A DNA stretch of 64,000 bases, taken from the NCBI GenBank assembly GCA_017306155.1, contig JAFKJB010000011.1, positions 1-64,000 of the forward strand. Reading direction: 5' to 3'. A program made the translations under genes and the position numbers. This DNA is from Nitrosospira multiformis. Lineage in GTDB: Bacteria; Pseudomonadota; Gammaproteobacteria; Burkholderiales; Nitrosomonadaceae. Below the pieces are notes generated by a model. The model ran no database searches and was not told the DNA's origin. It worked only from the letters and a program-made list of their open reading frames with translations. This document shows positions 1-64,000 of the stretch, in pieces. The number at the start of each line of letters is the position of its first letter. The stretch's first letter is position 1.

Positions 1-1
1 C

Positions 2-229
2 ATTGAGCCTGCGATCGGACACATGAAAAACGACGGGCGGCTGCGCAGAAACTGGTTGAAAGGCGCACAAGGCGACGCCTTCCATGCCTTGCTCTGTGGT
101 TGCGGACACAACCTGCGCATGATTCTGAGGAAGCTGCGGCTTCTTCTCGTCCTGATTCTCGTTCGGCTGCAGGCGCAAACAGCGAATGATGACAGAGATG
201 GGCACCAGCTTATAGCAGCCTGTTCCTGA
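2..229 (+). CDS. IS5-family transposase, C-terminal fragment (cut by window start)
   Basis: The frame is open from the window edge and ends in TGA at 227-229. The peptide has the typical end of IS5-type DDE transposases: IEPAIGHMK, then NWLKGAQGDAFHALLCGCGHN, then a basic/hydrophobic helix. The Glu of IEP fits the last residue of the DDE catalytic triad; that assignment is from family knowledge. The first part of the gene lies outside the window, so I cannot say whether the copy is intact. No clear right-hand terminal inverted repeat could be set after the stop. Confidence 0.75.
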   Translation: MEPAIGHMKNDGRLRRNWLKGAQGDAFHALLCGCGHNLRMILRKLRLLLVLILVRLQAQTANDDRDGHQLIAACS

Positions 230-829
230 AAATCAAATTATTCAGGGATGACTATTTATGGCCTGGCTGCCCGTGAAGAACATCTGGCAACGGACATTCT
301 AGGGGCTGACTTGAGCGGCGCCGGGTGGGACACTTGCCAGTAAAAAACAGCAATAAAATGCAATCAGCCAAGATAAAGAAAGGAGATTAATATACTGATT
401 CTTTTGTTTTAATGTGTTGTAGCTTGCCATGATGTATTGATTGACCCGGGATCATAATCCGTTGGTCCCCAGTTCGAATCCGGGATTCGTTACCTCTCTG
501 AATGGGCTGGCATTCTCGTTAATCCATTTTTCTGGCTCTTCCCCATGGCTTTTTCCCATTAACGGGATAGGTCTGAGCTTGGCCGTATTTTTTTGATGGA
601 AAATATTTAGATGTGTGTGTTTATGGATTCCAAAAGGCAGACTGGACTATTCGCATCCCCTCCACAGGTCACAGGCTAATTGGATCGACTCATTTCCCTT
701 GAATCGACCTGCTATTCGCGAATCAATGTTGGCAGCATCATCGGGCATGCCTGCTATATTGAATTTATGTCCTGTTTTTTCACCGGAAACGGGATGCCAT
801 TTTTTCAACGCAGGTTCAGGAGAAGCGCC
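230..829. other. gene-poor stretch after the transposase
   Basis: About 600 bases without a convincing gene. It holds the tRNA 3' fragment described separately (444-494). Short ORFs at 615-848 and on the opposite strand have no recognisable product or ribosome site and overlap chaB or its upstream region. The stretch reads as scar sequence left by mobile elements. Confidence 0.5.
444..494 (+). pseudogene. 3' half of a CAT-anticodon tRNA (tRNA-Met-like remnant)
   Basis: The sequence folds as an anticodon arm (stem CCGGG/TCCG with one end mismatch, loop containing TCATAA), a short variable region, a T-arm with the GTTCGAATC loop and one stem mismatch, then a 7-base acceptor strand ending TTACC. 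No matching 5' acceptor strand or D-arm precedes it, and the terminal A of CCA is absent. CAT would fit elongator tRNA-Met or the lysidine-modified tRNA-Ile. It is most likely a leftover half of a tRNA attachment site. Confidence 0.5.
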
Positions 830-1060
830 ATGCCATACCATACATTGAAAGACCTTCCGGACAATGTTACCAATGTTCTGCCAAAGCACGCCCAGGAAAT
901 ATACAGGGCCGCTTTCAATAATGCCTGGGATGAGTACAAGGACCCGGGTGAGCGCAGGGGCCATGCCTCGCGCGAAGAAACAGCACACAAGGTAGCCTGG
1001 GCGGCCGTAAAAAAGGAATATGAGAAAGAGGGCGACGAATGGCGCAAGAAAAAGTCCTGA
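830..1060 (+). CDS. chaB: ChaB family protein
   Basis: A 76-residue protein matching the ChaB family over its whole length: N-terminal MPYHTLKDLPDNV, central YRAAFNNAWDEY, and C-terminal HKVAWAAVKKEYEK. ChaB was named as a putative regulator of the ChaA cation/proton antiporter; its biochemical role is not settled. The in-frame ORF is open further upstream, but ATG 830 is preceded by AGGAGA at a good distance and gives the family's normal length. No chaA or chaC is adjacent. An imperfect tandem repeat lies just after the stop. Confidence 0.85.
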   Translation: MPYHTLKDLPDNVTNVLPKHAQEIYRAAFNNAWDEYKDPGERRGHASREETAHKVAWAAVKKEYEKEGDEWRKKKS

Positions 1061-1062
1061 TC

Positions 1063-1089
1063 TTTTGAGGGGAAATTTTTGAGGGAAAT
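1063..1089. repeat. imperfect 13/14-bp tandem duplication after chaB
   Basis: TTTTGAGGGGAAAT (1063-1076) is followed directly by TTTTGAGGGAAAT (1077-1089). The two units differ by one G. It begins three bases after the chaB stop codon. Confidence 0.6.
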
Positions 1090-1191
1090 GTCATGGATTT
1101 GCCAATCCCAGGGGATCTCCGGGCAGGGACGAAGTCGCATTCGCCCCTGTCAGGAAAACGCCTTTTCTGCGATTACCGCGATTATTTCAAA

Positions 1192-1956
1192 TCACTGTTT
1201 TACACAGATACCGCTGCAATCCGCTCCGCCACGCGCCGGATCGCAACTGTCTGAAGGATCATCCACACACTTCTTGCCCGCAGGGCAGGGGAAGCCGGCT
1301 ATGCCACCGCACATCTGCTTCGGTTCCTTCTCCCCATACGCCGAGCTTCCTTTCGGCGGATAATCGACACGCTTGCCTTCTCCCGGCTTTGCCGATTCCG
1401 CTGCGCCTATCCTGACCGTCTCGCGAACCTGGCGGGGGGCGATCGCTTCCACATCGATGGATTCGACATCTCCATCAGTATGCCGGGCGGTATAAATGCC
1501 GACAACATCCAGGGGCACCGGGCTTTTCACAACCAGGAATCCTTCAAGAAAGGCGAAATCCACGCACACGCCATTGATCGGACAAAAATAATTGGCGATA
1601 TCAAAGCAATTCACCCCTACCGCCCCATCCGGCTGAATGACCGCCTCCTTGAAAGGCGTTACATCGAATGGCCCTGGCTCGGAGCCAAATTGAGCGGCAA
1701 GTGCCACCTGGGCGGCAATGCTGATTTTTTTGCTACCCGGATTATGAATGTTGACCGTGGTGCGGTAAGTGCCCCGCGCCAGTGTTCCATCCTGATGGGG
1801 GAGCAGCAATGAGCATGCAACCTTGGCCGCATACTGATACTCTGTCTTGATTGTCCTGGAAGGCTTCATCGGCTCCGCCTCTGAGGCGGGAATAACAAGC
1901 AGACCGCACAGTCCCATCAATGCGGACAGAAATCCCCTCATTCGCAACTGTTTCAT
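1192..1956 (-). CDS. secreted Cys-rich protein of unknown function
   Basis: I do not recognise a named family for the whole protein (254 aa). The start at 1956 is chosen because AAGGAGG precedes it and the product then begins with a clean Sec signal (MKQLRMRGF, hydrophobic core, cleavage near ASEAEP). The middle looks like a beta-sandwich with three Cys around residues 130-145. The C-terminal 40 residues form a Cys-rich module beginning MCGGIAGFPCP and continuing CVDDPSDSCDP and GGADCSGIC. This module resembles short extracellular Cys-knot or Kazal-like tails seen in other secreted proteins. It is probably periplasmic or exported and disulfide-bonded. Confidence 0.65.
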   Translation of the reverse strand: MKQLRMRGFLSALMGLCGLLVIPASEAEPMKPSRTIKTEYQYAAKVACSLLLPHQDGTLARGTYRTTVNIHNPGSKKISIAAQVALAAQFGSEPGPFDVTPFKEAVIQPDGAVGVNCFDIANYFCPINGVCVDFAFLEGFLVVKSPVPLDVVGIYTARHTDGDVESIDVEAIAPRQVRETVRIGAAESAKPGEGKRVDYPPKGSSAYGEKEPKQMCGGIAGFPCPAGKKCVDDPSDSCDPARGGADCSGICVKQ

Positions 1957-2366
1957 GATCCCCTCCTTATTGTCGGGATTTGCATAAAAACCGCATGCCT
2001 TCAAATATCGGGGTCATGAACAGGCATGAAGCATATTAAACCGTCATTACTCCAGTGACAGGAGGGCATTCGGGTTTCCATATTTATTCATAGCAGTATT
2101 TGCTTTACAGTCAAGCTTGCTCCCGGGATTCTCAAAACGATGCTTTTTGTCGGGGATGAGGCTGGCTGATCAGTCCTTGGGCAGGGACGGAGGCTATCAT
2201 GGCGTGAATCCTGCCAAGGCGGATGGAGATGGAAAATCGAAGGAACTTTGCTCGCGGAAAGATCGCAGAACGTAAGGCATGGAAGTATGACGAAAAGTCA
2301 TTTTTCCTTTCTTGCAGTAGCAGTCAAGCTTCCTTCAAAAATCGGGCAGAAGCCTTCTCTTTCAGA
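1957..2366. other. intergenic stretch
   Basis: It contains the upstream region of the secreted protein gene. Two overlapping plus-strand ORFs (2223-2438 and 2248-2454) run antisense into the zinc-ribbon gene and show no family features. Nothing else could be supported. Confidence 0.4.
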
Positions 2367-2603
2367 TCAATGCGGGCTTTTTCCGTTCGACGCGCCGGCC
2401 AATTTTTTGAGGAGCGTCTTACAGGATTTGTGTACTGACTCAAGCATGGTGTAGAGATCGAGGAGATTGATGACGATATATTTGCCGCAATCCGGACAGG
2501 AAAGCCTCGGTTCATACTTGAGCCGCAGGATCGTCTCTTCATGCTGGCTCGAGCAGTGGGGACAGAGGACTGTTATTGACTCGGAATCCAGATTGAGTGA
2601 CAT
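2367..2603 (-). CDS. small zinc-ribbon protein, conserved hypothetical
   Basis: A 78-residue protein with two CxxC knuckles, LCPHCS near residue 14 and LSCPDCGK near residue 36, as expected for a single zinc ribbon. A hydrophobic helix (IVINLLDLYTMLESV) and a basic tail follow. Function is not recognisable. It stands alone: the secreted protein gene on the same strand begins about 410 bases downstream and nothing clear lies upstream. Small ribbons of this kind are often nucleic-acid or protein adaptors, which is only a possibility here. Confidence 0.6.
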   Translation of the reverse strand: MSLNLDSESITVLCPHCSSQHEETILRLKYEPRLSCPDCGKYIVINLLDLYTMLESVHKSCKTLLKKLAGASNGKSPH

Positions 2604-3370
2604 TGCAATCCTTTATGACCGGGTTGAGACTCGTTTCGGATGACTGGAATATCAGAAATTTCCCGCAGGAACTGCAGGCACAATTCGAGCTTCTGAATAT
2701 CCGACTTGATGACCGTACGATCCTTTCGACGATGTTTGCAATAATATAGATATAGGGCAGGCTATGTGATCGACCGACTTATCCTTGATGGTGTCGATTT
2801 ATTCGATCTACAGCAGATCGACTGGATGATCGAGATCAATACAAGGGGTATTGTGTGGTAACGACCTGGAGAAGCGCAAGGAATTTTCTCGGTACATAGC
2901 CATGATACGTTCACGGTTCTTTGGTAACCAAGAGGGTAGCGCGCGCGACCTGCTGGAGTAGTACCTCGCATTGCCACAACTCGGCATGGAAACGCGCTGC
3001 GGGTGTTTTCGTGCACATTCTCAGCAAGCCCCCCGTTATTTTATTGGAGGAAATCACCATAGTGCTTCGCTCATCGCCTGTTTTCTGTAGCGCGGGAATA
3101 TCTGCCACCGTTCGTCCTATCCACCGATAATGCGGCTGCTTTCTTTAATCCGGCATCAGTGATTCGGCGGATGCTGAAACACGGACTCGTGGCACCATCA
3201 AACAGCCGAAAATCAAAAATATGCTGCGTTCCTGGAAGAACAGTCATCGTCGAAGTTCCTTCTCAAATGGCCGGACGAAAGAACGCATGAATGGAGAAAG
3301 GGCGATCGGAGAAAGCATGATCGTCGAAAAGAGCCCAGTTCCAACTAATGGATAAGCAAAGAATATTGAA
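2604..3370. other. long intergenic stretch, no supported gene
   Basis: About 770 bases. A 44-codon ORF at 2615-2749 (MTGLRLVSDDWN...) has no good ribosome site and no recognisable match. The opposing short ORFs at 2762-3130 are mutually overlapping and look random. The sequence could be decayed coding DNA, but no parent gene can be named. Confidence 0.4.
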
Positions 3371-4714
3371 ATGCCAGCCGAAACCTCAAACCATCCGCCG
3401 AGTAGCAAAACAGCCCTGCTTCAGTTATTGCAGAAGCACAAGCTCGTATCTGAAATGCTACACAAGCAGGATATGCGGCGCCATGATCTGGTCGAGTCGC
3501 TGGTCCACAAACAGAATCTGGTGCAGCTAAGCCAAACGTTGGAAAGAACCGATCCTGTCGAGATTGCACAAACCCTGGAAGGCCTGCCACCCGAGGATCA
3601 ATTGATTGTCTGGAATCAGGTCAGTAATGAACGAAAAATATCCGTGCTCCGTGAATTGCCTTTTTCTTTTCAGCAGATATTAGGAAACAGCGAGTTCAAG
3701 GATGAACATCCGGGCATTAAAGCATTTCAACTGAACGAAGGGCATTTGCGTGAAGTTCGCATCAATATTCGAGAGGGCCTGGTCGAAGCCAAACCCATCT
3801 GGGTTGATTTGGTCGATCCCTCCGTTAAAGAACGAGCCTGGGTAGCCGATTTTTTCGGTATTGACCTACCAGATCCAAATCGTCTGGGTGACCTGGAATC
3901 GAGTGCCCGCTTTTATGTAGAAGAAAATGGTGAAATTCACCTGCGCTCGGTTTTTCTGCTTAACAGGGATGTCTCACGCAACGTCGAGGTGGCATTTATC
4001 CTGCACAAGGAAATCCTGTTCTCGGTTCGTATGGAAGAGCTTCCGGTATTCCGGATACAGCGTTTGCGCGCTCGTTCGCAATCCAATTACGTCGTGGATG
4101 CATGGGATATGCTTTTGGATTTATACGCGGCAAATGTCGAATACTCCGCCGAGGCGCTGGAAGATGTATATCGCGGCCTTGAAATGGTGGGCAAGCAGGT
4201 ACTCAGCAAGGAGATGAGCGATGATGACGCCGCTACGATGCTAACAGCAATTGCCCATGAGGAGGATTTGAATGGCCTGATTCGCCGGAATGTGCTGGAT
4301 ACCCGCCGCGCAGTCTCCTTTATCTTGCGGAGCCATTTTCTTGCCAGACAGCCTGCTGACGATGCACAACAAATACTGCGCGATATCGAGTCTCTCGATG
4401 GACACACCACCTTCCTGTTCGGCAAGATCAATTTTTTGATGGACGCCACCGTTGGCTTCATCAATATCAACCAGAATAAGGTGATCAAGCAACTGACGGT
4501 GATCAGCGTAGTCTTTATGCCGCTTAACATAATTGCCGGGATTGGCGGCATGTCGGAGTTCTCCATGATGACTGAGGGAATTCCCTGGCCCGCTTCTTAT
4601 GGGGGTTTTATTATTGGGCTGGGCATCGTTGCCTGGATTACCTTTTTATTGTTGCGCCTTCCTGGAAACCTTAAGCTGTTCAAGTTGCGTAAACGGTCAG
4701 CAGGGACAAGATAA
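3371..4714 (+). CDS. CorA-family divalent cation transporter with N-terminal extension
   Basis: 447 aa. The C-terminal half follows the CorA plan: a cytoplasmic domain with long helices (about 120-370) and two membrane segments near the end (about 374-392 and 411-430). The first 110 residues resemble the MgtE N-terminal helical repeat domain (TLERTDPVEIAQTLEGLPPED) and are not usual in CorA. The selectivity motif between the two helices should be GMN; here positions 393-395 read GMS, followed by EFSMM. It is probably a pentameric inner-membrane channel for Mg2+ or another divalent ion, with the ion uncertain because of the motif change. The gene is monocistronic, and the ribosome site before ATG 3371 is weak. 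Confidence 0.8.
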   Translation: MPAETSNHPPSSKTALLQLLQKHKLVSEMLHKQDMRRHDLVESLVHKQNLVQLSQTLERTDPVEIAQTLEGLPPEDQLIVWNQVSNERKISVLRELPFSFQQILGNSEFKDEHPGIKAFQLNEGHLREVRINIREGLVEAKPIWVDLVDPSVKERAWVADFFGIDLPDPNRLGDLESSARFYVEENGEIHLRSVFLLNRDVSRNVEVAFILHKEILFSVRMEELPVFRIQRLRARSQSNYVVDAWDMLLDLYAANVEYSAEALEDVYRGLEMVGKQVLSKEMSDDDAATMLTAIAHEEDLNGLIRRNVLDTRRAVSFILRSHFLARQPADDAQQILRDIESLDGHTTFLFGKINFLMDATVGFININQNKVIKQLTVISVVFMPLNIIAGIGGMSEFSMMTEGIPWPASYGGFIIGLGIVAWITFLLLRLPGNLKLFKLRKRSAGTR

Positions 4715-4819
4715 GGAACCGAATCCGCATCTCAAACCGAACCATGGCTCTGCTGAAGAAAAGACAAACCGGAATCCTGCCCTTGATCTGACTGATTTGG
4801 TGGAAAGGCAGGGAATCAC

Positions 4820-4850
4820 AAAAAAAAGGAGGCTATGTCAATAGCCTCCT
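4820..4850 (-). terminator. intrinsic terminator of the 4868-5599 gene
   Basis: A perfect 10-bp stem (AGGAGGCTAT/ATAGCCTCCT, 4827-4836 and 4841-4850) with a GTCA loop. On the minus strand it is followed by a run of eight T (A run at 4820-4827). It begins 18 bases after the stop of the minus-strand gene. Confidence 0.85.
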
Positions 4851-4867
4851 TAATAAAGGAGACTTAT

Positions 4868-5599
4868 TTACAGTTGCTGAAGAGAGATCGTTGCTTGTTG
4901 GCTATTTTGAACGCTATCAGCATTGATCCAGACGAACTGGGTGCCATTTCCAAATATCGAGCTGGAGATTTTCTGAGGTTGACCAGTGGTTGGCTGAATA
5001 AATTTGTAGTTTACGGGATTAGCTGGATCTGCCTGATAAACGTTGGCAGCCGCTGAAGGACCGGGGTTTACGCAATAGATGGTGATATCAGATGAGCTTG
5101 GGCCAAACTGCGCCGTATAGAACTGCGTTATGTTGCTTTGCAAATTCATTTGGTACCATGTGGAAGCGGGTACTGCATAGAATCTGGTAAAGGCGGCAAA
5201 TTTCTGCGTGCTTCCATTTATTGGAAGGCTGGAGTTGTTGATACCGGCGGTATTTATCGGAAATGCAAGACTTCCTATAAATGCACTTATCTTAGAGTCT
5301 GCAGGCTGGTCGCTGGTTAAACTGACAGTGACTGTATTTGTCACATTTCCATTTACCAATACGATTGAGGCCAGTCCCTGGTTTCCTGTCGTGCCGGGGA
5401 CAACGACCTTGACTGGAGCTACCGAGTTGGTAGTTACAATTGTTACCGTTGTATCATGATCGGTTCCCGCTGAATTATAAAGGAAGATACCGTTCGCGCC
5501 ATTTTGGATGTTTGTACAAACATACTGATTGTTATTCCGATCTAAAGTGACTAGGCGTCCATCATCCCAATTCCCTGTTGTTGCAAAAAGCAGATTCAT
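4868..5599 (-). CDS. hypothetical beta-rich protein
   Basis: A 243-residue protein without a recognisable family. It is rich in Asn, Thr, Ser, Gln and Val with very few charged residues. That composition is typical of extracellular or structural beta proteins, but there is no signal peptide at the N-terminus (MNLLFATTGNWDDGR). Alternating hydrophobic and polar residues (TVTIVTTNSVAPVKVVV) suggest beta-strands. AGGAG lies 7 bases upstream of the start and a strong terminator follows the stop, so it is a real, separately transcribed gene. A phage or tail-fibre-like origin is conceivable given the decayed DNA upstream, but unproven. Confidence 0.6.
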   Translation of the reverse strand: MNLLFATTGNWDDGRLVTLDRNNNQYVCTNIQNGANGIFLYNSAGTDHDTTVTIVTTNSVAPVKVVVPGTTGNQGLASIVLVNGNVTNTVTVSLTSDQPADSKISAFIGSLAFPINTAGINNSSLPINGSTQKFAAFTRFYAVPASTWYQMNLQSNITQFYTAQFGPSSSDITIYCVNPGPSAAANVYQADPANPVNYKFIQPTTGQPQKISSSIFGNGTQFVWINADSVQNSQQATISLQQL

Positions 5600-5707
5600 A
5601 GTATTTCTCCTAGGTTCGTATTTTTGCTGACTGAAAAGAGAAAATCAGAGGTAGCTATCAAATGACTTGCGATAGCTCAGCAATACTTTAAAGCCTCGAA
5701 AGATGAG

Positions 5708-6008
5708 CTTAGCGAAGAAAAGAAGCAGTTTTATATGCCTTCTTTTTATTTGCCGCGCTGCAAAAATATGCTGCTTTAGCTGGAGCTTTAGTCTCTGCAC
5801 CAGGAACTGAAGACGATTTAAACGAAAGCTTCAAAAATCAAGCCGCCTGACTGCGTAAAGTGAGGCGGTTTTTTCATTGAGGAGACGGAAATGCTTGATG
5901 ACGCAAGGATAAAAACTGAAGAGATGAGTGATCGCCCGATAAGAAATGGATGACAAAATCGATCAGATTCAAAAATGAATGGACGATTTTCGGTCTGCAA
6001 CATTGGAG
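5708..6008 (+). pseudogene. decayed short ORFs, possibly phage-derived
   Basis: Two broken reading frames flank a terminator. The first ends ...QKYAALAGALVSAPGTEDDLNE...KNQAA* at about 5850 and has no start codon in frame, because a stop lies just upstream. The second starts at ATG 5891 after GAGGAG and encodes MLDDARIKTEEMSDR. A shift of frame near 5940 then restores EMDDKIDQIQK, MDDF and RSATLE. The charged heptad-like peptide looks like a small coiled-coil protein disabled by a frameshift. No family is assigned. Confidence 0.3.
5843..5874 (+). terminator. rho-independent terminator, plus strand
   Basis: CCGCCT (5843-5848) pairs with AGGCGG (5863-5868) and is followed by six T. It sits just at the stop of the first decayed ORF, consistent with a formerly functional gene upstream. 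Confidence 0.6.
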
Positions 6009-6032
6009 TAAGGCCGTTTGCGCAAAGCCTTA

Positions 6033-6152
6033 CTAGGGTCTGTTAACACAAGCCCATGTTATTGTTTATAAAAGTTTTCTTCTGGCTCAAGCATTCCGGA
6101 TAATGCTTTAATGAATGTCAAAAGGTTGCTTTGAAGTGTTAACAGGCTCTAG
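6033..6152. mobile_element. MITE-like element, 112 bp with CTAG target duplication
   Basis: The element proper spans 6037-6148. The left end GGTCTGTTAACAC (6037-6049) and the reverse complement of the right end, AGCCTGTTAACAC (from 6136-6148), match at 11 of 13 positions. Both ends are bordered by CTAG (6033-6036 and 6149-6152), which fits a 4-bp YTAR-type target duplication like that of IS5-group elements. The interior is AT-rich and non-coding, so it would need a transposase in trans. Confidence 0.7.
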
Positions 6153-6320
6153 ATAAGCTTCCAAATCTATCGACTGATCAATGGGTCGAGATTGGGGCAA
6201 TAATGGAGCCGAAGTATGGCGGAACCGAGGCAAACTGTATGATGCTTAAGTTATTAAATATTAAAAAACAATAACTTAAACGGTTTTGAGAGGGCTCTGA
6301 GGGGATTGAAAATACTGCCG

Positions 6321-6407
6321 TGGTGCCGGGAGGGGGAATCGAACCCCCATGACCTCGCGGTCGCGGGATTTTGAGTCCCGTGCGTCTACCAATTCCGCCA
6401 TCCCGGC
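6321..6407 (-). tRNA. tRNA-Leu (anticodon CAA)
   Basis: On the minus strand the gene begins GCCGGGATGG and ends CCCGGCACCA with the CCA encoded. The acceptor stem, D-arm (GGAATTGGTAGAC), anticodon arm (CGGGA-CTCAAAA-TCCCG, anticodon CAA), long variable arm typical of class II tRNAs, and T-arm with GTTCGATTC are all visible. It reads the TTG codon. It lies divergently about 100 bases upstream of queA. Confidence 0.95.
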
Positions 6408-6505
6408 AAAGCTTTTCCTGTTCTTTTTCAGGAGGGGCATTATCACTGAAAACCCCATTTGCGGCAACCCGTAGCGCGATTCCTGCAGCCGGTATAATAC
6501 GCGCG

Positions 6506-7582
6506 ATGAAAATTCAGGATTTCGACTTCGACCTTCCCCCTGAACTGATTGCGCAGTTTCCGGCCGAGAAGCGGGGCAATAGCCGCATGCTGCACCTCGA
6601 CGCTGCAAGCGGCGCATTGCAGGACAGGATGTTTGCCGATCTCCCGTCGTATTTGCGCCCCGGCGATGTGATCGTTTTTAACGATACCCGCGTCATCAAG
6701 GCGCGCCTGTACGGGATACGAGATACCGGCGGCAGGGTGGAGGTATTGGTGGAGCGCGTGCTCGACAGGCAGCGCGTATTGGCTGCTATCCGTGCCAGTC
6801 ATTCACCGAAACCGGGATCGAAGCTTTTCCTTGCCGACGCGATCGAGGTCATCGTCCTGTCGCGGGAGCACGATTTTTATACCCTGCAATTCGAGCACGA
6901 GGGTGCGGTCATCGAGTTGCTGGAACGTTACGGCAAACTGCCGCTGCCTCCTTACATATCGCGCCCCGTGGAAAAATCTGACGAGCAGCGCTATCAGACC
7001 GTTTATGCGACCCGGCTTGGCGCAGTGGCGGCTCCGACTGCGGGCCTGCATTTCGATGAGCCCATGCTGCAGTTGCTACGGAAAATGGGGGTGGTGATGG
7101 CGCATGTGACGCTGCACGTGGGATCCGGCACTTTCCAGCCGGTGCGGGTGGAAAATATTGCCGATCACAGAATGCACAGCGAATTTTTTGAGGTGTCCAC
7201 GGAAACCGTGGAATACATCCGGAGTGCGAAAGCCGAAGGTGGGCGGGTACTGGCAGTGGGCACCACATCGCTCAGGGCGCTGGAAGCCGCGGCAGCTACG
7301 GAGGAGCGAGCGGAGCCGGATGATAAGAGAGAAGAGGGTGCCCGGATAAAATGCGGAGGGGGCGAAACCGATATTTTCATTACTCCCGGTTATCAATTCC
7401 GGGTGGTGGATTGCCTGCTGACCAACTTTCATTTACCCCGCTCGACCTTGTTGATGCTTGTGTCCGCGTTCGGCGGGGTCGAAAATATCCGGCGGGCGTA
7501 TCGACATGCGATCAAAGAACGCTATCGCTTCTTCAGCTTTGGCGACGCGATGCTGATCGGGAAGACGGAGGATATGGATTAA
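6506..7582 (+). CDS. queA: S-adenosylmethionine:tRNA ribosyltransferase-isomerase
   Basis: 358 aa. QueA transfers and isomerises the ribosyl part of AdoMet onto preQ1 in tRNA, giving epoxyqueuosine. The protein begins [19 protein letters not shown] as the family does and keeps the internal blocks [49 protein letters not shown] and [11 protein letters not shown]. The ORF is open further upstream into the tRNA-Leu gene, so the start was set at 6506 by family length. There is a short non-conserved acidic insertion around residues 265-290. It leads a queuosine/Sec translocase cluster with tgt directly after. Confidence 0.95.
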
Positions 7583-7688
7583 AGCCCCGGAATGACGAAT
7601 TCTACGGACAGAATCGTTTGCCGTCAGTCATAGCGATATCCTCTAAAAAACCCTTTGGTCTTCTATAAAACTGCTTTCAGTAGCCTGA

Positions 7689-8795
<1,107 letters not shown>

Positions 8796-8834
8796 TAAAA
8801 TCATGTTCTTTTTATCCCATTACCGGAGAATGCC

Positions 8835-9173
8835 ATGTTGATTAATGCAGCCTACGCTCAGGCTACCGCACCCGCCGTGCCGCCCGGAGCCGATTTTATG
8901 AGTCTGCTCCCGCTGATCGCCATATTCGTCGTGTTTTACCTGCTGCTGATTCGTCCGCAGGCGAAGCGCGCCAAGGAACAGAAGCTGATGATCGAGGCGT
9001 TGCAAAAGGGCGATGAAGTGGCAACTGCGTCGGGCGTGCTGGGCCGGGTGACCCGGATCAGCGGAAATTACATCGTCCTGCAGGTAACCGAAAATGTGCA
9101 GGTTGTCATACTGAAGTCATCTGTTCAAACCCTGCTCCCCAAGGGAACATTGAACACCATCGAAAAAGAATAA
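8835..9173 (+). CDS. yajC: Sec translocon accessory protein YajC
   Basis: 112 aa with one membrane segment (SLLPLIAIFVVFYLLLI, about residues 23-39) followed by the family signature RPQAKRAKEQ and a small cytoplasmic domain (LQKGDEVATASGVLGRVTRI). YajC associates with SecDF in the inner membrane. GGAGA precedes ATG 8835. It lies between tgt and secD as usual. Confidence 0.95.
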   Translation: MLINAAYAQATAPAVPPGADFMSLLPLIAIFVVFYLLLIRPQAKRAKEQKLMIEALQKGDEVATASGVLGRVTRISGNYIVLQVTENVQVVILKSSVQTLLPKGTLNTIEKE

Positions 9174-9243
9174 TTGAAACTATTGTAAACACTGTACGAC
9201 GCGGGCGTTTCGCCCCTTCTCCTCCTCTGTCTACTCCGAAAAC

Positions 9244-11088
9244 ATGAACCGCTATCCTGCCTGGAAATACCTCCTTATCGCGGTTTCGATACTGCTTGGC
9301 CTGCTCTATACCCTGCCGAATTTCTATGGAGAGTCGCCGGCAGTGCAGATTTCGCCGCTAAGGACTACGGCCAAGGCTGATGCCGGGTTGCTGAATCGCG
9401 TTGAAGAAGCGCTCAAGGAAGCCAGCCTGCCAACCAGCGGCACGTTTCTGGAAGGGGGCAGCATCAAGGTGCGCCTTGCCGATACCGATACGCAGATCAA
9501 GGCCAGGGACACGCTCCAGTCGCTGCTGGGCAACGGCTACATGGTGGCGCTGAATCTCCTGCCCAATTCTCCCCAGTGGCTGGCCAGCATCGGCGCGCTG
9601 CCGATGTATCTTGGACTCGATCTCCGCGGGGGCGTCCATTTCCTGCTGGAAGTGGACATGAAAGGCGCCCTCTCCAAAGCCCTTGACCGCTTCGGTTCCG
9701 ATATCCGCGGCAGTCTGCGGGAGAAAAAAATTCCCTATGCGGGCCTCGACAAGCGCGGCTCGCTGATCGTCGTCAAATTCCGCAATGCGGAATCGCGCGC
9801 GCAGGCAGGGGCGGAAATCAAAAAGAACTATCCCGATCTGGATCTGCGGGAAGAGAATGTCGGCACCGAGTTCCATCTGGCGGCCACATTGAGGCCGGAG
9901 GCGCAGAAGCGCATCCAGGACGCTGCTGTTCAGCAGAATATCACCACCTTGCGCAATCGCGTCAATGAGCTTGGCGTGGCCGAGCCTATCATCCAGCAGG
10001 CAGGGGCGGACAGAGTGGTGGTGCAACTGCCCGGTGTGCAGGATACGGCCAAAGCCAAGGATATTCTGGGGCGCACGGCCACGCTCGAAGTCCGCATGGT
10101 TGACGAGGAACACGACTTGAGCGCCGCATTGCGGGGACAGATTCCCTTTGGTTCGGAACTGTACAATGAACGCGGGGGCGGCCCGCTGCTGGTGAAAAAA
10201 CAGGTAGTGCTGACAGGTGACCGGATCAACGATGCGCAGCCTGGCTTCGACAATAATAACCAGCCGGCAGTCCACCTCAACCTGGACAATAGCGGAGCCC
10301 GCATTTTCCAGCAGCTTACACGCGATAACGTCGGCAAGCGCATGGCCATTCTGCTCATCGAGAAAAATCAGGCTGAAGTGGTCACCGCCCCGGTGATCCG
10401 GGAAGAAATCGGCGGTGGAAGAGTGCAGATCAGTGGCCGCATGACTTCCGAGGAAGCGAGGGACGTGGCGTTGCTGCTGCGCGCAGGGGCGCTGGCTGCT
10501 CCCATGGATATCGTCGAGGAGCGGACCGTGGGCCCGAGCCTGGGTGCGGAAAACATCGAGAGCGGATTTAACTCCACGCTCTATGGCTTTGCCGCCATCG
10601 CTGTCTTCATGACCATCTATTATTCGGTGTTCGGGTTCATCTCGGTGCTGGCGCTCGGTGTCAACCTGCTGCTGCTGGTCGGTCTTCTTTCGATTCTGCA
10701 GGCAACGCTCACGCTGCCCGGCATGGCTGCCATTGCGCTTACCCTGGGAATGGCCATCGACGCCAATGTGCTGATCAACGAACGCATACGCGATGAACTG
10801 AGAGAGGGTATGGCGCCGCAGGCTGCGATAAACGCCGGTTACGAACGTGCCTGGGCGACCATTCTCGATTCCAACATCACTACCTTGATTGCAGGCATCG
10901 CTTTGTTTGCATTCGGATCGGGGCCGATAAAGGGATTTGCGGTAGTGCTGTGCCTGGGCATCATGACTTCCATGTACAGTGCCGTGATGGTTTCACGTGG
11001 CTTCGTCAATCTGGTATATGGCAGCCGCCGCAAACTGGAGCGGGTTTCCATCGGACAGGTGTGGAAACCTGTGACCAGCAAGCGTTGA
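9244..11088 (+). CDS. secD: protein translocase subunit SecD
   Basis: 614 aa, a full-length SecD. One N-terminal membrane helix (residues 7-22) precedes the large periplasmic region. The P1 hallmark LGLDLRGGVHFLLEVDM is near residue 122, and five further membrane helices follow from about residue 445. The conserved block GMAIDANVLINERIRDEL is in the fourth helix region. With SecF it uses the proton-motive force to pull translocating proteins into the periplasm. The ribosome site is weak; the start agrees with the family. secF follows after 41 bases. Confidence 0.96.
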   Translation: MNRYPAWKYLLIAVSILLGLLYTLPNFYGESPAVQISPLRTTAKADAGLLNRVEEALKEASLPTSGTFLEGGSIKVRLADTDTQIKARDTLQSLLGNGYMVALNLLPNSPQWLASIGALPMYLGLDLRGGVHFLLEVDMKGALSKALDRFGSDIRGSLREKKIPYAGLDKRGSLIVVKFRNAESRAQAGAEIKKNYPDLDLREENVGTEFHLAATLRPEAQKRIQDAAVQQNITTLRNRVNELGVAEPIIQQAGADRVVVQLPGVQDTAKAKDILGRTATLEVRMVDEEHDLSAALRGQIPFGSELYNERGGGPLLVKKQVVLTGDRINDAQPGFDNNNQPAVHLNLDNSGARIFQQLTRDNVGKRMAILLIEKNQAEVVTAPVIREEIGGGRVQISGRMTSEEARDVALLLRAGALAAPMDIVEERTVGPSLGAENIESGFNSTLYGFAAIAVFMTIYYSVFGFISVLALGVNLLLLVGLLSILQATLTLPGMAAIALTLGMAIDANVLINERIRDELREGMAPQAAINAGYERAWATILDSNITTLIAGIALFAFGSGPIKGFAVVLCLGIMTSMYSAVMVSRGFVNLVYGSRRKLERVSIGQVWKPVTSKR

Positions 11089-11129
11089 CAGCGGAAAAAG
11101 CGTACTTTTCGAGAGAATAAGGGACATCA

Positions 11130-12062
11130 ATGGAATTTTTCAGATTCAAGCACGATATCCCTTTCATGAGCTGGGGGAAATACACGACGGTCATTTCCCT
11201 GGTTACGTTTATCGTGTCCGTGTTTTTTCTCGTTACCAAGGGGTTGAATCTGGGGGTTGATTTTACCGGCGGAACGGTCATGGAAGTCAGTTACACCCAA
11301 CCGGCAGATCTCAACCGCATCCGGGGTACCTTGATCAAACTCGGGATGGCTGACGCCAGCGTGCAGAATTTCGGCACCTCGCGGGATGTGCTGATACGCC
11401 TGCCCGCCAAAGCCGACATGTCGAGCGCAAAGCTTTCCGAGACAGTGATCGCCGCGTTGCGCACCGAGGATGAGGCGACGGAGTTGCGCCGGGTAGAGTT
11501 CGTGGGTCCCCAGGTAGGCAAGGAGCTGGTGGAAAATGGCGCACTGGCCCTGCTGATTGTGTCATTGGGGATTGTTGCTTATCTGGCGATCCGGTTCGAG
11601 TGGAAATTCGGTGTTTCCGGCATCATCGCCAACCTGCATGACGTCGTGATTATCCTGGGATTTTTCGCATTCTTCCAATGGGAATTTTCACTCACGGTTC
11701 TTGCCGCTATCCTGGCGATTCTGGGGTATTCGGTAAACGAATCGGTGGTGGTATTCGACCGGATACGGGAGAATTTCCGCAAAATGCGCAGGGCATCGGT
11801 GTCGCAAGTCATCGATAATGCCATAACCCGCACCATGTCGCGCACCATCATCACGCATGGCAGCACCCAGATGGTCGTGGTATCGATGCTGCTTTTCGGC
11901 GGCGAATCGCTGCATTACTTCGCCTTGGCGCTTACCATCGGTATTCTGTTCGGTATTTATTCCTCTGTGCTGGTCGCAAGCCCCCTTCTCATGCTGTTGG
12001 GTGTTTCGCGCAAGGATATTGTCAAGCCCGAAAAGAAACCTGAACCGGAAGCAGTGCCTTGA
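11130..12062 (+). CDS. secF: protein translocase subunit SecF
   Basis: 310 aa. An N-terminal membrane helix is followed by GVDFTGGTVMEVSY, the SecF counterpart of the SecD P1 motif. Five membrane helices follow, with GYSVNESVVVFDRIRENFR and the TMSRTIITHGSTQMVV block. An AAGGGA ribosome site precedes ATG 11130. It is the partner of SecD and probably the last gene of the queA-tgt-yajC-secDF transcript. Confidence 0.96.
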   Translation: MEFFRFKHDIPFMSWGKYTTVISLVTFIVSVFFLVTKGLNLGVDFTGGTVMEVSYTQPADLNRIRGTLIKLGMADASVQNFGTSRDVLIRLPAKADMSSAKLSETVIAALRTEDEATELRRVEFVGPQVGKELVENGALALLIVSLGIVAYLAIRFEWKFGVSGIIANLHDVVIILGFFAFFQWEFSLTVLAAILAILGYSVNESVVVFDRIRENFRKMRRASVSQVIDNAITRTMSRTIITHGSTQMVVVSMLLFGGESLHYFALALTIGILFGIYSSVLVASPLLMLLGVSRKDIVKPEKKPEPEAVP

Positions 12063-12134
12063 ACCGCAATCCATAAATCAAAACCCGCGGCTTTTCCCTT
12101 CCCGTGAGCCTTCCATACCTATTGAGTCCATATT

Positions 12135-12794
12135 TTGGAAATTATTGCCACCTTTATCGACATCATCCTTCATCTGGATAAACATCTGATCTGGCTGGTG
12201 GAGAATTATGGCAGCTGGGTTTATCTCATACTGTTCCTGATAATTTTTTGTGAAACGGGTCTGGTGGTGACTCCGTTCCTGCCAGGGGATTCATTGCTGT
12301 TTGTCGCGGGCGCCATCGCAGCTACAGGCGCGATGGAAGTAACCGGGCTGGCAGCGCTGCTCATGCTGGCCGCCTTCTGCGGAGATAATACGAATTATTG
12401 GATCGGGCGTTATTTCGGCCCGAGGATATTCAAGGGGACTGACTCGCGCCTGTTGAATCGCGCCCATCTGGAAAAGACCGAGACCTTTTATGCCAGACAC
12501 GGTGGAAAGACCATCATTTTTGCGCGTTTTTTGCCTATCATCCGTACTTTTGCGCCGTTTGTCGCAGGTATCGGACGAATGGTTTATCCCCGTTTCATGG
12601 CTTACAGCGCCTTCGGCAGCATTTTCTGGATCGGTTTCTTCGTGTTCGGTGGATTCTTCTTTGGCAATGTGCCAATAGTAAAGAATAACCTGACTTTCTT
12701 CATTTTCGGCATCATTATCATCTCCGTTCTTCCCGGAGTGATCCAGTTCATGCGGAGTTGGCTCGGAAACCGCGCGGCAACCCGTGCGCGATAG
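12135..12794 (+). CDS. DedA family inner-membrane protein
   Basis: 219 aa with the DedA/SNARE-associated hallmarks: FCETGLVVTPFLPGDSLLF near residue 38, GDNTNYWIGRYFG near 83, and the HGGKTIIFARFLPIIRTFAPFVAG block near 120. Several membrane helices follow. DedA proteins are needed for envelope homeostasis and are implicated as lipid (undecaprenyl phosphate or phospholipid) flippases; the exact substrate here is unknown. The start appears to be TTG at 12135, since no ATG gives full length. It lies 72 bases after secF and could be read through from it. Confidence 0.88.
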   Translation: MEIIATFIDIILHLDKHLIWLVENYGSWVYLILFLIIFCETGLVVTPFLPGDSLLFVAGAIAATGAMEVTGLAALLMLAAFCGDNTNYWIGRYFGPRIFKGTDSRLLNRAHLEKTETFYARHGGKTIIFARFLPIIRTFAPFVAGIGRMVYPRFMAYSAFGSIFWIGFFVFGGFFFGNVPIVKNNLTFFIFGIIIISVLPGVIQFMRSWLGNRAATRAR

Positions 12795-12890
12795 AATGAT
12801 CGCAAGCGGACAAACCGGATATCTCGATAATCGGAACCCGACTATGCGGATGCTGCAGAAAGGTAGAAAGGATGGAAAGGGTCGGTCACA

Positions 12891-14012
12891 TTAATCGACA
12901 CTTTTCTCAGTCGCGGATGTCTCCCCTTGCGATAAAGCGGTAACCTCCTCATCCTTGCCGGAGTCTTTCTTATCCGCAAAGCCAGAGCCCGTCCATCCCT
13001 GCAGATTGGCAAGGGTAATGTCGCCCAGCGCGTGTATCCAGTCATCGCGTTCATTCAGGCAGGGAATGTAATGAAATTCATGACCGCCGGCCTGGATAAA
13101 AATGGTCTTCCCCTCCATGGCGATTTCTTCGAGTGTTTCAAGACAGTCAGAGACGAAACCCGGGCAGGCGACATCGATACGCCGTATCCCCTGCCTGCCT
13201 AGCTGCTCCAGGGTGTCAGCCGTGTAGGGCCTCAGCCATTCCGCCCTGCCAAAACGGGACTGAAAGCATATCTGATACTGGCTTGCATCCAGTTCCAGCG
13301 CTTCTGCCAGTAAGAGGCCCGTTTTCCGGCATTCATCCTGGTAGGGATCCCCTTTGTCCACGGACGAATGGGGTATTCCATGAAAGCTCATCACGAACTT
13401 ATCCGGCCTGCCTGCTTTTGCCCAGTGGTCGCGCACGTTGTTTGCGAGCGCGGCGATATATCCTGGATGATCGTGATAGTGTTTTACCGTGCGCACGGCA
13501 GGGATATTGCGCAGCTTTGCCAGTTGCGCGAATACCTCATCGAATGCTGAAGCAGTGCTGCTGGCAGCGTATTGGGGATAGAGCGGCAGTACGAGCAGTT
13601 GGTCACAACCCTGCTCCCGGAAGCGTTCCAGCATTTCCGCTACCGACGGGCTGCCTATGCTCATTGCGTATTGGACCACAGGCGCGGCGGCAGGGTGGAG
13701 GCGTTTTGCCAGAAAGTCCTGGAGCAGCTGGGTCTGGCGGGCAGTGTGAACCTTGAGCGGCGAGCCTTCAGGCATCCACACCTGCGCATACTTTTCCGCC
13801 GATTTTTTCGGTCTGGTATTGAGTATGATGCCGTTGAGGATGGGCCACCACAGCCACCGCGGCAATTCTATAACACGGGAATTGCTGAGGAACTGCTTGA
13901 GATAAGGGCGCAGCGCCTCTGGAGTGGGCGCCTCCGGCGTGCCCAGATTGATCAGCAGAACTCCTGTCTGGCTGGACGCGCCCTGAGGGGGAGCAGGCTC
14001 GGGGGAGATCAA
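12891..14012 (-). CDS. hemH: ferrochelatase
   Basis: 373 aa. HemH inserts Fe2+ into protoporphyrin IX as the last step of haem synthesis. Family blocks are [14 protein letters not shown] at the N-terminus, VYAM-like [25 protein letters not shown], the active-site His in [32 protein letters not shown] and [15 protein letters not shown]. The ORF opens with TTG at 14012 and no ATG gives a full-length protein. The last 35 residues are a charged, non-conserved tail. The gene lies 22 bases after hrcA, probably in one operon. Confidence 0.95.
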
Positions 14013-14034
14013 GGCGGGATGATTCCGGAGATTC

Positions 14035-15054
14035 CTAATGCAGGGACAATGCGCTCGACAGCAGCCTTGCCGTCATATCCACGACAGGAATGACACGTTC
14101 GTAAGCCATCCGGGTGGGGCCGATGACGGCAACCGTACCGACCATTTTTCCATCCACCCTGTAAGGCGCTGTAACAACGCTGAATTCATCCATTGTGACG
14201 ACTCCGCACTCTTCTCCGATAAAAATTTGCACACCTTCCGCCTTGCGGCTGAATTCCAGCAACTGCAGCAACGCCGTCTTGCGTTCGAACAGATCGAACA
14301 GCTTTTTCAGGCTTGCCATATTGCTGGATAAATCCTGAACATCCAGAAGCTTGCGCTCACCGGCCACTATTACGGCCTCGCTGTTTTCCCTGATTGCCGC
14401 GTCGCCTGCATCGATGGCGGCGGTCATCAGCGAGGTCATGTCCTGGCGCAACTGCATCAGCTCGCTTTGCAGACGGGTGCGGATCTCGTCGATGGCGCAA
14501 CCGGCATAATTGCGGTTAATGAAATTCGCCGCTTCCGTCAGTTCAGACTGGCTGTAATTCCTGTCGGTGAAAAGCACGCGATTCTGAACGTCTCCTTCCG
14601 GAGTGACAATGATGAGCAGAACACGTTTTTCCGACAGCGACATGAATTCTATGTAGCGGAATATTGCGCTGCTACGCTTGGGGCTGACTACCACCCCGGC
14701 AAAGCGGGTAAGTTCTGCCAGCAATTGCGAGGCGGAACTGATCAACCGTGAAGGATTGTCCGGGTGGAGTTGATCCTCCAGCTGATGAACCTCGATAACA
14801 TCCAGAGGCTTGACCACCAGCAGCGTATCCACGAAAAAACGGTAACCCTGATGAGTCGGTATGCGGCCGGCAGAGGCGTGCGGGCTGGCAACCAGACCCA
14901 TTTCCTCCAGATCCGCCATGACGTTTCGAATCGTGGCCGCGCTGAGGTCCAGCCCGGAAAATTTTGAGAGCGAGCGCGATCCCACCGGCTGGCCCTCGCT
15001 TATATAGCGTTCCACCAGGGTCTTAAGCAAAATCTGTGCGCGTTTATTCAGCAT
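14035..15054 (-). CDS. hrcA: heat-inducible transcription repressor HrcA
   Basis: 339 aa. The N-terminal winged helix ([42 protein letters not shown]) and the [24 protein letters not shown] block are diagnostic. The C-terminal domain has [38 protein letters not shown]. HrcA represses groE/dnaK-type genes through the CIRCE inverted repeat. I see no CIRCE element in its own upstream region (15055-15325). It is divergent from nadK, a common betaproteobacterial arrangement. Confidence 0.96.
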
Positions 15055-15325
15055 TCGGATATTCTACACCAGGATTTCATTTTCAGCCTTTCTGTTCCTG
15101 CGAAAAGGAATCGTACCTCATCTTTTGATCTTCAATCGGGTGAAAAGATTCCATAGGGATTTTCGGCGTGAGCCGGGCAGAGTCAGGTGGGAAGGATAAG
15201 CCTCCCATGGGGAACCCTTTGTCACCTTCCGGCCGATATGGTTTAATCTCGAACAGGAGAAGAGCCATTTCGCGGCTCGAAGGTGGCAGAAGTAGCTAAG
15301 TGTATTAGGGTATTTATTCAATAGA

Positions 15326-16210
15326 ATGAGTTCTTCCTTCCAGACAGTAGCGCTGATAGGCAAGCACAAGAATCCCGGCGTCGTAGCACCGTTGTCGAGT
15401 CTGGCGCGCTATCTGCAAAGCCGGAACCTGACTGTGCTGCTCGACGACCTTACTGCCGCAGGCATGGGCGAGGACAGCTATCCGGTTGTCGCCATGGAAG
15501 AGATCGGCGGGCGTGTCGACCTCGCAATCGTCCTGGGCGGAGACGGTACCATGCTCAATATCGCGCGCAAGCTTGCGCCCTTCAATGTGCCGCTGGTCGG
15601 CATCAATCAGGGACGCCTCGGTTTTCTGACAGATCTGTCCATTGATACCATGCAGCAAGTGCTTGGCGCCATACTCGAAGGTCAATATATTACCGAGCAG
15701 CGCATGCTGCTCTATGCGGAGGTGGCGCGCAGCAATGTCACCACCTTTGACGGGCTGGCGCTGAATGATGTGGCTGTCAACCGGGGAATCGGCGGCAACA
15801 TGATCGAATTCGAAGTGCGCATCAACAACGAATATGTTTGTTTGCTGCGTTCCGACGGCCTGATTGTTGCCACGCCAACTGGTTCGACGGCGTATGCATT
15901 GTCAGCGGGAGGGCCTATATTGCATCCCAGCCTCGATCTGGTTGCGCTGGTGCCGGTCAGTCCGCATACTCTGAGCAATCGTCCGATCGTTGTCGGACCG
16001 GATGCGGTGGTTGAAATCCTGATGCAGCGTACAGCGGTTGCACGTGTCCATTTCGACAGTCATTCCCATTTCGACCTGGAGGAAAACGACAAGGTGATGG
16101 TTCGGCGCTCGCCCCATAGGGTAACGTTGCTGCACCCCTCCGATCACAGCTACTACCGCATGTTGCGGGAGAAACTGGGTTGGAGCGGTCTCCCCAGAAA
16201 CCCGGCCTGA
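15326..16210 (+). CDS. nadK: NAD kinase
   Basis: 294 aa. It phosphorylates NAD+ to NADP+ using ATP. The diagnostic GGDGTMLNIAR loop is near residue 72, followed by GINQGRLGFLTDL, LNDVAVNRGIGGNM and LIVATPTGSTAYALSAGGPI. The start is ATG 15326 with a poor ribosome site. recN begins 16 bases after the stop, so the two are probably co-transcribed. Confidence 0.96.
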   Translation: MSSSFQTVALIGKHKNPGVVAPLSSLARYLQSRNLTVLLDDLTAAGMGEDSYPVVAMEEIGGRVDLAIVLGGDGTMLNIARKLAPFNVPLVGINQGRLGFLTDLSIDTMQQVLGAILEGQYITEQRMLLYAEVARSNVTTFDGLALNDVAVNRGIGGNMIEFEVRINNEYVCLLRSDGLIVATPTGSTAYALSAGGPILHPSLDLVALVPVSPHTLSNRPIVVGPDAVVEILMQRTAVARVHFDSHSHFDLEENDKVMVRRSPHRVTLLHPSDHSYYRMLREKLGWSGLPRNPA

Positions 16211-16226
16211 ACGTTGTGGAGTTTCT

Positions 16227-17945
16227 ATGTTGAAGTTTCTTGCCATTCGCGATTTCGTCATCGTTGATCGGATCGACCTGGAATTTGCTCCCGGTTTCAC
16301 AGTCCTTACCGGGGAAACCGGTGCTGGCAAGTCCATTCTGATCGATGCACTCTCACTCGTGCTGGGGGAACGGAGTGATGCGAGTGCGGTCCGTAATGGC
16401 AGCGAGCGGGCGGAAATCAGCGCGGAATTCGAGGTGGCGGATCTGCCCGACGTGATTGCCTGGCTGCATGAAAACGGATTCGAAAACCAGGAAGAAGAGG
16501 GGGTCTGCCTGTTGCGCAGATTGGTGGACGCAGGTGGCCGCTCGCGCAGTTTCATCAATGGAAACTCCGCTACTTTACAGCAATTGCGGGCGATCGGAGA
16601 AAACCTGGTAGACATTCAGGGGCAGCACGTTCATCAGTCCATGTTGCGTAGTGAAGTGCAGCGCGAACTGCTCGATTCTTATGCCGGAAGCAAGCCGCTG
16701 GCCAGGCAAGTGGCGGAAGCTTACCGCCGGTGGCAGGCAGCGCGGCAGCAGCGCGAGGCATGGGAGCAGAATGCAGCCGCTTTCGCCCGCGAACGGGAAG
16801 AACTGGAGTGGCAGGTAAGCGAGCTTTCTGCCTTGAATTTCTCGAATGATGAATGGGAAAGCCTGCAGGCTGAACACAGCCGCCTGTCCAATGCCGCCAG
16901 TCTGCTGGAGACGGCTCAGGCAGGGCTTGAAGCGCTGTCCGAGGGTGAGTTCGCAGTCCTCTCGCAGATCAACTCGGTAATTTCACGGCTGCATCAGATG
17001 GTGGACTACGATCAGAGCCTGAAAGCGGTTCTCGATTTACTCGAACCGGGTCAGATCCAGTTGCAGGAAGCCGTGTATGAGCTCGGCCGCTACCAGCAGC
17101 GGCTGGAACTGGATCCGCAGCGCTTGTCGCAAGTAGAGGAGCGGTTGGCGGAGATTCATGCCGCAGCGAGGAAGTATCGAGCGGCGCCGGAAGAGTTGCC
17201 TCACCTGTTGAAAGGCTTTACCGAACGGCTGCAAGCATTGGGGAACAAGGGAGATGTGGAATCCCTGGCAAGGGAGGAAGCCGTTGCAAGCAGTGAATAT
17301 AGTGAACTTGCAAAAAAGTTGACTATCGAGAGGTCAACCGCCGCCAGCACCTTAAGTCAACAGGTTACTGCCGCGATGCAAACGCTGGCGATGGCGGGCG
17401 GTCAATTTTCGGCGGCATTGCTGCCTCTTGAGCAGGGAACGGCACACGGCGCGGAACAGATCGAGTTTCAGGTTGCGGCCCACAAGACCCTGCCATTGCG
17501 TCCGCTTGCAAAGGTAGCGTCGGGAGGTGAACTGTCGCGCATCGGTCTGGCGATCAGCGTGATTACTGCCAAGCTCGGTACGGTTCCCACCTTGATTTTT
17601 GACGAGGTGGACGTGGGGATCGGTGGGCGGGTGGCAGAAATCGTGGGTACCCTGCTGAAAAGGCTGGGCAGGGAGCGGCAGGTGTTGTGCATTACCCATC
17701 TGGCGCAAGTCGCATCGGCCGGAGATCAACAATGGCGGGTGAGCAAATCAGCGGATTCTGCGAGTGGAGGAAAAGTGACCAGCCGCATCGCTACGCTTGA
17801 CAGGCAGGAGCGGGTCGAGGAAATTGCGCGCATGCTCGGCGGGACGAAAATTACAGATACGACCCGCAGTCATGCTGCGGAAATGCTGCTTTCCGCCGGG
17901 GAAGCAGACGGCGCTGATCAATCACCGATCCATCCAATCCTATAA
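16227..17945 (+). CDS. recN: DNA repair protein RecN
   Basis: 572 aa, an SMC-like ATPase used in double-strand-break repair. The Walker A motif GETGAGKS is near residue 30, followed by the QGQHVHQSML block and a long coiled-coil middle (about 160-370). The ABC signature VASGGELSRIGLAI and Walker B LIFDEVDVGIGG are near residues 430-455, with the His loop CITHLAQVA after them. GGAG precedes ATG 16227. It follows nadK closely. Confidence 0.96.
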   Translation: MLKFLAIRDFVIVDRIDLEFAPGFTVLTGETGAGKSILIDALSLVLGERSDASAVRNGSERAEISAEFEVADLPDVIAWLHENGFENQEEEGVCLLRRLVDAGGRSRSFINGNSATLQQLRAIGENLVDIQGQHVHQSMLRSEVQRELLDSYAGSKPLARQVAEAYRRWQAARQQREAWEQNAAAFAREREELEWQVSELSALNFSNDEWESLQAEHSRLSNAASLLETAQAGLEALSEGEFAVLSQINSVISRLHQMVDYDQSLKAVLDLLEPGQIQLQEAVYELGRYQQRLELDPQRLSQVEERLAEIHAAARKYRAAPEELPHLLKGFTERLQALGNKGDVESLAREEAVASSEYSELAKKLTIERSTAASTLSQQVTAAMQTLAMAGGQFSAALLPLEQGTAHGAEQIEFQVAAHKTLPLRPLAKVASGGELSRIGLAISVITAKLGTVPTLIFDEVDVGIGGRVAEIVGTLLKRLGRERQVLCITHLAQVASAGDQQWRVSKSADSASGGKVTSRIATLDRQERVEEIARMLGGTKITDTTRSHAAEMLLSAGEADGADQSPIHPIL

Positions 17946-18064
17946 CAGAATATCATTTTTTCAATTGGTCTCGTGCCTGAATAATGTGAGGGTTTGCGAT
18001 AGCGAGGTGTGTGGGGGGAATGGTACTGGGGCAGGATACCGGCCTCATCTTGCCACTGCTGTTT

Positions 18065-18958
18065 TCAGGTTTTGCAGTATGAGGGAATCCAACTGCGTTG
18101 AATTATATGCGCAGGCAAATGATTGAAATCAAAGGCAAGACCGTCCTTGATCATCCGATTGACATCAAGCAGCTGTCTGGTTTCAGGAATATCCTTAAAA
18201 AACAGCCTATAAAACGGGTCAAGCAATCCTTTCGATATTTTCATGCCTATCGGCCCGATAAAGTTTCTGCGCTGCCCTACATGCGCTACCTCATCAATGG
18301 TAATTTCGTCCAGCAGTTCTTTTAGCCGCTGACAGACTTCGGGTTCCTCGGCCAATACCTCGTCGAACAGGCGGTATAAATGGCAATAAAAAGTTACTCC
18401 CATCAATTCAGTCACAAAAGCGGGAGGAGCCATCAAAAGTTCCGGAAATTTTGGAAACTGCTCGTAAATCTTTTCCTTGACCGGATCCAAAGGCACCCAT
18501 TCCACCTGATCGAGACCGCAGGTACGCAACATTTCGTCAAAAAGCCGTATGTGGCAGAACTCTTCCGCTAAATGCATCCGGCTGATTTTATCTTCCACCG
18601 TGTATGAAAGTGCCATGGCGGGAACGGCATCCCAGGCCGCCTTTATTCCTACCCATTCGTGTCTTGCGAATTTGTAGATACATGTCAGCATCAACGTCAT
18701 GCGATCCAGCGATGAAGGATCATCCTGCATCTCGACATAATTGCGATAAAAGGCCCCGGGATTGGCAAGCGGTCGGCGCAAGTTGACCGGATGGTCCTGA
18801 AAATGCTTGAGTCTGGCGCGCTTTTTTTCCAGATCTTTGTCATCCTCGAAAAATTGTCCCCCATGTTGCTGGGTAAATTCCCAATAATTATCAAAATTTT
18901 CCCGTCTTTGCTGCTTCGTTGCGGGAGAAAAAATAGAGAGGTATTTTGCTGATGCCAT
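18065..18958 (-). CDS. predicted non-haem di-iron protein, function unknown
   Basis: 297 aa, mostly helical. Two E-x-x-H pairs are placed as in carboxylate-bridged di-iron four-helix bundles: E133/H136 in HLAEEFCHIRLF and E223/H226 in ITIDEVAHVGQ. Glu101 (ARHEW) and Glu184 or Glu200 could complete the site. The arrangement recalls ferritin-like oxidases and the AurF-type N-oxygenases, but I cannot assign a substrate. There is no signal peptide. The gene stands alone between recN (convergent) and folE, with a weak ribosome site before ATG 18958. Confidence 0.6.
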   Translation of the reverse strand: MASAKYLSIFSPATKQQRRENFDNYWEFTQQHGGQFFEDDKDLEKKRARLKHFQDHPVNLRRPLANPGAFYRNYVEMQDDPSSLDRMTLMLTCIYKFARHEWVGIKAAWDAVPAMALSYTVEDKISRMHLAEEFCHIRLFDEMLRTCGLDQVEWVPLDPVKEKIYEQFPKFPELLMAPPAFVTELMGVTFYCHLYRLFDEVLAEEPEVCQRLKELLDEITIDEVAHVGQRRNFIGPIGMKISKGLLDPFYRLFFKDIPETRQLLDVNRMIKDGLAFDFNHLPAHIIQRSWIPSYCKT

Positions 18959-19118
18959 AGGCTTCGGGGCTCCGGTTAGTAGGCATGAGGATCATGCAGA
19001 TTGCTTATAACAAAATAAAATGAATGGAATGTGACTGGCACCAGAATGCCCGACAAGGCATTGGAGGAAGTGCTTCCGGGGAGTCCCAGTATGTCAATCA
19101 TCATCTGGGAACGGAGTG

Positions 19119-19134
19119 TTTTTTTGGGGGGGGG
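19119..19134. repeat. T7-G9 homopolymer tract
   Basis: Seven T followed by nine G, 25 bases downstream of the folE stop and outside any supported gene. It is a likely replication-slippage or sequencing-error site. Confidence 0.7.
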
Positions 19135-19158
19135 AAGTTGTTTCAGCGGTTCCTTAGG

Positions 19159-19734
19159 TTACTCGTGCGGCTCGGCCAATGCCATAAACTCGGCACGCTG
19201 CGCCGCATTCGTTTTCAGGTCGCCCAGCATGGCCGACGTTACCGTTTCTTCCCCGGCAACGGCAATCCCCCTCGACTCCATGCACATGTGGCGGCAGCGG
19301 AGAATGACGCCGACCGCCTTCGGTTGCAGGTGCTCCAGCAGGGATTGCGCAACCTGCTGAGTCAGACGTTCCTGAACCTGCAGGCGAGCGGCAAAGCAAT
19401 TGACCAGTCGTGTCAATTTGGACAACCCGACGATATGGCCGCTCGGTAGATACCCGATGGTTGCATGGCCAAAAAAGGGGGCCAGGTGGTGTTCGCAGTG
19501 CGAGTAAACAGGTATCTGTCTCACCACGATCAATTCATCGTAGCTTTCACCGCCATCTGCGAACGTCTTGAGGATTGTCGCCGGATCCTGCTTGTATCCG
19601 CGCGTCCAGTGAGCCCACGCGCGTGTCACGCGCCCCGGCGTTTCGCGCAGACCCTGGCGACTGGGGTCTTCGCCGAGAGCGCGAAGCAGCCGCTGCCAGT
19701 CGTCGATCCCGAATTCTGAATCACTTGAATCCAT
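19159..19734 (-). CDS. folE: GTP cyclohydrolase I
   Basis: 191 aa. FolE converts GTP to dihydroneopterin triphosphate, the first step to tetrahydrofolate. Diagnostic zinc-site blocks are VYSHCEHHLAPFFG and CRHMCMESRG, with SGHIVGLSKLTRLVN and ETVTSAMLG also present. An in-frame GTG lies two codons upstream at 19740. ATG 19734 is preferred because the AGGCAGGG ribosome site is then properly spaced. Monocistronic. Confidence 0.95.
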   Translation of the reverse strand: MDSSDSEFGIDDWQRLLRALGEDPSRQGLRETPGRVTRAWAHWTRGYKQDPATILKTFADGGESYDELIVVRQIPVYSHCEHHLAPFFGHATIGYLPSGHIVGLSKLTRLVNCFAARLQVQERLTQQVAQSLLEHLQPKAVGVILRCRHMCMESRGIAVAGEETVTSAMLGDLKTNAAQRAEFMALAEPHE

Positions 19735-19995
19735 GTTCACCCTGCCTTTATTCTATCCAGAGGGGATCTGCATAAGCCAGATATCGGTCCCGTATCACTG
19801 TCAGCAAGTCCAGCTGAAGTACCCTGCAAGTGCCGGAAGACCGGACACGGGGTCCGGGTTCATGTCAGAAATCGATACCGAAACGTTTAACCCGTGTTGC
19901 AACACGTTTTCATGATAGCACAAGGCGAATTGATAACTGTTCAGTATTTTGAATAATGGATATACTTCAGCCCACACAGCGCCAGATCAAAGAAC

Positions 19996-20829
19996 ATGAA
20001 GATAGCTACCTGGAACGTAAATTCTCTTAAAGTTCGCCTTCCGCAGGTCTTGGAATGGCTGGCATTGAATCAGCCGGACGTGCTGTGCCTCCAGGAAACC
20101 AAGCTGCAGGATGAGCATTTCCCCGTAAGCGAGATTGCCGCTGCGGGCTATCAAACAATCTATTCCGGGCAGAAAACATACAATGGCGTCGCGCTGCTCA
20201 GCAGGCAGCCAATGAGCGAAGTCATTACCGGCATGCCCGGCTTTGAGGATTCCCAAAAGCGTCTTCTCGGGGGCGTTCATGATGACGTTTGCATTGTTTG
20301 CATTTATGTTCCCAATGGGGAGCACGTTACTTCCGAGAAGTATCAATACAAGTTGAGATGGCTGGCAGCGCTGCGGGAATGGCTGCGCGAGATGTTGAGC
20401 AGGCACCGGAAGCTGGTGGTACTGGGAGACTTCAATATCGCTCCGGAAGACTGCGATGTACATGACAGCACATTATGGGAAGGAAAAGTCCTGTTCAGCG
20501 AACTGGAGCGCGCGGCCTTCCGGGAAGTGCTCGATCTCGGCTTTATTGACAGCTTCCGCCTGTTCGAGCAGCCTGAGAAATCGTTTACCTGGTGGGATTA
20601 TCGAATGATGGCTTTCCGCCGCAACATGGGCTTGCGGATAGACCATATTCTGCTGAGCCGCGAGCTTGCGGGCATGTGCACGGCTTGTGCCATAGATAAG
20701 GCTACGCGCAGACTGGAGCGGCCATCCGATCATGCGCCCGTGATGGTGGAGCTGGGTGGGATCGTGCAGGAAAAGGAAAGAAAGCCGGGGTCAGAAACTC
20801 TTATCCGTGTCTCGGCAAGCGAGACATGA
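19996..20829 (+). CDS. xth: exodeoxyribonuclease III
   Basis: 277 aa of the exonuclease III / AP endonuclease family. MKIATWNVNSLKVRLPQVLEWL opens the protein, followed by the metal-binding Glu in LCLQETKL, GDFNIAPEDCDVHD, FTWWDYR, GLRIDHILLS and the catalytic His in SDHAPVMVEL. It acts on abasic sites and 3' blocks in DNA repair. The last 20 residues extend past the usual end. The stop codon lies inside a 13-bp tandem duplication (20825-20850), which may have altered the C-terminus. Confidence 0.95.
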   Translation: MKIATWNVNSLKVRLPQVLEWLALNQPDVLCLQETKLQDEHFPVSEIAAAGYQTIYSGQKTYNGVALLSRQPMSEVITGMPGFEDSQKRLLGGVHDDVCIVCIYVPNGEHVTSEKYQYKLRWLAALREWLREMLSRHRKLVVLGDFNIAPEDCDVHDSTLWEGKVLFSELERAAFREVLDLGFIDSFRLFEQPEKSFTWWDYRMMAFRRNMGLRIDHILLSRELAGMCTACAIDKATRRLERPSDHAPVMVELGGIVQEKERKPGSETLIRVSASET

Positions 20830-20850
20830 CAAGCGCCCATGACAAGCGCC
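20825..20850. repeat. exact 13-bp tandem duplication at the end of xth
   Basis: CATGACAAGCGCC occurs twice head to tail (20825-20837 and 20838-20850). The xth stop codon (20827-20829) lies in the first copy. Confidence 0.9.
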
Positions 20851-20918
20851 CGTTACAGCTTTTCACGGATCATCTTCGATGAGAAGGGGAAGGCTGACCG
20901 GTCAGGCAGCAATGCACA

Positions 20919-21653
20919 CTAGCGAATTGTACGGGGCTCGATCAGGCCCATGGAAAGCGCACGCGATATGGCTTGCTGACGATTGACAACCCCCAGTTTA
21001 TGAACGACATTCTGCAGGTGAAAAGTCACTGTCCGCTCCGAGATCTTGACGATGTTGGCGATTTCCCATCCGGTTTTACCCTCTGCGGCCCATAACAGAC
21101 ATTCCTGTTCCCTTTTGGTCAGGTTGGCCTTCTTTACGGGTAGCGGACCTTTACTGAGGACAATGCGCTGCACCGCCTCATGCAGATAGCAGGTTAACAG
21201 TTGTGCTTTACCCATTGTGGAGATAATGTCGCTTTGTGCCTCACGCGACTCTCTTGAGGTAGCCAGGCTCAACATGGCGGCTTCGCCGCATCCGCCATGA
21301 ACCGAAAAACTGGCTCCGCTGACCAGCCCGCAATCCTTGGCCTCGTTTCTTACGCGCGCCTCTCTTTGCCCCTTGAAAACTTCCTTCTTCCATACGACCG
21401 GAATAGACGTTCTGGCGCAATGCGAAACCGTAGGATCGAAATTGGCATAGCCCTCCTTGTCATAATGTTTACGCCACTCCTCCGGATAACAACTGAGGAT
21501 GAAGCGATAAGGGCGGGTAAGAGAAGTGTTCACCTGAACACCATACAGAAAATGCTCGAATCCCATTGCGCGGATAATGGTTGTGGTAGCGCTGTGCAAT
21601 TCGTCCACCGAATCGCAATTCATCAATGATTCGAATAAGGTCAAATTATCCAT
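20919..21653 (-). CDS. LuxR-family quorum-sensing transcription regulator
   Basis: 244 aa. The N-terminal autoinducer-binding domain keeps the ligand-pocket pattern W-x3-Y...D-P...W (EEWRKHYDKEGYANFDPTV, then PVVWKK) and the later GLVSGASFSVHG. The C-terminal LuxR helix-turn-helix runs LTKREQECLLWAAEGKTGWEIANIVKISERTV to the end. It should bind an acyl-homoserine lactone and a lux-box operator. GAGGG lies just before ATG 21653. The cognate synthase is not adjacent: the only luxI in the window is at 55055, with its own lux box. Pairing of the two is inferred. Confidence 0.9.
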   Translation of the reverse strand: MDNLTLFESLMNCDSVDELHSATTTIIRAMGFEHFLYGVQVNTSLTRPYRFILSCYPEEWRKHYDKEGYANFDPTVSHCARTSIPVVWKKEVFKGQREARVRNEAKDCGLVSGASFSVHGGCGEAAMLSLATSRESREAQSDIISTMGKAQLLTCYLHEAVQRIVLSKGPLPVKKANLTKREQECLLWAAEGKTGWEIANIVKISERTVTFHLQNVVHKLGVVNRQQAISRALSMGLIEPRTIR

Positions 21654-22081
21654 GATTTCCCTCTCATGATACTTCTCGTTACGAGCTGAGATATTGCATG
21701 CGAAGCTTTACCAAACATTCCTGCTCATCCTGCCGATGGGGGTTTGCCAACGTTTCCATTCGCGCTTATCCCGGCTCTTAATGGCAAATGGGATCGGGCC
21801 GGAGAAAATGCTTCCCTATAGCGTGAATCATCTTAACGTACCCTGATTCGACAATCATAGTATACGGCGACACTCGTTTCCAAACTATGACAGTCATCTA
21901 TGTTGAACGCTTGTCGCATCGAGCCTTCGCTGTCGGAGCGAGGCTCTTTCAGGAACCGTCAGGAATATTGTGGCAGAAAATCGGTGCCTTATTTGCGGCA
22001 GATTAAGACATTATGCGTGATATCAGCTTTTTCGAAAGGAGGAAAAAAAGGTAAAAAGCGGCCTATTTCAGCTATTCTCTG
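21654..22081. other. upstream region of the luxR gene
   Basis: About 430 bases with no supported gene (an ORF at 21900-22094 has no features). It holds the hairpin at 21921-21946 listed separately. No lux-box-like dyad was found here. Confidence 0.5.
21921..21946. repeat. strong hairpin upstream of luxR
   Basis: GAGCC-t-TCGCT pairs with AGCGA-GGCTC around a GTCGG loop, giving a 10-bp stem with one bulged base. Neither side carries a long T run, so it may be a structure or protein site rather than a simple terminator. Confidence 0.5.
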
Positions 22082-23128
22082 TCACTTTCCATAAGCCAGG
22101 ATGGGTCTCGGCCTGCGCCAGAATTTGCGCGAATCGCTGCGCGTCGCGGTGAAGCTTTTGCCGCTGCTCTCATCAGGCGCTGTGAGCGTTATCTCATCGA
22201 ATTGTCCGCGCCTGAACATCCTCCATAGCGGATCAAACCACTGCCTCTCCATCTCTTTGATGTTTTCGCGCCAGCCGTACGCATCCCGATATCGGGCTCT
22301 TCCCTGCAATTCATCCAGCACCACCAGATGCCTGCCTGTCCTGGCAGAGGTCTCCCACGCCGCCGCGTCGACAGGAAGCGGAGCGTGATCGATATTACAC
22401 GCCGAGGCCAGCGAAACTGCAAGAATTTCGTTACTCCAGACATGTGTATACGGCGAAACAAGCGATTCAGGCAGCGTCCCTCCTCCCCAGAACCAGACAC
22501 TGTTGACCGCAAGTTCTCCACGCGCCTCGCGAGCCTGATTCAGAGGGTGCTCGTGCAGCAACATCTGAATCTCATTGGCCAGGCTGTGCCAGAAGGTATT
22601 GTTCGCACCGAAGGGCAGTCTGTTCCGGATATCCCGATTTACAGCTTCACTGAGTAAATGGGTATGGGGCAAGGTCGGTTCCAGCAGGCGAAGATACCAG
22701 CGGTCCGGTTTTAGCGGGAAGAGGCTTATCCCCTGATTTGCGGCGAAATGGCGGTTCAACAGGTCGGTGAACTGCTGGGCTTCTTCCAGTGAAATGCGAA
22801 AAACATGGCTGTCGGCCAGCAGAATATGGTCTCGCTCGAGCCGCAAGTGCACCGGGTCCGCACGGATCCAGTGACTTTTTTCCGTTTTTACCGCTTCTCC
22901 GTCGTCTCCGCTATCGGTTTGCAGGGTAATGGGTGCAACCGGCCAATCCTGCTGTTTTGCGGCACCGAAAGCGCGGCAAAGCCACCCCTCTATCCCCTCC
23001 GGTTTATCTTCCGTGACGGAACATTTTGCCAGCAGGTTCTCCAGGCCGGGCAGGGGCAGGTCGCGGTAGATTTCAGGAAGTGGCGGGTCCGGCCAGAAGA
23101 GCGCCGGTACCAGCAAATGCAGGTTCAT
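22082..23128 (-). CDS. conserved hypothetical protein (phosphoglycerate mutase-like annotation in relatives)
   Basis: 348 aa, soluble, with no signal or membrane segment. From memory, proteins of this kind in betaproteobacteria are annotated as RegA-like or cofactor-independent phosphoglycerate-mutase-like (COG4255). I see none of the catalytic motifs of true phosphoglycerate mutases. Recognisable conserved-looking blocks are LLVPALFWPDP at the start, LKPDRWYLRL near residue 138, NRLPFGANNTFWHSLANEIQMLLHEHP near 170 and VNSVWFWGGG near 208. The gene lies 95 bases downstream of pmbA on the same strand. Function is not established. Confidence 0.65.
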   Translation of the reverse strand: MNLHLLVPALFWPDPPLPEIYRDLPLPGLENLLAKCSVTEDKPEGIEGWLCRAFGAAKQQDWPVAPITLQTDSGDDGEAVKTEKSHWIRADPVHLRLERDHILLADSHVFRISLEEAQQFTDLLNRHFAANQGISLFPLKPDRWYLRLLEPTLPHTHLLSEAVNRDIRNRLPFGANNTFWHSLANEIQMLLHEHPLNQAREARGELAVNSVWFWGGGTLPESLVSPYTHVWSNEILAVSLASACNIDHAPLPVDAAAWETSARTGRHLVVLDELQGRARYRDAYGWRENIKEMERQWFDPLWRMFRRGQFDEITLTAPDESSGKSFTATRSDSRKFWRRPRPILAYGK

Positions 23129-23223
23129 TATTCAGGCAATTCAGGACGACTCGGGCGGATAATATAATATCAAGGCAAGGGAGGAGAGGCCAGATCAGGA
23201 AACCGCACGTTCAACCTGAACGC

Positions 23224-24582
23224 CTAGCCGCCAGCAACCGTCATCCGATCTATGAGCAATGAGCCGCATTGCTTGGAACCGCGCACGATTACGTCGTTCC
23301 CTACTGCGGAGATGCCAGGCAGCATGTCTTTCAGATTTCCTGCAATCGTTATTTCCTCAACCGGGTAGCGGATTTCTCCGTCTTCGACCCAGTATCCCGC
23401 CGCCCCTCTGGAGTAATCCCCGGTAACATTGTTTACACCGTGGCCGAGCAACTCGGTCACAAGCACGCCTTTATCCATTTTTCTGAGCAGTTCGGCAAAA
23501 GTCATCCCGGCGCCATTGTCCAGGATCAGGTTATGACTGCCCCCGGCATTTCCGGTTGTGACAAGTCCCAGTTTGCGGGCGGAGTAACTGCCGAGAAAGT
23601 AGCCTTGTACCACCCCATTTTCCACGATGTTACGATCACGGGTCGCTACCCCTTCATTATCGAAAGATCCGCTGCCCAGGCCTTTTTTCAGATGCGGCCG
23701 TTCGCGTATCTGGATATCCGGCGCAAATACCTGCCTGCCGATACTGTCGAGGAGGAATGAGGATTTGCGGTAAAGACTGCCCCCGCTCACTGCCCCGACG
23801 AAATGTCCGATCAGGCTGGGTGCAATCGGGGCCTCGAACAGGACGGGAACTTCGCAGGTAGCGATTTTCTTCGCGCCCAGGCGCCCGGCACTACGTGTTC
23901 CGGCTTTCTTCCCGACCGCATCGGCATGCTCCAGGTCGGAAGCATCACGTGCTACACTGTACCAATAGTCCCGCTGCATGCTGTCATCGTGGCTCGCAAT
24001 CATCGCGCAACTGATACTGTGGCGGGAAGAAGGATAGCCGCCCATGAATCCCAGGCTGTTTGCGTAGATAAACTGCGATTCGCCCAGCGAGATGCTGGCT
24101 CCTTCAGAATTGGTAATGCGCTTATCGACTGCAAATGCGGCCGCTTCGCAGGTTTGCGCCAGTTCTATTGCCTGCTCGACCGGCAAGTTCCAGGGAAAAT
24201 ACAATTCGAGATCGGGAAATTCGCGCGCCAGCAAATCGGGATCGGCCAGGCCGGCACAATCGTCGGTGGCTGTATGGCGGGCAATCGAGAGTGCCGCGGT
24301 GACCGTATCGCTTATCGCCTGCGGCGAAAAATCCGAGGTGCTGGCATGCCCGCGCTTCTGCCCGACGTAAACAGTTACTGACAGTCCCTTGTCGCGGTTG
24401 TACTCTATCGTTTCCACCTGCCCCCGCCGTACCGTGACATTCTGGCCAAAACCATCTGAAACATCGGTTTCGCACGCGCTGGCGCCCCCTTTGCGCGCAT
24501 GGTGCAGGACGTCCTGCGCGATTTGCTGAAGCACTGAAAACGAATAGGAAAAACGTTGTGAAGGCAGGGCATTATCATTCAT
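23224..24582 (-). CDS. pmbA: PmbA/TldE family metalloprotease subunit
   Basis: 452 aa. PmbA (TldE) pairs with TldD to form a protease that matures microcin B17 and degrades CcdA in Escherichia coli. The match is seen in the N-terminal domain (VRRGQVETIEYNRDKGLSVTVYVGQKRGHASTSD) and in the C-terminal part (FDNEGVATRDRNIVENGVVQGYFLGSYSARKLGL, GVLVTELLGHGVNNVTGDYSRGAAGYWVE). The end, ISAVGNDVIVRGSKQCGSLLIDRMTVAGG, is typical of the family. It is divergent from yjgA, a conserved pairing. tldD is not in the window. Confidence 0.95.
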   Translation of the reverse strand: MNDNALPSQRFSYSFSVLQQIAQDVLHHARKGGASACETDVSDGFGQNVTVRRGQVETIEYNRDKGLSVTVYVGQKRGHASTSDFSPQAISDTVTAALSIARHTATDDCAGLADPDLLAREFPDLELYFPWNLPVEQAIELAQTCEAAAFAVDKRITNSEGASISLGESQFIYANSLGFMGGYPSSRHSISCAMIASHDDSMQRDYWYSVARDASDLEHADAVGKKAGTRSAGRLGAKKIATCEVPVLFEAPIAPSLIGHFVGAVSGGSLYRKSSFLLDSIGRQVFAPDIQIRERPHLKKGLGSGSFDNEGVATRDRNIVENGVVQGYFLGSYSARKLGLVTTGNAGGSHNLILDNGAGMTFAELLRKMDKGVLVTELLGHGVNNVTGDYSRGAAGYWVEDGEIRYPVEEITIAGNLKDMLPGISAVGNDVIVRGSKQCGSLLIDRMTVAGG

Positions 24583-24731
24583 AGGCGGCGACCCGGGGAA
24601 TTCAGGGAGTTCAGGGGTTATAGGGATTATATTGAGTAGCTATCCTGTACCGCAACTTTCCCAGGAACCGGGAGGGCAGCCCAGGAGGAGTCAGATGATG
24701 TGCCAGTGGCGTATGATAGCAGTTTATTAAT

Positions 24732-25289
24732 TTGGGAAGCGCCTTGGAAGAGAATCCGGCAGATAATTCAGAACGGGAAGCGCGGCCGAGCAAGACCAAA
24801 CGCAAGAAGGAAATGCACGCGCTCCAGGATATAGGTGAGTCGCTCGTTCAACTCGATTCAAGGCGTCTGATCGAACTCGGTCTGTCGGACGGTTTGATGG
24901 AGGCGGTACTGGAAGCGAAACGCATGCGCAAGCATGGTGCCCTCCGCCGGCAGATGCAGCTTATTGGCAAACTGATGCGCGATGTCGATGCAGAACCCAT
25001 TCGGAAGAAGCTCGATCTATGGGGAAATTTAAGCGCCGAAAATACGGCGCGCCTGCATCAACTGGAACGCTGGCGCGAGCGCCTGATGGCGGACGAGCAG
25101 ATGCAGGCCCTCGATGAACTGGGGCAGAAGTATCCCACCGCAGATTTGCAGCAGTTGCGCACACTTGCGCGCAACGCTGTGAAGGAGAAGCTCGCAAACA
25201 AGCCTCCTAAAAGCTTTCGCGCATTATTCCAGGAATTGCAGAAGATCATTCCTGCTACAGACGAAAGACGTAGTGAAGGAATCGACTGA
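24732..25289 (+). CDS. yjgA: YjgA/DarP family ribosome-associated protein (DUF615)
   Basis: 185 aa, highly charged. The family pattern is present: KTKRKKEMHALQDIGESLVQL, ELGLSDGLMEAVLEAKRMRKHGALRRQMQLIGKLMRDVD, and C-terminal PKSFRALFQELQKII. The family is associated with late 50S ribosome assembly. Two TTG codons are possible starts (24732 and 24744). The second is better spaced from GGGAAG, so the real protein may lack four residues. It is divergent from pmbA, as in many proteobacteria. Confidence 0.9.
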   Translation: MGSALEENPADNSEREARPSKTKRKKEMHALQDIGESLVQLDSRRLIELGLSDGLMEAVLEAKRMRKHGALRRQMQLIGKLMRDVDAEPIRKKLDLWGNLSAENTARLHQLERWRERLMADEQMQALDELGQKYPTADLQQLRTLARNAVKEKLANKPPKSFRALFQELQKIIPATDERRSEGID

Positions 25290-25336
25290 TCACAGGCGCA
25301 GCTTTCCGGGGAACGGCGTGACCGATATTTTCAGAG

Positions 25337-26446
25337 CTAGAATTTGATCCCCGTACCCACCAGGCGGGATGAGGTGATCTTGTAAGCAAATTCAGCCGGT
25401 TCGAGGCTATCCCGCTCGTGCCCCGCTACTTCGGCCTGCGGGTACATGAAAAATGGCAGTTCACCCAGGACGCTGTCTTGCGCCAGCCTGATATCCCGGT
25501 TGTGGTTGAACGCCACCCAGTTCATTTCCCATGAGCCGAAGAGTTTTTCGCGTAATTCGACCACTCGCGGATGTTCAATGGAGAGTCCTTCATCCAGCGC
25601 AAGTTGACGCACATCCGCGGGATCCACAGGTACCCAGCCAAGGCCGGCCAGATAGAATTCAGGGCGGCAATGCTGGGCTGTAGTGATATCTTCTGCCTGG
25701 CCAAGCGTTTTGTGCGCCACTGATTCGTCAATGCGGATGCCATAGTTATCTCTCGCGGGGATGCCTGCCGCGCGCGCCAGTCCTACAAACAATGCGTTCA
25801 GATCGGCGCACTTGCCGCCAAGATGACCGCTTTCCAGCATGGCTTTGATGTTACCCCGGCCGCAGCCGCGCGTGGCCGGGTCGCTGTAGGAATTTTCGAC
25901 CACCCAGTCATATATCGCGCGCGCTTTCTGCAACTGCGATTGGGCTTTGGCCTCCTTGGTAATGGATAGCGCAGTTTTGCGGACGATGCCGTCCAGCGGA
26001 ATAAATTTGGTGGACCGCAGATAATGCCTCACGTCCGCGGGAAATGCGCTCGATTTACCTTCCCTATAGCGCTCCAGGTTGACAGCGCGGTCCGATGTTT
26101 TGATCACGCTGCTCACCGTTACGCTGCGGGGACCGCCACGGTTCCATTCAGCGTAAAACATGGGCGAGGTTGTTCCCGGAACATTCTCGAATCTGGCCGT
26201 GCTTGCGGTCCCGCTCCAGACACTTCCCTGGGAGAACTGGTGGGGAGAATCCTCCGTATCCGGCAGTGGCAGCCACAAGCGTGCTTTTTTTCCATCCTCC
26301 GGAAGATCAATTTTATAAGTCACACGATAAGTGTAGCGTCGCGGTGGAATAACCGGTTGGCCAGCTTGCTGGCCGAATACTGATGGCGCGACGGGAAATA
26401 ATACGGCGCTCACCCCGGCCAGTTTGATAAAATCCCTGCGTTTCAT
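25337..26446 (-). CDS. Tat-exported transglutaminase-like protein
   Basis: 369 aa from ATG 26446, chosen because GGAGAGGA precedes it and it opens with a twin-arginine signal (MKRRDFIKLAGVSAVLFPVAPSVFGQ). The transglutaminase-like core has the catalytic Cys in GGKCADLNALFVGLARAAGIPAR, then His in AQHCRPEFYLAGLGWVPVDPAD with the following Asp. These proteins act as periplasmic cysteine proteases or amidases, or only as binding modules; the substrate is unknown. The ORF continues 33 codons upstream without a ribosome site. It is divergent from the esterase gene at 26554. Confidence 0.82.
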   Translation of the reverse strand: MKRRDFIKLAGVSAVLFPVAPSVFGQQAGQPVIPPRRYTYRVTYKIDLPEDGKKARLWLPLPDTEDSPHQFSQGSVWSGTASTARFENVPGTTSPMFYAEWNRGGPRSVTVSSVIKTSDRAVNLERYREGKSSAFPADVRHYLRSTKFIPLDGIVRKTALSITKEAKAQSQLQKARAIYDWVVENSYSDPATRGCGRGNIKAMLESGHLGGKCADLNALFVGLARAAGIPARDNYGIRIDESVAHKTLGQAEDITTAQHCRPEFYLAGLGWVPVDPADVRQLALDEGLSIEHPRVVELREKLFGSWEMNWVAFNHNRDIRLAQDSVLGELPFFMYPQAEVAGHERDSLEPAEFAYKITSSRLVGTGIKF

Positions 26447-26553
26447 AATCCTCTCCCTGCCATGGCCTTGTATATCAGAAATATCAGAATCGAAAAGTAC
26501 GAATCTAATCCCCTGTCCCACCCAAGTCAACGGGTCGATCTTCATTTTCTTTC

Positions 26554-27240
26554 ATGATTTCCGGTTCCAGCGATCTGCTTCCTTTCATCGAGCTGGAAAC
26601 AGCCGCTCATCCTGCCCGTGCGATTATCTGGATGCATGGCCTGGGTGCCGATGGCAGTGATTTTGCACCCATTGTGGATGAGCTTGCGCTGTCTTCCATT
26701 CCAGCCGTCCGTTTCGTGTTTCCCCATGCACCCATGAGACCCGTCAGCATCAACCGGGGAATGGTCATGCGCGCATGGTATGACTATGATATTGCCGATG
26801 GAAGCGCGGCGCTTCAGGAGAATATGGCAAGCCTGCGGGAGTCGCAGCGGGCCGTCGAAGCCCTGGTGAACCACGAAATGCAGCGAGGGCTCAAGCCAGA
26901 GAATATCGTTCTGGCGGGCTTCTCTCAGGGGGGTGCCCTTGCGCTGTTCGCCGGTTTGCGCTATCCGGAAAAACTGGCGGGAATCATGGCGCTTTCATGT
27001 TATCTGCCAGCGCCGCAGACCCTTGCGGAAGAGGCGCACCCTGCCAATTTCGCCGTGCCAATCTTGATGGCGCATGGTGTGGCGGACACTGTCATTCCGA
27101 TAACCCTGGCGGCTGCATCGCGCGAGCAATTGCGGGAATCGGGTTATCCGGTGGAATGGCGCGAGTATGGAATGGCGCATACTGTGTGCAGGGAAGAGAT
27201 ACAGGATATTCGTAACTGGCTGCAACGCGTGCTGGCCTGA
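26554..27240 (+). CDS. carboxylesterase / phospholipase family alpha/beta hydrolase
   Basis: 228 aa of the abhydrolase_2 family. The catalytic triad is visible: Ser in LAGFSQGGALALF (about residue 118), Asp in HGVADTVIP (about 175) and His in YGMAHTVC (about 210). The oxyanion region is AIIWMHGLGADGSDF. It hydrolyses short-chain esters or lysophospholipids in relatives. The start at 26554 gives the normal family length. No partner gene is adjacent. Confidence 0.9.
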   Translation: MISGSSDLLPFIELETAAHPARAIIWMHGLGADGSDFAPIVDELALSSIPAVRFVFPHAPMRPVSINRGMVMRAWYDYDIADGSAALQENMASLRESQRAVEALVNHEMQRGLKPENIVLAGFSQGGALALFAGLRYPEKLAGIMALSCYLPAPQTLAEEAHPANFAVPILMAHGVADTVIPITLAAASREQLRESGYPVEWREYGMAHTVCREEIQDIRNWLQRVLA

Positions 27241-27457
27241 GCAGGATTACTTTCCGTAATCCATCCAGGTACAGCAAGTGCAATTGCAGGCGGCATCTCC
27301 CGCCTTATCCTCTCGATCCTCTTGGTTCTCCGGTGGCAAGGTTACCCTTCTTCACAAAATTTCAACACATACCTGAAACATTCTTCACATAGGCTTACTC
27401 TATACTGAGTAGTGTAGGGTATCTGCAAGTATTTTAATTGTGATTGGAGGAAGTGCC

Positions 27458-27922
27458 ATGCATGCGTCTATCCAACAACAGGACGCCGACAAACTCCCGG
27501 GCCAGGTACCGGGATCGGCATCAGCTCAAGGAAGCACAGTGGCGCAACGAATCGCGCATATCGATGATGACCCGGATATTCGGGATACGGTCAGGCGTAT
27601 TCTGGAAGCAAACGAATATGCGGTCGAAAGTTATCAGACCATGAATGATTTCATGGTATCGCTATGGAATTCAGCCAATCCCCCCGATCTGGCAATTCTC
27701 GACGTGATGGTTGAAACAATGGATGCAGGTCTGGAAGCCTATGTGGAAATACACAAACGTTTCCCCGGGCTTCACCTGATATTCATGACTTCGCTCGGCG
27801 AGGAAATTCGCCCTTATTTCACTGGCCTCTCTGATGAGTGGATTCTGATCATGGAAAAACCGGTCGAGCCGACCAGTTTCTTATCGATCATTCATAGCCG
27901 GCTGGAGAATAGCGAATCCTGA
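27458..27922 (+). CDS. response regulator (receiver domain)
   Basis: 154 aa. A 35-residue non-conserved leader precedes a receiver domain with the acidic pair in HIDDDPDIRD, the phosphoacceptor Asp in AILDVMVETMD, Thr/Ser in IFMTSLGEE and Lys in IMEKPVEP. There is no output domain. ATG 27458 has GGAGG upstream; an in-frame ATG at 27440 lacks one. The histidine kinase gene starts 27 bases after the stop, so this is a two-component pair. Confidence 0.88.
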   Translation: MHASIQQQDADKLPGQVPGSASAQGSTVAQRIAHIDDDPDIRDTVRRILEANEYAVESYQTMNDFMVSLWNSANPPDLAILDVMVETMDAGLEAYVEIHKRFPGLHLIFMTSLGEEIRPYFTGLSDEWILIMEKPVEPTSFLSIIHSRLENSES

Positions 27923-27949
27923 AGCAGAATTTTCCTGGAGACTTTAACC

Positions 27950-29452
27950 ATGGCGGTTGTCAAGTTTTCCTGGAACCCGTCCGACAAGAATCGCTTCGCG
28001 CTTCCCGGAGTAGGGACAAACGCTGCGAAGCTCAGCGATGAAGTATTAATCAATAATGCCCGATGGTTTATTATCTTCCGGTGGGGCGTTATCGGAGTTC
28101 TTCTGCTTTTTCAGGTGCTCGCGCTCATTGCCTCGGACGAGCTTACGAAAATCGGCATTACCCACCAGCAAGGGTGGCCGCTTGCGGTAACGCTGGTATT
28201 ATTCATTGCAAATGTCATTTACATTCAAGCTCTGGATTTTCAGCGGCACACAAAATATAACTCGCCCGCTATAAATATCTGGGCCCAGATCATTGTCGAT
28301 CTTCTGTGCCTGTCGGTAGTCGTGCATTTTATCGGCAGCATCGCAACTCCGGCCCCCTTCTTTTACGTGCTGCATATAGCGCTAGCGTGCATCTTTTTCT
28401 CGACCCTGGAAAGCCTGGTGGTGACCGGCCTGGTATGCGTCATGTATGCCACCGTTTTGCTGGATGAACATCCGCTTATTTTTATGGCGCCCCAAGCGCT
28501 GGCCATTGATCCTGGCATATCCGTTCTGAGTCCGCTCAAGATCAATATTTTCCTGTGGATGTTTACGCTCGATGTGCTCTTTATCACTGTCTGGTATGTC
28601 GTCTCAAGGCTGGCGATTGTAGTGCGCATTCATGAGCACAATCTTGTCGATGCCTACGAAGAAATCAGGCGTGCGCAAGTGGAGAAAGACCGTTATGCAG
28701 TGCTGATGACACATCAGCTCAAGGCCCCGCTCGATGCCATCCGCAGCAAGATAAGCCTTGTAAAAGGAGGATATTGCGGCGAGGTATCGCCTGAAATAAG
28801 AGAAGTGGTATTGAAGATCGATCATCGCGCTTCCGGCATGGCCGCCCTCATTCTGGATGTTCTCAAGCTGGAACGGTTGAAAGCCGCGGCGCGTGACAAC
28901 AATGCAAGAGAGCAGGTCAGCATTGAAACAGTGATCCGCAAATGCATCGATAAATTAGGGCCGATCGCCAGTTCCCGTCATATCGACGTAAAGGTATCGC
29001 TCCAGGACTTTGCCGTTGAGGGCATTCCCAATCAGCTTGAAATACTGCTTGAAAATGTCATTTCAAACGCGCTTGCTTATTCATATGACAACACAACGGT
29101 AGAAATTGTAGCTGCCGTTGAAGGCGCAGGCTCATACGGTATCGTAACCGTTACCGATCATGGGATAGGAATCGGCGAAAAAGACCTGCCGCATATTTTC
29201 GATGAATATTTTTACACTCCGCGAGCGGCACTGCATAACAGGACTTCGAGCGGAATAGGCTTGTCGATCGTCAAGACCGTGGCCGAAAACAACAAACTAC
29301 AGATCAGGATTTCCAGCGAACAGAATGTCGGGACAGCTTTTTCCGTTATTTTTCCCAAGATAATAGCGGTAGCCTTTCCCGAAACGGAAGTGTCTCCGGA
29401 GGGGAGCATCACGACATCGGCTCCGACACCCATTTCTTTCTCAGGATCTTGA
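27950..29452 (+). CDS. membrane sensor histidine kinase
   Basis: 500 aa. About six membrane helices occupy residues 35-220. A dimerisation/phosphoacceptor helix follows with the H-box variant MTHQLKAPLDAI (His near residue 254). The HATPase domain has N box NVISNALAYS, G1 TDHGIGIG, F-box HIFDEYF and G2 SGIGLSIVK. The H-box differs from the common SHELRTPL but keeps His. The signal sensed is unknown. Its last 44 bases overlap the 3' end of the convergent arfB gene. Confidence 0.9.
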   Translation: MAVVKFSWNPSDKNRFALPGVGTNAAKLSDEVLINNARWFIIFRWGVIGVLLLFQVLALIASDELTKIGITHQQGWPLAVTLVLFIANVIYIQALDFQRHTKYNSPAINIWAQIIVDLLCLSVVVHFIGSIATPAPFFYVLHIALACIFFSTLESLVVTGLVCVMYATVLLDEHPLIFMAPQALAIDPGISVLSPLKINIFLWMFTLDVLFITVWYVVSRLAIVVRIHEHNLVDAYEEIRRAQVEKDRYAVLMTHQLKAPLDAIRSKISLVKGGYCGEVSPEIREVVLKIDHRASGMAALILDVLKLERLKAAARDNNAREQVSIETVIRKCIDKLGPIASSRHIDVKVSLQDFAVEGIPNQLEILLENVISNALAYSYDNTTVEIVAAVEGAGSYGIVTVTDHGIGIGEKDLPHIFDEYFYTPRAALHNRTSSGIGLSIVKTVAENNKLQIRISSEQNVGTAFSVIFPKIIAVAFPETEVSPEGSITTSAPTPISFSGS

Positions 29453-29831
29453 TCTGGCCTTTGTGGGTCTTGCTATCCAGCCGCTTTTTCTGGGAGTTTG
29501 GCGTCGGTCGGGTCGGCTTGCGTTTTTGCGGCAACTCAGCGATGCTGTCGACAAGTTCGTGCAGGCGTCTCAAGGCTTCCTCGCGGTTTTTCTCCCGGCT
29601 GCGGTACTGCTGAGCCTTGATAATGATGACGCCTTCCCGGGTGATGCGCTGATCGTGGAGTTTCAGCAGGCGCTCCTTATGAATGTCGGATAACGACGAA
29701 GCGACAATGTCGAAGCGCAGATGAACGGCGCTCGATACCTTGTTCACATTCTGCCCGCCTGCGCCTTGCGCGCGAATCGCCTTTATTTCGATTTCGTGAT
29801 CGGGAATATCTATTTTTCCGAAGGTTGCCAT
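29409..29831 (-). CDS. arfB: alternative ribosome-rescue factor B (peptidyl-tRNA hydrolase)
   Basis: 140 aa from ATG 29831. The catalytic GGQ motif is in RAQGAGGQNVNKVSSAVHLRF. A basic tail (QKRKPTRPTPNSQKKRLDSK...KGQIKILRKKW), which threads into the mRNA channel in ArfB, follows. It releases peptides from stalled ribosomes without a stop codon. The start overlaps the stop of the upstream epimerase gene as TAATG, suggesting translational coupling. The 3' ends of arfB and the kinase gene overlap convergently. Confidence 0.93.
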   Translation of the reverse strand: MATFGKIDIPDHEIEIKAIRAQGAGGQNVNKVSSAVHLRFDIVASSLSDIHKERLLKLHDQRITREGVIIIKAQQYRSREKNREEALRRLHELVDSIAELPQKRKPTRPTPNSQKKRLDSKTHKGQIKILRKKWVSEPMS

Positions 29832-30724
29832 TACTTTTCCTGCCCGCTGCCCCATTCAGGTGAGAACGCTCTTGGTGCGAAACCGAAATCGTCGATCGCT
29901 TGCCTATGGTCAAAACAGAGGTCGACATTCATTCGTGTTGCCATTTCGGTTGTGATTTCTTGCTTGCCGGGGAGCAGCATGGCTGAACGTATCGCCAGCC
30001 GGTAGAGCCACAGGGGAGCAATCAGGAAATGTGCAGGCTTGCCGAGTGAACTGAAAATTTTTTCCACCATCTGGCGATAGCTTAAAGTCTCGCCGCCGCT
30101 CAGGTTGTAGGCTTTATTGAAAGTCAAGGGTTGGGAGAGTGCTGTCATACACGCTTGCGCGAGATCGGCCGCGTGCACCGGTTGCCGCAAGCCGGCAGCC
30201 TGCCCGATCAGCGGAAAAAAGCCATAGCGCCGGATAAAGCCTCCAATTCTCGTAATATTCTTGTCGCGAACACAATCATAAACCAGGGTTGGACGAAATA
30301 TTGTCCAGTCCATTCCGGAGGCGCTGCAAAAGCGACAAACAGCCTCTTCCGCTTCCGCCAGCCGGGTTGCCACCTTTCTTTCTGCCGAATTGGCGGAGTG
30401 CGCTTTACTGAACACGCTGGTGGAACCAAAGCCGACCACGCGTTTCAGTTGAAGCGTGTTCAGTATCGGCAGCAGCGGTGGAAGGAGCCAGAGCGGGGCG
30501 AGATGAATGAGAATTTGCGTGTTTACGTCAGGTATCTGTCCCGGCTCGCTCATGTCCGCCTGATGCCAGATCAATTTTCCATTGGAAGGCACTGCTTCCG
30601 CCGCCCGGCGGCTGATCGCATGGACCTCATAGCCGGCATCCAACAGGTCTGGCAGCAGGAATTTTCCGATGATGCTGGTAGCGCCTGTCACCATGATTTT
30701 ATGGTTGGAGCCCGGATCAGCCAT
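29831..30724 (-). CDS. NAD-dependent epimerase/dehydratase family protein
   Basis: 297 aa short-chain dehydrogenase-like. The Rossmann motif is VTGATSIIGKFLL near residue 12. VGFGSTSVFSKAHS carries the expected Ser, but the YxxxK motif is not clear. IFRPTLVYD and YNLSGGETLSYRQMVEKIF are typical of nucleotide-sugar epimerase relatives. The lack of a clear catalytic Tyr-Lys pair makes the reaction uncertain. It lies at the edge of the polysaccharide locus and is coupled to arfB downstream. Confidence 0.8.
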   Translation of the reverse strand: MADPGSNHKIMVTGATSIIGKFLLPDLLDAGYEVHAISRRAAEAVPSNGKLIWHQADMSEPGQIPDVNTQILIHLAPLWLLPPLLPILNTLQLKRVVGFGSTSVFSKAHSANSAERKVATRLAEAEEAVCRFCSASGMDWTIFRPTLVYDCVRDKNITRIGGFIRRYGFFPLIGQAAGLRQPVHAADLAQACMTALSQPLTFNKAYNLSGGETLSYRQMVEKIFSSLGKPAHFLIAPLWLYRLAIRSAMLLPGKQEITTEMATRMNVDLCFDHRQAIDDFGFAPRAFSPEWGSGQEK

Positions 30725-30824
30725 TTGATTTGTCAGCGAGGGGAACAGTGCCGTGGATTTCGCAGGATTGGAAGCGGGATCGGAGCCGGGGTTCAGAAAA
30801 GGTCCTGGAAACAGGCTGTTGATT

Positions 30825-31733
30825 TCACCTCGATTGCGCCAGTCTCCCCATATGCTGCATGCAATGAACTGCGGCTATCGCCCCGAAACGCAACCATATT
30901 CCCGCTGCTACCAGCCACATCAGGGCGCCGGGATATTCCTGCCGGAAGAACTTGCGATAGAAGCGCATCATTCCCCTGTGCTTGTGCCATTCCACGAATA
31001 TCGGCCGGGATCTGCTGCATGTTCCCTTATGGTGTACCACCAGTGCATCAGGCACGAAAAGTATTTTCCAGCCTTTTTCCCGGAAACGCATGCACCAGTC
31101 GAGATCCTCGCAGTGAAGAAAATAACCCTCATCCCATAGGCCAACGTCCCGGATTGCCTCCTGCCGCACCAGCATGAGCGCCCCGGAAATAGCTTCCACT
31201 TCGATTGGTCCGGCGGGTAAAGGCTGCTTATGCAGGTGAAAATCAAAAAACAGCCGGGGCCAGTAACGCTCGAAGCGATACAAACCAAAAGCGCGCACGA
31301 GAGAACGCCACGGTGTCGGCACCGCACGGCGCCCTCCAGCTTGCTCGGTCCCATCCTGATTGATTAAAAGCCCGCCGGCCATGCCGGCCTGGGGGGTCGT
31401 TTCCAATACATGGAGCAGGCGTGGCAACGCATTCCTGCTCAGGAGGCAATCGGGGTTGAGAAACAGAACATGAGATTCTGAAGCAGCTTTGGCCCCGATA
31501 TTGCAGGCCGCGGCAAAACCGAGATTGGCTGCATTGCGCATGATCTTAAGCTTTGCTTCGCCGGGAAAGCGCTCGGCGCAGAATTCCAGGCTTCGATCCG
31601 AGGAGGCGTTGTCCACTACCAGCACCTCAACCACCTGTGGCAGTGCCGATTCAACACAATCCACCAGAGTTTGTCCGGTATTGTAGTTGACGATTACGAC
31701 CGAGATACAAAGGGGATTCGAATTATCTTCCAT
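30825..31733 (-). CDS. family 2 glycosyltransferase (rhamnosyltransferase-like)
   Basis: 302 aa, GT-A fold. ISVVIVNYNTGQTLVDCVESAL opens the domain, with VLVVDNASSDRS, LGFAAACNIG, the DXD-like LFLNPDCLL, and ISGALMLVRQEAIRDVGLWDEGYFLHCEDLDWCMRFREKGW. The pattern matches WbbL-type dTDP-rhamnosyltransferases. A hydrophobic segment near the C-terminus (GALMWLVAAGIWLRFG) may tether it to the inner membrane. It is the first clear gene of the surface-polysaccharide region from this side. Confidence 0.88.
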   Translation of the reverse strand: MEDNSNPLCISVVIVNYNTGQTLVDCVESALPQVVEVLVVDNASSDRSLEFCAERFPGEAKLKIMRNAANLGFAAACNIGAKAASESHVLFLNPDCLLSRNALPRLLHVLETTPQAGMAGGLLINQDGTEQAGGRRAVPTPWRSLVRAFGLYRFERYWPRLFFDFHLHKQPLPAGPIEVEAISGALMLVRQEAIRDVGLWDEGYFLHCEDLDWCMRFREKGWKILFVPDALVVHHKGTCSRSRPIFVEWHKHRGMMRFYRKFFRQEYPGALMWLVAAGIWLRFGAIAAVHCMQHMGRLAQSR

Positions 31734-31882
31734 CTCGCCTGGCAGTTCTTCCGCGTAAAATCCCTTCTTCTTTCAAAATAGTAGACGTACATCCTTTATC
31801 TGTTTTACTATTGACCCGGCCAGAAAATACCGTGAATCTCCTTGCGACGAGGTGATTATGCCCTTGAAGTTCGGCTTTTGAA

Positions 31883-32290
31883 TCAAGCTTCAAATGGGTT
31901 GATCACATCCACCCCTGCCGGAGCAAAGTGGCGCGCATTCCTGGTAGCAACCTTCAGACCATGAGTCAGCGCTGTTGCAGCAATCAATAAATCAGCACTG
32001 TCATTTCCCAGCTGGGCTGAAAGATTCCCCCAGCGCCGGGCTATAGTGGATGTAACCGGTAATACGCGGTCGCCGTAGAGGCGCAATAAATCTTCAATCC
32101 ACCGCGTGAGTAATGCAGCAAACGCGGGGTTGGTGGTTCGTTGCCTTTCGATACCGCGTTCGAGCTCGCCAATACTTACCGCACTTAGAAACAAATCAGT
32201 GTCCTGATAACCCGTGAGCCAGCGAATGACCTGAGGAGATGTGTCACGTTTGCGGAGTTCTGAAAGAACAACCGTGTCCAGGAGAATCAT
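31883..32290 (-). CDS. vapC: PIN-domain toxin of a type II toxin-antitoxin pair
   Basis: 135 aa PIN-domain ribonuclease. Acidic metal ligands are Asp5 (MILLDTVVLSEL), Glu in SIGELERGIE and Asp in NDSADLLIAATAL. The usual DTN at the start reads DTV here. VapC toxins cut tRNA or rRNA when free of antitoxin. The start overlaps the antitoxin stop by four bases (ATGA), so the pair is co-translated. Confidence 0.88.
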   Translation of the reverse strand: MILLDTVVLSELRKRDTSPQVIRWLTGYQDTDLFLSAVSIGELERGIERQRTTNPAFAALLTRWIEDLLRLYGDRVLPVTSTIARRWGNLSAQLGNDSADLLIAATALTHGLKVATRNARHFAPAGVDVINPFEA

Positions 32291-32568
32291 GAGAAATCCA
32301 CGTCACGCAGAACCAGAGAAGCATGGTTAACATCGGCTTCGTCTTCTTCTCCTTCCTTCTGTTTGGGTATCGCCAGCAGGTGAGCGACAAAGCCGGGAGC
32401 CGCCACATGGGCGCTGCGCTGCAGGGATTCGAATGCCTCTTCGGAGAGAACAACCACTGCCGGCTTGCCGCTACGGGTAATGTGCTGCGGTTCACCTCGC
32501 AAAGCTGCATCCACTAACCGGCTGAATTGGGTTTTTGCATCCTGAAGCCGCCATTGGCTTGAGCGCAT
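32287..32568 (-). CDS. Phd/YefM-family antitoxin
   Basis: 93 aa. The N-terminal DNA-binding part has the Phd signature WRLQDAKTQFSRLVDAALRGEPQHITRSGKPAVVVLSEEAFESL. The acidic C-terminal tail (KQKEGEEDEADVN) would wrap the toxin. GAGGA precedes ATG 32568. It probably represses its own promoter through the direct repeats at 32583-32606. The pair sits between glycosyltransferase genes. Confidence 0.9.
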   Translation of the reverse strand: MRSSQWRLQDAKTQFSRLVDAALRGEPQHITRSGKPAVVVLSEEAFESLQRSAHVAAPGFVAHLLAIPKQKEGEEDEADVNHASLVLRDVDFS

Positions 32569-32582
32569 TGATTCCTCGAATT

Positions 32583-32606
32583 GGTCAGATTATCTGGTCT
32601 GATTAT
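32583..32606. promoter_or_regulatory. direct repeats upstream of the toxin-antitoxin operon
   Basis: GGTCAGATTAT (32583-32593) and GGTCTGATTAT (32596-32606) differ at one base and are spaced 13 bases start to start. They begin 15 bases upstream of the antitoxin start, the expected place of an autoregulatory operator. Confidence 0.5.
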
Positions 32607-32699
32607 GACGGGCTAAGGGGAGAATAGTCAAGGACAGTGCGGAGTGATCTGGTCGTATTCGCTCCAGATCCATCCAGCAAGTGCGGTTTGTTTTTGCGT

Positions 32700-34196
32700 C
32701 TAAAACTCCTGGCTCCCGTGTTGGCGCGTGGTATTGGCGTCATCTGGGGAGGTTCTGGCTCTCGTGCGCGAGTTTGAGACGCCGGCAATTTTCTTGCAGG
32801 TGAGAATCTTTTCCTTCAATAACTGATTACTGGCTTTAATGAGATCAGTGTAATGGGTATTTTCAACGCCCCAGATGGTGGATTGCTCGGATTCTTTGTG
32901 CCCGACCAGAAATGGGTCGACCGTGAGCACGTTGAGCGCACCTTGTCTTTCAAGATAACGATCTATTGTATTCGTTGTCACATCGTGGTTATTTTCATCC
33001 CAGCGCGCAATCGTATCGTATACACGCTCGCTATAAACATTGAAAACCATGCTCATCAACTTATTGATGACTGCGAACTGCTGATTCCGGAATTTGTATA
33101 GACCCAACACATCAACGTCCTTATCCAGATCGGCTATCAAGCCTGCGAATATATCCCAGGTAATGTCAGAATCATTCAGGCATTCCTGGATATCTTGCCA
33201 CCGCACTTCAAAATCGGGTGGAAACTCGACGTCATCTTCACAGATCGTTATCTGCCGCAAACCTTGCTGGCGCGCGAGCATAATGAGAAATTTGTAGCTC
33301 ATCGCGCAGCCAATCCAGCTGTGCGTATGGCGCAGGCCGGGGAAAGCGGAAAAACCGAACCTGTTATCCCTGACGAATCCTTGTGCACGCTCGACATATT
33401 CGGGGAGACTAAGGCAGACGGCGTTGCTCGGCAGTTCGGCTTCGTGCCCCGCCAGATGCCAGAATTCCTCGAATGAAATATTATCCGTTGCCAGAAGGAA
33501 CCGGTAGAAGAAGTAATCAAACTGATCAGGTAGCCTTTCCTGCGCATTGTCACATGGTACTTCCATATCTGCATTCGAAACCTGACTGATACCGTTGCTA
33601 TTGCCGGGACGACTGCCCAGGGGAAGGTAAAAAATCCGGCGCAGATCAAGACCCTTTTGCTTGAGAAAGGCAATGCTCGCGGTAGAGCAATCGAGAATGA
33701 CAGACGCACTTTGCAGGATTTGCAGATAGGCTTCAGTAAACGGGTCCGCCTTGCTTGAATCCTCTACCTGAACGGCAGTATAAAAAGCGGGAAGGTGCGT
33801 AAACGCTGGAGCGTTGATGACAAAATGGGTGCGTTCGTCGTGCCCCTCCCGTGGCAGTTCGTGGACGATTCGCGACTCGATTCCTGCGCGGGATAATGTG
33901 ACTGCAATAATATTTGCCAAGCCAAGATCGGAAGGCGTAGCCAGAATGATGACGGGATCATTGCAGCTGGATCGTAGCCGCATTAGCGGCTTGATCCCAA
34001 CCTGTGGTGCAAGTATACGCCGGGCTCCCCCTCGTCTGAGGCTCCTGCCAAGGCGCGATAAGGCGTTTAACAGTCCCCGTTTTCGTATAAATGAGAAATA
34101 TCCTTTGAGAATTTCGGGATGCTGTCGGAAGTATTCTGTCGTCGCAGCGATACGAGCGCAGCTATCCGCTAATTTTCGAATTTTCCTGCCCAGCAT
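32700..34196 (-). CDS. putative glycosyltransferase with a GT25-like domain
   Basis: 498 aa. The second half contains a block like LPS glycosyltransferase family 25: HTHSWIGCAMSYKFLIMLARQQ followed by the acidic ITICEDDVEFP. Around residues 80-230 a separate domain (PVIILATPSDLGLANIIAVTLSRAG...) may bind a sugar nucleotide. It lacks signal and membrane segments. ATG 34196 is used; the ORF opens two codons earlier at a TTG. The C-terminus is a polar, non-conserved tail. Probably cytoplasmic and part of polysaccharide assembly. Confidence 0.65.
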   Translation of the reverse strand: MLGRKIRKLADSCARIAATTEYFRQHPEILKGYFSFIRKRGLLNALSRLGRSLRRGGARRILAPQVGIKPLMRLRSSCNDPVIILATPSDLGLANIIAVTLSRAGIESRIVHELPREGHDERTHFVINAPAFTHLPAFYTAVQVEDSSKADPFTEAYLQILQSASVILDCSTASIAFLKQKGLDLRRIFYLPLGSRPGNSNGISQVSNADMEVPCDNAQERLPDQFDYFFYRFLLATDNISFEEFWHLAGHEAELPSNAVCLSLPEYVERAQGFVRDNRFGFSAFPGLRHTHSWIGCAMSYKFLIMLARQQGLRQITICEDDVEFPPDFEVRWQDIQECLNDSDITWDIFAGLIADLDKDVDVLGLYKFRNQQFAVINKLMSMVFNVYSERVYDTIARWDENNHDVTTNTIDRYLERQGALNVLTVDPFLVGHKESEQSTIWGVENTHYTDLIKASNQLLKEKILTCKKIAGVSNSRTRARTSPDDANTTRQHGSQEF

Positions 34197-34301
34197 GCGC
34201 AAAATTTTGCTTGCTCTATGGATACAGTGACACTGAAAGTATTTTCAGAAATTGTAAAGGAATGTCCCGTACGTTCCCTGCGCGTCTCGATGCCTCCCGC
34301 G

Positions 34302-35330
34302 CTATTCATCACGCAAGCTTCTCTTTTTCACAGTTCCTTTCAGCTTGCATGCCTTGAAGGCTGCCCAGTATCCCCGATAGGCGAGAGAGCGGGTTTCCTC
34401 ATCGAGATCGAAGCCCGATGCCAGTTTCAGAGTGGCAATCGAATCCAGATGACGGGCTGATCCGACAATTGCGTCATAGTGCCCGTTTATCATCGCCCAG
34501 TTTTTATCCAGATCGACAATTTCTGCCCATCGCTGAATTTCCGGTTCAGGGTGAAGCCTGCTCATGACGTAATTGGAGGACCCTTGACGTTCCAGCCGAT
34601 GGCAGAAAGCATCGAAACTTATCTTCCTGACCATGATGGACACAGCGTTCTTGTTGTAAATTACCCGCAATCCGTGTTTCGAGAGCCGATAGCCTAGTTC
34701 GAGATCCTCTGCGCCAAAGCGGAAAACGGGATTGAATACGCCATGCTTCAGCAAGAAGGAGCGCTTGCAGGAGGAACGCCCACCCCAGAAATAAGAGTAA
34801 TCGAGAATATCTCCATGCTTCAGAGACGGGTACGAGAATAAAAAACAACCTACTTCGGTGACGAAATACATGAGCGGATTCTGGCTGATCTCCGGGTCGA
34901 GAGCGGTGTAACCCAATACTGCGTAATGTTGAGCCGGAAATTTCAGGTGCGTTTTGACATGCTCTTCCAGGAGGGTTTCGGAGGCAATGTCGTCGTCATC
35001 CATAAAAAAAACGAGATCACTCTGGCTGGCAAAAAGGCCATGATTCTTTGCGCTGGCCAATCCCGCATTGCGTTGATAGAAGTAGCGCAGTGGGAGTTTT
35101 TTAGCGTAGCTATCCGCTACGGTCTCCGTGCCGTCGGCTGATCCGTCATTTATTATTACGACTTCAAAACGCTCTGTAGACAGCGTTTGTTCGCACAGGC
35201 TCTCCAGCACTTGAGCCAGCAGTGGTGCGCGGTTGTAGGTACAGATTACTATGCTCAGCAACGGTTTTGCCGCACCATGTTCTGTGGAAAGGGAGCGGTC
35301 AAGCATAGGATTCGAGTATGAAGAACGCAT
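34302..35330 (-). CDS. family 2 glycosyltransferase
   Basis: 342 aa. The GT2 core is clear: LSIVICTYNRAPLLAQVLESL, VVIINDGSADGTETV, AGLASAKNHG and the metal-binding DXD in VFFMDDDDIAS. The acceptor-side FRFGAEDLELGYRLSKHG follows. The ORF start at 35330 overlaps the upstream gene by 32 bases. An internal ATG at 35306 would shorten the overlap. Acceptor sugar unknown. Confidence 0.9.
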   Translation of the reverse strand: MRSSYSNPMLDRSLSTEHGAAKPLLSIVICTYNRAPLLAQVLESLCEQTLSTERFEVVIINDGSADGTETVADSYAKKLPLRYFYQRNAGLASAKNHGLFASQSDLVFFMDDDDIASETLLEEHVKTHLKFPAQHYAVLGYTALDPEISQNPLMYFVTEVGCFLFSYPSLKHGDILDYSYFWGGRSSCKRSFLLKHGVFNPVFRFGAEDLELGYRLSKHGLRVIYNKNAVSIMVRKISFDAFCHRLERQGSSNYVMSRLHPEPEIQRWAEIVDLDKNWAMINGHYDAIVGSARHLDSIATLKLASGFDLDEETRSLAYRGYWAAFKACKLKGTVKKRSLRDE

Positions 35331-36036
35331 CTTTCTTGGGGAGATGCGGTCTCCTTGAAAGGTAATCGTTCATGGTCCTTGCAGCCGATGCATGATCGTA
35401 ATACGCCACCGGTTTGCGCAAGCTGTGGGCAACCGGCACGGCATCGACGATTCCCATTTTAAGACCGTGTTTCTCAGCCAAAACCGGCCATACAAAATCA
35501 TTGCCCCAGCCCATGGGACTTGCCTCATCAAAAGGCAGGATGTAGTCAAAGGCGCTGCGATGCAAGGAGAATAAAGGCCCGATTTCGACAAAACGAGTCA
35601 GGCGGGCGTCGAGTCCATCGAGTTGCTCCACAAATGGATGATCGATATAGCTGTCATGAGTTCTTGCGGGTTGTGCAATCGCGAAATTATAGTGCGACAC
35701 CCGCGCAAGATAGGAATCGAGGAAACCCGGCGGCAGAACGATGTCGTCATCACTGATAATGATGTATTCGAAATCGTAAAGATTGACTGTCTTCAATAGC
35801 TGATTCAGCAACAGGAATTTGGGGACAGGCCTCTCGAATCTTTGTACGGTGAGAGATGCCATTGCCGGTTCTGGCAGGTTTTTTCCCAATGAAGCCCATT
35901 GCTGCCTGACTGCCCAGTCCTTGCTGCCAGCAAATTCCCGGCTGATGTCAACAGCAACGTTCTCCTTGTCGGCAAGATATATTCCGGCTATGAGTATCTG
36001 TAACATCTGCCGGGTCGTCTTTCCGGAACTGTTCAT
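35299..36036 (-). CDS. putative glycosyltransferase
   Basis: 245 aa from ATG 36036. That start is preferred over the longer ORF (36120) because it forms an ATGA overlap with the upstream stop. It starts RQMLQILIAGIYLADKEN and carries a GT-A-type acidic motif IIISDDDIVLPPGFLDSYLARV near residue 90. MGWGNDFVWPVLAEKHGLKMGIVDAVPVAHS is a typical acceptor-side block. The family is not certain. It is coupled to genes on both sides. Confidence 0.7.
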   Translation of the reverse strand: MNSSGKTTRQMLQILIAGIYLADKENVAVDISREFAGSKDWAVRQQWASLGKNLPEPAMASLTVQRFERPVPKFLLLNQLLKTVNLYDFEYIIISDDDIVLPPGFLDSYLARVSHYNFAIAQPARTHDSYIDHPFVEQLDGLDARLTRFVEIGPLFSLHRSAFDYILPFDEASPMGWGNDFVWPVLAEKHGLKMGIVDAVPVAHSLRKPVAYYDHASAARTMNDYLSRRPHLPKKDAFFILESYA

Positions 36037-36935
36037 ATTGCATTTCCAGAAATGTCGGAATTGTGCTCTCCATCTCCCCGAAAAGCTGGGGGCTTGCCTT
36101 CGTTGTTTCCAAGACTCCAATCAAAGAGTGGGGTGCGGGGTGCTGAAAAGATATTGGCCCATTGCTTTCTGGTTCTGTCATCAGAGTGAAGAGTTGGGAA
36201 ACCTGGCACCAAGGCGATTTTGGTTTCAGGTTGTACCGTAAAAAGATTATTTTTTTCCTTATCATCGGCTACGAGTACGAGGTCCGCGCAAGTGGTGTTG
36301 AAAAGTTCGAATCGATGAAGTTCGGTACTGTCATCGGGAAAAGCGGGACCGGCAGGACGAACAGTGGGCTGCGAATCGGCCATCCAATAGATGACCTTTG
36401 AATAGGGAGCGTATGCCCGCACGTAGGGTAAGTGCCGGAAGGCTGTTACAGATCCATATAACAGCACATGATGATATTTTCCCCCTTCAGCTCTCAGATG
36501 GAAAGGGACCGCATCGAGTCCGTGGATAAGGCGAATGCCTTGTTTTTCAGATGCTTCCTTGCGAAGCCAGTCGTCTGAATCCGGAACAAAGGTGATATGG
36601 AACCCCATTTCCTGCAGGAGGTGAAGGATCGCCAACATGGGATGAGCGTCGTTATCCTCATCTGCCGAAAGCACTGGCCAACCCACTATCAATATCCATT
36701 GTTGCGCAGGATCATACCGGCACGCGCTTGCGACTACAGAGGGCAGGGCATCAGGATTACGGTCAAATTGAGAAATATTCCTGGTAGAGACCTTCCATGC
36801 ACCGGGCCGACCCAGGTATATATCCTTGAGCAGATGCCTGAAATACCAGGGTAGCGGTAGATTTCTGTATATCTGGCGCAACAGCCTGTTGAACCAGATG
36901 GAATAGATGAGCCTGACAGATTTCCAGTCATTCAT
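36033..36935 (-). CDS. hypothetical protein of the polysaccharide cluster
   Basis: 300 aa without a firm family. WILIVGWPVLSADED near residue 80 and the following MLAILHLLQEMGFHITFVPDSDDW resemble the N-terminal half of GT-B glycosyltransferases, and YHHVLLYGSVTAF and DLVLVADDKEKN fit such a fold. No second Rossmann half with a nucleotide-sugar site is evident. It overlaps the next gene by ATGA. It could be a truncated or divergent glycosyltransferase. Confidence 0.55.
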   Translation of the reverse strand: MNDWKSVRLIYSIWFNRLLRQIYRNLPLPWYFRHLLKDIYLGRPGAWKVSTRNISQFDRNPDALPSVVASACRYDPAQQWILIVGWPVLSADEDNDAHPMLAILHLLQEMGFHITFVPDSDDWLRKEASEKQGIRLIHGLDAVPFHLRAEGGKYHHVLLYGSVTAFRHLPYVRAYAPYSKVIYWMADSQPTVRPAGPAFPDDSTELHRFELFNTTCADLVLVADDKEKNNLFTVQPETKIALVPGFPTLHSDDRTRKQWANIFSAPRTPLFDWSLGNNEGKPPAFRGDGEHNSDISGNAI

Positions 36936-36958
36936 TAATAATGGGAGGAAATCAGGCC

Positions 36959-37759
36959 TTAAATTTTCTTGCTCTCGAAAACGAGCCCGTTATTACCGAA
37001 TATCCCGTAGCGGATGTCATAGAGTTTATGCATTGTAGTGCGGAATCCGAGCTGAGCTAGCTTCAGCAGCATTTCCAGGGAAAAAATATTGTATACGAGT
37101 ATGCCATCAGGATTTAACGGATCCAGGTGATAAATGGGTTCCATATGATGAATAACTTCACCATCCATTATTTCTGCCCTTTTCTCATCGAAATAGCCGG
37201 TTTGATAAAAGGGGACGGTAAAAATGTGGACTCCTCCAGGCTTTAATATCCTGTAAATCTCTTTAAATGCCTTATAGGGATCTGGAATATGTTCGAAAAC
37301 GTCACTTGTCATTACGACATCAAAAGCATTTCCCTCAAAGTGAGAATGCGCGAGGTCTACGTTTAGTATCCCATTGACAATATCTCCAGACTTATATTTC
37401 CTGCCAAAATACTCACATGAGACATAGTTGACATTGTGTTTAAGGCAATGATGCAACCCACCTGACGCCTCGGCATTCAAAATCTGCTTGTCGGATGTTA
37501 TTTTCCCGAAATCTCCGAAGTTAAGAAGCTTTCGCAGTACAAAACCTAACTGCCTCTTTCTATTGCTTGCTTTACATAATATGCAGTAACCCAATTCCCT
37601 ATGATTGTCTCGAAATTTACCAAAATAGCTCGGAAGACCACAAACTGAGCATATTCCAACGAAACCATATCTGGAAGTGAAGCTCTCTAAACGGTTAAGA
37701 TTTCTATCGGCAATCGGGTAAATTCTCATTCTCGTCTGTTTAATGCTTACGGTTTTCAC
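36959..37759 (-). CDS. class I SAM-dependent methyltransferase with zinc-ribbon-like N-terminus
   Basis: 266 aa. Residues 35-70 have two Cys pairs (CSVCG and CILCKAS), probably a zinc site. The methyltransferase domain has DVVMTSDVFEHIPDPYKAFKEIYRILKPGGVHIFTVPF near residue 145. The start is GTG 37759, with GGAAG upstream. The gene is visibly AT-richer than the housekeeping genes, suggesting a separate origin. It probably methylates a sugar of the surface polymer; the target is unknown. Confidence 0.8.
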   Translation of the reverse strand: MKTVSIKQTRMRIYPIADRNLNRLESFTSRYGFVGICSVCGLPSYFGKFRDNHRELGYCILCKASNRKRQLGFVLRKLLNFGDFGKITSDKQILNAEASGGLHHCLKHNVNYVSCEYFGRKYKSGDIVNGILNVDLAHSHFEGNAFDVVMTSDVFEHIPDPYKAFKEIYRILKPGGVHIFTVPFYQTGYFDEKRAEIMDGEVIHHMEPIYHLDPLNPDGILVYNIFSLEMLLKLAQLGFRTTMHKLYDIRYGIFGNNGLVFESKKI

Positions 37760-37777
37760 GTCTTCCCAGTAACCAGA

Positions 37778-40072
37778 TTAAGTACTGATTTCCAATAGCG
37801 GGTCCCGTTTTTCAACTTCTGCCGCATTTCCTTCAGAGTCAGAAGTTCCTTTGAACACCTCAAGGTAAACCTTTTCATAGCGCCTTAACATAATTGCCGG
37901 GTCGAACTTACGTGCTGCTTCTGGAACGCACTGGAGGTGATTAAGGTAGAAATCGGTTTTCTCCGCATACGCAGCAATTATTTCAGCAACGCCGGCGATC
38001 GGGATATTCTGATCTTCGAGATTGAATACTGCACCAGCGGTCCCCTTCCCGGTGGTCAGCATGTTTTTAATTTCCCCAACATTACTTGCGAGCATAGGAC
38101 GGTTGGAGTGGAGGCATTCGATTAGTACGAGGGGAAAACTTTCCCCGGTAAAGCGTGAGGGAAGAAAACCGAGATCAGATGTTGCAAAATAATCCCGTGT
38201 ATTCGGACGAAACCCCAGGAAATGAATGAAGCTGTCTTTGACAACTGGCCTTAGTCGATCATATTCCGGTCCTGCACCGATCAGGAGTAAATGAATGTCC
38301 TTTCCGCCAATTTTCCTCGCTAATTTCACAGCTTCGATGCCCTCTTGCCAACCCTTCTCCGGAATTGCTCTGCTCACCACACAAATCAAAAAGGCATCTT
38401 CCGGAACGCCCAGTTCCGATCGGGGTACAGGCATTATGGGGCTAATGTCCACGGCATTATCGATGCGGACAAAACCGTCTGTATCAAAACCATGGGAAAT
38501 GAATGGTGCAAGGTTTTTATTCGAAAGGTAGACAAATTTACTGACTCTCTTTTTCAAGAGAGGTAAAACTTGTGCCAATTCGACTGGAGGGACAGTTTCA
38601 TACATGCCGTGCGTAGTGACAATCAGTTTGGCATTGGAATCGGGCTTCAGGAAATGGCAGATATTCGCATCTACCCAGCCGTGATGCGAGTGGATAATTT
38701 CGATACCCATGTCCTCAAATACTGTTCCAAGCTTCTCGAGACTGTCCACTTCCAAAAGGGGGATATCTTTGCGTAACATGCTGCGCATACCTGCTTCAGT
38801 CGGAGCTCTTTCGCAGTTAAGAAAGGTTACCCCATACCCTGTTGCTTTCAGCATATTGGCTAGCTTGATTGGGAAGGCCTCTCCACCTCCTGCTGTCAGT
38901 GCAAATGAGGCCATGAGCACATTTGGCTTCCGCGATGCAGCCAGAGGTCGGATGCGCTCAAAGCTATAGCAGTTTCCAAACGAGACTTCTGAATAATCCG
39001 TACGAAAGGTACGCCATTGGGACTGCAAAACCTGCTGTTGGTGCTCAAATGCATTTTGATCGACGCGGTACAAACTTAGAAGCTCTTTTGCGACCAGCTC
39101 ATGCTCATGATAATAGATGTCGCTGCTATACGTATTTCGTGAAGTATTGTTTTCATGGAGGCGGTAGTAATTAGTGGCTTTCGGTGTGTAGGCCACCAGA
39201 CCACCTCGTACAAGATGCAAGTAAAATATCCAGTCCCCGCATATCCTCATCTGCTTCCAAACGCCGTTGTCCAGTAATTCGAGTTTTCCTGGATGGCGAA
39301 AAACGGCACTGCTGACGTTCGGCACAATATTCTTTATCGCCCACGCCCTGTTGACCAAATGGTGGGCCGACCTTACAAAGGGCTTATGCCATAAATGAGC
39401 GTCGATTTCTGTTAAATACTCCTCAAGGCTCCATACCTGTTTGGCAGATGTCCTTTCCACGAATATGCTTCGGCAATATGCAAGCATTACTGCCTGGTTC
39501 GTGAAGCATTTGATCAGCTCCTCCAGAAAATTTTCAGAGCAGTAATCATCACTCTCGGCTACCCATACAAGGTCGCCTGTCGCCATCTCAAATCCTCGCT
39601 GCCACTGCTTAAACGCGCTACCAGAATTTTTCTCATTGAAGGTGTACTTTGTTATTTGCGGATAATGTGATCGATACTCTTCGAGAATCTCTCGGCTTTC
39701 ATCGGTGGAAGCATCATCCAAAAGAATGACTTCTATATTTGAATATCTTTGCTGATAAATGGAACTCAGCCGCTGCCGGAGGAAGTCAGCATGGTTATAG
39801 CTGGGTACAATGACAGATACTTTGGGTTGGAAATCTTCAGCAGACTTATGATTGTTTTGATAAAGTTCCTTCGAATCGGAACTGGACAAATCGGAACTGA
39901 ATAAAAGAGACTGTAAAAGTTTCTTTTTTAAAAATGGCGCCAGTTTAACGAAGATCAGTTCGTGCAGCTTCGGCGATATGGGATATACAATTTTGATTGA
40001 TATACTCCGAGCAAAAAGGTAGATATTACGGATTTGCCGGCGAATCGAATCATGGAATATATAGTTTTTCAC
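37778..40072 (-). CDS. two-domain glycosyltransferase (GT2 plus GT4-like)
   Basis: About 764 aa from GTG 40072, which overlaps the upstream TAG as TAGTG. The ORF could also start at ATG 40177, but that gives a 106-base overlap. The first half has a GT2 domain: PKVSVIVPSYNHADFLRQRL, LLDDASTDESREI, GDLVWVAESDDYCSE. The second half is a GT4-like GT-B domain: NVLMASFALTAGGGEAFPIKLANML, IIHSHHGWVDA, ICVVSRAIPEKGWQEGIEA, LLIGAGPEYDRL, and SRFTGESFPLVLIECLHSNRPMLASNVG. Two glycosyl transfers by one protein are therefore likely. Confidence 0.85.
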   Translation of the reverse strand: MKNYIFHDSIRRQIRNIYLFARSISIKIVYPISPKLHELIFVKLAPFLKKKLLQSLLFSSDLSSSDSKELYQNNHKSAEDFQPKVSVIVPSYNHADFLRQRLSSIYQQRYSNIEVILLDDASTDESREILEEYRSHYPQITKYTFNEKNSGSAFKQWQRGFEMATGDLVWVAESDDYCSENFLEELIKCFTNQAVMLAYCRSIFVERTSAKQVWSLEEYLTEIDAHLWHKPFVRSAHHLVNRAWAIKNIVPNVSSAVFRHPGKLELLDNGVWKQMRICGDWIFYLHLVRGGLVAYTPKATNYYRLHENNTSRNTYSSDIYYHEHELVAKELLSLYRVDQNAFEHQQQVLQSQWRTFRTDYSEVSFGNCYSFERIRPLAASRKPNVLMASFALTAGGGEAFPIKLANMLKATGYGVTFLNCERAPTEAGMRSMLRKDIPLLEVDSLEKLGTVFEDMGIEIIHSHHGWVDANICHFLKPDSNAKLIVTTHGMYETVPPVELAQVLPLLKKRVSKFVYLSNKNLAPFISHGFDTDGFVRIDNAVDISPIMPVPRSELGVPEDAFLICVVSRAIPEKGWQEGIEAVKLARKIGGKDIHLLLIGAGPEYDRLRPVVKDSFIHFLGFRPNTRDYFATSDLGFLPSRFTGESFPLVLIECLHSNRPMLASNVGEIKNMLTTGKGTAGAVFNLEDQNIPIAGVAEIIAAYAEKTDFYLNHLQCVPEAARKFDPAIMLRRYEKVYLEVFKGTSDSEGNAAEVEKRDPLLEIST

Positions 40073-42252
40073 TAATCTTTGTGCCGCATATCTATATTGA
40101 AGAGGGGTAATATGCCGTACGTGTGTAATCGGGTAATAAGTCGTCGTGTGCTGCGAAGAGGTGCGGTAATCCTCCACGAAGTTGAGCGGTATAATGCCTC
40201 GAGTTCTTCACGCATCATGTCGATTTCCGCGCGTGCCGCATCGATTTCGTCACGCAAGACCTCGGTTTCGCTGCTTTGGTCGTGAAGGGGCTCTTCTTCA
40301 ATGGCAGGTGTACTTACGTGTGGAAAAGCAACATACCTTCGTAAGCCTGCTTTAGCGTTCCTTGTGGCTTGCAGAAACCGATGACTGAACCAGCGGTCCG
40401 GCTCGAGATGGCAGCCCTCTGCCCACTCGTTCCAGGCATTTATAAATACCAGATGTTCGCTTTTACGGTCTTCCCCGATTGCGTCAATGGTCGATGCGAG
40501 CCAGTGTTCGTAATTTTCGGGGGTTCCATTGAGTATTATGAGTGCCCGTTCTTTCGTTCGCGCCGTATTATCCCATGAGGGAAAGACAGTTTTGAAGATG
40601 CGCGGCTCATTATAGCTGCGGGCAAGATATGATTCCGCAACCGTCGCATATTGGGCGATGGTCCCGTGGAAGGCGTGGTAGGTTCGTACAAGATGATTGA
40701 CGGTTTCCGAGCGGAAGTTGTGTGGGGGAAACTCTACGCCGCTGTCAAACGCAAATTGAGAATAACTTTCATTGCCATGTGTTAGTGCAGCGCAAAGATG
40801 GATTTCGCCTATACCAATTTGCCGGCAGTAGTTACGCCAGATCGATGCGGTCTTCGCCGGATCTTGTAGATGCTGGGGGCGATAGACGATAAGAAACGGC
40901 TTGTCATCTACACGGAGATATCGTTTATCTTCAAAGAAGGGCTGTAGAGACTTTATGAAATTGATGTCGTCATCCGGCAAATATTCCTGCGCAATCAGGA
41001 TCTCTTTGTTCCCCGCGTCCCAACGCCGGGTCCAGTTTTCATTAGCCCAACAGAGACAAAACGGCATATCGCTTTCCCGATCGGCGAGCATGTCGTCAAT
41101 CGGGAAGTTCAATAACCTCTTGCCCGAGAACCAGTAATAGTGATAGCAGAAAGCGTCTATTCCATATTCCTTTGCCATCCTGATCTGATCACGTCTGGTC
41201 TCCCGGAGACGTAGATCATAAAACCCCGAATCAGTCGGGAGATGAGGCTGGAGGTGTCCTTCGAATAGAGGTTCAGCCTTGGTAACGTTGGTCCATTCCG
41301 TAAATCCCCTCCCCCACCACTGATCATTTTCGGGGATTGGATGGAACTGGGGCAGGAAAAAGGCAATCAGCCTCGGGTTCAAATGATTGGTGGATAATTG
41401 CCCTGTCGCGGGTTCCATATGCGATTTCTGGATCGCATGTTCTGTTTGCGCTGTTTCCTTTCCGACGGCCTCATTCATTTCTTTCGGAACATCGCTTTGC
41501 CTTGAAAGGCCCCGCTTGAATTTGTGCTGGGGGGCAGTCAGGGAAACCGGCTCCCCTTCATGATTCGCGAGTACTGCCTTGACCACAACCTGATAGACCT
41601 GGGCATGAGGGTTATTCATGATAAGGTCCTGGACTGGACCAGAAAGTCTGGACCAATCGGATGCGAACTCGGTCTCCTCGGGAGGTTTGATGACGTAACA
41701 CGCTTCAATGATCTTCAAGCCGGCCTGCGCAAACAACTCTTCAATGTTCCTGAGCCCGAAGAACCGGATGTGCGTGCGATCCAGCAGCCCCCACTCCCGG
41801 TACTCAAAGTCATCGTTGAGCAAGCAAGACATTATTGCTCCATGGCCGATGTGAGGCAGTGAGACGACGGCGTAGCCATCCGGACTCAAAAACTGAACAA
41901 TGTTTTGTAGTGCTGACCAGGGGTCATACAGATGCTCGAGCACGTCAGCCGCAACTACTACATCGAACCGCCCGATATCTACCAACAGCTTTTGCCAATC
42001 AATGGAGTTGAGATCCACTTGTATGATCCGGTCACAATATGGGATGAGCTTTTCGATAGCTTCGCCATCGAGCTCTATCCCGGTTATGTGGCAAGCATTG
42101 ACTGACTGAAGCACTTTTGTGATGGAGCCGGGCCCGGGCCCGATTTCGAGAACCTGCTTCTCCCTGCCCACCATTGCTGCAACATACGCAGCCGCGGTAT
42201 TTGAAGTAACATCTACCTCATACTCGTATTTATGAACCTTGTTCGTGCTCAT
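40072..42252 (-). CDS. methyltransferase–WbsX-like fusion with C-terminal coiled coil
   Basis: 726 aa with three parts. Residues about 20-220 are a class I methyltransferase (KQVLEIGPGPGSITKVLQ, FDVVVAADVLEHLYDPWSALQNIVQFL). Residues about 290-650 are a WbsX / glycoside-hydrolase-99-like domain (RLIAFFLPQFHPIPENDQWWGRGFTEW, YGIDAFCYHYYWFSGKRLL, FCLCWANENWTRRWD, FINAWNEWAEGCHLEPD). The tail is a heptad coiled coil (LRDEIDAARAEIDMMREEL) ending in STSWRITAPLR. WbsX-type proteins occur in O-antigen clusters. The layout suggests a chain-modifying or capping enzyme. Confidence 0.85.
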   Translation of the reverse strand: MSTNKVHKYEYEVDVTSNTAAAYVAAMVGREKQVLEIGPGPGSITKVLQSVNACHITGIELDGEAIEKLIPYCDRIIQVDLNSIDWQKLLVDIGRFDVVVAADVLEHLYDPWSALQNIVQFLSPDGYAVVSLPHIGHGAIMSCLLNDDFEYREWGLLDRTHIRFFGLRNIEELFAQAGLKIIEACYVIKPPEETEFASDWSRLSGPVQDLIMNNPHAQVYQVVVKAVLANHEGEPVSLTAPQHKFKRGLSRQSDVPKEMNEAVGKETAQTEHAIQKSHMEPATGQLSTNHLNPRLIAFFLPQFHPIPENDQWWGRGFTEWTNVTKAEPLFEGHLQPHLPTDSGFYDLRLRETRRDQIRMAKEYGIDAFCYHYYWFSGKRLLNFPIDDMLADRESDMPFCLCWANENWTRRWDAGNKEILIAQEYLPDDDINFIKSLQPFFEDKRYLRVDDKPFLIVYRPQHLQDPAKTASIWRNYCRQIGIGEIHLCAALTHGNESYSQFAFDSGVEFPPHNFRSETVNHLVRTYHAFHGTIAQYATVAESYLARSYNEPRIFKTVFPSWDNTARTKERALIILNGTPENYEHWLASTIDAIGEDRKSEHLVFINAWNEWAEGCHLEPDRWFSHRFLQATRNAKAGLRRYVAFPHVSTPAIEEEPLHDQSSETEVLRDEIDAARAEIDMMREELEALYRSTSWRITAPLRSTRRLITRLHTYGILPLFNIDMRHKD

Positions 42253-42576
42253 ATCCTGACACTACCAGTGACCTCTTTCTACAATTAACGGAAGGGCATT
42301 TTTGATACAGTGGCTGCCAAAGCGTTACACCCCTTGGAGGAGATGGCGTCAATTCGCCCAAATTCGGTTTCTTCCATCGGCTTGACGACATCTTTTGATT
42401 TGAGCAGTTTGAGTCAGGACCAAGCGAAGAAAGTTACTAATAATCCTGCCCAGAGAAAAGGGTTGCATACGATTAAGCGGAGGGGTGGACGTGTGACTGA
42501 ATGATCAACAGGAGCTGTTTTTTTAGAAGAATCATTGATTGGCAAATAGAAGGTTTTTGCATAATTCCGGCTTGTG
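42253..42576. other. gap inside the polysaccharide cluster
   Basis: 324 bases between the fusion gene and the TylF-like gene. A minus-strand ORF (42414-42638) starting inside the next gene has a hydrophobic end but no ribosome site. No gene is supported; a promoter for the downstream minus-strand genes could lie here. Confidence 0.4.
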
Positions 42577-43779
42577 CTACCTTGAGCGATCGCTATCTGC
42601 GGGATTCCTACTGGGATGATCAAGCTTGGAGGTGTCAAAAATATCCTGCAATATGCGCATTGGTTTGGTTATCCGCCAGCTGGCCGACGACAGAAGCACT
42701 TCCATCTTCTCGTTGAGATCGACATTGGCGTGATTAATGCGCGCCATCTGTGTGTCCCTTTCTGATACGGATTCATTAAGTCGCGCGATCTGTGCATCCC
42801 GCTCCGCGAGGGACTGGTTGAGCCTGGAAATGACGCTTAGGCTTAATTCGATCACGGCCCAATTGAGGCGCGCAGTCTGAACATCCCGGGAATCCATTAG
42901 ACCGTTCGCCCGCATGATCTCCGCAGGGCCCTCCACTGGCTCCCGTTCACGAGGCTTTCGCCAGTAAACGCCTACGCCATCGATTTCCCTGATCTCCGGT
43001 TGTAAGCCGTTTGCCGCACAGTAGTCGTTTACTGCGGCTTTACAGGCGGGAACGACATGGTAGTCGTCAATAATGGCATATCCGTTGGGGGACAGCTTCG
43101 GATACAGATTCGTAAGCGCGTCCATGGTTGACTCGTACATATCGCCATCCAGTCGTAGCAGCGCCAGTTGCCCAATGGGCACATTCGGCAGGGTATCTTT
43201 GAACCAGCCTTTGATGAATTTCACCTGCTCGTCCAGCAAACCATAAGCTCGAAAATTCTCCTGGACTTGCTCGATGGATACCACGAGTTCCTCGTATTTA
43301 TGAAAACTGGAACCCGCGTCCGCCGGGTACCGTGATTCGTCGGCAGGAGGAAGCCCTTCAAAGGAATCGGCAACCCAGACACATCGATCCGATATGTTAT
43401 GCGCCCAAAGAACGGCTCGCATCAGGATACAGGCGCCGCCTCGCCATACACCTGTTTCTATGAGGTCGCCCGGAACGTTGTCGGTAATCACGGACTCAGT
43501 CAGTGTCCGCAAGTTGGCCAAGCGTTTTATACCAATCATCGTTTGTGCATGCGAGGGCCAGTCCCGGCCATGCTCACGCAGATCGGGATCAAATGTTTTT
43601 GGCCCGAATGGCGCTCGTGGTGCATCCCGGTAAATATTGCCGGTCAACGACGATATCATCAGTTCGAGATAGATATGCTGTATGCGCTGCAACTCGTCCA
43701 CAGTTTGCCCCGAGCTGCCTGATTGCTCGCGCGGAAGCACGTCATTTACTGGCTGAGGAATATAAAACCGGTCAGTCAT
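42577..43779 (-). CDS. TylF/MycF-type O-methyltransferase with coiled-coil tail
   Basis: 400 aa. The first 270 residues match macrocin O-methyltransferase-like proteins: PGDLIETGVWRGGACILMRAVL, CVWVADSFEGLPPAD, LLRLDGDMYESTMDALTNLYPKLSPNGYAIIDDYH. A heptad region follows (SRLNQSLAERDAQIARLNESVSERDTQMARIN). It ends in SSASWRITKPMR, very like the tail of the fusion protein at 40072-42252. It probably O-methylates a sugar. It is coupled to the sulfotransferase gene by an ATGA overlap. Confidence 0.87.
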   Translation of the reverse strand: MTDRFYIPQPVNDVLPREQSGSSGQTVDELQRIQHIYLELMISSLTGNIYRDAPRAPFGPKTFDPDLREHGRDWPSHAQTMIGIKRLANLRTLTESVITDNVPGDLIETGVWRGGACILMRAVLWAHNISDRCVWVADSFEGLPPADESRYPADAGSSFHKYEELVVSIEQVQENFRAYGLLDEQVKFIKGWFKDTLPNVPIGQLALLRLDGDMYESTMDALTNLYPKLSPNGYAIIDDYHVVPACKAAVNDYCAANGLQPEIREIDGVGVYWRKPREREPVEGPAEIMRANGLMDSRDVQTARLNWAVIELSLSVISRLNQSLAERDAQIARLNESVSERDTQMARINHANVDLNEKMEVLLSSASWRITKPMRILQDIFDTSKLDHPSRNPADSDRSR

Positions 43780-44564
43780 GACCCTATCGCCTTGAGTTCT
43801 GAATTTCGTTGGGATGCCACACTCTGGTAAAGAATCTGGTCAAGATAGGTCAGTTGCTCCAGTAGTTCTAATGTTGGTTGCGGCAAGTCTTTCGATGTGG
43901 GACGTGGCGTGGCATTTGAAATAATTTTTTCCTCAGGCAGAGCGATTCCCAGATCGGTAAGTATCCTGTCGCGATCTTGCTCAAAGGTTTCTGTCAAACC
44001 GACATAAGAAAAATTTTCAAGATGCTTGATTGCAAGATCGAGAAGCTCTGCGGACTCGAATGACGACAGGTTTCGATTTTCGAGATTGCCAAAACCGCAA
44101 GCAAGTTGCCAGACCTGATTGTTCCATATAAAAAATCCGATTTCTGGCTGCTCTAGGCCCATTTTAAGGAATTCATCGAGCGAGAACTGCTGGCATAGCC
44201 TGTATGTTTCAAATTCATTCGGATCCCGGGTTTTGCAGAAATAATAAAAGGACAGGACTCTTTCGATCGGATCCCGCAAGAACGTGAATGTGTATCTTCC
44301 ATCCATGAAAAGCTTGGCGAAATCATAACCAAAATGGCCGGATAAAAACGGTGTGCGGTGAAAACTGCCCATAACCTGTTCGTCGATCCAGAAATCCTTT
44401 TTGAAAGGAGAATGATAGACCCCTTTGAGATAGTCGCCATGACTAATGATATTTTGCTGATAATGTTGCTTGGCTACATCAACCATCGAGGTTCCGGCTG
44501 TTTTCTGGATATGAATAAAAATAGCCGGTTTTTTAGTACGTATCTCTAATAATTCAGTGTTCAT
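43776..44564 (-). CDS. sulfotransferase family protein
   Basis: 262 aa. The PAPS-binding P-loop-like motif is AIFIHIQKTAGTSMVD near residue 14, and the 3'-phosphate motif is FTFLRDPIERVLSFYYF near residue 93. The pattern fits the Sulfotransfer_2 group of carbohydrate sulfotransferases. In this context it would add sulfate to the exported polysaccharide. It lies 14 bases after the exporter ATPase gene. Confidence 0.87.
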   Translation of the reverse strand: MNTELLEIRTKKPAIFIHIQKTAGTSMVDVAKQHYQQNIISHGDYLKGVYHSPFKKDFWIDEQVMGSFHRTPFLSGHFGYDFAKLFMDGRYTFTFLRDPIERVLSFYYFCKTRDPNEFETYRLCQQFSLDEFLKMGLEQPEIGFFIWNNQVWQLACGFGNLENRNLSSFESAELLDLAIKHLENFSYVGLTETFEQDRDRILTDLGIALPEEKIISNATPRPTSKDLPQPTLELLEQLTYLDQILYQSVASQRNSELKAIGS

Positions 44565-44578
44565 AAATTTGTTTATGA

Positions 44579-46063
44579 CTATTTGTTGCGCAGTTCAACG
44601 GAATCAAAGATTAATCCAATTAATCCATTTACACTGCTGGAGGCGTGCGATTCTAAGCTGAAGGCGTCATGAAGCCATTGTAGCTGGACAACGTCCGGCG
44701 GTGTGCCGTCGGCAATTGCTACGTCTACCGTATACGATCCACGGGGCAATATCGGCATACGAAATGTGAATGCCGCCTCCACTGTTTCCCGGGGCCCGGC
44801 TTTTACCGGATTCAGGGAGTAGTCTAAATAAGTATTTTGTCCAAACAAGACTTGACCGAGCTTATCCTTGACATTCATCCCAATAATAATGTTGTCACAA
44901 TTTACCAGTACCTCTGCTTCAACCACAAAGCGAATCTGTTCTCCGCCAACTATCCATGAAAGTTGTCTTCCGTCTAAATCTAGCAGTCTAGCGCTCGTGA
45001 TTTTGGCGCCGCCATTGCCGAAACCCCGAGTATCGGGCGAGAAATCGAGGATCTGGATATCATTTCTCAAGTTTGAATGATTGATGAATTGCATCCGCAT
45101 GTCGCGTTTTGACTTAAGCTCCTCAATCAGAATTTCTTTGTTTCCAGACTTCACCGGGCTTCGTTCATTCTTTTGCGTTGTTGAAGTCCACGAGGTAGCT
45201 TCATAACGTTTGGCAAGATATTTTTCACAAACGATCTTTGCAGAGCCGATTGCCTGAATCTCGCCACGGTCTAGCCAAACCGTATCATCACATAGATTTA
45301 CAACAGCCCCTGAATCATGTGTCACAAAGATAAGAGTGCCGTTAACTTTGAAATCCTGCAGAAATCGCATGCATTTTTGATTGAAAAAAACATCGCCGAC
45401 CGCCAGAGCCTCATCAATTACAAGAACATTCGCATTTACATTGGCGATGATAGCGAATGCGAGACGAACATACATACCTGATGAATATTGCTTGACCGGT
45501 TGGTCGATAAATTCACCGATGTCTGCAAACGCCAGGATGTCATCATATTTTGCATCAATTTCGGCTTCGGAAAGGCCGAGAATTGAAGCGTTCATATATA
45601 CGTTTTCACGTCCCGTAAACTCCGGGTTGAAGCCGGAACCCAGTTCCAGCAGGGCTGCAATGCGCCCCACTGTTTCCACGGTTCCCCCCGTTGGGGTCAG
45701 TGTGCCGCAAATGATCTGGAGCAACGTAGATTTGCCTGAGCCGTTGCGGCCAATGATCCCTACCGTCTGTCCCTTTTTTATTTCGAGGGAAACATCCTTC
45801 AGTGCCCAGAATTCTCGGAAATAGTGTTTGGGAGTTTTACCCAGTAGCCGTTGCAGGCGGGGGGCGACAAACTGCTTGAGTCGATCGCGCGGCGTATCGT
45901 AAATCTGGTAGCACTTCGATACGTTCCGGACCCGGATGGCGAAGTCACTGGAAACCGGTATTGCGCTGTCACCCTTGCCGCTTTCCACCTTGACTCTACC
46001 TTCTGTTTCCGAAAGCAGGGGAAGAGCAGCGGTATTTATGGGATTTTTCGCTTCAGAGAACAT
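44579..46063 (-). CDS. wzt: polysaccharide ABC exporter, ATP-binding subunit with C-terminal binding domain
   Basis: 494 aa from ATG 46063. The ABC domain has Walker A GIIGRNGSGKST, the signature VKQYSSGMYVRLAFA, Walker B VLVIDEALAVGD and the His loop FVTHD. The C-terminal part (about residues 350-490) has ITSARLLDLDGRQLSWIVGGEQIRFVVEAEV...FGQNTYLDYS, like the Wzt C-terminal beta-sandwich that recognises the capped end of the O-polysaccharide. The start overlaps the permease stop by 11 bases. It powers export of undecaprenyl-linked glycan across the inner membrane. Confidence 0.92.
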   Translation of the reverse strand: MFSEAKNPINTAALPLLSETEGRVKVESGKGDSAIPVSSDFAIRVRNVSKCYQIYDTPRDRLKQFVAPRLQRLLGKTPKHYFREFWALKDVSLEIKKGQTVGIIGRNGSGKSTLLQIICGTLTPTGGTVETVGRIAALLELGSGFNPEFTGRENVYMNASILGLSEAEIDAKYDDILAFADIGEFIDQPVKQYSSGMYVRLAFAIIANVNANVLVIDEALAVGDVFFNQKCMRFLQDFKVNGTLIFVTHDSGAVVNLCDDTVWLDRGEIQAIGSAKIVCEKYLAKRYEATSWTSTTQKNERSPVKSGNKEILIEELKSKRDMRMQFINHSNLRNDIQILDFSPDTRGFGNGGAKITSARLLDLDGRQLSWIVGGEQIRFVVEAEVLVNCDNIIIGMNVKDKLGQVLFGQNTYLDYSLNPVKAGPRETVEAAFTFRMPILPRGSYTVDVAIADGTPPDVVQLQWLHDAFSLESHASSSVNGLIGLIFDSVELRNK

Positions 46064-46874
46064 CGGCGAATCCCTTGCGGGTTTTCTGAAACCAGGCGAA
46101 TCCTGCCCACGCCACCAGCAAGGAGGCAACCATCATGATGCTCCAGTGCCCGAGGTCTGGCAGCTGTCCGAAGACGAGCACTTTTCTTCCTTCCTCGATG
46201 ATGAACGCGAGCGGGTTAAGCTGTAATAAGCCCTGGTATTCTTCAGGAAGGATGCTCAAGGGATAAAACACGGGGGAAAGAAACAGTAATACAGTGGTAA
46301 ACATCCCGGTGAGTTGCCCGATATCGCGCACGAATACGCCAAATGCTGCCAGAAACCAGGCAAAGCCCATCGAAATAAAAATGAGCGGAAGCAGGACCAG
46401 GGGGAAAAGGATCACGGTCCACGGCAGTTGATGGCTGATGAGGAGCTGCGCAAGCAGCAGCACGCCCACGCTGATAACCGTGTGAAACAGCGCAGAGCCG
46501 AAGGCTACCCAGGGGAGTATCTCCAGCGGAAAAATGACTTTTTTCACGTAATTGACGTTCGACAGGATCAAGGCGGGCGCGCGGTTGACGCATTCGGCGA
46601 ACAGGCCGTGCACGATCATGCCGACGAAAAGAATAATGGCGAAATCCGTTTTGCTTTCTTCTCCGCCCACCCCCCAGCGCGCCTTGAACACCACTGAAAA
46701 TACGAACGTATAAATCACGAGCATGAGCAGGGGGTTGAAGAAGGACCATGCCATGCCCATGACAGAGCCGCGGTAGCGGCCGATGACTTCACGTTTGGTA
46801 AGCGCGGTAATCAGGTCTCTGTTGCGCCAGAGGCTTGCGGCCATTTCATGTGGAAGAACGGAAAATTTTTGCAT
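46053..46874 (-). CDS. wzm: polysaccharide ABC exporter, permease
   Basis: 273 aa of the ABC-2 / Wzm family. MQKFSVLPHEMAASLWRNRDLITALTKREVIGRYRGSVMG is the typical amphipathic N-terminal region, followed by six membrane helices. NVNYVKKVIFPLEILPWV and the late YPLSILPEEYQGLLQLNPLAFIIEEGRKVL are conserved blocks. It forms the transmembrane channel with the ATPase encoded directly downstream. It is the first gene of the minus-strand polysaccharide operon. Confidence 0.94.
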   Translation of the reverse strand: MQKFSVLPHEMAASLWRNRDLITALTKREVIGRYRGSVMGMAWSFFNPLLMLVIYTFVFSVVFKARWGVGGEESKTDFAIILFVGMIVHGLFAECVNRAPALILSNVNYVKKVIFPLEILPWVAFGSALFHTVISVGVLLLAQLLISHQLPWTVILFPLVLLPLIFISMGFAWFLAAFGVFVRDIGQLTGMFTTVLLFLSPVFYPLSILPEEYQGLLQLNPLAFIIEEGRKVLVFGQLPDLGHWSIMMVASLLVAWAGFAWFQKTRKGFADVL

Positions 46875-47180
46875 TTAGCGCACAGGATAGCTTTGCGCGG
46901 GGTGTTCGCTATGGCGAAGGAGGGGTGAATTGATCAGGTAAAAAGGTGTTCTGCGCCTTAAGTTGTGCAGCAAATGCCAGATTGTCTTTCTTTCCTAAAG
47001 GATATTTTGCCGATTTGTATTATTGATCCCAGATAGGAGTTCGCGTCAATCTATGCGGCGACAATGAACTTCCCTTCGTCGTGCGCAAGCTCTGTTGATC
47101 TGTCCGGAACTGCTTCCCTCATCTGGCAGGGTTCATCATAGCACAATGATGTTCTTCGTTGTCTCCGGGGCGATCCTCTC

Positions 47181-47206
47181 GAAACATATGGGCGAAACAT
47201 ATGGGC
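47181..47206. repeat. exact 13-bp tandem duplication upstream of hemP
   Basis: GAAACATATGGGC occurs twice head to tail (47181-47193 and 47194-47206). Confidence 0.9.
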
Positions 47207-47320
47207 ATTATTTTATTTGAAAAAGACCCAGCTTGAGGAAGCTTAAACGGATGCTGAGCATCTCTAGGCAATTCACGAGCGGCCATCGAAATAATTTTGA
47301 AATAATTTTTTATTTACTTC

Positions 47321-47366
47321 TTGTATTTCACCCAAAGTCGCCTATAATACGAATCATTCTCATTAA
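47321..47366 (+). promoter_or_regulatory. hemP promoter with overlapping Fur-box-like site
   Basis: TTGTAT (47321-47326) and TATAAT (47343-47348) are separated by 16 bases. From about 47344 to 47366 the sequence reads as A/T-rich NAT-type hexamers (ATAATACGAATCATTCTCAT), similar to the Fur consensus. Iron-dependent repression is expected for hemP. Confidence 0.6.
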
Positions 47367-47385
47367 TAACTGCGGAAACGGCGCC

Positions 47386-47571
47386 ATGGATAAGTTACTC
47401 ACAGTTCCGGAAACCAACGCGGATAAACAGAAGTTCGCCATGCTGGATCGGACGCGACGCATCTACAGCGATGCGCTGTTTTCCCACGGTGACGAGGTGT
47501 TTATTCAGCATCAGGGCGAGCAATACCGCTTGCGGCGTACCCGTAACGGTAAGCTCATTTTGACCAAATAG
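47386..47571 (+). CDS. hemP: hemin uptake protein HemP
   Basis: 61 aa. The family core is RRIYSDALFSHGDEVFIQHQGEQYRLRRTRNGKLILTK. HemP (HmuP) is a small protein tied to haem uptake and its regulation in proteobacteria and is usually under Fur control; a Fur-box-like site overlaps its promoter. The longer ORF from 47233 has no ribosome site and covers the promoter, so ATG 47386 was chosen. bfd and bfr follow on the same strand. Confidence 0.9.
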   Translation: MDKLLTVPETNADKQKFAMLDRTRRIYSDALFSHGDEVFIQHQGEQYRLRRTRNGKLILTK

Positions 47572-47620
47572 CAGAAATACTGGATTAATAGCAGGGAATA
47601 GTAGACTTAGGGCGCTCATC

Positions 47621-47818
47621 ATGTATATTTGTGTCTGCAAAGGTGTAACCGATACCGCAATTCGCGAAGCCGTCATTCATCGAGGGGCCGACCGGATGCG
47701 GGATTTAAAGACTTGCCTGGGTGTGAGCGAGCAGTGCGGGATTTGCGCCTGCCACGCGAAGGAAGTCCTGGAAAAAGCGCTGATGCAGAAAAACATGGTT
47801 CAACACCATTCCACATAA
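47621..47818 (+). CDS. bfd: bacterioferritin-associated ferredoxin
   Basis: 65 aa. The four Cys of the [2Fe-2S] BFD fold are present as C-x-C (MYICVCKGVTD) and C-x2-C (SEQCGICACHAKEVL). Bfd docks on bacterioferritin and reduces the haem to release stored iron. It lies 49 bases after hemP and 40 before bfr, so the three probably form one iron-controlled operon. Confidence 0.94.
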   Translation: MYICVCKGVTDTAIREAVIHRGADRMRDLKTCLGVSEQCGICACHAKEVLEKALMQKNMVQHHST

Positions 47819-47858
47819 ACCCACTCGTTCATTCGAGATCTCGCCTGAGGAGGCATAC

Positions 47859-48323
47859 ATGAAGAGCAACGCAGACATCATCCAGTGGCTTAACCGCCAA
47901 TTGCAGCATGAATTGACGGCCATCAATCAGTATTTCCTTCATGCCCGCATGTACGAAAACTGGGGCTTCGACAAGCTTGGCAAGCTGGAATACGAAGAAT
48001 CCATAGAAGAGATGAAGCATGCCGATATGCTCATCAAGCGTATCCTGTTTCTGGAAGGATTGCCCAACCTGCAGGAGCTGGGCAAGCTTCTGATTGGTGA
48101 GAAAGCGGAGGAATGCGTTGACTGCGACCTCAGGCTTGAAATGATTTCACGCGAGACGCTGCTTGCCGGCATCGCCGCGTGTGAGGCGGCGAAGGATTAT
48201 GTTTCGCGGGAGCTTCTGAAAGAAATCCTGGAAGATACTGAAGGCCATATCGACTGGCTGGAAACGCAACTGGATGTGATGCAGAAAGTGGGTATCCAGA
48301 ACTGGCTGCAGAGCCAGATGTAG
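47859..48323 (+). CDS. bfr: bacterioferritin
   Basis: 154 aa. The ferroxidase ligands Glu18, Glu51 and His54 and the haem ligand Met52 are in place (NRQLQHELTAINQYFLHARM, EESIEEMKHADM). GLPNLQELGKLLIGEKAEE and the late EILEDTEGHIDWLETQLDVM are also typical. It stores iron as a haem-bearing 24-mer. GAGGAGG precedes ATG 47859. It follows bfd, its electron donor for iron release. Confidence 0.96.
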   Translation: MKSNADIIQWLNRQLQHELTAINQYFLHARMYENWGFDKLGKLEYEESIEEMKHADMLIKRILFLEGLPNLQELGKLLIGEKAEECVDCDLRLEMISRETLLAGIAACEAAKDYVSRELLKEILEDTEGHIDWLETQLDVMQKVGIQNWLQSQM

Positions 48324-48463
48324 ATTCGTTCATGATGCCGCTGGGTTTCTTTTTCCAGCGGCGGCCCTTGTTCGAGTTTGTTCAATCTTTTTACTTTCTT
48401 CACTTTTAGCCAGCCAGCCCGTACAGGGCAAGCCCGCTTTCTGACCTGTCCGGAGTATGGGCT

Positions 48464-49399
48464 GTGCAACAGCTTAAGGCAACATCGCTGGCTAATCTCT
48501 GTGTTCCCGTTTCTGTCCTGATTGAACCGGGGCGTCGCGGTCCTGCTGCCGCCAGACAGGATAATTCCTGTCTTCTCCCGAATTTTTTCATTCGCCGCAG
48601 CCAGGCACTGCGGATATTGCAAGCGCTACCCGGAAAAAATCTGGTCGAAGTTATCAGACGACTCTTCCGGGGACAGGGCAGCAATCCTTTTTTTACCCCT
48701 GCAAGGTTGACCCGGATAGCGCGACTGGGCCGGTCATCGGCTTTGATCGAGGGATCGAAACCAGTGTCTGCGGGCCGGCTGCCGCCAGATAGCAAGCCTG
48801 TTCATTTACTCCCACCCGGTCGAGTCGATCCCGAAAACCATGTTGAGCGGGAAATCGCCGAAATGGATGGGTTTCCCCTGATCAGGGAATCCGTTCCGCC
48901 TGCGTCGTTTTCTTTTGAGCATTCCCCTTCTGCCGTTTCCAGTGAAAAAGGAGACGGCGCGGGCGAGGGATCCGGTATCGGGGGGCGCTGCGTTCTGTGT
49001 GTAGGAGGCCGCGCCGCTCTGTACCCGGAATATCGCCGCGCAGTGGAGGCTTCGGGCGGTAAGCTGTTGATCTACAGGAACATGCCTCAGGGTCCGGGGC
49101 ATCACTTGCCCGTATTGCTGGACCATGCTGACATGGTTGTCTGCCCCGTGGATTGCGTAAACCATACCGCTTTTTTCACCGTCAAACGCTATTGCCGGCA
49201 TTCCGGCAAGCTCTGCGTCTTGCTGGATCGCTCAAACCTTTCCACTTTTCGTAAAGGTATCGCAACTCTGGCGGCATTGAGTGCCTCATCCGCACCGGGT
49301 AGACCCGATCAATCGAAGAAGCGCTGGCCAGCTTCTCCCGAAGAGAGGCCGGTGCTTGAGGATTTTAAGGATCCAGGACATTCAGATCTGACGAGGTAG
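48464..49399 (+). CDS. DUF2325 domain protein
   Basis: The C-terminal 120 residues of this 311-residue ORF match DUF2325: GRCVLCVGGRAALYPEYRRAVEASGGKLL, HADMVVCPVDCVNHTAFFTVKRYCRHSGKLCVLLDRSNLSTF. The first 180 residues are Pro/Ser/Gly-rich and unlike any domain, so the true start may be further in. A candidate is ATG 48863. The DUF2325 family has no established activity; small homologues often lie near iron-storage genes, as bfr does here. Confidence 0.65.
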   Translation: MQQLKATSLANLCVPVSVLIEPGRRGPAAARQDNSCLLPNFFIRRSQALRILQALPGKNLVEVIRRLFRGQGSNPFFTPARLTRIARLGRSSALIEGSKPVSAGRLPPDSKPVHLLPPGRVDPENHVEREIAEMDGFPLIRESVPPASFSFEHSPSAVSSEKGDGAGEGSGIGGRCVLCVGGRAALYPEYRRAVEASGGKLLIYRNMPQGPGHHLPVLLDHADMVVCPVDCVNHTAFFTVKRYCRHSGKLCVLLDRSNLSTFRKGIATLAALSASSAPGRPDQSKKRWPASPEERPVLEDFKDPGHSDLTR

Positions 49400-49442
49400 A
49401 AATCGGTAGGGGTCGGGTCGTGATTTTTGTGATATCTTGCAG

Positions 49443-49462
49443 TGATTATCATTCGTATTATA
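49443..49462 (+). promoter_or_regulatory. Fur-box-like site before the multicopper oxidase gene
   Basis: TGATTATCATTCGTATTAT closely follows the Fur consensus of GATAAT-type hexamers. It ends only six bases before ATG 49468. This places transcription start near that codon and raises the chance that the ATG at 49495 is used. Confidence 0.55.
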
Positions 49463-49467
49463 AAAAC

Positions 49468-50466
49468 ATGAATATTTGCAACGCAGGCCGGGTTATGGCG
49501 CTGCTTGGGTTTCTTGCGCTTTTCGGCATAGAGCAGGCAGTGGCGGCGGAAAGGGAGTATTGGGTTGCGGCGGAAAAAGTCACCTGGAACTACGCGCCAT
49601 CCGGAAAGAATCTGATCAAGCCGGATGACGGATTGGGAGAATGGGGTAAAACGCTGACATATCCCAAGTACCGCTATTTTGGCTACAAGGATGGGCACTA
49701 CAAGGAGCGGCTGGTGCAGCCGGAGTGGGCGGGAATTCTCGGCCCCCAGCTTCGGGCAGAGGTGGGCGACACCCTCAAGGTTCACTTCCTGAACAAAACC
49801 GACCGGCCGCTTTCCATGCACCCGCACGGCGTATTCTATGACAAGAAAAGCGAGGGGGCCGATGCTGCCGGCAAGGGAGCAGGTATCGGAGCTGCGGTGC
49901 CGCCGGGAAAATCCTTTACTTATACCTGGGTTGTGGATGAGGCTTCCGGTCCCGGGCCAACCGATCCTTCCTCGATCGTGTGGCTATATCACTCGCATGT
50001 AATGGAAGAGGAAGAGGCGAATCTCGGCCTGATCGGTACCCTCATCGTGACCCGGCAAGGCATGGCAAGATCGACGCGCGATCCATCGCCAAATGATGTG
50101 GATCAGGAATTCACTACCTTGTTCATGATCTTTAATGAGGAGAACGGGGAAGAGAGCGGGATGAAGCACACCATCAACGGCCGTATTTTCGGCAACCTCA
50201 AGGGTTACGATACAAGTACTGGAAAGCGTGTCCGCTGGTACGTCGTGGCACTCGGCAACGAGACGGATAACCACACCGTGCACTGGCATGCCCAGACAGT
50301 ACTCGATCATGGGCGCCGCACCGATGTGGTGGAAGTGCTGCCGGCAAGCATGACCTCGGTCGATATGATTCCGCGTTCACCCGGTAACTGGTTATTGCAC
50401 TGCCACGTCGATGATCACATGATGGCCGGCATGTCTACCCGGTGGAACGTGGCGCCGGCAAAATGA
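49468..50466 (+). CDS. two-domain multicopper oxidase
   Basis: 332 aa with a Sec signal peptide (cleavage near QAVAAERE). Copper ligands are in four clusters: HPH 118-120, HSH 175-177, HWH 272-274 preceded by His269, and HCHVDDHM 311-318. The Cys312/His317/Met322 set puts the type 1 copper in domain 2. This is the two-domain laccase-like layout known structurally from the Nitrosomonas europaea blue copper oxidase. The enzyme oxidises Cu(I), phenols or possibly Fe(II) with O2 in the periplasm. It leads a set with DUF4198, PepSY and TonB-receptor genes, under a Fur-like site. ATG 49495 is an alternative start. Confidence 0.9.
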   Translation: MNICNAGRVMALLGFLALFGIEQAVAAEREYWVAAEKVTWNYAPSGKNLIKPDDGLGEWGKTLTYPKYRYFGYKDGHYKERLVQPEWAGILGPQLRAEVGDTLKVHFLNKTDRPLSMHPHGVFYDKKSEGADAAGKGAGIGAAVPPGKSFTYTWVVDEASGPGPTDPSSIVWLYHSHVMEEEEANLGLIGTLIVTRQGMARSTRDPSPNDVDQEFTTLFMIFNEENGEESGMKHTINGRIFGNLKGYDTSTGKRVRWYVVALGNETDNHTVHWHAQTVLDHGRRTDVVEVLPASMTSVDMIPRSPGNWLLHCHVDDHMMAGMSTRWNVAPAK

Positions 50467-50536
50467 TGCAAGACAAATACTTATAACAACTCAATCATTT
50501 TCAATTCCTGATAAATAATAGAAAAGGAAAAGCCTG

Positions 50537-51199
50537 ATGAAACTTACGCAATTTATCCATGCTACAGGTATAGGTATTATCGGCTGCGTGCTCAGCCTGG
50601 ATGTCGCAGCGCATGCGTTGTGGCTTGAGAAAGAAGCCGGAGCAATCCGGCTTTATTTCGGTGAATACGCGGAAAACCTGCGCGAGTCCTCGCCGGGCAG
50701 GCTCGATAGCATTATCGAACCGAAGGTGACGGTGGTAAACGCGAAAGGCATTGAAAAGCCTGTGGAAGTCAGGCGCGAGAATAATTATTTTGCGATACCG
50801 GCAGATAAGGAGGTCGAGGGCGGTGCCGTGCTGGTGCAGGCGCTCAAGCAATCCATACGCGAGCCGCAAGGGCAAATCCCGTCTCCTACCTACAGAAGAT
50901 TTCTCTACACGCGTCTCGGTAGCGGGGGCAGCCTGCCGCTCGATATCCAGGAGTCCGGCAACACGTTGCGCCTGACCTACTTGGGAAAGCCCGTTCCCAA
51001 GGTCGAAATCGTGGTCATCGCACCCAATGGCTGGGAGAAACACCTGCAGACGGATGAGAAAGGGGAGGCGGCCTACGCGTTGCTCGAGCCCGGCCTGTAC
51101 GTGATCGAAGCGAAATACGAGATGCACAAACCCGGCGAGTTCGAAGGCAAGGCATACGCGGTCGAGAGCCACAAGATCACGCGCAGCCTGTACAAATGA
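50537..51199 (+). CDS. DUF4198-like periplasmic protein
   Basis: 220 aa with a signal peptide (cleavage near VAAHALW). It begins AHALWLEKEAGAIRLYFGEYAE as do DUF4198 proteins, and ends in a beta-sandwich (KVEIVVIAPNGWEKHLQTDEKGEAAYALLEPGLYVIEAKYE). Members lie in metal-uptake loci and the N-terminal His after cleavage is a plausible metal ligand. AAAGGA precedes ATG 50537. The next gene starts inside its stop codon (ATGA). Confidence 0.75.
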   Translation: MKLTQFIHATGIGIIGCVLSLDVAAHALWLEKEAGAIRLYFGEYAENLRESSPGRLDSIIEPKVTVVNAKGIEKPVEVRRENNYFAIPADKEVEGGAVLVQALKQSIREPQGQIPSPTYRRFLYTRLGSGGSLPLDIQESGNTLRLTYLGKPVPKVEIVVIAPNGWEKHLQTDEKGEAAYALLEPGLYVIEAKYEMHKPGEFEGKAYAVESHKITRSLYK

Positions 51200-51972
51200 G
51201 CACTGTTCAATCCGGGGCGCAGGCAGCCCCAAAATCTTCCGCAACTTCGGCCGCTGCGCAGAGCATGGGGCAATCCCAAGTTGCAGGCCAGGGAGCGCGT
51301 CCCATGGTGACGGAACCGCGCGGCTACCTCTTTTTATCACAGGGAATGAAGCGTGGCCGCTTTCTGGTCTGGCTGCGCCGTACCCATGCCTGGATGGGAC
51401 TCTGGGGCGCGGCGCTTGGCTTGCTGTTCGGGGTATCCGGAGTTCTGCTGAATCATCGCAGCGAAATGAAGATTCCCCTCGCGGCGCAACATGAAACCCG
51501 CGAAATACTCACTCTGCCTGCCAGCAGCGCTGAGTCGCCGGAAGCGCTGGAATCCTGGCTGCGTGAAAAATTCAAAATGCCCGATGCAAAATCGCGCACG
51601 CAGAAAAAACCGGCGGGGCCGGTGCCCTGGGGAGGGGGCCAGGTCATGCAGCCGGAAAACTGGCGTATTACGCTCCTTGCGCCCAATCAGAGCGTGACCG
51701 CGGAATACTGGAGGGGGGATGCCGAGACGCATGTCGAGCGGAAAGAGGCCAATGCCTGGGCCACTCTGGCAAACTTCCACAAGGGAAGCGGAATGTCCAA
51801 TGTCTGGATATTGCTCACTGATACGCTGGCAGGCGGCCTGCTGGTGCTGGCAATCACAGGCACGCTGTTGTGGAGTCGCCTGCACGGTCCCCGCCTGATG
51901 GCAGCCGGGTTGATGGGTACGACCCTGACGACTGCTGCGATCCTCATGCTGACGACGCTATCGCTGACATAA
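51196..51972 (+). CDS. PepSY-associated inner-membrane protein
   Basis: 258 aa. After a 50-residue polar leader, WLRRTHAWMGLWGAALGLLFGVSGVLLNHR gives the first membrane segment with the His and Arg pattern of PepSY_TM proteins. A periplasmic domain (residues about 95-195) follows, then NVWILLTDTLAGGLLVLAITGTLLW and a third helix at the end. Such proteins serve as reductases or energy partners for siderophore or metal uptake. It overlaps the DUF4198 gene by four bases and precedes the TonB receptor. Confidence 0.78.
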   Translation: MSTVQSGAQAAPKSSATSAAAQSMGQSQVAGQGARPMVTEPRGYLFLSQGMKRGRFLVWLRRTHAWMGLWGAALGLLFGVSGVLLNHRSEMKIPLAAQHETREILTLPASSAESPEALESWLREKFKMPDAKSRTQKKPAGPVPWGGGQVMQPENWRITLLAPNQSVTAEYWRGDAETHVERKEANAWATLANFHKGSGMSNVWILLTDTLAGGLLVLAITGTLLWSRLHGPRLMAAGLMGTTLTTAAILMLTTLSLT

Positions 51973-52128
51973 TCGTTATTTTTTCGAACGAGGCCCCGAG
52001 CTGCGATAAAAGAATGTCCGATTGATTATAATTTCCCGCCCGGTTTCGCCGGGAAAAAGAACCCGCAGCCAGCCAACGCCTTCGTGCTTGTAGCCAGCCA
52101 GCAGTAAAAAAATTAAAAGAGGCTATAA

Positions 52129-54408
52129 GTGAAACAGTTATCCAGATTCAAGCCCGCACCCCGTTTTTTGGTCCCCATAACCATGTTTTATTCATGGTCA
52201 TTGATGCCATTGCCCGCAGCGGCTCAAGATGCAGTGACACCTCAAGGTGCAGTGACACCTCAAGGTGCAGCGGCGTCTCCAGAAGCAGCGACATCTCCAG
52301 ACGCAGACACGGCTCAAGATGCAGGAAAAGAAAAGGAAAAAAGTGCGACCCTGCCGGAGATCAAGGTGACTACCGGGCGGGTTCGTCCGGGAACGATCGA
52401 GGACGTCGCCCGCACCGGCAGCAAGACAGATACGCCCTTGCGTGACATCCCCGCGACGGTCGATGTCGTGCCGGCGACGGTCCTTAAGGAGCAGGGCTAC
52501 ATCAACATGAACGATGCCATGCGTAACGCGAGCGGCGTGCAGCCGCTCATGGGAGGCGGCTACGGTTTCTCGAATAACTTCACCTCCCGTGGGCTGACGG
52601 TAAGCTTTTTTCGTGATGCGATGCCCGACGGGACGTCTCCCATGAACGGGTATTACCGAACGATGTACGACGTGGAGCGTATCGAAGTCCTGAAAGGACC
52701 CGGCTCGGCCTTGTTCGGGGCAGCAGGCCCCGGCGGGAGCATCAACATGATCAGCAGACAGCCCAGAAGCGCTTTCTCAGCCTCCACGGGAACGATGTTC
52801 GGCAGTTTTGGCACGCTGAATGGCTATCTCGATGTGACGGGGCCGATGGGAAAGAGCTTCGCAGGACGCTTCATCACTGATCTGGAGCATGCGGACGGGT
52901 TTCGCGGACTTAAACGCGATATATTCGACATCTCTCCCAGCATGATGTGGCGCCTGGCGGATGACAAAACACTGACGGTCGACTTCGACCATCGCGAAAT
53001 AAAAATCAGGCCAGACAACTATGGAACGCTTTTCGATTTCAATTCGCAGCTGGTGACTTCCCGGGAAAACCGTTATTACAGCCCGTTCAATTATACGAGC
53101 AATACCATCAACCGCGTAACCCTCGTCCACAACTGGACGATCTCCGCGGATATCAGCATGAGAACGGCATTTGCTTATGACGGGCGCAGGCTCGACATGT
53201 TGAGAAATGGAGGAGGCAACCAGGCTAACGCCGCCGGATTCATTACGGGTCGCGATGCGCGCCACCAGACCGATCACCAGGGGTTCGCGACCTTTCAGAA
53301 CGAGGCGATCTGGAAAACGGCCACGGGTCCGGTCAAGCACACGCTCCTGGGCGGATTCGAATACAAGAATGTCGACATCACGACGGTCCGGGGGGATTTT
53401 ACGTTGTCTAACGCAGTGAGCCTGTTCAATCCAAACAACCTGGAAACCTCCCTGAACGGCATTAACCGCAGGCCCACTTTCGATCGCAAGATCAACAGCG
53501 ACCAGACGTCGTTCTACGCGCAGGATCAGATCGAGCTGACCGATCAATTGAAACTCCGGTTGGGGATACGCAACGATCTCGTGCAGTGGAGCGACAAGGG
53601 TTTTCAGTCTGCTTCAGGAAGCTATAGTTACCGGGAAATCGTGCGCACACGTTCCCTGACAACCTATTCCACAGGCGGGGTTTATCAGCCTACCCAAAAT
53701 CTGGCCTTTTATGCGGGCTACAGCACCGGCGCGTTCATCAATCTGTCGACCGAGCCTACGTCGGTCGCGACCGCGCCGGAAACTTCCAATCAGATCGAGG
53801 TTGGCGCCAAGACGACCTTCCTGGACGGCAAGGCGGATTTGAACGTCGCACTGTTTCAGAGTTCGCGGAATAACTATTTCATCAACCTCAATCCGGCCGC
53901 CACCAATCTCCTTACCCAGGACGGAAAAGACCGCTCCCGCGGCGTCGAGGTGTCCCTCGCCTTTCGTCCGATCGCGGGGCTCAGCATCATCGGCAACGGG
54001 GTGTGGATGGATCCGGAAACATTATCGAAGGCACGTGCACGGAACAATGTTCTCTTTGCTCCCGGAGAATTCAGAAGCATTGCTGGAAACCGCCCCGTGG
54101 GCGTCGCGACCAACATGGGCAGCCTGTGGACCACGTATCAGATACAAAGCGGACTTGCACGGGGCGTGATGCTGGGATTCGGCGTAACCTACAAGGGCGA
54201 CAGTTTTGCCGATGCGCTCAATCTGCTGAGAGTGCCGTCCTATGTCGTCTATGATGCCATGGCCTCGTATCGCGTAAAGAACCTGGAGGTCGCGGTCAAC
54301 GTCAGAAACCTGACGGACAAGACCTACTATACCAATCCGACATTCGCGGGAGCGCTTCCCGGCGATCCGCTCAGCGCTTACGGCTCAGTGCGGCTTTACT
54401 TCAACTGA
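52129..54408 (+). CDS. TonB-dependent outer-membrane receptor (siderophore type)
   Basis: 759 aa from GTG 52129, with AGAGG upstream. A signal peptide is followed by a repeat-built linker (PQGAVTPQGAAASPEAATSPDADTAQDA) made by an 18-bp tandem repeat. The plug domain (about 100-235) has TPLRDIPATVDVVPATVLKEQ, ASGVQPLMGGG and VERIEVLKGPGSALFGAAGPGGSINM. A 22-strand barrel follows, with typical VEVSLAFRP and YVVYDAMASYRVKNLEVAVNVRNLTDKTYY blocks. The last residue is Asn (LYFN) rather than the usual aromatic. It most likely imports a ferric siderophore, although the neighbouring oxidase leaves a copper compound possible. Confidence 0.9.
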   Translation: MKQLSRFKPAPRFLVPITMFYSWSLMPLPAAAQDAVTPQGAVTPQGAAASPEAATSPDADTAQDAGKEKEKSATLPEIKVTTGRVRPGTIEDVARTGSKTDTPLRDIPATVDVVPATVLKEQGYINMNDAMRNASGVQPLMGGGYGFSNNFTSRGLTVSFFRDAMPDGTSPMNGYYRTMYDVERIEVLKGPGSALFGAAGPGGSINMISRQPRSAFSASTGTMFGSFGTLNGYLDVTGPMGKSFAGRFITDLEHADGFRGLKRDIFDISPSMMWRLADDKTLTVDFDHREIKIRPDNYGTLFDFNSQLVTSRENRYYSPFNYTSNTINRVTLVHNWTISADISMRTAFAYDGRRLDMLRNGGGNQANAAGFITGRDARHQTDHQGFATFQNEAIWKTATGPVKHTLLGGFEYKNVDITTVRGDFTLSNAVSLFNPNNLETSLNGINRRPTFDRKINSDQTSFYAQDQIELTDQLKLRLGIRNDLVQWSDKGFQSASGSYSYREIVRTRSLTTYSTGGVYQPTQNLAFYAGYSTGAFINLSTEPTSVATAPETSNQIEVGAKTTFLDGKADLNVALFQSSRNNYFINLNPAATNLLTQDGKDRSRGVEVSLAFRPIAGLSIIGNGVWMDPETLSKARARNNVLFAPGEFRSIAGNRPVGVATNMGSLWTTYQIQSGLARGVMLGFGVTYKGDSFADALNLLRVPSYVVYDAMASYRVKNLEVAVNVRNLTDKTYYTNPTFAGALPGDPLSAYGSVRLYFN
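52231..52320 (+). repeat. 18-bp tandem repeat, five units, inside the TonB receptor gene
   Basis: The units start at 52231, 52249, 52267, 52285 and 52303. The first two are identical (GCAGTGACACCTCAAGGT); the others diverge at several bases. Each unit encodes six residues of the pattern A-x-T/A-P/S-x-x, so changes in copy number keep frame. Confidence 0.85.
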
Positions 54409-54479
54409 CATTCGAGGGACCCGGTTTGAGCCGATAAAAGGCGGATCCTGCCGGGAATCCCAAATCAGCCCTCTACGCG

Positions 54480-54512
54480 CCGTCATCACGCACCGTCATC
54501 ACGCACCGTCAT
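54480..54512. repeat. 13-bp tandem repeat, 2.5 copies
   Basis: CCGTCATCACGCA occurs at 54480-54492 and 54493-54505, followed by CCGTCAT (54506-54512). Confidence 0.9.
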
Positions 54513-54516
54513 ATTG

Positions 54517-54582
54517 GCGAAGGCGGAAATCCATCGCTCTGAACCTTGCCGCTACATTGCAGATCCGGATATCCGCCTTCGC
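54517..54582. repeat. REP-like inverted repeat
   Basis: GCGAAGGCGGAAATCC (54517-54532) pairs with GGATATCCGCCTTCGC (54567-54582) with one internal mismatch. The sequence resembles the CGAAGGCGGGAATCC family of dispersed intergenic repeats common in proteobacteria. Confidence 0.65.
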
Positions 54583-54974
54583 GGGTATGGCGCATACGAC
54601 AAGTTCAGCCAGCATTCCGTGTACGCATCTCTTCCATAAGGAGAGACGGCATTGATGAGATTCAGGGTCTAAGCCGGCGTTACTTCCTGCCTATCCGGCG
54701 GTAGGTCTTGCGACGCCAACATTGTATGACGGCTACGCCGTCTGCCTTATCTTTTTCCGACCAAATTCGACAGCTTCGCCTAGAGATTGCTTCGCAACCA
54801 AAGCACTTGGACGAAGTTTGCCGCGCATTCTGATCAGATCGGAAGGGCTTTGCCCGAAGGATTTTCCCGCTTTTTTATTCACATTACGGTCATAAGAAGC
54901 ATGTCCAACGCGTAGCCGCCGGAACTCTTTAAACCCAATACAGGTAATGGTTTCCGCCAGTTTTGCGCGCTGTC

Positions 54975-54994
54975 TCCTGTAAGATTTTACAGCT
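54975..54994 (+). promoter_or_regulatory. lux box upstream of luxI
   Basis: A 20-bp site whose core CTGTAA-GATT-TTACAG is a perfect 6-bp dyad. It agrees with the Vibrio fischeri lux box at 15 of 20 positions by my count. Its end lies 60 bases before the luxI start, a suitable place for LuxR activation. Confidence 0.8.
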
Positions 54995-55054
54995 ATTCGG
55001 GGGTCCGGTTCCGTTGTTTCATAGCGTCGTTATCAACCAACGACGGGTGAAAAA

Positions 55055-55696
55055 ATGGGACAGATCATGCTTGCACAACATGGCAATGGTTCTCTTGATA
55101 AACGGGCCGCAATGGGAATGTATCGGCTGAGACACGAGGTTTTTCACGACCGGCTCGGCTGGGAAGTAACCACGGATAACGGCATGGAGCATGACGAGTT
55201 CGATCTTGCAGATCCCGTCTATGTTCTGGCGAAAGGAAGCGAGGGGAGCGAAGGAGGCGAGGGGGATGAAGACGAGGTGCTCGGTTGCTGGCGATTGCTT
55301 CCCACCCAGGGACCCTACATGTTGAAGGATACTTTTCCGCAACTCCTGCACGGGCAGACCGCCCCACAGCAACCGGATGTCTGGGAATTGAGCCGCTTTG
55401 CCGTCATGGTCCCCAAATATGAGAGCGCCGGCTTCGGTTTTAGTGAAATTCCGGTAAAAATGATGCGAACCCTGTTTCTCTTCGCCCGTCATAACAAGAT
55501 AAAGCGTTATGTAACCGTTACCACCGTTGCAGTGGAAAGACTGATACGCAAGCTTGGCGTGAACGTTTCGAGATTGGGCGCACCGATCAAAATCGGGCGG
55601 GTTTTGACAGTCGCATGCTATATCGAAATCGATGAAATCACTGAGTTCGCTCTTTTTGGCACGCTCCCGGAAAATGCACAAAGGAAGGCAGCATGA
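55055..55696 (+). CDS. acyl-homoserine-lactone synthase
   Basis: 213 aa LuxI-type synthase, making an N-acyl-homoserine lactone from AdoMet and an acyl carrier. Invariant positions are present: RHEVFHDRLGW (Arg, Phe, Trp), DEFD, GCWRLLPTQGPYML and WELSRFAV. Between the DPVYVLA strand and VLGCWR lies an acidic Gly/Ser/Glu-rich insertion (KGSEGSEGGEGDEDE) that is unusual. ATG 55055 is used, with ATG 55067 as alternative. A lux box lies upstream and a receiver-like gene is coupled to the stop by ATGA. The nearest LuxR gene is at 20919-21653. Confidence 0.93.
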   Translation: MGQIMLAQHGNGSLDKRAAMGMYRLRHEVFHDRLGWEVTTDNGMEHDEFDLADPVYVLAKGSEGSEGGEGDEDEVLGCWRLLPTQGPYMLKDTFPQLLHGQTAPQQPDVWELSRFAVMVPKYESAGFGFSEIPVKMMRTLFLFARHNKIKRYVTVTTVAVERLIRKLGVNVSRLGAPIKIGRVLTVACYIEIDEITEFALFGTLPENAQRKAA

Positions 55697-56142
55697 ATAT
55701 TTTACTGGTTGGAGAGAGGCAGGATACCCGGCAGATCCTGCAGCTGTTGCTTGAAAAATCCAAGCACAGGCTGGAGCGAAAAACGCTGGACAGCTTCCCG
55801 GAGCCGGATCTGGAAGCCTATGACATGGTTCTGGTCGACGGCGCAGTAGACGATTGCACCCAGCAGGTGAACCTGGTGCAATGGGTGCGGGAAGCGAGGC
55901 GGCGTTATCCTCATTTGCCGGTGGCGGTCATGAATAACGTCGGACCAAATGAGGCTTCCGAGAATGAACCGGCTTGCGGCACGATGCACACTTGCGGTGT
56001 ATTCGAGTCGGGTAATGGCGTTCTGAACATGCGGTGCAGGCTGCGTGAAATCGCACTGGGAGAAACTGCCGCATTGATGCGCGACGATTGCCAGCGGCCC
56101 CTGTTGGAACCGGTTACTTTTGAATATTCGGGAAGGGGATGA
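55693..56142 (+). CDS. degenerate receiver-like protein coupled to luxI
   Basis: 149 aa. The first 85 residues follow the receiver fold: MNILLVGERQDTRQILQLLLE, YDMVLVDGAVDD, PHLPVAVMNN. The acidic pair is replaced by Gly-Glu. Asp49 of LVDG could be the phosphoacceptor, but the conserved Thr/Ser (here Asn) and Lys are missing. It is therefore unlikely to be phosphorylated normally. The start overlaps the luxI stop (ATGA), so it is made together with the synthase. Function unknown. Confidence 0.75.
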   Translation: MNILLVGERQDTRQILQLLLEKSKHRLERKTLDSFPEPDLEAYDMVLVDGAVDDCTQQVNLVQWVREARRRYPHLPVAVMNNVGPNEASENEPACGTMHTCGVFESGNGVLNMRCRLREIALGETAALMRDDCQRPLLEPVTFEYSGRG

Positions 56143-56303
56143 AATGCAGGTGGGCTGCCAATAGAACGGGGAAAGGAGGTAAAGGCTTTCGAAGTTAAGG
56201 GTTCATAAAACTTTCATCGTACTGCCATCTATCGCAGGTAGTCTGTACAAGCTGGCAAAGGTTTCAAATGATATTGGCTGGATTGTTCAAAAGGAGACAA
56301 ATC

Positions 56304-56366
56304 ATGAAATCCCGGCTACCTGCATTTATGAAATCAATCTTACCGTCAACCAGGGGGAGTGTATGA
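56304..56366 (+). CDS. 20-residue leader-type ORF
   Basis: ATG 56304 follows a strong AAGGAGA and encodes a short basic, hydrophobic peptide (MKSRLPAFMKSILPSTRGSV). Its TGA overlaps the ATG of the next ORF (ATGA), so translation of the two is probably coupled. It may be a leader peptide or a very small protein. Confidence 0.5.
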   Translation: MKSRLPAFMKSILPSTRGSV

Positions 56367-56563
56367 GTCTGGCTGATGTAATGTTGCAACCATCCCTTTC
56401 CCTGGCATCCGTCGATGTGGCGGAGCATGATCCGCTTTCTTCATTGACCGAGTTCTACCAATTCGATCAAGGCGAGCAGGACCCGGATGAGGACGAAAGC
56501 GAAATCGACCTGATGATTCAACTAAGTGGAATGGTTTACAGCCCCAGGACAGTCGAAGAGTAA
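56363..56563 (+). CDS. small acidic protein, unknown function
   Basis: 66 aa, strongly acidic in the middle (DQGEQDPDEDESEID) with a hydrophobic N-terminal half. No family recognised. GGGGGAG lies just upstream inside the leader ORF. It is the second cistron of a micro-operon 160 bases downstream of the luxI-coupled gene, and could be co-transcribed with luxI. Confidence 0.6.
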   Translation: MSLADVMLQPSLSLASVDVAEHDPLSSLTEFYQFDQGEQDPDEDESEIDLMIQLSGMVYSPRTVEE

Positions 56564-56611
56564 GGCGACGGCATTGCTTTTAACGTAACCAGTAGGCGGC
56601 ACCTTACGCGC

Positions 56612-57073
56612 CTAACTTTTGGGCGTTTCGTACACGCCTGTCTTTCCCGTTCTCCGCAACATCTTGTTGACTGCGTCCGCATGCATTTCCTCTTCGACGA
56701 CAAGGCCGCGCGCATAATCCTCCAGCAGCACTGACTTGCCCTGCGTCAGCTCCAGCAGCTCATAGTAGGCGATGAGCGACTGGTTCTCATGCTCCAGCGA
56801 TTCCCGCAGAATATCGCCGATGTCATGTACGTGCGTTTCCAGCAGGGAGCCGATCCCAAGCGAGGGATAGCCTCCCAGCAATGTGACGAGTTCGCCGGCT
56901 TTGTGGGCGTGGAGCAGCCCCTCTTCAGCCTGTTTCTTGAGCCATTCCACCACGGGAATCCGGTTGTAGCCAAAGACCATCAATGAATAATGCGTGTATC
57001 GCACCACTCCGGCAAGCTCGAGTTCCATGATTCTGTTCAGCAACGCGATTGCCCTGTCTTTATCGAAATCCAT
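56612..57073 (-). CDS. bacterioferritin-like (ferritin superfamily) protein
   Basis: 153 aa, a four-helix bundle related to bacterioferritin. Helix motifs are LNRIMELELAGVVRYTHYSLM, EWLKKQAEEGLLHAHKAGELVTLLGG and the late VVEEEMHADAVNKMLRR. The Met haem ligand position of true Bfr (E-M-x-H) is not kept, so it probably binds no haem. ATG 57073 has AAAGGTG upstream; an in-frame GTG lies at 57082. It lies 55 bases after the peroxiredoxin gene, which suggests joint control in oxidative stress. Confidence 0.85.
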   Translation of the reverse strand: MDFDKDRAIALLNRIMELELAGVVRYTHYSLMVFGYNRIPVVEWLKKQAEEGLLHAHKAGELVTLLGGYPSLGIGSLLETHVHDIGDILRESLEHENQSLIAYYELLELTQGKSVLLEDYARGLVVEEEMHADAVNKMLRRTGKTGVYETPKS

Positions 57074-57128
57074 GTGTTTCACCTTTATGGTTACAGGAGT
57101 TCAAGGAGATGGCTACAGGCTTGCTGCA

Positions 57129-57731
57129 TCAGAGCGCTTCGCCATGGCTTTCCAGATATTCCGCCACCCCCTCGGGACTGGCTTTCATCCCCGGCTCTCC
57201 TGCTTTCCATCCAGCCGGACACACCTCTCCATGGCTTTCGTGGAATTGCAAGGCATCGACCATGCGCAGCATTTCGTCCACATCGCGCCCCAGGGGCAGG
57301 TCATTAACGACTTCATGGCGCACGATGCCGTTTTTATCTATCAGGAAAGAAGCGCGCAAGGCTACGTGGTCCGGGTGAGCAATGCCATAAGCGTGCATGA
57401 TGTCTCCCCCTACATCGGATACCAGCGTGATTCCCACCGGGCCGATGCCGCCTTTGTCGACCGGGGTGTTGCGCCAGGCGTAGTGGGTGAACTGGGAATC
57501 CACCGAGACTCCGATCACTTCCACATTGCGCTTGTGAAACTCCTCCGCGCGATGCGAGTGCGCCAGGATTTCGGAAGGGCAGACAAAGGTGAAATCCAGG
57601 GGATAAAAGAACAATACGGCATATTTGCCAGCAATTTGCGCATGAAAGTTGAAGGTGTCATTGAAGGTGCCATCCGCCAGAACAGCAGGTTTGGTGAAGT
57701 CGGGCGCAGGGTGTGTAACAAGCACTGCCAT
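57129..57731 (-). CDS. typical 2-Cys peroxiredoxin (AhpC/Prx1 type)
   Basis: 200 aa. The peroxidatic Cys is in FFYPLDFTFVCPSE (about residue 51) and the resolving Cys in GEVCPAGW (about residue 172). It reduces H2O2 and organic peroxides in the cytoplasm with thioredoxin or AhpF-type donors. AAGGAGA precedes ATG 57731. It is followed on the same strand by the ferritin-like gene. Confidence 0.95.
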   Translation of the reverse strand: MAVLVTHPAPDFTKPAVLADGTFNDTFNFHAQIAGKYAVLFFYPLDFTFVCPSEILAHSHRAEEFHKRNVEVIGVSVDSQFTHYAWRNTPVDKGGIGPVGITLVSDVGGDIMHAYGIAHPDHVALRASFLIDKNGIVRHEVVNDLPLGRDVDEMLRMVDALQFHESHGEVCPAGWKAGEPGMKASPEGVAEYLESHGEAL

Positions 57732-58045
57732 CTTGATTCTCCTTATTCATCATGAATCCCCCTTATCGATCGGGATTAATGCAACCTTTATAGCTTTGTT
57801 TCAATTTTCTTTCTGTGCGGCAGCCCGCATACATGCCAAATTATCCATGACTGTAAAGAAGAAAAAGTCGCACGCTCATCGGTGGTGAAAACAAGTCACA
57901 CTGATCTGATATATCAACTTGATCGCCGATTGTGGCTGCGCGAGACCGGGAGTTGAGGAGATGCTGAGGAGACGAGCAGGAGCCCGCCGCACAGGGCTAC
58001 GTGCGAAAACGTACAGAGCGGGGCCAGCAAATAGGGAGGGTGATA
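57732..58045. other. intergenic region upstream of the peroxiredoxin
   Basis: About 310 bases between the Crp/Fnr gene end and the peroxiredoxin start. Plus-strand ORFs here (57649-57888 and 57919-58197) overlap real genes antisense and are not supported. No clear operator was seen. Confidence 0.4.
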
Positions 58046-58819
58046 CTACAGAAGTGGCAGTATCTTTCCGGGTGACCGATTGCCTTGACGTAATTCCGGC
58101 TTCCGCGTGTCCTTTAGCGCCTGGTCGAATTCCTTCTTTATTGCTTCATAGCATTCACACGCCCCTGTTTCCAGGCCGGTCCGGTCAAGTACCGTAATAT
58201 GGCCCCGATGGTAGCGAATGATTCCCTTTCGTTGTAATTTTCCCGCAACTCCCGCAACACTTTCCCGGCTTACCCCAAGGGCATTGGCAATCAATTCCTG
58301 CGTCATGCCCAGTTCGCTGGAGTCAAGGCGATCTAGCGTTAACAGGAACCATCGGCATAGCTGCTGCTCGATGGTATGGTAGCGGTTACACACTCCGATC
58401 TGGGCGATCTGTGTAATAAGCGCCTGACTGTAACGCAACAATATCCATTGCAGCAGTCCTCCCCTGTTGAGCTCCTGTAGCAGAAATGGGGCTTTCAGGC
58501 GATAGGCAAAGCCTGGGATTTGAACTGTTGCCCGGCTGCTGGTAGTTTTGCCTCCCATGAACAACGAGACGCCAAGCATGCCTTCCCTTCCTATGTTTGC
58601 GATTTCCGACGAGGCGCCATTTTCCAGAATGTAATGGAGAGAAATAATGGCAGAAACGGGAAAGTAGGCATAAGGAAGCTGATCTCGTGCTTCCCAGAGG
58701 ATATTTCCAGACGGCATATGGATCAGCTCCAGATGCGGCATCAGCTTGTCAAGCTCCGCTACCGGCAAAGCGGCGAGGAGATGGTTCTGGCTGGGATGGT
58801 GCAGGGGGGAATTGAGCAT
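58046..58819 (-). CDS. Crp/Fnr family transcription regulator
   Basis: 257 aa from ATG 58819; the ORF is open to 58876. The N-terminal cyclic-nucleotide-type beta-barrel has MPSGNILWEARDQLPYAYFPVSAIISLHY and GREGMLGVSLFMGG. The C-terminal winged helix has LGMTQELIANALGVSRESVAGVAGKLQRKGIIRYHRGHITVLDR. There is no Fnr-type Cys cluster in the sensor. The family often controls stress or denitrification genes; the effector here is unknown. Confidence 0.85.
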   Translation of the reverse strand: MLNSPLHHPSQNHLLAALPVAELDKLMPHLELIHMPSGNILWEARDQLPYAYFPVSAIISLHYILENGASSEIANIGREGMLGVSLFMGGKTTSSRATVQIPGFAYRLKAPFLLQELNRGGLLQWILLRYSQALITQIAQIGVCNRYHTIEQQLCRWFLLTLDRLDSSELGMTQELIANALGVSRESVAGVAGKLQRKGIIRYHRGHITVLDRTGLETGACECYEAIKKEFDQALKDTRKPELRQGNRSPGKILPLL

Positions 58820-59009
58820 GGGGCATATTATTTCTTTTTCCCCAATTTTCTCCATTGGACTGAAGTACACCCCCAAGCTCTCGGCCCGGCGGAGGGCGGA
58901 GGCGATTCCTGTTACTCAAGCTCATTGACTGTGCAAGTGTCCGAAAGTTCAGGAAAAAGCCGGGAGGTAGCAGGAGGTGAAGAGCAAGAAGCCCAGGGCG
59001 CGTTAGCGC

Positions 59010-61775
59010 CTAATGTTTCAGAAAGTCTTCAATGGGAAGAGGTTTTCCAAACAGATAACCCTGATAAGTGTAACATCCGTTTCGCGCGAGAATATCTCGC
59101 TGGTCTTCTGTTTCCACCCCCTCGGCAATGACTTTCATCCCAAGGGTGTTGCTCATCACGATAATGGTGCGAACAATTACTTCATCGCTCAGATCGCGGG
59201 AGATGTCGCGCACGAAACTCCGGTCGATCTTGATTTGCTCCACCGGTAAACGCTTGAGGTAAGCCAGGGAAGAATATCCCGTACCGAAATCATCCAACGC
59301 AAAACGTATACCGGCTCCGCATAATACGTCCATTTTCTGGATGCTATCGTCAATATCTTTCAGAACCAGGCTTTCCGTGAGTTCCAGCTTTAGCCTGTGC
59401 GGATCAGCACCCGATTTTTGCAAAACCTCAAGCACCTCGTCGACAAAATTCAACTGATGAAACTGGCGTGCGCTGATGTTGACGGCAAGCTGAAGATTGC
59501 GGGTATCCGGCTTCTGCTCCCATTGCTTAAGCTGTTCACAGGCTATTTGCAGCACCCATTTTCCAAGTGACACGATGAGGCCGGTTTCCTCCGCTATTGG
59601 AATGAATGTCATCGGCGAAATCATTCCCTGATGTGGATGCAGCCAACGCAAGAGAACTTCAGCTCCCACTATAGTGCCTTCCGCATTGACCTGCTTCTGA
59701 TAGTGAAGCCTGAGTTGCTGGCGGACTATGGCCTGGCGCAACTCGATCGCCATGGTGATCCGTCTCTCCAGGGCAATTTGCATGGACGGGTCAAAAAAGC
59801 ACAGGGCATTACGGCCAGCCGCCTTGGCTTGATACATCGCGGTATCCGCCTGCTTGAGCAGGTCATCTACACGGGTTTCATCCGCATGGAACAGACGAAT
59901 GCCAATACTGGAGGAGCCATGGTATTCGAATTCCTGAAGCTTGAAAGGTTGAGTAATCGATGCCAGAAGTTTTTCGCCAATATCTTTTGCCTGGGAGGCT
60001 GCTGATACAGTATCTTCGCTTAGTCCTTCAATGATTACGACAAACTCGTCGCCACCTAACCGGGAGACGGTATCGCTATTGCGCACGTTACTCTGGAGGC
60101 GCCTCGCAATCTCGATCAAAAGCAAGTCACCGACATCATGGCCTCGGGTATCGTTAAGTGCTTTGAAATTGTCGAGATCGATGAACAGGATGGCGCAATG
60201 AGTCTTCTGGCGCGCACTATGAATCTGGGCCTGCTGTAGACGATCAAGGAACAGACGCCGGTTAGGCAGCCTGGTGAGTGAATCATAAAACGCAAGCTCA
60301 TGTACTTGCTCCTCCGCTTGCTTGTGCCGGGTAATATCCTGTATCACCAGGATGAGATGATCTGGTTTCGCGCCCCATATGCACATGGGTGAAACCGTTA
60401 GCTTGATCCAGATATCTCTGCCGTCTTTATGAAAGAGACGTTTTTCCATCTCGAATTCACGGATTTCCCCTGTTCCGAGACGCTCCATGTTGACCAGGGC
60501 GATTTTAAGATCGGCGGGGTGGGCAAGAGATTGAAAATCCAGCGCAAGTATTTCCGCAGCCGTATAGCCGGTAATATCCGCGAACTTTTGATTGACGCGC
60601 ACGAACCGGCCCTCCGTGAGAGCGATCTGCGCTACGCCTACCGCCATTTGCTCGAACAGAATCCGAAAACGCCCCTCACTTTCTCTCAACTCACTTGTGC
60701 GTTCGACGACAATCTGCTCGAGATTCTGGTTCAATTCCTGCAGACGCCTTTGGCCCTCTTGCAATGCCTCTTCTACTTGCTTGTATGCAGTGATATCCTG
60801 CACTGTACCGGTCATTCTGATCTGCCCCGAATCGTCGACAATTATTTCACCCCGGCCCTGGATATGATGTTCGCTTCCATTGGGCCAGCGTACCCGATGC
60901 GTACAATTATAAATACCGCCCCCTCGCAACGCCTGCTGTAGAGCTTCTTCCACATTGATTATATCCTCGGGATGTATCGCCTCCCGGAACAACGTGTAAC
61001 TGGGAGTCAGGACGTGGGGTTTCAAGCCCCATAGGCGGAAATGCTCGTCGGACCACGTCAGTTCCCCGGAGGCTGGATTCCAGTCAAAACTGCCCAGAAG
61101 GGCAGTCTGCTGTGCCTGATTCAGGCGCTCCTCGCTACGTTTCAACATCTGCTCACGGGCTACCGCATCGATACGCAACTTTATATTTTCTTGCAGGGTG
61201 CGTCCCATTCGTAATGCGTTTTGCGAAATAACAATCAGAAAGAACGCGCCCATCACGCCCATGGATAGGGAAATCTCGTTTCCTTCTACAAGGAAGCGTG
61301 CAATCAAGGGAATCAGAACAAGTGATAAAAAGCTTAATACTGATACTCTATCCGCTGCCAGAGCCGTAATCCCTCCAGCCGCTAATCCTGCTACTACAAA
61401 GCTGAGAAGTACCTGGTGAAACATGCTGCCTGCAGGGAATAAAACTATGCTGCCGATACCCCAGGTCAATCCGGTAGCAAAAACTCCCACGCGAAAATAG
61501 TGCTTCCAAGACAATATATTGTTCGCCTTGTTGTGATGCCGGAAGGTTAACAAGGCCGCTCTGTAAAACATGACCAGAAATATTGATATAAGCCAGCCGA
61601 CCAGTATGGCCAGCTCTATTACCGAACGTTGTATATAGACAAGTATTGATGCGAGGAGCAGATTAATGACAATCGAGAGAGGTAGATGCTCATAAAGAAG
61701 TCGTGTCTGCTCGATCTCCAGTGTGTCAGATTGCGAACTGGCATTTGAATTGGATTGGATCGGGGGCTTTGACAT
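59010..61775 (-). CDS. membrane PAS-GGDEF-EAL protein (cyclic-di-GMP turnover)
   Basis: 921 aa from ATG 61775. Six membrane helices (about 35-200) are followed by two PAS domains (about 215-325 and 360-480), a GGDEF domain and an EAL domain. The synthase site RLGGDEFVV is intact, with an RNSD inhibitory site five residues before it. In the EAL domain the signature reads EVL (VGAEVLLRW), but NISARQF, ELTESLV, DDFGTGYSSLAYLKRLP and VIAEGVET are all kept. It may make or break cyclic-di-GMP, or both. The next gene is a divergent response regulator. Confidence 0.92.
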   Translation of the reverse strand: MSKPPIQSNSNASSQSDTLEIEQTRLLYEHLPLSIVINLLLASILVYIQRSVIELAILVGWLISIFLVMFYRAALLTFRHHNKANNILSWKHYFRVGVFATGLTWGIGSIVLFPAGSMFHQVLLSFVVAGLAAGGITALAADRVSVLSFLSLVLIPLIARFLVEGNEISLSMGVMGAFFLIVISQNALRMGRTLQENIKLRIDAVAREQMLKRSEERLNQAQQTALLGSFDWNPASGELTWSDEHFRLWGLKPHVLTPSYTLFREAIHPEDIINVEEALQQALRGGGIYNCTHRVRWPNGSEHHIQGRGEIIVDDSGQIRMTGTVQDITAYKQVEEALQEGQRRLQELNQNLEQIVVERTSELRESEGRFRILFEQMAVGVAQIALTEGRFVRVNQKFADITGYTAAEILALDFQSLAHPADLKIALVNMERLGTGEIREFEMEKRLFHKDGRDIWIKLTVSPMCIWGAKPDHLILVIQDITRHKQAEEQVHELAFYDSLTRLPNRRLFLDRLQQAQIHSARQKTHCAILFIDLDNFKALNDTRGHDVGDLLLIEIARRLQSNVRNSDTVSRLGGDEFVVIIEGLSEDTVSAASQAKDIGEKLLASITQPFKLQEFEYHGSSSIGIRLFHADETRVDDLLKQADTAMYQAKAAGRNALCFFDPSMQIALERRITMAIELRQAIVRQQLRLHYQKQVNAEGTIVGAEVLLRWLHPHQGMISPMTFIPIAEETGLIVSLGKWVLQIACEQLKQWEQKPDTRNLQLAVNISARQFHQLNFVDEVLEVLQKSGADPHRLKLELTESLVLKDIDDSIQKMDVLCGAGIRFALDDFGTGYSSLAYLKRLPVEQIKIDRSFVRDISRDLSDEVIVRTIIVMSNTLGMKVIAEGVETEDQRDILARNGCYTYQGYLFGKPLPIEDFLKH

Positions 61776-61996
61776 GGAGTTGCATGCTCTCAGGTTATTG
61801 ATATTAGAGTAGCAAGATCGCCCTCTCTTTTCTGGGGAAGCTCGACTTTGACGCATGGTACGGCTTGACCCCCGTATACTGTTTCTTCAGCGACAAAATG
61901 TCTTTTGAGACCCTCCTCCGGATACCGGCATCCATTCCAGTTCCGCCCGCTTCTATCAACCTGTTGAGAATGACATTTAAGCCTTCATCTCTTCTA

Positions 61997-62026
61997 CTTT
62001 GACCTGCTTTAACCTCCTTTAACCTG
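61997..62026. repeat. 10-bp tandem repeat, three units
   Basis: CTTTGACCTG, CTTTAACCTC and CTTTAACCTG follow each other at 61997, 62007 and 62017, each pair differing at one or two bases. A 10-bp period puts the units on the same helix face, so it could be a protein-binding array. Confidence 0.7.
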
Positions 62027-62117
62027 CCTATGTGAGAAAACGAACAGAATAGAGCCGGAGAATGCGTAATAAATCATACAGGCGGCTCAGTTTCCATTTG
62101 CTGAGAGAATTTCCCAA

Positions 62118-62143
62118 GGATAAAACCAGGGGATAAAACCAGG
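62118..62143. repeat. exact 13-bp tandem duplication before a response regulator gene
   Basis: GGATAAAACCAGG occurs twice head to tail (62118-62130 and 62131-62143). The second copy ends in the AGG of the ribosome site of the gene starting at 62153, so the duplication has doubled a possible Shine-Dalgarno segment. Confidence 0.9.
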
Positions 62144-62152
62144 AAAACTGTC

Positions 62153-62566
62153 ATGAAGGTAACCAGCAAGCCAATTCTCCTGGTCGAAGATGACCGGGTG
62201 GATATGATGTCCGTTATCCGCGCTCTCAAGCAGATTCACGTCAGCAACAAGGTCGTGCATCGGGAAAACGGCGAGGATGGATTGAACTACCTCGAGGACG
62301 AAACCAATGATAAGCCTTGCATCATTCTGCTGGACTTGAACATGCCCATTATGAATGGCGTCGAATTCCTGGAAGCGGTAAAGAGCGACGACAGGTTCAG
62401 GCGTATTCCGGTAGTGGTTCTGACGACATCAGATGAACAGCAGGACAAGGTGAACAGTTTCAATTTCGGGGTGGCTGGATATATGTCGAAGCCAGTCGAC
62501 TATTGGCAATTCGTCGAGGTCATCAGGTCAATCGACGCGTACTGGACTCTCAGCGAAATGCCGTAA
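62153..62566 (+). CDS. single-domain response regulator (Rcp1-like)
   Basis: 137 aa, a stand-alone receiver of the type often paired with phytochrome-like or hybrid kinases. The acidic residues are in LLVEDDRVDM, the phosphoacceptor Asp is in ILLDLNMPIMNGVEFL, Thr in VLTTSDEQ and Lys in GYMSKPVDYWQF. No output domain. It is divergent from the GGDEF-EAL gene, so it may feed into cyclic-di-GMP signalling; this link is inferred. No kinase is adjacent. Confidence 0.92.
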   Translation: MKVTSKPILLVEDDRVDMMSVIRALKQIHVSNKVVHRENGEDGLNYLEDETNDKPCIILLDLNMPIMNGVEFLEAVKSDDRFRRIPVVVLTTSDEQQDKVNSFNFGVAGYMSKPVDYWQFVEVIRSIDAYWTLSEMP

Positions 62567-62633
62567 CGCATTCGGACCAGGTATGCGCCTGAGACTGCGG
62601 CGAGTAGCAATGACAACTGATGCGCTTAGCTGT

Positions 62634-64000
62634 TTAGCCTTCTTCCCGGTGCGGCGTCGGGGCAGAAGTAACGGCAATCCATTGGTTCAACAGGACGCGG
62701 GCGGCATTGGGAATCTCGGATGCGGTCATTCCAACGCAGCCGTCGTGCTGCTTCTGCAGCAGGTCGGCAGCCGCACCATGCAGATATACGGCAGCGAGCA
62801 GCGCGTTTTCCGGCTCCAGCCCCTGTGCCAGAAAGGCCCCAATCATCCCGGAGAGGATGTCGCCCGTCCCGGCACTGCTCAAGCCGGGATTTCCACTTGT
62901 ATTGATGAAGCGCCTGCCATCCGGCATCGCGCACACGCTGCCTGCGCCTTTCAGCACTACCCAGCAGTTATAACGCTGCACCAACTCCGCAGCGGCTGCC
63001 ATACGATTCTGCTGCACGGAAGCCGTGCTGCTTTGCAAGAGGCGCGCGGCCTCCGCCGGATGCGGAGTGAGAATGGAAGGCGCATTGCGCTCGTGCAACC
63101 GTTTCCGCAACAATTCCGCTATTTCGGAATGCGAAGCAGCAAGATTCAAGGCATCTGCATCGAGAACCAGTGGCAGGCTCGATTCCAGTGCGCACTTGAG
63201 CCAGAAGCAGGCGGCGGTTTCCGTTCCCAGACCCGGGCCGACCACCAGACCGTTCAGTTGCTCCAGCTTGAACAGATCCTGCATGGGACGCAGCATCAGC
63301 TCCGGCTGGACGGTATCGACCCCTGGCGCGTCCATCGCCATCAACCCCAGGTAAACGCGTCCCGTGCCCAGTTTCAGCGCTGCGGTACCCGCCAGAAGCG
63401 CGGCTCCGACCATGCCGGCTGATCCTCCGATTATCCCGATACTGCCGAACATGCCCTTGTGACTATTGGCGCGCCGGGGAGGTGGCAGGAGCCCTCGGGC
63501 GTGAACCTGATCCATCAGCCATGAATCGGGTTTCTTCAGGGATGAGACGGCGAGACCGAGGTCGTGCAAGGAAACTTCCCCGCAATAATCGGGGCCATCG
63601 TTCGTGAAGAGACCGGGCTTGAGGCCGATGAATGTTGCCGTCATGGTCGCGATGACAGCCGCGCCGCATACGGCCCCGGTATCGCTGCCCAGACCACTGG
63701 GAATGTCGATGGACAGTACCGGCAGCTTCATGGCATTGATGGTATTCACCATGGCCAGATATTTGCCGTCCAGTTCCCGGCCCCCTTGCTGGTCCAGGCC
63801 GATGCCAAACAGGCCATCGATTACGGCATCCCAGGTTGCATCTTCCGGAATTTCAGGGAGTATTTCAGCGCCGGTGGCAACCCAGGCCTCCAGCGCCCGC
63901 CGTGCGTCCTCCGATAATTTTGCCTGCTCTCCGGTAAATACCAGCGTCACTTTGAACTGCCACTCCTGCAGGTGGCGCGCCGCGACAAAGGCATCGCCGC
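62634..64000 (-). CDS. nnr: bifunctional NAD(P)H-hydrate epimerase/dehydratase, N-terminus outside the window
   Basis: The frame is open to the window end, where it reads GDAFVAARHLQEW just before the visible ORF. That is part of the YjeF-type epimerase domain, so the start lies beyond 64000. The epimerase half continues to about IDIPSGLGSDTG. The C-terminal kinase-fold ADP-dependent dehydratase has GSIGIIGGSAGMVGAALL, VVGPGLG, VLDADALNL, LTPHPAEAARLL and NPGLSSAGTGDILSGMIGAFLAQG. It repairs hydrated NAD(P)H. In such fusions the epimerase handles R/S forms and the dehydratase restores the cofactor. Confidence 0.94.
   Translation of the reverse strand, partial: GDAFVAARHLQEWQFKVTLVFTGEQAKLSEDARRALEAWVATGAEILPEIPEDATWDAVIDGLFGIGLDQQGGRELDGKYLAMVNTINAMKLPVLSIDIPSGLGSDTGAVCGAAVIATMTATFIGLKPGLFTNDGPDYCGEVSLHDLGLAVSSLKKPDSWLMDQVHARGLLPPPRRANSHKGMFGSIGIIGGSAGMVGAALLAGTAALKLGTGRVYLGLMAMDAPGVDTVQPELMLRPMQDLFKLEQLNGLVVGPGLGTETAACFWLKCALESSLPLVLDADALNLAASHSEIAELLRKRLHERNAPSILTPHPAEAARLLQSSTASVQQNRMAAAAELVQRYNCWVVLKGAGSVCAMPDGRRFINTSGNPGLSSAGTGDILSGMIGAFLAQGLEPENALLAAVYLHGAAADLLQKQHDGCVGMTASEIPNAARVLLNQWIAVTSAPTPHREEG

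Follow-up and report, generated by a model that had tools for sequence, protein, structure and literature searches.

Nitrosospira are important soil ammonia oxidisers and are said, in work by Mellbye et al. from 2017, to carry luxI and make AHLs. The luxI and AHLs of the genus are already in print, and the targets of the signal were not found in the open-licence papers searched. In the luxI promoter of V. fischeri, the −10 element lies about 21 nt downstream of the lux box, and in class II lux promoters the box replaces the −35 element. Two systems have been described in other nitrifiers. According to excerpts of one report, the NspR1/NspI quorum regulon of Nitrospira has a lux box before luxI, and a GGDEF/EAL gene shares this box (PMC8553950). 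Passages of a second report describe a search for lux-box-like motifs upstream of nwiI and nwiR in Nitrobacter winogradskyi and include the nirK cluster among the reported targets of NwiI/NwiR (PMC5080386). Excerpts of a further paper, from whose main text the word Nitrosospira is absent, report luxI unlinked from QS-domain luxR in some Rhizobiales, Rhodobacterales and Burkholderiales (PMC4338825). Six terms relating to quorum sensing and exosortases are absent from PMC4964001. Judged by titles and the opening lines of abstracts, none of the open-licence papers on Nitrosospira luxI, lux box, quorum and exosortase describes the box or regulon presented here, and the matches for Nitrosospira together with lux box concern Nitrospira (PMC8553950) and a sphingomonad (PMC7432010).

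Here, we analyse a 64-kb stretch of Nitrosospira multiformis DNA (the window), which belongs to a 98.3% complete draft genome (3.02 Mb in 36 contigs), and compare it with a genus sample of 23 Nitrosospira genomes that includes the window's own. Gene calls were made by ORF length, without a gene finder (Table 1). We consider it highly likely that the 20-bp site in front of luxI is a genuine lux box that would subject luxI and ORF2, the gene that follows it, to positive feedback by the one LuxR in the window. The box is an ordinary kind of autoinduction site; the arrangement around it is an unusual genus-wide split.

Table 1. Features of the luxI locus and strict sites of the same genome (positions in the window)
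Feature	Position	Strand	Remarks
luxR	20919..21653	−	AHL-binding regulator, 244 aa; proposed box regulator; PF03472 145.9 bits, GerE (PF00196) 70.7 bits
lux box	54975..54994	+	TCCTGTAAGATTTTACAGCT; V. fischeri lux box identity 15/20; perfect CTGTAA/TTACAG dyad; core kept in 23/23 genomes
Putative −10 hexamer TTTCAT	55017..55022	+	Starts 22 nt past box
Inverted repeat CGTCGTT-N7-AACGACG	55025..55045	+	Between putative −10 and start codon
luxI	55055..55696	+	AHL synthase, 213 aa; PF00765; alternative start ATG at 55067
ORF2	55693..56142	+	149 aa; overlaps luxI by ATGA
Strict site 1			Before luxI
Strict site 2			Before 672-aa PAS histidine kinase gene, then receiver, then 1028-aa GGDEF/EAL-type protein
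Strict site 3			Before TAT-signal tyrosinase gene
Strict site 4			Before 324-aa receiverless sigma-54 activator, divergent from ispD
Strict site 5			Before PEP-CTERM/exosortase-associated acyltransferase (TIGR03694, 267 bits, cut-off 112)

The site upstream of luxI

The luxI product scores 111.1 bits against PF00765 (cut-off 24), is the sole match to this model in its own genome and has LasI as its nearest solved structure (154.5 bits). AHL synthases have an active-site set of R, F, W, D, D, R, F, E and R. In an alignment with LasI that was read by eye, without EsaI/LasI numbering, we find the conserved residues in the segments R..VF, GW, D..D, WR, TFP and ELSR. LuxI is predicted to make a diffusible AHL. 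The protein ranges from 204 to 213 aa in close relatives, in which a Gly/Glu/Ser/Asp-rich stretch at residues ~60–74 (window 55232–55276) varies in length and resembles a small coding repeat.

The first-pass annotation had described a site 60 bases before luxI with a perfect dyad and 15 of 20 positions in agreement with V. fischeri, and each of these particulars, coordinates included, proved correct. The box ends 60 nt from the first luxI ATG, 7 of its 10 position pairs are symmetric by eye, and nowhere else in the window, on either strand, is 15/20 reached against the sequence that we take to be the V. fischeri lux box. The site is thus a dyad of about 20 bp near the V. fischeri consensus and upstream of luxI. 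By itself the match count is weak and not significant, because a match of at least 15/20 is present in 17.7% of simulated windows (53/300), a frequency that would also suit a chance resemblance in one genome; per single 100-bp promoter, ~3e-4 such matches are expected. The exact dyad CTGTAA-N4-TTACAG occurred in 0/300 simulated windows and, with two mismatches allowed, the pattern has three matches in the window versus 1.0 expected.

The annotation had made conservation of the dyad upstream of luxI in close relatives a test of its reading, and the dyad passes: the core CTGTAAGATYYTACAG lies upstream of luxI in 23/23 genus genomes, at a core-to-ATG distance of 60–63 nt in 22 of them and 337 nt in the remaining one (G019). 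All 23 also have a LuxI match, with the frame broken in the assembly of one genome that is 80% complete (G015). The mean majority share is 0.97 over the 16-bp core and 0.93 over the following 6 nt, as against 0.67–0.71 over the 60 nt upstream. Counted from the core start, it falls to 0.67 at nt 22–35 and is 0.85 at nt 36–52, the interval containing the −10 candidate. The strict 16-mer CTGTARRATYYTACAG is found in every genus genome (130 sites, 2–8 per genome) and in 0/77 other family genomes, an even draw from a larger group, and its reversed-pattern control gave no match in all 100 genomes. A chance match is refuted by this conservation, and we regard it as having next to no probability. Among these 100 genomes, 22 of the 23 within the genus encode an AHL-binding LuxR, versus 5 of the 77 outside it. 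The concentration of both the strict site and LuxR in the genus indicates that the site is a feature of the lineage carrying this LuxI/LuxR system.

The E. coli-type LexA consensus shares the half sites of the CTGT-N8-ACAG palindrome, which could for that reason be an SOS box rather than a lux box. We judge this very improbable, as a LexA DNA-binding domain match is lacking in 21/23 genus genomes, the window's own included, while the same model matches 10 of 14 control genomes. The two exceptions are one genome with a single match of 24.9 bits (cut-off 23.7) and another with two matches below the cut-off. Moreover, none of the five predicted targets in the window's genome is a classical SOS gene, and the distribution of the sites follows that of the genus, as do luxI and luxR. 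The SOS reading is hence largely refuted, and the lux box reading is the one that we follow below. As a separate observation, the distribution of the LexA domain raises the possibility that the genus lacks a LexA-run SOS response.

Promoter geometry and the distant LuxR

In 21/23 luxI promoters, TTTCAT or TCTCAT begins 22 nt past the box, and in the other two (G011 and G012) the spacing is 23 nt. We observed the same arrangement at 115 distinct strict sites, unpicked and on either strand, where a hexamer of the pattern T.T[AC][AC]T or TTAAAT, chosen after viewing the promoters, sits at offset 22 in 91 cases and in no more than 12 at each of the 55 other offsets. All 115 sites come from loci L054 onward, and 8 of the 23 luxI sites are among them; the 15 that would complete the 130 equal in number the luxI sites outside those loci. 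Similarity to TATAAT, a score independent of the choice of pattern, also peaks at offset 22 across 116 promoters of 14 gene families with hand-picked members (e.g. 14/20 PAS-kinase sites): the mean of family means is 3.26 there and at most 2.39 elsewhere at offsets 8–49, with a mean of 4 at offset 22 reached by only 7 of the 14 families. The hexamer pattern is present at that offset in 89/116 family promoters and in at most 11 at any other. Four families have no −10 in the tested direction (EamA, DLH, TrbB-like and a PAS protein). Among the 24 strict sites lacking the pattern, several show, by eye, TCTTAT, TTTTAT or a hexamer shifted by a single base.

Since the −10-like hexamer sits at a fixed 22-nt offset, we infer that the box occupies the −35 position, with the −10 some 20–22 nt downstream as in a LuxR-activated promoter of the class II type. 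The positive autoinduction proposed at first pass is favoured over negative autoregulation by this spacing, from which the sign of control is deduced. Some LuxR homologues are repressors of the EsaR kind, and a few of the sites have no −10 at offset 22, as might be the case if the box were real but LuxR repressed from it, or if another regulator used it. Against this stand the activator-dependent geometry of 91/115 sites, with which repression by LuxR would fit poorly, the resemblance of LuxR to LasR (its nearest solved structure, at 140.2 bits) and the lack of a second PF03472 match in the window's genome; we therefore consider repression or a different regulator improbable. Under the preferred activation model, LuxR together with AHL would bind the box as a dimer, and the box, as a −35 substitute followed 22 nt on by the −10 hexamer, would recruit RNA polymerase in an AHL-dependent manner.

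An inverted repeat follows the putative −10. Similar repeats are found at the luxI leaders of relatives, differing in sequence and similar in pairing, and the repeat may lie at the transcription start. Over 20 leaders, RNA folding gave a mean z of −1.4 relative to mononucleotide shuffles, and the 5′ arm would be cut by the start predicted from the −10. In light of this weak folding and the predicted cut, both a DNA and an RNA reading stand, and the repeat could act either as a hairpin in the leader or as an operator where transcription begins.

The gene after luxI, ORF2, is probably co-translated with it. It directly follows luxI at 22/22 readable genus loci, with an ATGA or GTGA overlap at 21 of them and a start just past the luxI stop at the other. 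Neither Pfam nor NCBIfam yielded a match for its product at E ≤ 0.001. A scan of genome contigs, non-exhaustive in that it missed the copies of the related genus described below, returned 17 loci, all from Nitrosospira or Nitrosovibrio, the best being N. multiformis Nl12 at 97%. The predicted structure has low confidence (mean pLDDT 59.6), and nothing in the PDB matches it at E ≤ 0.001; the weak matches include receiver domains, and the first half of the model looks receiver- or Rossmann-fold-like. In profile comparisons, the probability was 0.5% versus a receiver of the window and 0.05% versus LuxI. Its coupling to luxI suggests that ORF2 has a role in the circuit.

The absence of a luxR adjoining luxI, pointed out in the first-pass annotation, is confirmed. 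The only PF03472 match in the window's genome is the divergent gene 33 kb away, so that a second LuxR there is rejected. Its product carries both an autoinducer-binding domain and a LuxR-type HTH. The AHL pocket of such regulators has the residue set W, Y, D, P, W and G; the segments EEWRKHY, FDPT, VVW and GLVSG, which contain them, align by eye with LasR. No adjacent luxI/luxR pair was found in Nitrosospira. The two domain matches are divergent and 28.0–42.0 kb apart in 20/20 genomes that have both on one contig; they fall on separate contigs in G015 and G019, and in a further genome (G013, 260 contigs, 93% complete) luxI and the sites are present without a LuxR match, possibly owing to an assembly gap.

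In a related genus, which we call g2, the genes are adjacent in the order luxR-luxI-ORF2 at 4/4 loci with luxI, ORF2 running off the contig in one of them (G029). We term g2 related rather than sister, as gene order was compared in the genus and g2 without a tree. Ten further family genomes of the 77, nine from g2 and one other (G088), were searched for LuxI, which is present in four of the nine g2 genomes, exactly those with LuxR; in G088, a LuxR-type match occurs but LuxI does not. The g2 luxR lies ~0.27–0.29 kb from the luxI ATG, the LuxR proteins are 58–60% identical to that of the window, and ORF2 identity is 58.7–64%. The g2 luxI box, CCCTGTAAGATTTGACAGCT, is identical to the window's at 18/20 positions, and TTTCAT starts 22 nt past it in 4/4 promoters. 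The strict 16-mer has no match in the four g2 genomes that carry both genes, because their luxI box differs at one dyad position. The remaining g2 neighbour genes have no specific counterpart in the 64-kb window.

An adjacent pair with a near-identical box and the same −10 spacing makes the distant LuxR very probably the cognate regulator of the luxI box, and the luxI/luxR split probably derived. The nomination of this LuxR at first pass is in this way supported, both as the sole AHL-binding LuxR found and through its g2 homologue adjoining a boxed luxI. The simplest history is that of an adjacent pair that was separated in the Nitrosospira ancestor with its regulatory link kept: a luxR-luxI-ORF2 tandem would probably be ancestral, surviving in g2, and luxR and luxI-ORF2 would have come to lie ~30 kb apart in that ancestor.

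The predicted regulon

The annotation had proposed a genome-wide search for further copies of the dyad. In the window's genome, this search returns five strict sites, each with a gene start downstream (Table 1). The sigma-54 activator reached no curated NCBIfam cut-off. The start of the acyltransferase is uncertain: in the longest ORF the domain does not begin until residue 123, and the site may be ~0.46 kb from the true start. The same box would thus mark a regulon comprising a PAS kinase/receiver/GGDEF-EAL group, the PEP-CTERM/exosortase acyltransferase, tyrosinase and the receiverless sigma-54 activator, along with CheW, a FadL-type porin and a TPR protein in other species.

Across the genus, sites lie at most 350 bp from an ORF of the same family for an ExbB-like gene, so named by eye, in 21 genomes, with a PAS kinase in divergent orientation in 20, tyrosinase in 13, CheW in 10, a TPR protein with a divergently oriented EamA transporter in 10, the acyltransferase in 8, the sigma-54 activator in 7 and a second PAS kinase in 6. 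These genome counts are minima, as a looser pattern was applied in some genomes than in others and only part of the loose sites was fetched; those left out comprise several with two mismatches in G002–G006 and some with one or two in G007. The 151 site entries represent 150 distinct places, and 32 of the entries have no neighbour common to several genomes. Three genomes (G001, G017 and G020) have a site 0.8 kb before an acyltransferase-like match as well. On this basis, the PAS-kinase/c-di-GMP group, the exosortase-linked acyltransferase, tyrosinase, the sigma-54 activator and CheW are the predicted targets.

Some sites merit mention in their own right. One box-bearing exosortase-associated acyltransferase (L233:6137–7273) belongs to a family that is distantly LuxI-like (38-bit LuxI match), and TCCGTTGTTTCATA is common to it and the luxI promoter, at an identical offset. 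Further PF00765 matches in other genomes (19.7–32.4 bits) probably represent exosortase-associated acyltransferases and were not considered further; the only acyltransferase typed is that of the window's genome (TIGR03694), which is not a PF00765 match. In three genomes, a site without a −10 at offset 22 precedes a T2SSE/TrbB-like ATPase gene, where signal control of conjugation is possible by analogy with TraR systems. Three genomes have a lux box before a gene for a FadL-type outer-membrane porin, which could be related to long-chain signal uptake.

A more far-reaching proposal is that of a genus-specific quorum regulon that arose from a broken luxR-luxI-ORF2 tandem. The rigid design of box, 22 nt and −10 would have spread to genes for c-di-GMP signalling, the LuxI-like exosortase acyltransferase, tyrosinase and chemotaxis, and ORF2 would be a new receiver-like component tuning signal production or LuxR activity. 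We put this forward tentatively, as a possibility about which we are more doubtful than confident. The box and its neighbouring genes provide a short list of candidate promoters for signal control, and the predicted targets point to surface polymer and c-di-GMP functions, not to ammonia oxidation itself. The locus is also a clear case in which the signal gene and the receptor gene lie apart with the regulatory link seemingly kept.

Comparison with known systems

The luxI promoter of the window resembles that of V. fischeri, as we take the latter to be, in its 20-bp box (15/20), the −35 position of the box and the predicted autoinduction of luxI. It differs from V. fischeri in that luxR is 33 kb off instead of adjacent and in the extended consensus, which reads CTGTAARATYTTACAGCTAY here by eye. 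The LasI/LasR pair of P. aeruginosa provides the nearest solved structures of both proteins; unlike that pair, luxI and luxR are far apart here, and ORF2 follows luxI.

Among nitrifiers, the excerpts on Nitrospira NspR1/NspI indicate a system of similar type, with a lux box at luxI and a boxed GGDEF/EAL gene, although Nitrospira is a different organism group and its box sequence is given as ACCTGGCGGTTCCGCCAGGT (PMC8553950). N. winogradskyi, in the passages cited, is likewise a nitrifier with LuxI/LuxR (PMC5080386), whereas none of the five predicted targets in the window's genome is a nitrogen-oxide gene. The location of luxI away from luxR is a feature that the Nitrosospira locus shares with the unlinked cases in Rhizobiales, Rhodobacterales and Burkholderiales, as those are presented in the excerpted text (PMC4338825).
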